This document shows, piece by piece, positions 1 through 22,944 of a stretch of DNA of 22,944 bases. The notes under the pieces are model-generated. The model saw only the letters and a list, made by a program, of their open reading frames with translations, did no database searches and had not been told where the DNA came from. How positions within the stretch are numbered: the first letter of the stretch is position 1; each line of letters starts with the position of its first letter. The DNA is taken from IMG/VR virus record IMGVR_UViG_3300025168_000716, positions 1-22,944 of that record; one strand, written 5' to 3'. Source of the stretch: a virus. A program made the position numbers and the translations under genes.

Positions 1-185
1 ACCAGCTCGCTAACAACGATGCTCTGTTTGGTGACTTCTCCATGATGATCATGGGCATGTGGTCTGGCCTCGACCTGACGGTTGATCCTTACGCTGGCGC
101 AACTGCTGGCACTGTTCGGATCATTGCGCTCCAGGATCTTGACATCGCAGTCAAGCAAGCTGGCGCATTCTGCCTTGGCACCTGA
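1..185 (+). CDS. Major capsid protein, HK97-like (C-terminal end only)
   Basis: Only the last 60 residues are present; the gene enters from the left edge, with the first whole codon at base 3 and TGA at 183-185. The visible tail contains GMWSGLDLTVDPY followed by GATAGTVRIIALQDLDIAV. This matches the conserved C-terminal part of HK97-fold major capsid proteins, where a 'DPYT...GTVRV..LQ..DVAV' strand forms the axial domain near the capsomer centre. The protein would build the icosahedral shell. Its position directly before small head and joining genes agrees with this. The missing N-terminal part (protease or scaffold region, E-loop) lies outside the window, so maturation type cannot be judged. 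Confidence 0.88.
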   Translation, partial: QLANNDALFGDFSMMIMGMWSGLDLTVDPYAGATAGTVRIIALQDLDIAVKQAGAFCLGT

Positions 186-217
186 TAACAGGTGACTTGT
201 TAAATCGTTTCTGACTC

Positions 218-448
218 ATGAAGATTGAAATTCTGAGACAGGTGATGATCTCCGGGGAGTCCGTTTCGGCGGGCTCCATTTTGGAGGTTGAGTACCAGCA
301 AGCTGCAACTTTGATCAACCTCGGCAAAGCTGTCGAGTTCAAGGGAGAAGTTGAGGCTTGTGAGGCTAAGCCTGCAGCCAAAGAAAAGCCTTCTGAAGAA
401 GAGGCTCCCAAGCCCAAGACCACAACTCGCAAGAGGACTAAGGAATGA
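218..448 (+). CDS. Small conserved head-region protein with acidic/basic tail
   Basis: This 76-residue protein begins with a beta-rich segment (MKIEILRQVMISGESVSAG...), where a 'G..V.AG..LEV....A..LI..GKAVE' pattern is visible to about residue 43. A low-complexity tail rich in Lys, Glu, Pro and Thr follows (residues 44-76, ending TTTRKRTKE). Short proteins of this pattern are common between the capsid and head-tail joining genes of siphoviruses; I associate them with the DUF7210-type family, from memory. The function is unknown. The stop overlaps the ATG of the next gene (ATGA), suggesting translational coupling. The start lacks a clear Shine-Dalgarno sequence. A role in capsid decoration or packaging is only inferred from position. 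Confidence 0.75.
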   Translation: MKIEILRQVMISGESVSAGSILEVEYQQAATLINLGKAVEFKGEVEACEAKPAAKEKPSEEEAPKPKTTTRKRTKE

Positions 449-825
449 GCATCGGCAACACTCGCAGAGCAACAACTCTGCTCACATTCGTCGCAAATGA
501 TGTGACGGCAGCAACAAAGACTGGATCGGTAGTCGATCTGGAAGACTATGAAGGAGACGTTGCTCTCGGCTTAGACGCTGAAGCAGGCGGCTCAGGCGTT
601 ACCTACGCGGTAAAGGTCACTGAGTGTGACACTAATAGCGGCACTTTTACTGACGTTGCTGGTGCCGCATTTACGACCACTGGCGCAAACGCTGCATTGG
701 TTGAACAACTGGTCTTCAACAGTGACAGTACCCAGCGATTTGTCCAATGCAAAGTGACAGTTGCAGGTGGAACAGGCACAGGCGCAGTTAGCGTCCTTGG
801 CCTTGCAGCCCCTAAGTACGGCTGA
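445..825 (+). CDS. Probable virion head protein (decoration/connector region)
   Basis: This 126-residue protein has no Lys/Arg-rich DNA-binding region. It is rich in Ala, Gly, Thr and Val with alternating beta-strand character (for example GVTYAVKVTECDTN and RFVQCKVTVAGGTGTG). The start overlaps the previous stop (ATGA) and AGAGG at 432-436 lies 8 nt upstream, a good ribosome binding site. Location between capsid and joining genes, plus the all-beta composition, suggests a capsid-associated structural protein such as a decoration protein. I do not recognise a specific domain. Two cysteines are present (in TECDT and VQCKV). A strong terminator follows within 15 nt of the stop, so this gene ends a transcription unit. 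Confidence 0.75.
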   Translation: MSIGNTRRATTLLTFVANDVTAATKTGSVVDLEDYEGDVALGLDAEAGGSGVTYAVKVTECDTNSGTFTDVAGAAFTTTGANAALVEQLVFNSDSTQRFVQCKVTVAGGTGTGAVSVLGLAAPKYG

Positions 826-837
826 TTCGTTTCATAA

Positions 838-864
838 CCCCCGGTGATCCGGGGGTCTTTTTTT
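838..864 (+). terminator. Intrinsic terminator after the head genes
   Basis: CCCCCGG (838-844) and CCGGGGG (849-855) form a perfect 7-bp GC stem with a TGAT loop, followed by TCTTTTTTT to 864. This is a textbook Rho-independent terminator. The ATG of the next gene begins at the very next base (865), so the terminator occupies the whole region where a ribosome binding site would sit. Confidence 0.92.
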
Positions 865-1155
865 ATGGCACTTGCCTTCACCGAAGACTTAAACGCTTTC
901 TTTGACACGCCTGGCTTTACGGTTCCAGTCGTTCAAGGATCAACAACAAGTGTTGGCTACTTTGAATCGCCCAATGAAATTATTGCTGATGGAGTTGTGC
1001 TGACCACTGATTACGCAGTTGTGGTCAAGACTTCTGATTTCTCAACCGTCTCAAGAGGAGATGCAATGACTGTTGAGGGCGTGGCTTATACGGTGCGCGA
1101 GCCAATGCTGCTTGACGATGGCAAGATTATGCGTGTGATGCTAATGAAGGATTAA
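865..1155 (+). CDS. Head-tail joining protein (lambda FII-like)
   Basis: The protein has 96 residues, starting MALAFTEDLNAFFDTPGF. The layout matches small head-completion proteins of the lambda gpFII type: an N-terminal segment with a short beta hairpin (FTVPVVQGSTTSVGYFESP), then 'VVVKTSDFSTVSRGDAMTVEG.AYTVREP'. The 'V.RGD.. .V.G..Y.VRE' pattern is characteristic, in my experience, of this family. It would seal the filled head and form the interface to the tail. The frame also stays open to a GTG at 844, but that codon lies inside the terminator stem and would add only seven unnatural residues, so ATG 865 is preferred. There is no Shine-Dalgarno sequence, because poly-T directly precedes the start. 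Confidence 0.8.
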   Translation: MALAFTEDLNAFFDTPGFTVPVVQGSTTSVGYFESPNEIIADGVVLTTDYAVVVKTSDFSTVSRGDAMTVEGVAYTVREPMLLDDGKIMRVMLMKD

Positions 1156-1159
1156 TTCG

Positions 1160-1585
1160 ATGACAACAAAACGCGAAAACATTCTTGCTGCCATCACCAC
1201 GGCTTTAGCCGGGACAACGGGTGTTGGCACGAGGATTTACAGAAGTCGTGCAGAACCAATGAGCAGGGGCGAATCCCCCGCAATCATTATTGAGCCTGTA
1301 TCTGATACTCCAGTCCAGAACACAAGTCTGCCAACACTGGACTGGACTCTTCGCATCAGGATTGTTGTTATCGAACGAGCAACAGTGCCCGACCAAGCGG
1401 CTGATGACACTATTGAATCTTTGCACGCCAAGATAATGTCTGATTTGACGTTGGGCGGATATGCGATTGATGTACAGCCAGCCCAAACGAGCTATCAGTT
1501 AATTGAGGCTGACCAGCCAGCGGGGATCATCTCATGCGAATTTGACGTTCGATATCGCACTCAAGTTGCTGATTTAACTCAATAG
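1160..1585 (+). CDS. Tail terminator / tail completion protein
   Basis: This 141-residue protein starts MTTKRENILAAITTALAG, four bases after the previous stop. An N-terminal amphipathic helix is followed by a beta sheet (SPAIIIEPVSD, WTLRIRIVVIERA) and a helix with HAKIMSD, ending in a strand (IISCEFDVRYRTQ). This alpha/beta plan and length fit lambda gpU-like and HK97 gp10-like tail terminators, which cap the growing tail tube and dock to the head. Position between the FII-like gene and the tail tube gene is the expected one. The family assignment is by pattern and context. No Shine-Dalgarno sequence is seen upstream. Confidence 0.75.
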   Translation: MTTKRENILAAITTALAGTTGVGTRIYRSRAEPMSRGESPAIIIEPVSDTPVQNTSLPTLDWTLRIRIVVIERATVPDQAADDTIESLHAKIMSDLTLGGYAIDVQPAQTSYQLIEADQPAGIISCEFDVRYRTQVADLTQ

Positions 1586-1629
1586 TTCAGGCGAGCTACT
1601 CTTAAACCTAACCAGCTCCTCCATTTACC

Positions 1630-1869
1630 ATGTCAGATGAACACAGTGGTCAAGGCGGGAGCTACCTGCTGGATCCCGAAACAGGCGTTCGCACTTTAAT
1701 TATGCGTACGCTGCCACCACAACCATCCCAGGGAACATCCGATGGCACTGCTACTGAGAAAGCGCCTGATTCTGATCGAGACGGAGTCGACTTACGGAAC
1801 GGATCCAACACCGACCGGAGCCGACGCAGTTCTCGTAAGGGAACTAAGCATCACTCCACAATCAAGTGA
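1630..1869 (+). CDS. Small overlapping ORF, possible minor structural protein
   Basis: This 79-codon frame starts MSDEHSGQGGSYLLDPETG and its first ~37 residues look like real protein; short 'GQGGSY..DP.TG.R.L..RT' peptides occur in other phages near tail genes, as I recall. The last ~42 residues are read from the start of the tail tube gene in another frame and look like shadow coding (Arg/Ser-rich). A 128-nt overlap is large for this compact genome, but no earlier stop exists in the frame. The tail tube frame lies +1 relative to this one, so an N-terminal extension made by frameshifting is formally possible, although the tube gene has its own good ribosome binding site. Function is unknown. 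Confidence 0.5.
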   Translation: MSDEHSGQGGSYLLDPETGVRTLIMRTLPPQPSQGTSDGTATEKAPDSDRDGVDLRNGSNTDRSRRSSRKGTKHHSTIK

Positions 1870-2680
1870 TACCGTCAGCCGTGAGTTGATTCGTCCTTAT
1901 TTGGGTTCTTCTCAGCTTTTGCTGGCGAACACAAAGGTTGAATGCTCTTTCAGTGTTGAGTTGGCAGGATCAGGCACCGCGGGCACGGCTCCTCAATATG
2001 GCAAAGCAATTCAAGCTTGCGGGTTGAGTGAGACCATTTCGGCTAACACTTCAGTCAAGTACGAGCCTGAGTCCAGCGGTTTCAACAGTGTCACCATCCA
2101 CTACAACATTGACGGTGTTCGTCACAAGGTCACTGGTTGCAGGGGCACATTCACGTTGAATGCAACTGTTGGGGAGATCCCATCACTGGACTTCACGTTC
2201 ACTGGTATTTACAACGCTCCTGACGACACTGCGTTGCCAACGCCCACCTATGCCAATCAAGATGATCCCTTGATCTTCAAGAATGGCAATACAAGCAGCT
2301 TTGCTTTGCTTTCGTATGCAGGGGCTTTGCAGTCCTTCAGCCTAGAGCTAGGTACTGAAGTGGCATATCGCGAATTTGTAGGAGGAGCAAAAGAGGTGCT
2401 AATTACTGATCGTTCTGTATCAGGTTCGGTCTCTATCGAGGCAGTCACGATTGCCACGAAGGACTTCTTTGCTGCTGCAGTTGATGACGACGCAGCTTTA
2501 GGTAACCTTCAGTTTACTCATGGTTCTGCCGCTGGAAACATTGTTCAGTTCACCTCTTCAAAGGTAGACATTGGCGATGTGTCCTATGGGGACCAAGACG
2601 GGATTGCAATGCTTGAAATTCCGTATGTTTGCGTGCCTGATTCTGCCGCTAACGCTGAGTTTGATTTGATCTACACCTGA
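1742..2680 (+). CDS. Major tail tube protein
   Basis: The 312-residue protein begins MALLLRKRLILIETESTYGT. The N-terminal pattern '(L)RKR.ILIE.ES.YGTD..PTGA.AVLVRELSITPQ' is typical of long siphovirus tail tube proteins. The remainder is beta-rich with an internal repeat-like plan: a 'VTGCRGTFTLNATVGEIPSLDFTFTG' strand pair near residues 133-158 and a C-terminal IPYVCVPDS strand. Hexamer rings of this protein would form the tail tube. An AGGGA at 1730-1734 lies 7 nt before the ATG, which supports this start. The gene sits after the tail terminator and before the chaperones, as in lambda (gene V position). A strong terminator follows the stop. Confidence 0.88.
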   Translation: MALLLRKRLILIETESTYGTDPTPTGADAVLVRELSITPQSSDTVSRELIRPYLGSSQLLLANTKVECSFSVELAGSGTAGTAPQYGKAIQACGLSETISANTSVKYEPESSGFNSVTIHYNIDGVRHKVTGCRGTFTLNATVGEIPSLDFTFTGIYNAPDDTALPTPTYANQDDPLIFKNGNTSSFALLSYAGALQSFSLELGTEVAYREFVGGAKEVLITDRSVSGSVSIEAVTIATKDFFAAAVDDDAALGNLQFTHGSAAGNIVQFTSSKVDIGDVSYGDQDGIAMLEIPYVCVPDSAANAEFDLIYT

Positions 2681-2700
2681 TCAGTTCAGTCTGTGTCTTT

Positions 2701-2727
2701 GGGAGCCTTTTCAGGCTCCCTTTTTTT
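2701..2727 (+). terminator. Intrinsic terminator after tail tube gene
   Basis: GGGAGCC (2701-2707) pairs perfectly with GGCTCCC (2714-2720) across a six-base loop and is followed by seven T residues. Termination here would separate the highly expressed capsid/tube block from the low-copy tail assembly genes, a common arrangement. Confidence 0.93.
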
Positions 2728-2750
2728 GTGTAAGCTAATTCTGCTTACGC
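2728..2750. repeat. Second hairpin just after the terminator
   Basis: GTGTAAGC (2728-2735) faces GCTTACGC (2743-2750) with a seven-base loop; seven pairs are Watson-Crick and one is G-T. No T-tract follows, so it is not a classic terminator. It ends ten bases before the GTG start of the tail chaperone gene and could affect initiation there, act as an operator-like palindrome, or protect an mRNA end. Confidence 0.6.
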
Positions 2751-2759
2751 ATTTACCTA

Positions 2760-3092
2760 GTGGCTTTCGTACGTAAAAAGGTCAAAACTTTCAAGTGGCC
2801 CGTTGAGGTAACAGAACCAAGTGAAGATCGTCCAGGCGAATTTGATAAGTTTGAATTTATTGCTCTTTTCAAAAGAGTGAAGCTTTCTGAACTTAACTCG
2901 TTGGGCGAGGATTCTGGCTTGCCATTGTTGAAGAAAGTGATGGTCGGCTGGGAAGGTATTCAAGATGAATCTGGCAAGACCATCCCTTTCTCGACCAAGG
3001 AGCTGGAATCTTTTTCTGATGATGTCGATTGGGTGAAAGCTGTTCTTGCGGCTTACACCAAAACCTATGAGGGAGCAGAGTCGGGAAACTAA
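2760..3092 (+). CDS. Tail assembly chaperone, short form (lambda G-like)
   Basis: The 110-residue protein starts at GTG (MAFVRKKVKTFKWPVEVTEP). It shows a strand-rich N-terminus, then FIALFKRVKLSELNSL and a C-terminal half with DDVDWVKAVLAAYTKTY. This is the usual layout of siphovirus tail chaperones, which coat the tape measure protein and bring in tail tube subunits before assembly. Position just before the tape measure gene and the presence of a frameshift site at its end make the assignment strong. The frame stops at TAA 3090-3092, directly after the slippery heptamer. No Shine-Dalgarno sequence is obvious; a hairpin at 2728-2750 sits immediately upstream. Confidence 0.88.
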   Translation: MAFVRKKVKTFKWPVEVTEPSEDRPGEFDKFEFIALFKRVKLSELNSLGEDSGLPLLKKVMVGWEGIQDESGKTIPFSTKELESFSDDVDWVKAVLAAYTKTYEGAESGN

Positions 3093-3445
3093 GAGAGGCT
3101 GCGATTTATTGGGCGTCCGGCGGCAAACAAGTCGAGGATAAGTCCAGTGATGATGCAGCTGCTTTTGGAATAAGTCTGCCAAAGCCGAAGGCAAAGGAGT
3201 CTACGGATTTTGAGGTTTGGGAGGAGAACTGGGATGCAGTCCTCATGTTCCTCCGACTGCAGACCCAGTGGCAGGTTTCGATGAGTGGATATGTCGGTTT
3301 GAAGTATGAGGTGCTGCTAGGTTCCGAAGGCTTGTTTGGCCTCTACAATGTGGAGGATCGTAGAGACATGCTCGAGCGCCTCCAGATAATGGAGGCGGCA
3401 GCCCTAACGGAACTGAGGAAACGCTCTGATGGCAAAGGCAATTGA
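2760..3445 (+). CDS. Tail assembly chaperone, frameshifted long form (lambda GT-like)
   Basis: Slippage at GGGAAAC (3083-3089) would join the 110 residues of the short chaperone to a T domain read from CTA at 3089 to TGA at 3443-3445, giving about 228 residues. The T part begins LREAAIYWASGGKQVEDK and contains a Trp-rich middle (EVWEENWDAVLMFLRLQTQW) and a helical end. It has no start codon or ribosome binding site of its own near its beginning; the first ATG is at 3245. In lambda the T domain recruits tail tube subunits while the G part holds the tape measure. The C-terminal end overlaps the tape measure start by 17 nt. The protein is inferred from sequence signals, not shown. Confidence 0.85.
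3070..3089 (+). promoter_or_regulatory. Programmed -1 frameshift site for the G/GT chaperones
   Basis: The zero-frame codons at the end of the short chaperone are TCG GGA AAC TAA, which give a perfect X_XXY_YYZ heptamer, G_GGA_AAC, at 3083-3089. This is one base different from the lambda site (GGGAAAG). An internal AGGGAG at 3070-3075 lies 7 nt upstream, the kind of Shine-Dalgarno element known to stimulate -1 slippage in dnaX. In the -1 frame, the last stop is TGA at 3068-3070 and the frame is then open to 3445, so the shift must occur between 3071 and 3092, exactly where the heptamer lies. I see no convincing downstream pseudoknot by eye. Confidence 0.9.
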
Positions 3446-6400
3446 AACTCTTTCCATCAAGCTGGATTTCAAGGCGGGATCTGGCTCTCGGCAGATAATT
3501 GACAAGATTGGAAATTCAATAAAAAATTTAAAAGTAACAGCAGGCCAGACCGCTCCTTCCATAGAGAAAGTAAGAAGATCAATAAATGACTTTGCAAAAC
3601 AAGGCAATAGGAGCATTAGCACTATTGACGGGCAAGTAACAGCTTTAAGGGCGTTAAGAAGAGAAGCAGATATTAATAGCAAGGAGTTCAAAGAGCTAAC
3701 TGCTGACATTGGGAAATATGAAAAGCAGCTAACTAAGGCTCAAGGCCGCAAAGGCGGTGGTGGTGGAGCCCGTCAAGCAACACAGGTGGCTGGCGCGGTT
3801 ATTTCTGGCGGCATTTTTGGTGGGCCTGAAGGTGCGATTGGTGGCGCACTAGGTGCGTTTGGTGGTGTCCAGGGAGCTTTTGCAGGCGCCGCAATCGGCG
3901 CTCAAGTTGGTGGCATCAGGAAGGCTATTGGTGGTGCAGCTGATTATGCAGCTGATATTGAGAAGCTTAAAATTGCATTGGAAGGTGTTTCAAGAGTTGA
4001 GGGCAACGCTTCAGCAAGTCAAGCTAATTTCGCTAGTGCTTTGGATGCGGCGCGGGATGCTACTGAAAGGTTCAATGTCCCTCAAAGAGATGCAGTCCGA
4101 GGAGTAACTCGATTGACTGCGGCCGTAACTGGCGCTGGCGGACCCATTGCAGATGCTGAGACAACCTTTAAAAACGTTACTGCGGCAATTAAGGCCACTG
4201 GCGGCAGCACTGAGGACGTGAAGGGTGCTATCACGGCGATGGTTCAAGTCTTCTCCAAAGGCAAGGTTTCTGCAGAAGAACTTTCTGGGCAACTGGGCGA
4301 GCGCCTCCCAGGTGCCGTGACGATGTTCGCGAAGGCGAACGAAATGACTCTGCCTGAGCTACAGAAGAATTTAAAGGCTGGAACGGTTGGGTTGAATGAG
4401 TTAATGAATTTTATTGTTGAGTTGGGAGACACTTATTCTGGCACTGCTTCTAAAATTGCTAATTCAAACGCAGAAGCTGGCGCACGATTGGCTGTTGCGG
4501 TCCAAGACATGCAAGCCGAAATTGGAACTGCCTTGATTCCGATTGGAGCGCAGTTTCAGAATGCATTCGCTGCATTTATAAAAGAAATAACTCCGTTTTT
4601 AACAGCAAATGTTCCTAAAATAGCCAATTTATTCCTTGCTCTTGCGAAAAATTTAGACACTCTTGTTGTAGCGGCAACGACTGCTTTCGCTGTGTTCGCT
4701 GCAGCAAAAATTGCTGCGATTGTTGCAAGCCTTAAGGGCATAAGAGCGACCTTAATTCTTATCAAAGGGGAGTTAATTGCAACCGCTCTAGCCAATCCAT
4801 TCACGGCACTTGCAGTGGGGGCTGGAATACTTGCTGGCGCTATTTTTAACGCCTCCAAAGAACAACAAAGATTTAATGACTTGCTCAAGAAAGGCAGTGT
4901 TGCTGAGGTGACTGCAAGCTTATTAAAAATAGAGAATGAACGAGATGAGGCGATAAAAAGTCTTATTGAAGCTCAGAAGAAAGTTCCAAAAAGAAGTAAA
5001 CTCGAAAAGGACACCATTCCAGCTCGCAGTGACTTTGGGGTTGATGTAGCGCAAAACGAAGTCGACAGATTGAATGAAAAAGTCGATCGCCTTAGAACAA
5101 AATTAAATCAAATTACTGACACTGACCCTAGTCAAGGTGCTGCTGAAGGGTATTTGACTGGTCCATTTGAGCGTTTTGATTACGGTGCCCCTACGGCTGA
5201 ATCAGGCACAGGCGGCACAGGCAGTCGCACCACCACCGACAAGACTCAAGGTCGTATCGACAGAGCGAACGACATTGTTCGCAAGTTGCAAGATCAGCTC
5301 GGCATACAAAAGCAGCAAAGTGATATTGGCAAGTTAATAGCAAGACAAGCGAAAGAAAGGAGCGACCTTGAGGCTCAATTTATTAGCATCCAGAAAGAAG
5401 GACAGATCGAAGCGGTTACTCAGGCAAACATTAAAGCGCAAGGTTTACTTGACGAAAGGCAAGCGTTAGCACTGTCTGAGCGCACCAACGAGATAATAGC
5501 GAAAGCAACAAAACCAATTGAAGAGATCACTAAAGGTATTCAAGAAAAGGTTCGTTTGGATAAGGAATATGCACGATTGATCGCCGAGGGTGTCAATCCG
5601 GAGCTAGCCAAGCAGCTCATGCAAATAGAGAAACTATTTTCGTCTTCTGAGAAGATGCTTGATATAGAAATTGAGCTTTTAAAAAATGCAATAAGCAAGT
5701 CAGAGAAAGAAGAGCAGACCGCACAAAGCTTGGTAAATCAAGTTAAGATGAGGGAAGAATTGAAGGCGTTGGAGGAAGGCAAAGAAAGCCTTTCTGGATC
5801 TAAAGATAAAGCAGTAGGAGCGGCAAAAGAAGGCTCGAGAGAACCAACTTTCGCGGAACAGATTGGGAAAGACGCTGCTGATGCGGAGCTGGCTTTAAAG
5901 AAACTGGTCAATCCAGCAAATCAAGTGAAGTTAGCGGCTGGCGCAATTGGTGACGCTTTCTCTGATTCATTCATGAAAGTAGTCACGGGCAAGGCAAGCG
6001 CTCAAGAAGCTTTAAGTAGCTTCTTCCAGACGGTGGCTAATCACTTCTTGGATATGGCCAAGCAAATTATTGCCAAGCAGTTAGTAATGATCACTTATCA
6101 AACGATATTAAAAGCACTAGGCGCGGTTGCTGGTGCTTCTGGTGGTGGCGGGGGTGGTGCTGTAGAGGCAGCAAGCAAGCAGGGCACATTGACAACTGGT
6201 CCGCTACCTGATCTTGGTTCTGGTCCTGGCTTTGCTGATCCCAAAATGTTCTTGCCAGGCGGCAAACTGGGCAGAGCAAATGGAGGCCCAGTCTCAGGCG
6301 GTCAGCCTTATCTGGTTGGAGAGCGTGGCCCAGAGCTATTCGTTCCAGGGCAATCAGGCGGTGTCATGCGTAATGAGGACATGCGCTCCCTTATGGGTCG

Positions 6401-6614
6401 TTCTCCTGCTTCAGGCGGTGCAGCATCCATGAACTTCAGCTTCGAGACAACGAGTATTGGTGGAACGGAATACGTCAGCCGTGAGCAGCTTGAATCTGCA
6501 ATGGCAGTCACTCGTAAGCAAGCGTCTAATGACGGAGCAAAACGAGGTATGAACATGACCTTGGATAAGATGCAGAATAGTCCTAGAACTAGAACCCGGA
6601 TTGGTCTTCGCTGA
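3429..6614 (+). CDS. Tape measure protein
   Basis: At 1061 residues this is the longest gene of the core tail module before the hub. It has a helical N-terminus (residues 1-100), a very Gly-rich stretch (about 105-172), a conserved tape-measure domain with GQLGERLPGAVTMF near residue 287 and DTYSGTASKIANS, hydrophobic segments near 411-437 and 457-475, long charged coiled-coil regions (about 480-850), and a C-terminal GGPVSGGQPYLVGERGPELF motif (about 952-971) typical of the family. It sets tail length and is delivered through the tube during infection; hydrophobic segments may insert in the inner membrane. At the usual ~0.15 nm per residue the tail would be about 160 nm (inference). TGAGGA at 3414-3419 is the likely ribosome binding site. 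Confidence 0.95.
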   Translation: MAKAIETLSIKLDFKAGSGSRQIIDKIGNSIKNLKVTAGQTAPSIEKVRRSINDFAKQGNRSISTIDGQVTALRALRREADINSKEFKELTADIGKYEKQLTKAQGRKGGGGGARQATQVAGAVISGGIFGGPEGAIGGALGAFGGVQGAFAGAAIGAQVGGIRKAIGGAADYAADIEKLKIALEGVSRVEGNASASQANFASALDAARDATERFNVPQRDAVRGVTRLTAAVTGAGGPIADAETTFKNVTAAIKATGGSTEDVKGAITAMVQVFSKGKVSAEELSGQLGERLPGAVTMFAKANEMTLPELQKNLKAGTVGLNELMNFIVELGDTYSGTASKIANSNAEAGARLAVAVQDMQAEIGTALIPIGAQFQNAFAAFIKEITPFLTANVPKIANLFLALAKNLDTLVVAATTAFAVFAAAKIAAIVASLKGIRATLILIKGELIATALANPFTALAVGAGILAGAIFNASKEQQRFNDLLKKGSVAEVTASLLKIENERDEAIKSLIEAQKKVPKRSKLEKDTIPARSDFGVDVAQNEVDRLNEKVDRLRTKLNQITDTDPSQGAAEGYLTGPFERFDYGAPTAESGTGGTGSRTTTDKTQGRIDRANDIVRKLQDQLGIQKQQSDIGKLIARQAKERSDLEAQFISIQKEGQIEAVTQANIKAQGLLDERQALALSERTNEIIAKATKPIEEITKGIQEKVRLDKEYARLIAEGVNPELAKQLMQIEKLFSSSEKMLDIEIELLKNAISKSEKEEQTAQSLVNQVKMREELKALEEGKESLSGSKDKAVGAAKEGSREPTFAEQIGKDAADAELALKKLVNPANQVKLAAGAIGDAFSDSFMKVVTGKASAQEALSSFFQTVANHFLDMAKQIIAKQLVMITYQTILKALGAVAGASGGGGGGAVEAASKQGTLTTGPLPDLGSGPGFADPKMFLPGGKLGRANGGPVSGGQPYLVGERGPELFVPGQSGGVMRNEDMRSLMGRSPASGGAASMNFSFETTSIGGTEYVSREQLESAMAVTRKQASNDGAKRGMNMTLDKMQNSPRTRTRIGLR

Positions 6615-7036
6615 TGGCTAGTGCTTTCCCAAAGATGACACCGTCAGCGAGAAGCATGACGATGGGCGATTTGCCCAGCAAGACATACCGAGCAATGTCT
6701 GGTGCGACAGTACGTCGTGCTTTTGGCAACAAGAAGACACGATATATCTTGAAGCTACAGTTCCAAAATATTGGCGATGACAATGCGGTCCGCCTCAATG
6801 GCATAATAGAAGGTGGAACGGTATCTCAAATATTAAACCATTTTGATAGTGTTAATGGTACTTTTGACGGCTTTACCTTGTCAGATGAGGTTTTTCAGGG
6901 AATGGGAGGAACTTCTTCAGCGTATTTTACGGGGGCAGATGTAAGTTGGCGATACGCAAAACCCCCTGAAATTAAAAGCGTAAAAGCAGGGCTTAGTAAC
7001 GTTTCCGTTGAATTTGTAGGGGAGATTGACGCCTGA
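6614..7036 (+). CDS. Minor tail protein, lambda M-like position (distal tail)
   Basis: The 140-residue protein begins MASAFPKMTPSARSMTMGDL and overlaps the tape measure stop by one base (TGATG). The body is beta-rich: YILKLQFQNIGDDNAVRLNG, then GTFDGFTLSDEVFQGMG and a WRYAKPPEIKSV strand near the end, followed by VSVEFVGEI. Such 'phage minor tail' proteins with '.W.Y..PP.I.. ....V.V...G' ends sit right after the tape measure in lambda-like phages and form the start of the tip. Assignment rests on this pattern and on the conserved gene order. The stop is overlapped by the next start. Confidence 0.78.
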   Translation: MASAFPKMTPSARSMTMGDLPSKTYRAMSGATVRRAFGNKKTRYILKLQFQNIGDDNAVRLNGIIEGGTVSQILNHFDSVNGTFDGFTLSDEVFQGMGGTSSAYFTGADVSWRYAKPPEIKSVKAGLSNVSVEFVGEIDA

Positions 7037-7521
7037 TGTCTGAGAATCAAATCCGAATTTGCCAATTCTTCGAACTAGAAACAACTACAAAACCGACCGG
7101 TACACCACCGTATCGCTACCAAAATTATTTCATAAACGAGAAGAAAACGCTTGGTAGCTTCTCCTACAGCTTTGTCCCGTTCGAGATTGAAGGTGGTGTA
7201 TCTAGCTTGAATGCAGATAACCAGCAAGTCACGCTTCTTTTGCCTGCTTCTGAGTATGCAGTGCGGCTTGTAGAAGAAGGCGATGGCAATAGGCTGAGCA
7301 AGTTAGTTGTTTACACGAGATTTATTAATGCAGCCGGAGAAGTACAAAGTGGCGGGTTTGACGAGTATTACGTCGGGATTGGAGCGTCATTTAGTGATGA
7401 CACGATTGAGCTTCGCTTTCGTTCTGCCTTAGACGGTGTTGCAGCAGGCTTCCCAGCCCGCACCTTGACAGAAAGAAACGTGGGTATTTTGCCGCTTGAG
7501 TCGAACTTGTCATTGCGATGA
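7036..7521 (+). CDS. Minor tail protein, lambda L-like position
   Basis: This 161-residue protein starts MSENQIRICQFFELETTT, overlapping the previous stop by one base, with AGGGGAG at 7018-7024 about 11 nt upstream. It is mostly beta strand (FSYSFVPFEIEGGVSSLNAD, SKLVVYTRFINAAGE) and closes with an arginine-containing RTLTERNVGILPLESNLSLR segment. This end pattern and the neighbours (M-like before, NlpC-like after) match the L-position tip protein of lambda-like tails. Unlike lambda L, which carries an iron-sulfur cluster bound by C-terminal cysteines, only one cysteine is present here, near the N-terminus, so no cluster is expected. Confidence 0.72.
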   Translation: MSENQIRICQFFELETTTKPTGTPPYRYQNYFINEKKTLGSFSYSFVPFEIEGGVSSLNADNQQVTLLLPASEYAVRLVEEGDGNRLSKLVVYTRFINAAGEVQSGGFDEYYVGIGASFSDDTIELRFRSALDGVAAGFPARTLTERNVGILPLESNLSLR

Positions 7522-7892
7522 ATGACTTAATTGGGCTGGAATATTGCTGGGGCGCACACCCAGCCGACGGACGAAATAAAACTGATTGCTTTCAGTTGCT
7601 TTGTGAAATCCGCTCACGGCTTGGGTTGTCGGACTACACAGAGCAGTTTTGTTGGGTTTACTGGCTGTACTCAGCTGAAACGCTTAAACCAAGTCAAATG
7701 GCTCGGTGGTTACTTCAGAGCGGGAAGCGGCTTAAGATACCAAAAGTTGGTGCTGCTGCTTTGCTTGCTGGTACAGACAACGCTGCACTTGGAACGGTGA
7801 CGGATCGGGGTTTGATCTGCATCGCTCCAGGCAAGCGTGTTGTTTGCGTTCCAGTGGAGCGTGTCAGCGCAAATTATTTCTGGTTGAACTGA
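7518..7892 (+). CDS. NlpC/P60-like tail tip protein (lambda K-like), probably degenerate
   Basis: This 124-residue protein overlaps the previous stop by 4 nt. The N-terminus GLEYCWGAHPADGRNKTDCF fits the NlpC/P60 (C40) cysteine peptidase start, with the nucleophile Cys24 after Asp23. In active members this is followed by a 'G....H.G.Y' histidine near residues 80-100. Here the matching stretch is ALGTVTDRGLICIAPGK and contains no histidine; the only histidine is His14, in the loop before the cysteine. The fold is therefore likely kept while the catalytic His is not seen. In lambda, K is thought to act at the tail tip on peptidoglycan. This one may be structural only, or use an unusual partner residue. 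Confidence 0.75.
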   Translation: MNDLIGLEYCWGAHPADGRNKTDCFQLLCEIRSRLGLSDYTEQFCWVYWLYSAETLKPSQMARWLLQSGKRLKIPKVGAAALLAGTDNAALGTVTDRGLICIAPGKRVVCVPVERVSANYFWLN

Positions 7893-10800
7893 TGAATCGG
7901 AGACTGCTGCCTTATGAGTACCAGCTGATTGAGGCGCTGGGGGTAAGCAAAGAAGAGTATCTGGAATTTGTTGCGCTCCAGCAAGAATATAAGGATCCAA
8001 AAGCTGGCACTGCACTTGACATTCGTGGGGCAGACGGCGGAGCTACGGCAATGTTAGTCCTGACAATTGTTGGCACTTTGTTTCAGGTTGGTGCGGCACT
8101 ACTAGCACCTAAACCAAACATTCCCAGTATTGGGGCTAGCAATAAGCTAAGAACAAGGCAGCAACGCTTCGCACCATCTTTTGGCTTTAACGGCGCTCCA
8201 GAGCTGGCTGCTTACGGCGATCCAGTCAACCTTGTTTATACCAGCAAAAAAGACAACTCAGACGGAGGCGTTCGGGTTAGCGGCTCCTTAGTTTGGTCGG
8301 CAGTCGATAATTTTGGCTCATCGCAATTTATGCAGTTGTTGTTCATCCTTGGAGCGGCACAGATCAAAAGCATTGATGAAAACAGAACTGCGTTTGGCTC
8401 GTTAGCTCTTAGCCAACTAGATCCGTCCACAGTGTTTCTTTTCTACCCAAAGTACGCTGACGGAGAATTTACTAAAGGCCAACCACATTTCAGCGATACT
8501 GAAAAAGATAATTTAGGCTTTTATCCAGACGATTTAAAAAGTGCTGAAGATTCTGATGTTTGTCAAATCATAAGCTATCAAAATGCAACCAGGAACGGTG
8601 TGCAGGGCTTTAGCCAAGCATATTCACCGACAACTTCTTCCTCTCTAGGCATCTATGATCCCGTGCCCATCAAGGTAGAGATGCAAACAAGGGATAGCGA
8701 AGGTGAAGAACAAGATGGACCTATTGGCATTATTTTGTTGGGCGACGGATGGGAGGCTAAAGATGAATACAATCCAAAACGTTTGGATAAAAACGGCAAT
8801 GAGATCGCAGCTGATAAAATTCAAGTTCGGTTTGAAAGCAAGGAGTACAGAGATGGGGGTGACGATGAGGTTGCGCCCTTAGCGCTTAATTTTCGTCGTC
8901 AAGCAGTAAATGCTTTGGACTTTGGAAGCACCTACATGCTGGGGTCTGCCAAGTTTCGTTTGCTTAGCTTTGGCACTGGCTCTGAGTCACAGCCTTCTAG
9001 AGACCCTGATGATGGCGACGTAACTGCAAACTTTGAGTGCGTCGAAACAGGACTATGCCCGTCTTTTAATTATGGAAGTGAAATACCAGTAAACAACGTA
9101 AAAGCGGAAAAGAAAAAGCTACAAAACGATTTAAAAATATTAAAAAATGAGCTTGAGGAGGCAGTGCCCCCTTCCGGCCGTGGTTCTTTTGTGTCAAGTG
9201 CTAGCGACACTAAAGAGGACGAAGATGAGGACGGTATTGTCACTAATGTGCCTGACGACAAAAATATAGCCGACCAGTACAATATAAAACCTATGAGAAA
9301 TACAAATAATTCTACAGTCGAGGGAGAAGACCGTTACAAATTAGGTAAATGCGTTATTGATTACAATTATACAGATGCTGTTGAAGTTTCATGGGTCGAC
9401 CAAACGAAAAAGAAGAGAAACTTAAGCATTGATACTGCAGGCTCAGTAGAATACACAGAATACCTGGAAAGCAGACAGTTAAATGATCCTCTAACTGTAA
9501 AAACTGAAAGCGTAAGGAAAACTTTAAGGCAAGACATAAGAAGATTGAACTTGCTTATACGCCTTATAGAAAGTGGCGATCTTGACGACGATATTGAAAC
9601 TCCTTGGAGCTTTGCTTTTAGTTATAAGGAAGGGGCGGAGTTCTGGGATCAGAAAGCTTATCCTGGGGAATTGTCGAAAAACTTGCAACAAAGCCTGGGC
9701 TGGAACATGGAGAACAGGCTCAGAGCTGACGCTCGCGGCACTCATGGAAAAGAGACAGACGACTTTGGCAAATTTACTCTTTACTATATCAACGAACGTC
9801 TTGAAAGTATTAAAACAACTCGCGACTATCTTTACGCAAAAATAGACGAAACCAACGTAGAAGCATCAGCGAAGCTTAAAGACACTGCTTTTGAAAACAA
9901 TACGCCAAGCGGGACAATAAAAAGATTTCCGTCCATCACGAGTATAGTCGGCAAAAACTCTATAGGAAAAAGGGTAGACAGAATAGATCAACAGCTTGAA
10001 AGATGGGAAGCTCTGAAAACCAAGAGAGAATCAAAACTTGCTGCAGAAGTAAGAAATCAAATTGTAGATAGATTAGAGGATAAGACAACAGCGTTTACGA
10101 CTCCAAGAATCCCTGAAAACAGAGGTAGGAATGAAATATCTCCAAAAGATTATAGCAAAGGCCGTGACGAACTAGAGACAGAACTTGACAGCTTACCCTC
10201 AACCAAAAAAATGGTAGACGTCAATTCTCTCAAGCCAATTGAAAGCGCATTTGCAATCTTAAAAAAGAAAAAGAAAGGAACGATCAGGGACATCAAAAGG
10301 TTTTTAAAAAAGTGGGACGACTGTATAGCTTCTGCTGATAACAACTTCTTCGTCAAAGCTTTGGTAAAAGCTGAGTCTGCTGCTTATGAAACAGTCAGCG
10401 AAGTAGACCAAGTCAAATTCTCAATCAAATCAAAATTGTTTAGAAGAGTTTCAGGGCGTCAATTAAAGTATGGGGATACGCCAGCTGACCAAAAATATTC
10501 ATTAGGCGATAACGGTATTCACGGTCGTCAAGCTTTTTTCCGATTTTCGTACAAAAAAGCAGATCAAGGCGATGATGGTTGGACCGTGCATCCGGCTCTT
10601 TTTGCAATACGTCAGTCTTCAGAAAGTGAAGCCTACAACGATTTTAATTTTTACGCACCAAGTCGCGCAAAATACGCTTTTAAGCTTGACCCTGTTTACG
10701 ATGTTGGGTCTGAGATTCAACAAAACGGTCAAAAAACATTTGCTGTTTTAGATAGCCATGAAAGAATGAATAAAAAGAACAATAATCCGGATATCCTTGA

Positions 10801-12325
10801 GAATGGCATTCTCGTTGGTGACAAATCTGGCGGATTTGTTTGGTGGAACGGCATTGAAAAAGCCAGTTTAACAAAAATCGAAGTCGACAATATTGTTGTT
10901 GACAATACTTTTGGTTTTCCAAATCTTGAGGAGCGCGGACCCAAACTTACGAATGAGTGGGACGTATTCTCAGTTAACACTGACACGCAGGTTCAATTTA
11001 GTTTTGAAAGTGGACCCGAGCTGGCTTTGACGGCTGTAACTGAGCAACAAATAGCTTCTACTGTAAACGAACTAGGCACAGGAGTGTACAAGGATCTTTC
11101 TCTTTTTTCGTTAAGCATGTTTGCAAACAGAGGCATTCAAGATTTGCGTAACGTGACCGCGTTTGTAACAGAAGGAAAATTAAGTCATAGAATAACATTT
11201 GCTAGCGACGAAATATCTATTGCGCCATCCCAACGAAGCACTAGCTACGCTCCAGACATTTTTGCTGATACCGTTCTTGATAAAATTAATGGTATTGGTC
11301 GTTATGCTCCTTCAACAGTTTTAGACAAGTCAAGTCTTTGGTTGGCAAAGAACTTTTGTGAAAACAACAATTTACCTACCGAGCTTGACTTTGACTCAGG
11401 CGAGTCGGTAAAGCCCATTACTTTGAATATGGATGGGGTTATTGCTGACCAATCGTCTTGGCGTGATTTTTGGGTAAACAATGCTCCTTTTAGCCTGCTT
11501 GAGTTCGCGAGAAAAAATGGCAAAGAAACTTTAGTGCCTGCATTGCCTGTAAGCAAAACTGGTCAAGCTGCAGATGCCAACGGTTATCCGATTTCGTTAA
11601 CTATTTCTGCACTATTTACGACAGGCAATATTCTTGAAGATTCTTACAAGGAAGAATTTTTAGACTACGGAGCAAGCACGCAAGATCTTGTTGCAAGCAT
11701 TATTTATAGAGAAGAATCTTCAAAGTCAATTTTTCAACGCAAAAGAACAGTAAATGTCCGACGACTCGACATTGCCGACTTACCGTCATCAATCAGGGAA
11801 ACGTTTGATCTAAGTGCATTTGTTACGAGCAGGCAGCAGGCGATCATGTTTGGCAAAATGCTTGTAAACCAACGCAGGTATGTCCGACGGGGCGTGGAGT
11901 TCAAGACGTTCCCATCAAGTAACCCAATAGAGCCTGGAGCGTTTATTTATGTGGATATTGGCTTTAATTCTTGGGACAAGACGTCTTCTGGCGTTGTCAG
12001 CAAGGATGAATCACTTAACTCTCCGCTACAGAACATTATGGAAGAAGGACTGTACAACTTTTTGTTTTATAACAGAGACAGCGCAAACGTTGATGCCAAA
12101 AATGATGTGGAATTTCCGACCGGGTTGTCTGACGTTTTAGCTGGGAGAGCTGGCCAACTTTATGTTATGGGAAGGGCTTCAAGAGAAAAACGTGTATTTA
12201 GGATCACTGAGGTTGAGATGGATGAAGATGGCGAAGTGACGGTAAGAGCTATTGAGTACCCCTGCGATGACCAGCAACGCGCTCGTGTTGCGGACTTCAG
12301 GCCCAGCTTGTTTAAGGTGAGCTAA
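7892..12325 (+). CDS. Tail tip hub / host-specificity protein (lambda J-like)
   Basis: The protein has about 1477 residues. I start it at ATG 7892, which overlaps the K-like stop (TGATG); the frame is open to GTG 7844, inside the K-like gene. The N-terminus (MNRRLLPYEYQLIEALGVSK) is helical, then a hydrophobic segment AMLVLTIVGTLFQVGAALLA lies near residues 53-73. A Lys/Asp/Glu-rich, coiled-coil-prone and AT-richer region spans roughly residues 400-835. The later part has hub-like strands, including FDLSAFVTSRQQAIMFGKML near 1305 followed by RRGVEFKTFP, as in J-type central hubs. There is no separate I-like gene, so the hydrophobic N-terminus may replace one (inference). It would form the trimeric hub closing the tube and contacting the host. 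Confidence 0.85.
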   Translation: MNRRLLPYEYQLIEALGVSKEEYLEFVALQQEYKDPKAGTALDIRGADGGATAMLVLTIVGTLFQVGAALLAPKPNIPSIGASNKLRTRQQRFAPSFGFNGAPELAAYGDPVNLVYTSKKDNSDGGVRVSGSLVWSAVDNFGSSQFMQLLFILGAAQIKSIDENRTAFGSLALSQLDPSTVFLFYPKYADGEFTKGQPHFSDTEKDNLGFYPDDLKSAEDSDVCQIISYQNATRNGVQGFSQAYSPTTSSSLGIYDPVPIKVEMQTRDSEGEEQDGPIGIILLGDGWEAKDEYNPKRLDKNGNEIAADKIQVRFESKEYRDGGDDEVAPLALNFRRQAVNALDFGSTYMLGSAKFRLLSFGTGSESQPSRDPDDGDVTANFECVETGLCPSFNYGSEIPVNNVKAEKKKLQNDLKILKNELEEAVPPSGRGSFVSSASDTKEDEDEDGIVTNVPDDKNIADQYNIKPMRNTNNSTVEGEDRYKLGKCVIDYNYTDAVEVSWVDQTKKKRNLSIDTAGSVEYTEYLESRQLNDPLTVKTESVRKTLRQDIRRLNLLIRLIESGDLDDDIETPWSFAFSYKEGAEFWDQKAYPGELSKNLQQSLGWNMENRLRADARGTHGKETDDFGKFTLYYINERLESIKTTRDYLYAKIDETNVEASAKLKDTAFENNTPSGTIKRFPSITSIVGKNSIGKRVDRIDQQLERWEALKTKRESKLAAEVRNQIVDRLEDKTTAFTTPRIPENRGRNEISPKDYSKGRDELETELDSLPSTKKMVDVNSLKPIESAFAILKKKKKGTIRDIKRFLKKWDDCIASADNNFFVKALVKAESAAYETVSEVDQVKFSIKSKLFRRVSGRQLKYGDTPADQKYSLGDNGIHGRQAFFRFSYKKADQGDDGWTVHPALFAIRQSSESEAYNDFNFYAPSRAKYAFKLDPVYDVGSEIQQNGQKTFAVLDSHERMNKKNNNPDILENGILVGDKSGGFVWWNGIEKASLTKIEVDNIVVDNTFGFPNLEERGPKLTNEWDVFSVNTDTQVQFSFESGPELALTAVTEQQIASTVNELGTGVYKDLSLFSLSMFANRGIQDLRNVTAFVTEGKLSHRITFASDEISIAPSQRSTSYAPDIFADTVLDKINGIGRYAPSTVLDKSSLWLAKNFCENNNLPTELDFDSGESVKPITLNMDGVIADQSSWRDFWVNNAPFSLLEFARKNGKETLVPALPVSKTGQAADANGYPISLTISALFTTGNILEDSYKEEFLDYGASTQDLVASIIYREESSKSIFQRKRTVNVRRLDIADLPSSIRETFDLSAFVTSRQQAIMFGKMLVNQRRYVRRGVEFKTFPSSNPIEPGAFIYVDIGFNSWDKTSSGVVSKDESLNSPLQNIMEEGLYNFLFYNRDSANVDAKNDVEFPTGLSDVLAGRAGQLYVMGRASREKRVFRITEVEMDEDGEVTVRAIEYPCDDQQRARVADFRPSLFKVS

Positions 12326-12357
12326 TATGAAGCCAATGTTCTAGAACCAGCGAAGCA

Positions 12358-12822
12358 ATGGGCTTTTACACCGGACGCACAGGCTCGCTACTTCTTGGCG
12401 ACAAGGTTGTCGCTAAGATTCGTGACTGGTCTATCGAGGCCACAGTAGAGCTTTTGAGCACCAATGATATCTCCAGCAGCGCAAACACTTTCACTCCTGG
12501 AAGGAAAGGAGCAACGGGTAGTGCCACTTTAATTTATTACAGGCTTGATGCGGTCGAGATTGAGGCTGGTCTTGTGGAATTTACTGAGGTGCTGTCCAAG
12601 ATTATGACAACGGGTGATATTTCAAGCACGGCTCTAGCATTCAAGCTGAAAGTCGGCTCGGGGCTTGCTGAAAAACCGGATCACGATACTATCGAGTTCA
12701 ACGCTTTTATTACTTCTGCAAGCGTTTCCACTGCGACAGGAGAATTGGCTGTAGTGCCTATCAATTTCACAGTTGACGGAGAATTTGCTAAAGTTATTAA
12801 ATTATCCACAGCTATCGCTTGA
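12358..12822 (+). CDS. Tail-tube-fold-like structural protein 1
   Basis: This 154-residue protein starts MGFYTGRTGSLLLGDKVVAK. The N-terminal pattern 'G..GSL..G...VA.I.DWSIEATVE.L.TND' followed by FTPGRKGATGSATLIYY resembles the tail-tube fold (lambda gpV-like: a strand, 'W.......LD.T', then 'G.K...G...I.Y'). The gene is placed after the hub rather than before the tape measure, so it may decorate the tip or form an additional ring or fibre collar. It follows the hub gene by 32 bases and precedes another protein of related pattern. Assignment is by pattern only. Confidence 0.68.
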   Translation: MGFYTGRTGSLLLGDKVVAKIRDWSIEATVELLSTNDISSSANTFTPGRKGATGSATLIYYRLDAVEIEAGLVEFTEVLSKIMTTGDISSTALAFKLKVGSGLAEKPDHDTIEFNAFITSASVSTATGELAVVPINFTVDGEFAKVIKLSTAIA

Positions 12823-12825
12823 TTA

Positions 12826-13701
12826 ATGACATTTTTTCTTGGGACTCAAGGCAACGTTCAATTGCGCCGTGGAACGGCAGTAGTCCTAGGTGTGCTGTCA
12901 GAAAAAATCACTAGCGATGATGTCAGTACAGCTCTTAATCGCATTGGAACCGAAAACGGAATAGATAATCTTTTTACAGGAGACAAGATTGATATTGAAA
13001 CGACTGACGCACGAAAGCTTCTGTTCATCCCGGCCTCTAACTGGTCTTCTGGAACAGTACAAGACACTTATAGCACTTTTGTAAATATAAATTCCGCAGG
13101 CGGCTTGCGTTTCTATCCAACATTTGCAGACGCTGTGAACAATAATCGAAGCAGCGAAATTGCATTGCAAGCCTTTACTGGCGACCCTCTGTCGGTAACA
13201 ATTACCGCTAGAGACGCTGGATCTAATGTTCTTGGCGACGTCACTAGCTATGAATTTAACGCTAGCCGCGAGCGTGTTGATACGACAGTTCTTTCTGATA
13301 AGTTCAAAAATCAGTATAACGCTGGATTAATTAGTGGTAGCGGTCGCATCGAATGTCTTTTTAATACCATAGGCAGTGGTGGAAAAGAAACGCCCTTGTT
13401 GATGCTGCAGCTAATTCAAAGACTGGACTTAGGCTGCGCTTTTGATTTGTTTTTGTATTTGATAGACAGAGAGGTGCTCCCCTCTCACCAAAGTGTTTTT
13501 TATGCACTTACGGCTGTTGTCACTAATTCTGGAGTTAAAGTTGATGCTGGAGACGTTATCAGTTGTACTTTAGATTTTGTAACCACAGGCGAGTTAAAGC
13601 TTGTGGTTGGGACGTTGGCTGAGTACCTGCTTAAAGAAGATGACGATCGAATCCGTCAAGAGCAGTCTCTTGATTTCCTCCTAAAGGAAGTTACGGATTA
13701 A
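12826..13701 (+). CDS. Tail-tube-fold-like structural protein 2
   Basis: The 291-residue protein starts MTFFLGTQGNVQLRRGTAVV, three bases after the preceding stop. Two halves are visible. Residues 1-125 start with a strand and carry a segment on position or range values (SAGGLRFYPTFADAVNNN). From about residue 125, 'VTITARDAGSNVLGDVTSYEFNASRERVDTTVLSD' and 'ISGSGRIECLFN' repeat the 'strand - W/Y - D.T - G.. G.G.I' plan of the previous gene. A possible MTFFLGTQGNVQL/MGFYTGRTGSLLL similarity links the N-termini of the two genes. It is a likely virion structural protein at the tail tip. The exact role is unknown; related proteins are frequent before the fibres in cyanobacterial siphoviruses, from memory. 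Confidence 0.66.
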   Translation: MTFFLGTQGNVQLRRGTAVVLGVLSEKITSDDVSTALNRIGTENGIDNLFTGDKIDIETTDARKLLFIPASNWSSGTVQDTYSTFVNINSAGGLRFYPTFADAVNNNRSSEIALQAFTGDPLSVTITARDAGSNVLGDVTSYEFNASRERVDTTVLSDKFKNQYNAGLISGSGRIECLFNTIGSGGKETPLLMLQLIQRLDLGCAFDLFLYLIDREVLPSHQSVFYALTAVVTNSGVKVDAGDVISCTLDFVTTGELKLVVGTLAEYLLKEDDDRIRQEQSLDFLLKEVTD

Positions 13702-13725
13702 ACTAAACTCAAGCAACCCTGCCAT

Positions 13726-13731
13726 AAGGAG
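13726..13731 (+). promoter_or_regulatory. Ribosome binding site deciding a TTG start
   Basis: AAGGAG sits 7 nt before TTG 13739. It is among the clearest Shine-Dalgarno sequences in the window and supports the rare TTG start of the first fibre; no ATG lies nearby in frame. Confidence 0.8.
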
Positions 13732-13738
13732 CTGAGCC

Positions 13739-16684
13739 TTGGCTGACCAACGAATTACGCAGCTTAACGAGCTGTCCAAGGCTGGGGTTGCGGCGATAGA
13801 CGTCCTGCCTATTTCGGACATTAGCGGCTCTGAGACCAAGAAGGTTACTGTAAAAAACCTTGTTGACGCCGGTCTTGACCTGATCGATGTCAGCACTCTT
13901 GACCTAAACAAGCTTGATCAAAGCAGTACGACAAAGCTAGGCACAGTTTCGATTGCTAATGATGCAATCACTTATGCCAAGGTCCAAAACGTTACGGCAA
14001 CTGACCGTTTGCTGGGACGTAGCAGCGCCAACGCTGGAATTATTGAGGAGATTGTTTGTACTGCAGCAGGTCGAGCACTTCTAGATGATTTAAGTGCTGC
14101 AGCGCAGCGAACGACATTGGGGCTGGGCACAATTGCCACGCTTAATGCTGACGGATCAACCCTTACAAACCTGACCGTTACCAGTGGCACGATCACTGGC
14201 ATTACAGACATCACCGTTGCTGATGGTGGAACGGGTGCAAGTAACGCGGCAGCTGCGCGAGTCAACCTTGGCGTAGCCATTGGGACAAACGTTCAGGCTT
14301 ACGACGCTGGCCTGCAATCAATTTCTGGACTAACGACTGCTGCAAACCAAGGCATTTATGCCACTGCATCTAATACGTATGCAGTTTTTTCTTTAACAGC
14401 AGCAGGTCGAGCACTGCTTGACGATGCCAATGCTGCAGCCCAACGCACCACTTTAGGTCTTGGAACGTTAGCTACTCAAAGCGGAACGTTTACTGGAACG
14501 CACTCAGGAGCAAGCACTGGGACCAATACAGGCGACCAGACGATTGCTTTAACTGGTGTTGTCACTGGCACGGGCACCGGTTCATTTGCGACAAGTTTTT
14601 CCGCAGGAGCTGTTAATAGCGCGGCTATCGCTAACGATGCGGTTACTTATGCCAAAATTCAAAATACAACTAGCAATAACATAATTCTTGGTCGAAGTAC
14701 GGCAGGTGGCGGTACTATTGAAGAAATTAGCTGCACTGTTGCTGGTCGAGCTTTACTAAACGATGCGACTGCTGCTAACCAGCGCACCACATTAGGTCTT
14801 GGAAATTTAGCAACTTCTACCGGGACCTGGACAAACGGTGCGACATTTAGTGGAACCAGTAGTGGAACAAACACTGGCGATCAAACGATTACCTTGACTG
14901 GTGCGGTAACAGGCAGCGGCACTGGATCCTTCGTAACAACACTTGCCAGTAGCATCGTCCTTGAAGCCAATCTTGGTACAAGCTCAGTAACAAGTGGAAA
15001 GCTTCACGCTGATTCAGTTACTCAAGATAAAATCGGCAATCAAGCTACTTGCGTTGTTAGCAGTTCTAGCCCTTCTGGAACTGGCGCGTACACGGGCCAA
15101 GCTTGGTTCAATACAAGCACAAGTATTGCGTATAGATGGAGCGGAGCAGCGTGGTCACAAGAAGCAGCTATTCAATCAATAACAGTTACGGAGTCAACTC
15201 CATTTGCTGTTGTTGTTAGCAACCCAACTGCATTTACGACCAATCTTTCGCTGTCACTCGATACACAGGTTGCAACAAGTGTTTTTGCAGGCCCAGCTAC
15301 TGGATCAGATGCTGCACCAACATTCCGTAGTTTACTGCCAACTGATTTACCTAATGCGACAGCATCTGCAAAAGGCATTATTCAACCTGGAACAGGTTTA
15401 GCGGTCACGAGTGGAACGTTAAACCACAGCAATTCAGTAACTGGGGCAACAGTTAGTGGCATAACATTTGACTCTCAAGGACATATTTCTGCAGCGACTG
15501 CTTTGTTAGCGGCAGACATTCCTGACATCAGCGCAGCCAAGATAACATCAGGAACTGTTTCGACAGCATACATCGCAGACAACGCAATTACAGGACTAAA
15601 GCTTGCAGACAGTTCTACTGCTGTATTTGGAGAAAGCTTGCCTGCAGCTGACTTTAAAGGTCAAATGTTCTTTAATCCATTGGAGAAAAACTTTTTCCTT
15701 TGGGATGGAAACGTTTGGCAGCCCTTGGGGATCTCGGCCGGCGCAATTATCTTAGGGGGTACTTATAACGCTACAACAAATTTAGTTGCAAGCGTCACCA
15801 CTGAAGGATCTGCAATTGGTTTAAGTGTTGGGAATGCACTGCCTTCTGCAAGTAACGACAACTCTAATTATTACCTTGTTGTTGCCATTGGAGGAACAGG
15901 TACAGCCCCAGCGCCTACTGCCACTCTTGCTCCGCCCGATATTCTTTTGTCTTCCGGGTCTCAGTGGATTGAAATTGATGTTTCATCTACCTATACATCA
16001 CAAACAGCTAACAACGTTGCATTTTCTCCTGCAGCAAGTATTAGCAGTACAAATGTACAAAATGCAATTGAAGAAGTTAGCAACGAATGCCGCGTTGCAA
16101 CCAATCTGACTAGCGGAATGCTAGCTGTACCGCGTGGTGGTACGGGGATTGCCTCTTATACAAAGGGTGACCTGATCGTTCCCACAGCAGCAACCACGCT
16201 GGCCAAGCTTGGTGTTGGAACGAATGGTTACATCCTTAACGCTAATAGCAGTACAGCAACTGGTCTTGAATGGATTGAAAATAAAGTTGGCACCGTTACT
16301 AGCGTTACTGGCACCGCTCCAGTCCAGGTTGCGACTGGGACGACAACGCCTGCCATCTCAATCACTACCGGTACGACAAGTGCTGTTGGTGTTCTGCGAC
16401 TGACTGATGGTGTTGCAAGTTCTAGTACAACAACTGCTGCCACGCCAAATGGCGTCAAGACGGCGTATGACCTAGCTGCACTGGCATTGCCAAAAGCTGG
16501 CGGAATCATTAGCGGTCAATTGCTGCTTAACGAGAGCGCATCACTGGTGTTTGAAGGTTCCAGCCCTAATGCGTTTGAAACAACTTTGGCGGTTGCCGAT
16601 CCAACAGCAGATCGTGTTGCGACGCTGCCCAATTTGACAGGAACGATTGCTTTGACCAGTCAGCTGGATGACGGCAGTTTTTGA
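13739..16684 (+). CDS. Large tail fibre protein 1 (repeat-rich)
   Basis: This 981-residue protein starts at TTG (MADQRITQLNELSKAGVAAI), supported by AAGGAG 7 nt upstream. The N-terminal 'DQRITQL.EL...G....D.LPI.DIS..ETKKVT' is a known attachment-type start of phage fibres. The body is Thr/Ser/Gly/Ala-rich with repeated modules: IANDA.TYAK.QN at residues 72 and 297, AGRALL.D..AA.QRTTLGLG three times (about 108, 221, 334), GTNTGDQTI twice. 'WFN....I.YRWSGAAW' near 453 and 'FFN....NFFLWDGNVW' near 643 form paired Trp motifs. It ends in ALTSQLDDGSF without an S74 chaperone. It is expected to bind the cell surface as a trimer. Repeats and duplication point to modular evolution. Confidence 0.88.
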   Translation: MADQRITQLNELSKAGVAAIDVLPISDISGSETKKVTVKNLVDAGLDLIDVSTLDLNKLDQSSTTKLGTVSIANDAITYAKVQNVTATDRLLGRSSANAGIIEEIVCTAAGRALLDDLSAAAQRTTLGLGTIATLNADGSTLTNLTVTSGTITGITDITVADGGTGASNAAAARVNLGVAIGTNVQAYDAGLQSISGLTTAANQGIYATASNTYAVFSLTAAGRALLDDANAAAQRTTLGLGTLATQSGTFTGTHSGASTGTNTGDQTIALTGVVTGTGTGSFATSFSAGAVNSAAIANDAVTYAKIQNTTSNNIILGRSTAGGGTIEEISCTVAGRALLNDATAANQRTTLGLGNLATSTGTWTNGATFSGTSSGTNTGDQTITLTGAVTGSGTGSFVTTLASSIVLEANLGTSSVTSGKLHADSVTQDKIGNQATCVVSSSSPSGTGAYTGQAWFNTSTSIAYRWSGAAWSQEAAIQSITVTESTPFAVVVSNPTAFTTNLSLSLDTQVATSVFAGPATGSDAAPTFRSLLPTDLPNATASAKGIIQPGTGLAVTSGTLNHSNSVTGATVSGITFDSQGHISAATALLAADIPDISAAKITSGTVSTAYIADNAITGLKLADSSTAVFGESLPAADFKGQMFFNPLEKNFFLWDGNVWQPLGISAGAIILGGTYNATTNLVASVTTEGSAIGLSVGNALPSASNDNSNYYLVVAIGGTGTAPAPTATLAPPDILLSSGSQWIEIDVSSTYTSQTANNVAFSPAASISSTNVQNAIEEVSNECRVATNLTSGMLAVPRGGTGIASYTKGDLIVPTAATTLAKLGVGTNGYILNANSSTATGLEWIENKVGTVTSVTGTAPVQVATGTTTPAISITTGTTSAVGVLRLTDGVASSSTTTAATPNGVKTAYDLAALALPKAGGIISGQLLLNESASLVFEGSSPNAFETTLAVADPTADRVATLPNLTGTIALTSQLDDGSF
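13952..14816 (+). repeat. Internal duplicated module in fibre 1
   Basis: Two copies of a module starting ATxGCTAAxGATGC (IANDA..TYAK) begin at 13952 and 14627, 675 bases (225 codons) apart, each running through 'LLGRS/ILGRS...IEEI..T.AGRALL.D' to 'QRTTLGLG'. A third, partial copy of the AGRALL..TTLGLG part lies near 14399-14475. The copies differ at many third positions, so the duplication is old. Confidence 0.75.
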
Positions 16685-16733
16685 GTCTCGTAAGATAGAG
16701 CCATAATTTCCGGCCTGGCAACAGGTATTAAGG

Positions 16734-19700
16734 ATGGCTCTACAGCACCTGCGTTCTGGCACAGCAAATAAGCGTCCTATCCCAACCGCAATGTCGGAGG
16801 GACAGCTTGCTGTCAACACTAATCTTGCTAGCCCTGGTCTGTTCTTCAAAGACAGCAATGGTGATCTAGTTAAAGCAGGTCCAGTTCATGTTGGAACGAC
16901 TGCGCCAAATGCTTCGCCAGCTAGTACGGCTGCAACGGCGTTAGTTGCTAATACTGTTTATCAGATCCTGACGACTGGAACGTCAGATTTCACGTCTGTT
17001 GGTGCGGGCTCAAATGCGGTTGGTGTTGTCTTCACGGCTAGTGGCACAACAACTGGCACAGGCACTGTTAGTGGTCAGCAAGGAGTTGAAAAGGGAGAGC
17101 AATGGCTAGATACGACAAATAGTCTTTATGTGATGAAGGTGTATGACGGGACGGGTTGGCGCGTAACTGATTCTATTTCGTTGGCAAATGGTACTGCTGC
17201 CGCACCAAGTTTGCACTTCAGTAGTGATACGAATACTGGACTGTTTAGAAGTGCAGCTGATTCATTAGCGATCACAACTGCTGGAACGCCGCGCGTAACT
17301 GTTAACAGCTTGGGACTAATAAATGTTACGGGTGGTATTCAAGTAACTGAAAATGTAACGCCTTCAGCTGGCAGTGGCATTGAAATATTTAAGCCATCCA
17401 GTACCTCTGGTCAAATACAAGCATTCAACAGAAGCGGAAATGCTTGGATGGATTTAATCCTTAAAGGTAATACACAGCAGTTCTATGCAAATGGAGCGCC
17501 GGCGATGCAAATCGCCAGCTCGGGCAATGTTGGGATTGGTACTTCAAATCCGAATGATGTAGGCAATTTTAGCAAAGCACTAGATGTTAGTGGAGCGTCT
17601 GGAGCTTCCGTTCTGGTAAGGAATAACAATAGTGCTACTAATTGCGGGATCTTTGGCTACTTTGGGACCTCTACATATGTAATGAACAGAGCCGCAGGTC
17701 CAGTGCTGTTTTACACAAGCAACACTGAGCGGATGCGAATCGCCAGCTCGGGCAAAGTTGGAATTGGAGTGCTGAACCCGCTTGTGAAGCTGGACGTTGT
17801 AGATAGTGCGGCAATGTCAGCAATTTTTAGGCAATCTTCTGGAAATCAAACCAGTGTTTACATAAAGCATGACGACAGCTCTGGCCGTATTGGTACTTCA
17901 TATGCCGCAGGTGGTGGCGCGTATAAAGCCTTAGCGTTTGAAACATCAAATACCCCGCGCCTAACAATCGACAGCTCGGGCAGGCTGTTAGTGGGGACGT
18001 CTAGCACGATTGGAGCAGGCAATGACTTAGTTATGCTCAAAGGTACCTCCGTAGCTGATGCCTCAATTTATTGCGGAAGAAACGCAAATGCTTCCAGTAT
18101 TTCTAACGGCAACAATCTTGGGTTTATTAAATTTGGTGGTGGGGATGGAGGCGTAGCGGCATCGGTTGGAGGAGTTGCAGACGGAACATGGTCATCTACA
18201 TCTGACTGCCCAGGCCGCCTAGCGTTCAGCACAACTGCCGATGGTGCGTCATCACCAACAGAGCGCCTACGAATCGACAGCTCGGGGAACGTAAATATCA
18301 TCGGCACTGGTACTGCTTCAGCGCCCAAAATTGCGCTGGCAGCGAGCGGCAGCGCCACATTTGTTGGTCCTGTAACTGTTGGTTCGGGAGTTGTTTATAC
18401 GAGAATCTATGGCGGCACGATGCTCGTCAGCAACGCTGGAAATGCTGGTCAAGGTTTTGGCGTTTATAACACCACTGCGGGTGCTTACACAATTGAATTA
18501 GATTTTGACGGATCAATAACTGCGGCTGGTGGTATTGATGTTAGTCGTGCTGGCGGAACTTCTCACGTATTTAGAGGTAAAACAGGATCTGGCTCACACA
18601 CCACAACAATCCTTGCGAATGGAACCGCTACTTTTGCTGGCCCTCTCACTGTCTATGATGCATTAGCCGGATCAGCGACTGACTCATCATTTACTATACG
18701 CAATCCTGGTAACACAGCGGATGTAGCGTCCATTGATGGTAATGGCAGCGCCTCATTTGCTGGTGCTTTAGATGTAGGTGATAATAATGGTTCATCCAGT
18801 GGTACTGGACTTTATATGCAAGCAAACGGTCAAGCATATTTATTTACAGCTTCAGCTATTGACGCACTAAATATCTATCAAGGTACAAACAGAAACGCTT
18901 TTATAAGCAGTTCAGGCAGCGCCACATTTGCAAGTTCAGTTCAAGTGACCTCCGGCTTGCGTATGTTCCGTACTGCCGGAGATAATTCTACGCGGATTAA
19001 TATTGGTGAAAGCGATACTCTCGCTGTTTGGCAAAACGCTGGGAACTTTTCTATTGGATATGACGGCAGCGCTTCATTTGCTGGTGGTGAGGTTACGATA
19101 AACGCTACTGGCAATGCAGCTGGTAAATTTAACATTGACTCCACTCCGGACGGTGGTAACTCCGCTTGGGGACTATCAGTTAAAAATAACGATGGTAGAG
19201 ACGGCAGACCTACGCTTAAACTTCAAAACGTAGGTGGTGGCAATGCTGTTGAGATTAAAAACTCAGATGCGAGCGCAAATACGACTGTAATCACAACGGC
19301 AGGAGCCGCCACGTTTGCTGGTGCTACAGTAAGTAACGGTGGTTTTGAATCTAGCCGTACTGGCGGAACTTCTCACGTATTTAGAGGTCGAACAGGATCT
19401 GGCTTATTCACCACAACAATTCTTGCGAACGGCAGCGCCTCATTTGCTAGCTCAATCACTGCGGCTGCAGACTCAACTATCAACACGCTAACAATTGGCC
19501 GTGGTGCAGGCAACGTCTCAACCAATACCGCAGCTGGAAAGAGTGCTTTAAACAGCAATACAAGCGGAGAAAAAAACACAGCTAGCGGGTATGAAGCCCT
19601 AAAAGCAAATACCACAGGAGATTACAATACAGCCAACGGATATTTGTCTCTTTTCACTAACACTACCGGCAATCGAAATACAGGCAACGGATATCTAACT

Positions 19701-20381
19701 TTACATTACAACTCTGGCGGTTTTAATACAGCCAGCGGGGAAGAAGCGATGTTTAACAACACCACCGGATCTTATAATACAGCCAACGGAAGCAAGGCTC
19801 TCAAGAAAAACACCACTGGAACTAAGAACGCAGCTGACGGGAGTGACGCTCTATTTAACAACACCACCGGATCTTATAACACAGCTGTTGGGTGCCAAGC
19901 TTTATTCAACAACACCACTGGCTCCGGCAACATTGCTATCGGTGGCGTTAACAGTTCTGGGTCTTACGTCCCAGTATTTAACCCAACAACAGAAAGCAAC
20001 CGTCTGGTCGCAGGACATACATCTATCACCGATGCCTACGTTAAAGTTTGCTGGACTTGTACATCAGACGAGCGCGATAAGATGAACTTTGCTCCGGTAC
20101 CTTATGGTCTGGACTTTGTTAATCAACTTAAGCCGACTGCATATCAATTCAAGGTAGATCGTGATACTGAAACACCAAATGGTGATGTACGTTATGGATT
20201 CAAAGCACAGGACATCCTTGCGTTAGAAGGAGACAATCCCGTCATTATTGACATTGAAGATCCAGATAACCTCAAGTACAAAGGTGAGCATCTCGTTCCT
20301 GTCCTTGTCAATGCGGTACAAGAACTGACCGCAATGGTTAAGGACTTGCAGAATGAAGTCGCAGCCCTTAGGGCTGGTTGA
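16734..20381 (+). CDS. Large tail fibre protein 2 with C-terminal Peptidase_S74 chaperone
   Basis: This 1215-residue protein has the N-terminus MALQHLRSGTANKRPIPTAM and then PGLFFKDSNGDLVK, a fibre start I know from cyanophages. Inside are 'R..IDSSG.V.IG' repeats (for example near 258, 336, 415, 517), a twice-used TGGTSHVFRG module, and eight YadA-like 17-residue repeats at 938-1071. The C-terminus (about 1105-1215) is an intramolecular chaperone of the endosialidase/Peptidase_S74 type: the dyad Ser1111 and Lys1116 (TSDERDK) is intact, so trimer folding followed by self-cleavage before Ser1111 is expected. A long C-terminal helix (NAVQELTAMVKDLQNEV) is typical. The mature part would be a receptor-binding fibre. 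TAAGG directly touches the ATG, too close for a normal ribosome binding site. Confidence 0.92.
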   Translation: MALQHLRSGTANKRPIPTAMSEGQLAVNTNLASPGLFFKDSNGDLVKAGPVHVGTTAPNASPASTAATALVANTVYQILTTGTSDFTSVGAGSNAVGVVFTASGTTTGTGTVSGQQGVEKGEQWLDTTNSLYVMKVYDGTGWRVTDSISLANGTAAAPSLHFSSDTNTGLFRSAADSLAITTAGTPRVTVNSLGLINVTGGIQVTENVTPSAGSGIEIFKPSSTSGQIQAFNRSGNAWMDLILKGNTQQFYANGAPAMQIASSGNVGIGTSNPNDVGNFSKALDVSGASGASVLVRNNNSATNCGIFGYFGTSTYVMNRAAGPVLFYTSNTERMRIASSGKVGIGVLNPLVKLDVVDSAAMSAIFRQSSGNQTSVYIKHDDSSGRIGTSYAAGGGAYKALAFETSNTPRLTIDSSGRLLVGTSSTIGAGNDLVMLKGTSVADASIYCGRNANASSISNGNNLGFIKFGGGDGGVAASVGGVADGTWSSTSDCPGRLAFSTTADGASSPTERLRIDSSGNVNIIGTGTASAPKIALAASGSATFVGPVTVGSGVVYTRIYGGTMLVSNAGNAGQGFGVYNTTAGAYTIELDFDGSITAAGGIDVSRAGGTSHVFRGKTGSGSHTTTILANGTATFAGPLTVYDALAGSATDSSFTIRNPGNTADVASIDGNGSASFAGALDVGDNNGSSSGTGLYMQANGQAYLFTASAIDALNIYQGTNRNAFISSSGSATFASSVQVTSGLRMFRTAGDNSTRINIGESDTLAVWQNAGNFSIGYDGSASFAGGEVTINATGNAAGKFNIDSTPDGGNSAWGLSVKNNDGRDGRPTLKLQNVGGGNAVEIKNSDASANTTVITTAGAATFAGATVSNGGFESSRTGGTSHVFRGRTGSGLFTTTILANGSASFASSITAAADSTINTLTIGRGAGNVSTNTAAGKSALNSNTSGEKNTASGYEALKANTTGDYNTANGYLSLFTNTTGNRNTGNGYLTLHYNSGGFNTASGEEAMFNNTTGSYNTANGSKALKKNTTGTKNAADGSDALFNNTTGSYNTAVGCQALFNNTTGSGNIAIGGVNSSGSYVPVFNPTTESNRLVAGHTSITDAYVKVCWTCTSDERDKMNFAPVPYGLDFVNQLKPTAYQFKVDRDTETPNGDVRYGFKAQDILALEGDNPVIIDIEDPDNLKYKGEHLVPVLVNAVQELTAMVKDLQNEVAALRAG
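18550..18578 (+). repeat. Direct repeat copy 1 in fibre 2
   Basis: A 29-base stretch identical to 19360-19388 (encoding GGTSHVFRG) lies here; similarity continues less perfectly for about 85 bases through TGSG..TTTILANG. Copies are exactly 810 bases (270 codons) apart, so recombination between them would delete an in-frame block. Confidence 0.9.
19360..19388 (+). repeat. Direct repeat copy 2 in fibre 2
   Basis: Second copy of the 29-base identical stretch at 18550-18578, followed by the same TTTILANGSASFA-type ending. The perfect identity suggests a recent copy event or gene conversion. Confidence 0.9.
19545..19946 (+). repeat. Eight 51-base repeats coding YadA-head-like units
   Basis: Eight units of 17 residues (two have 16), with consensus AL..NTTG.YNTA.G..., run from residue 938 to 1071 of fibre 2. 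This is the pattern of trimeric adhesin heads (left-handed beta-roll). A 26-base stretch starting TTTAACAACACCACC at 19752 recurs at 19854, 102 bases (two units) later, so unit number may change by slippage. Confidence 0.88.
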
Positions 20382-20390
20382 CAGTAAACC

Positions 20391-20410
20391 GCCCCGTAGC
20401 AACGCGGGGC
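20391..20410 (+). terminator. GC hairpin after fibre 2 (weak terminator candidate)
   Basis: GCCCCG (20391-20396) pairs with CGGGGC (20405-20410) across an eight-base loop, ten bases after the fibre stop. No T-tract follows, so efficient intrinsic termination is doubtful; it could stabilise the long fibre mRNA. Confidence 0.5.
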
Positions 20411-20446
20411 TCTGCTATTACACTTCCTTTGGAGTCTTAACTCATC

Positions 20447-20761
20447 ATGGCTACAACTTTTACTTGGGCGATTGCCAACCTGGATCGTGAAACATCCGAT
20501 GGCTTCGTTTTCACTGCTCACTACACCGTTTCAGCTGCAGACGACACCTACTCGGCTGGTGCGTATGGAAGCATCGGCTTTGAGCGTCCTGACACGCTGG
20601 TTGCTTTTGCTGACCTCACCTCTGACACTGTTGTCGGCTGGGTCAAAGATGCTTTGACTGCAGAAAAAGTTACTGAAGTTGAAACTGCTTTGCAGGCTCA
20701 GCTTGATGAGCAACGCGCTCCAACCAAAGCTGCAGGCCTACCTTGGGCAGCTGCTGAGTAA
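20447..20761 (+). CDS. Conserved small cyanophage-type protein, unknown function
   Basis: This 104-residue protein starts MATTFTWAIANLDRETSDGF, then VFTAHYTVSAADDTYSAGAY, a 'W.I..L.RE..DG.VFT.HY.VSA.D..Y....YG..GFERP' pattern I recognise from many marine phages (DUF7936-like, from memory). The second half is an amphipathic helix (VTEVETALQAQLDEQ) ending with PWAAAE. It lies just after the receptor fibre, so a fibre-associated or small virion role is plausible but not shown. GGAG at 20431-20434 is 12 nt before the start, a long spacing. The stop overlaps the next ATG (TAATG). Confidence 0.82.
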   Translation: MATTFTWAIANLDRETSDGFVFTAHYTVSAADDTYSAGAYGSIGFERPDTLVAFADLTSDTVVGWVKDALTAEKVTEVETALQAQLDEQRAPTKAAGLPWAAAE

Positions 20762-20955
20762 TGGAACGTCCTGATCCAATGATCCCCTGCAAGCCAGGGG
20801 CAGAAGATTTAACTGCGATGAATAATCGCAATACCTGGATGACAATGCTTTTTATGCTGGAAGGTCGGGACAACCCTGACCATCCACAACGTGGTCTTTA
20901 CACGGGATTGCACAAAAAGCACTACTCAACGTTCCCTGGAACGGATGAAAACTGA
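20761..20955 (+). CDS. Small hypothetical protein, cyanophage type
   Basis: This 64-residue protein overlaps the previous stop by one base, indicating coupling. The C-terminal half has the dense pattern NRNTWMTMLFMLEGRDNPDH then GLYTGLHKKHYSTF, which I have seen as a short conserved phage protein ('DTW...LY.LDGRD.P.HP..GLYTGL'), function unknown. No signal peptide or membrane segment. It contains one cysteine and several His residues in the second half, but no metal-binding spacing is clear. Confidence 0.68.
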   Translation: MERPDPMIPCKPGAEDLTAMNNRNTWMTMLFMLEGRDNPDHPQRGLYTGLHKKHYSTFPGTDEN

Positions 20956-20990
20956 TCGTGTAGATCACATCCAAAACTGTCCATTGACTA

Positions 20991-21007
20991 GGCCAGCTAA
21001 TCTGGCC
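20991..21007. repeat. Short perfect hairpin between genes
   Basis: GGCCAG and CTGGCC form a perfect 6-bp inverted repeat with a 5-base loop, in the 77-base gap before the beta-barrel gene. There is no T-tract on either side. A TTGACT at 20984-20989 resembles a -35 box, but no -10 box lies at the right spacing, so I do not call a promoter. Confidence 0.5.
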
Positions 21008-21032
21008 CAAGAAAACTCAACCCCTTCTACAA

Positions 21033-21389
21033 ATGATCAAAGCATTCGCAGTAGCTGTTTCTGGTGTTCTCGCTGGTTCAGCTGCCTTGGCAGGCCCTTA
21101 TGTCAACGTTGAGAACAACGCTGGCTATTCAGACGGCGACTATTTAGGCGCAACAACTGACATGCATGTTGGTTTTGAAGGCGGCGAAGGCGTTTACAGC
21201 TACTACGCCCAGGGCGGTCCAGCTTTTGTCAGCCCACAAGGCGAAGACGGAGAATTTCAGCTTTCAGGAAAGCTGGGTGGAAACGTGCAAGTAGCCGAAA
21301 AAGTTGGCATTTATGGAGAACTCAGCTTTTTGACTACAGAAGAAGATCCTTCTGTTGGAACTAAGTTTGGCGTCAAGTGGGCTTTCTGA
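21033..21389 (+). CDS. Secreted small beta-barrel-like outer membrane protein
   Basis: This 118-residue protein begins with a clear Sec signal peptide: MIKAFAVAVSGVLAGSAALA, with cleavage predicted after ALA at residue 20. The mature ~98 residues alternate in beta-strand style (GPYVNVENNAGYSDGDYLGA, DMHVGFEGGEGVYSYYAQGG, KVGIYGELSFLT) and end FGVKWAF; a terminal Phe is the usual recognition signal of outer membrane barrels. Related short proteins exist in picocyanobacteria and their phages, as I recall. It would be made in infected cells and placed in the host outer membrane, perhaps altering receptor access or permeability (inference). It is short for an eight-strand barrel. A terminator follows its stop. 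Confidence 0.78.
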   Translation: MIKAFAVAVSGVLAGSAALAGPYVNVENNAGYSDGDYLGATTDMHVGFEGGEGVYSYYAQGGPAFVSPQGEDGEFQLSGKLGGNVQVAEKVGIYGELSFLTTEEDPSVGTKFGVKWAF

Positions 21390-21414
21390 GCTAGCCTTTA
21401 ATCGGAAGACACCG

Positions 21415-21452
21415 CCCTTTCTTGCCTCACACCAAGGAAGGGTATTTTTTTT
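21415..21452 (+). terminator. Intrinsic terminator after the beta-barrel gene
   Basis: CCCTTTCTTG (21415-21424) pairs with CAAGGAAGGG (21433-21442) over ten pairs, one of them G-T, with an eight-base loop; TA and then eight T residues follow. The next start codon is only 11 bases downstream. Confidence 0.92.
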
Positions 21453-21463
21453 GGACTTTCACC

Positions 21464-21703
21464 ATGCAAAAAGTTTTTAACGTTCTGTCCGTTGCATCAT
21501 TTGTCATGTCAGCAGGCATGGTTGTTGGATCGGTGATGCTTTACACCCGCATTCCATCAATCACAAAGCATTACATGGGTGAGCTGCAGACTGAGCTAAC
21601 CAAGATGGTGACTGACATGGTGCCTGGCCAGATTGATGACGTGATGCCTGAGCTGCCATCAGCTACAGGTCTACCAATTGAGCTGCCTACATCGCCGTTC
21701 TAG
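21464..21703 (+). CDS. Small single-span membrane protein, cyanophage type
   Basis: I start this at ATG 21464 (79 residues, MQKVFNVLSVASFVMSAGMV); the frame is open to TTG 21422, but that lies within the terminator. One membrane segment spans about residues 5-26. It is followed by a helical part (YMGELQTELTKMVTDMVPGQ) and a Pro-rich acidic end. The pattern 'FNVLS..SFV.SAGMV.G....Y' recurs in cyanophage genomes near structural genes; function unknown. The N-terminus is short and positively charged, so an N-in orientation with the tail in the periplasm or lumen is likely (inference). Its TAG stop shares the palindrome CTAG (21700-21703) with the stop of the opposite gene. Confidence 0.75.
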   Translation: MQKVFNVLSVASFVMSAGMVVGSVMLYTRIPSITKHYMGELQTELTKMVTDMVPGQIDDVMPELPSATGLPIELPTSPF

Positions 21704-21978
21704 TGAGCTTCAGGCCCAAAGCCTTCTTTTGCAATCAGAGCCATGTCTGCCCCTGAGGCAACAGGCTCTGTGCTGTCATCAAAGCTTGCCAGCCATTCAC
21801 GCACAGCGTCGCCTGTGGGAGTGCCTTTTGGCCAACGGATGAATTTCAAGACTTCTTTTTGATCGACAAAACCCATCGAGCTAAAGCCTTTCAGCACGGT
21901 GTAGCTAATAGGTGGCCCCTCGCGGTTCTTCTTGCGTTCGATCCATAGTTGACCTGCGACAAATCGCTCTGACTTCAT
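21700..21978 (-). CDS. Minus-strand conserved small protein
   Basis: This 92-residue protein begins at ATG 21978 (MKSERFVAGQLWIERKKNRE) and stops at TAG 21702-21700. The sequence ISYTVLKGFSSMGFVDQKEV and FIRWPKGTPTGDAVREWLAS reads as a real compact alpha/beta protein; 'GPP..Y...KGF..M..VDQKEVL....WP.GTPTGDA.R.WL' is a pattern I associate with cyanophage small proteins, function unknown. Frame extension upstream to 22137 would run antisense to the next gene, so ATG 21978 is preferred. It is one of two minus-strand genes in the window and fits between its neighbours with no spare base. Confidence 0.7.
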   Translation of the reverse strand: MKSERFVAGQLWIERKKNREGPPISYTVLKGFSSMGFVDQKEVLKFIRWPKGTPTGDAVREWLASFDDSTEPVASGADMALIAKEGFGPEAH

Positions 21979-22729
21979 GCCTGAAATACCTGAGATTGGG
22001 GTAGGACGTATTGGTGTTCCTGAGATACCTGCGTGGAGAATTATCCCGCCGCAAAGTCTTCCGCAGGAACTTCCTATTACGTTAATGCTTGGCTTTCCTG
22101 TTGCGGAGATACCGGGTTGTGTAGAAACACGAAGCACACAGCCTGGAAATGAAACTGCTTACGGCAACGATCCAAAAGGCAATTTCACGGTGTGTGATGG
22201 CACGATGCCGTCTTATGACCCAATAGATTTCACACCTGGAACGTTGACTTATGGGCCAGCAAAACCGCCAGCAATAGACCCCGAGAAAAAACCGGCTGAC
22301 AAGCAACCGGCTGCGTCCCCTTCGCCAAGCGGGTCTCAATCGCCTGACATTTCAAATGTAGAGGCAGAGCTGCCATGTCCGCCACCCGACGCAATACCTA
22401 TAGGCGCAAAAAATAAGCTTCAGACTGCTGTCATCACTGGTTACAAGCGGATCAATGGAGAATGCGAAACCCAGTTCAAGTCGCTGGACATACCAACGAT
22501 TCTCGGCAACCATTTACCTGGCTCGCCTGTTGTGGTCACGACTGCAACGATTGCGGTTGTCGCGACAACAGCGGCAGTCCTAGCCAAACCATTAGGCGAT
22601 ATCTTGCTGAAGACGATCAAGCCTCTTGTTAAAAAGACGATCAAGAAAATCAAGGAGAAACTGGGAAAGAAGACTGTTATTGAGTCAACTTGGCAGCGCC
22701 GGAGGTTTCAACGGTTTTTAAAGAAGTAG
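21977..22729 (+). CDS. Proline-rich membrane protein with cationic C-terminus
   Basis: This 250-residue protein begins MPEIPEIGVGRIGVPEIPAW. The first ~60 residues are Pro/Ile-rich with PPQSLPQELPITLMLGFPVA and then EIPGCVETRS. Next come NDPKGNFTVCDGTMPSYDPI, a Pro/Ser/Lys-rich linker (about 95-130), a hydrophobic span (VVVTTATIAVVATTAAVLAK, about residues 181-200) and a highly basic helix (LVKKTIKKIKEKLGKK) ending QRRRFQRFLKK. Proteins with this order are found in cyanophages, as I remember, with unknown role. The ATG overlaps the ATG of the minus-strand gene in the palindrome CATG. Four or more cysteines are present, in CVE, CDG, CPP and ECE contexts. The basic tail could bind membrane lipids or nucleic acid (inference). 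Confidence 0.72.
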   Translation: MPEIPEIGVGRIGVPEIPAWRIIPPQSLPQELPITLMLGFPVAEIPGCVETRSTQPGNETAYGNDPKGNFTVCDGTMPSYDPIDFTPGTLTYGPAKPPAIDPEKKPADKQPAASPSPSGSQSPDISNVEAELPCPPPDAIPIGAKNKLQTAVITGYKRINGECETQFKSLDIPTILGNHLPGSPVVVTTATIAVVATTAAVLAKPLGDILLKTIKPLVKKTIKKIKEKLGKKTVIESTWQRRRFQRFLKK

Positions 22730-22944
22730 GTATTGAATGGATGTGGGGCGGCAAGACGCTTGGCGGATTTGTTAAGACAACATCAGCACAGATTGACGAA
22801 TATGGACTGTTGGGGTGGAAAATTATTCCCTTTTGCATTAATTCAGCGCAATTTTTAAGTCTTGCAAGCTCGTAGTTAAGGCGTTTATCTGCCAATGCAG
22901 CGTCTAGCAATGCCACTTGTCTTTCAGCGGCTTTATGACAGCTT
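22677..22944 (-). CDS. Possible partial minus-strand gene at window edge
   Basis: The minus frame is open from the window end (first whole codon at 22943) to a stop at 22677. The first visible part (HKAAERQVALLDAALADKRL, then NYELARLKNCAELMQ) is a well-formed amphipathic, coiled-coil-like helix and reads as real protein. A GTG at 22916 is a possible start, but the frame continues upstream. The later part (FHPNSPYSSICADVVLTNPP) is less convincing, and the end overlaps the stop end of the plus-strand proline-rich gene by 53 bases. The competing plus frame 22690-22875 is a weaker candidate. Function unknown. Confidence 0.45.
   Translation of the reverse strand, partial: SCHKAAERQVALLDAALADKRLNYELARLKNCAELMQKGIIFHPNSPYSSICADVVLTNPPSVLPPHIHSIPTSLKTVETSGAAKLTQ

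Follow-up and report, generated by a model that had tools for sequence, protein, structure and literature searches.

An antisense gene that comes and goes between two co-directional genes of marine cyanophages

How does a small gene come to lie in antisense between two co-directional phage genes, sharing the letters of its stop codon with one neighbour and those of its start codon with the other, and what may this layout mean for their expression? The question is raised by a viral DNA of 22,944 nucleotides, here called the window, in which the genes P79, m92 and P250 follow each other on alternating strands. In this work, we have compared the locus with its relatives in phage records and in IMG/VR. 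The features of the window on which the argument turns are the following:

21033-21389, plus strand: outer-membrane-like gene (Phage_OMP), upstream of P79
21414..21443, plus strand: terminator-like hairpin between the Phage_OMP gene and P79
21464..21703, plus strand: P79, the upstream gene (79 aa, phrog_568), with its TAG within CTAG
21700..21703: CTAG, overlapping stop codons of P79 and m92, read directly; found in the sub-lineage of the window only
21700..21978, minus strand: m92, the antisense gene (92 aa, phrog_37139)
21976..21979: CATG, overlapping start codons of m92 and P250, read directly
21977..22729, plus strand: P250, the downstream gene (250 aa, phrog_570)
22040..22045, minus strand: candidate -10 box GATAAT for m92, inside P250 and 61 nt upstream of the m92 ATG; weak, with no -35
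22290..22312, minus strand: intrinsic-terminator-like hairpin and T tract inside P250, at about codon 105
22677..22943, minus strand: 3' part of a convergent phrog_848 gene, overlapping the P250 end by 53 nt

Three genes and their neighbourhood

The interlocking of the minus gene with both plus genes through CTAG and CATG, as the initial annotation had described it, can be read in the letters of the window, and the three genes are genuine, since each has a family match in PHROGs: P79 with phrog_568 (E 5.4e-18), P250 with phrog_570 (E 1e-60) and m92 with phrog_37139 (E 9.8e-16, residues 1-92 aligned to positions 1-94 of a profile of 108). The window contains 38 CATG sites, and the one at 21976 has by far the longest head-on pair of open reading frames (92 + 250 aa), the best shorter partner at any of the others being 46 aa. 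The P250 start at 21977 holds as well, because its homologs align from residue 1 and none begins at 22085; the later start was rejected on this ground. A megablast of the window DNA against the phage collection gave no match, and searches of m92 against Pfam, NCBIfam, PADLOC and PDB sequences gave none of weight.

Could m92 be a spurious open reading frame? Its small size, and nothing else, speaks for this. The phrog_37139 profile is matched by all 39 members of the m92 alignment, and the median dN/dS of 0.127 (2152 pairs from 109 complete genes) indicates purifying selection. The family match and the selection together refute the idea, to which we give practically no credence. The minus protein is thus conserved, being present at 47 IMG/VR loci and at 111 junctions of a larger set.

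The locus had been placed in a structural region, an inexact label: the families of P79 and P250 are cyanophage families without assigned function, with members also in T4-like cyanophages, close to regA and hsp20, and phrog_568 is annotated in cyanophages as 'plasmid stability'. Relatives of P250 occur in 397 phage records, almost all of which carry the name of Synechococcus or Prochlorococcus or are called cyanophages; those of P79 occur in 86, and those of m92 in just 8. In S-RIM2 (L147, Np191112_156-159) and Syn33 (L052), convergent minus genes follow P250 near regA and hsp20; judged from this gene order in T4-like phages, P250 and the convergent minus genes look like a module common to different phage morphotypes. 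The phrog_848 gene that meets the P250 end in the window is, in the relative G001, the last of a minus operon of four genes (phrog_721, 564, 650, 848).

Some observations concern other parts of these genomes. In L051 (AP013546.1), the P250 homology of gp164 starts about 60 nt before the annotated start, with no in-frame ATG or GTG there. The plus-strand protein at 16734-20381 of the window carries repeats of the NTASGYEALKANTTGDYNTANGY type in its last part, and its C-terminal end resembles what we take to be a fibre chaperone domain. A search for integrases in 16 related records, which are possibly fragments, found none above the Pfam cut-off and one below it, in G011.

The antisense gene as a gained-and-lost cassette

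Our scan of IMG/VR found 47 m92 loci, and in 43 of them P250 lies head-on at a CATG; the other four (L032, L033, L045, L046) have a different neighbourhood and GATATG in place of CATG. For a census we collected the junctions from the P250, P79 and m92 scans that had at least 130 nt upstream and were distinct by sequence (n = 203). Counted as distinct sequences and not as independent events, these comprise 111 junctions with m92, 80 that are empty, eight with a gene for a DUF3310 protein, three with another minus frame and one without a class; an earlier set of 159 junctions gave the same picture. Where the junction is empty, P79 and P250 lie next to each other, separated by no more than 13 nt and in most cases by 3-4 nt. 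Our results thus show that m92 is a cassette gained and lost between two genes that abut in relatives without it.

CATG stands at the P250 start in 111/111 junctions with m92, in 6 of the 80 empty ones and in none of the eight with DUF3310. Since the start is shared in CATG, the start codon of P250 is ATG in all 111 filled junctions, vs GTG in 59 of the 80 empty ones. The DUF3310 gene, identified by Pfam (E 2.2e-17), is co-directional, on the plus strand and inserted after P79; it occupies the junction by itself in L073, L115, L128, L129, L333, L347, L348 and L374, and lies between P79 and m92 in L017, L152, L188 and others. The third occupant, m46 (L096, L114, L127), is an unrelated minus frame of 46 aa which overlaps the P79 end by 29 nt and also has CATG at the P250 start in 3/3 cases. 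The differences among its three copies fall mostly on the third positions of minus-frame codons, as expected of coding sequence, and m46 has no relatives in the phage records.

The two palindromes differ in age and reach: CATG is old and invariant, and CTAG is recent and local, so that of the two shared tetranucleotides the first is general and the second is a feature of the window's sub-lineage. Among the 109 complete genes, 66 encode 104-105 residues ending in TKMVT or similar, and in most of them the stop reaches 17 nt into the P79 end, the arrangement of most relatives, others having spacers. The form of 92 residues (7/109) is without the C-terminal tail of the common form and uses the antisense of the P79 stop as its own, hence the 4-nt overlap; CTAG is thus probably the by-product of a deletion. 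The remaining m92 genes have 81-89 residues or end hundreds of bases away from P79.

How often has the gene moved? On a tree of P250 proteins (126 rows; outgroup S-RIM2, a P250 match, and Syn33_160, a P250 relative by position), m92 must have changed at least 17 times, and well-supported branches force at least 8 of these changes, vs a shuffled mean of 41; L198 is scored empty on this tree though its contig breaks off 43 nt upstream and resembles a filled site, and L079 and L080 are scored empty on 14-23 nt of upstream sequence. The P250 of the window is 93% identical to that of an empty-site relative, and on a DNA tree built from codon 56 onward for 115 window-like P250 genes, m92 requires 10 changes, 7 of them forced. 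On average 3.4-4.1 of 7 independent pairs are concordant with m92 gain or loss at the silent sites of P250 codons 4, 8, 16 and 29, vs 1.0 and 0.6 at the distant codons 161 and 205; codon 17 is concordant in just 1.0 of 7. This linkage of m92 gain and loss to the near silent sites, and hardly to the distant ones, suggests that the gene moves together with the 5' end of P250 as one block. Read in antisense, both ends of m92 are similar to the P79 tail and the spacer found in empty sites (AAGTCACC... at the left, ACCGTTCTGACT... at the right), a likeness that may point to insertion or excision by short homology. With a GC of 0.52, vs 0.48-0.52 in its neighbours, the gene is in composition not unlike its surroundings.

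An origin of m92 by overprinting on P79 or P250, which had been suggested for this locus, fits the fact that in the window m92 abuts both genes with no spare base. Its relatives tell otherwise: the whole gene is present or absent, the empty sites are without the DNA itself and not just without an open frame, P79 and P250 do not extend through m92, and the P250 frame is closed within 8-24 codons upstream. Homologs also occur in unrelated contexts, as in S-CBS3 (gp26) and in Autographiviridae-type phages. The empty sites and these contexts refute overprinting, which we regard as most improbable.

What could the product of m92 do? Outside the P250 junction its relatives adjoin a sigma factor and ssb (the Synechococcus phage S-CBS3), lie at the left end of the genome (S39-C11, S-TIP28), immediately ahead of an RNA polymerase region (S28-C3), next to MazG and ribonucleotide reductase (S-CBP2) or by an integrase (S38-C3), and at L032 and L045 the gene is near a terminase. 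The structure modelled from the 39-sequence alignment (pLDDT 75) is a beta-beta-beta-beta-alpha-alpha fold, with four strands, two helices and a disordered tail. Its best likeness in the PDB is to Pur-alpha (Z 5.8 over 64 residues, rmsd 3.3), which is not significant alone, and the best Foldseek hit has an E of 0.68; the likenesses to Pur-alpha and to AcrF2 are below the level of much meaning. Since the family is mostly found among early and replication genes elsewhere, and the model has a weak likeness to PUR repeats, we would guess, weakly, that m92 is a small early-acting protein, possibly one that binds nucleic acid.

Transcription signals and the reading of the locus

It had been expected that the promoters of the divergent pair lie inside each other's genes. 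For m92 this stands: the pair leaves no room between the starts, so that a promoter of its own must sit inside P250. For P250 it does not, because this gene follows P79 after 3-4 nt in most empty sites and needs no promoter of its own. As a terminator-like hairpin precedes P79, P79-P250 may be the weakly expressed tail of a late operon.

On the minus strand, the predicted terminator inside P250 stands between the four-gene operon, as seen in G001, and m92. Among window-like genes it is found in 13/16 filled, 40/40 empty, 4/4 DUF3310 and 3/3 m46 loci, vs 28/280 codon-shuffled controls under the same definition; its position is kept among relatives while the lengths of stem and loop vary, and the dG is about -11 to -17 in the window and in 12 of the 15 other window-like filled loci. 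Over all loci of the tree set it occurs in 30/58 filled ones, 43/52 empty and 1/5 of those with a 13-nt gap. Because this terminator would cut off the minus operon, m92 probably has its own promoter in the first 100 codons of P250.

A candidate for this promoter was seen in relatives as an extended -10 (TGRRATANT, minus strand, P250 codons 10-45), present in 11/16 filled vs 2/40 empty window-like genes, in 27/40 filled vs 1/6 empty newly fetched loci, and overall in 40/65 filled vs 3/51 empty, with 0 in three control regions. Divergent P250 types do not have it (0/40 with m92, and 0/24). Linkage alone may explain the association, since silent sites nearby track m92 just as closely; an earlier pair test of the extended -10 against m92 had too few pairs. 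The motif is absent from the window, where the candidate GATAAT is a different site and a scan for the sigma-70 consensus gave nothing above chance. A search for a promoter footprint, as silent-site conservation specific to filled loci, found none, codons 1-20 and 101-140 being conserved in filled and empty loci alike. At the putative Shine-Dalgarno of m92, likewise within P250, AGGA replaces AGGT at codon 4 in the majority of filled window-like loci, and the mean duplex energies are alike (-3.8 vs -4.0).

Downstream of m92, strong minus-strand terminators are found in 9/27 loci with a spacer vs 2/76 with an overlap, and in the window there is none after m92. Hairpins of the GAACCCC...GGGGTTTTCTTGTG kind, which look like terminators of the m92 transcript, lie between m92 and P79 in L021, L023, L133, L161, L204, L279, L290, L367 and L371.

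We propose, with a probability of roughly 0.6 for the whole picture, that m92 is a small accessory gene, an exchangeable cassette that marine cyanophages carry in antisense between the co-directional P79 and P250, and that it is expressed as its own minus-strand unit and interferes with P79-P250. The original insertion would have been guided by short matches between the m92 ends and the P79 tail, and later gains and losses, probably by homologous recombination, would move m92 in one block with about 30 codons from the beginning of P250, with the m92 start always fused head-on with that of P250. The minus operon would end at the predicted terminator, and m92 would most likely be transcribed from a putative promoter in the 5' part of P250. 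The P79-P250 mRNA would then cross m92 in antisense and the m92 mRNA would cover the start region of P250, and because the two overlap they should interfere, as in noncontiguous operons; antisense control of P79-P250 by m92 is plausible.

Two other explanations have to be weighed against this proposal. The layout could be mere compaction, with a cassette tolerated at the junction and with interlocked starts and antisense transcripts that have no regulatory role. The CTAG and the 17-nt end overlaps vary freely among relatives, a co-directional DUF3310 gene can occupy the same junction, and short overlaps are common in compact genomes, according to the accessible part of a survey of overlapping genes (PMC2174442), all of which speaks for compaction. 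It accounts less well for a CATG that is invariant although the P250 types share little else, and that the unrelated m46 uses too, and the same part of that survey describes divergent overlaps as strongly under-represented in prokaryotes because promoters and ribosome sites need room. We consider compaction a possible reading, though a doubtful one. Alternatively, m92 could be without a promoter of its own, as the last, separated gene of the minus operon, reached by read-through of the P250-internal terminator. That operon does point at m92, and many divergent m92 loci are without the terminator, but the hairpin intervenes in the window and in most of the window-like filled loci, and we think read-through unlikely.

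A bolder version of the proposed cassette takes the P250 start as a docking point, at which unrelated small antisense genes such as m92 and m46 are swapped in, both starts sharing the CATG. The cassette gene and P250 would be mutually exclusive through their overlapping initiation regions and transcripts and would form a portable switch between early and late expression. We offer this as speculation with a small chance of being right.

New in this locus are interchangeable antisense cassettes that are all fixed at a single overlap of start codons, along with the many empty sites that occur in nature. The starts have stayed overlapped head-on in P250 types that are very divergent, while by inference m92 was gained or lost at least 17 times, and the empty sites are matched natural controls that differ by one cassette, so that the effect of a nested antisense gene on an operon could be measured in such pairs once a host and its phage are in culture. 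The m92 junction is therefore a natural test case for control by antisense genes in phages.

Comparison with known systems

Long divergent overlaps have in the past turned out to be annotation errors, as far as the available part of one report goes (PMC2478687); the conservation of the m92/P250 overlap excludes this here. Within its own family, m92 shares the MK...F start with S-CBS3 gp26 and other phrog_37139 proteins, and those of S39-C11 and S28-C3 also share the TKMIT end. Elsewhere the genes of this family are mostly co-directional with their neighbours, unlike m92, which is nested in antisense at P250.

In lying between two genes that are direct neighbours in relatives, 80 of the 203 junctions being free of any insert, m92 is like a phage moron. 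It is unlike one in that its own promoter is a candidate only, that a terminator of its own is found in fewer than half of the relatives and is missing from the window, and that its base composition does not stand out from the surroundings.

A full-text literature search combining cyanophages with noncontiguous operons returned no paper, and none on cyanophage antisense cassettes was found among the search listings. The PADLOC models gave no match to m92, P79 or P250 up to an E of 1.

The closest likenesses come from staphylococci. In the noncontiguous operon menE-menC-MW1733-ytkD of S. aureus, a gene on the opposite strand is nested among the operon genes, so that the operon mRNA runs antisense to the full length of that gene, as the accessible portion of a review describes (PMC7154746). 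The opposite-strand m92 lies in the same way between P79 and P250, which are contiguous in empty sites, where the usual spacing of 3-4 nt hints at co-transcription. Unlike the nested gene of S. aureus, m92 is a phage cassette that comes and goes, with starts fused head-on, and the likeness is one of anatomy. In phage 80alpha, the tha-1/ith-1 pair forms a noncontiguous operon that switches between two expression states; what the consulted part of that report presents is, as with m92, a short phage gene that lies in antisense within an operon, with a conserved layout and divergent alleles (PMC11087260). The 80alpha system differs in that the phage is temperate and ith inhibits a defence protein, again following that part of the report (PMC11087260).
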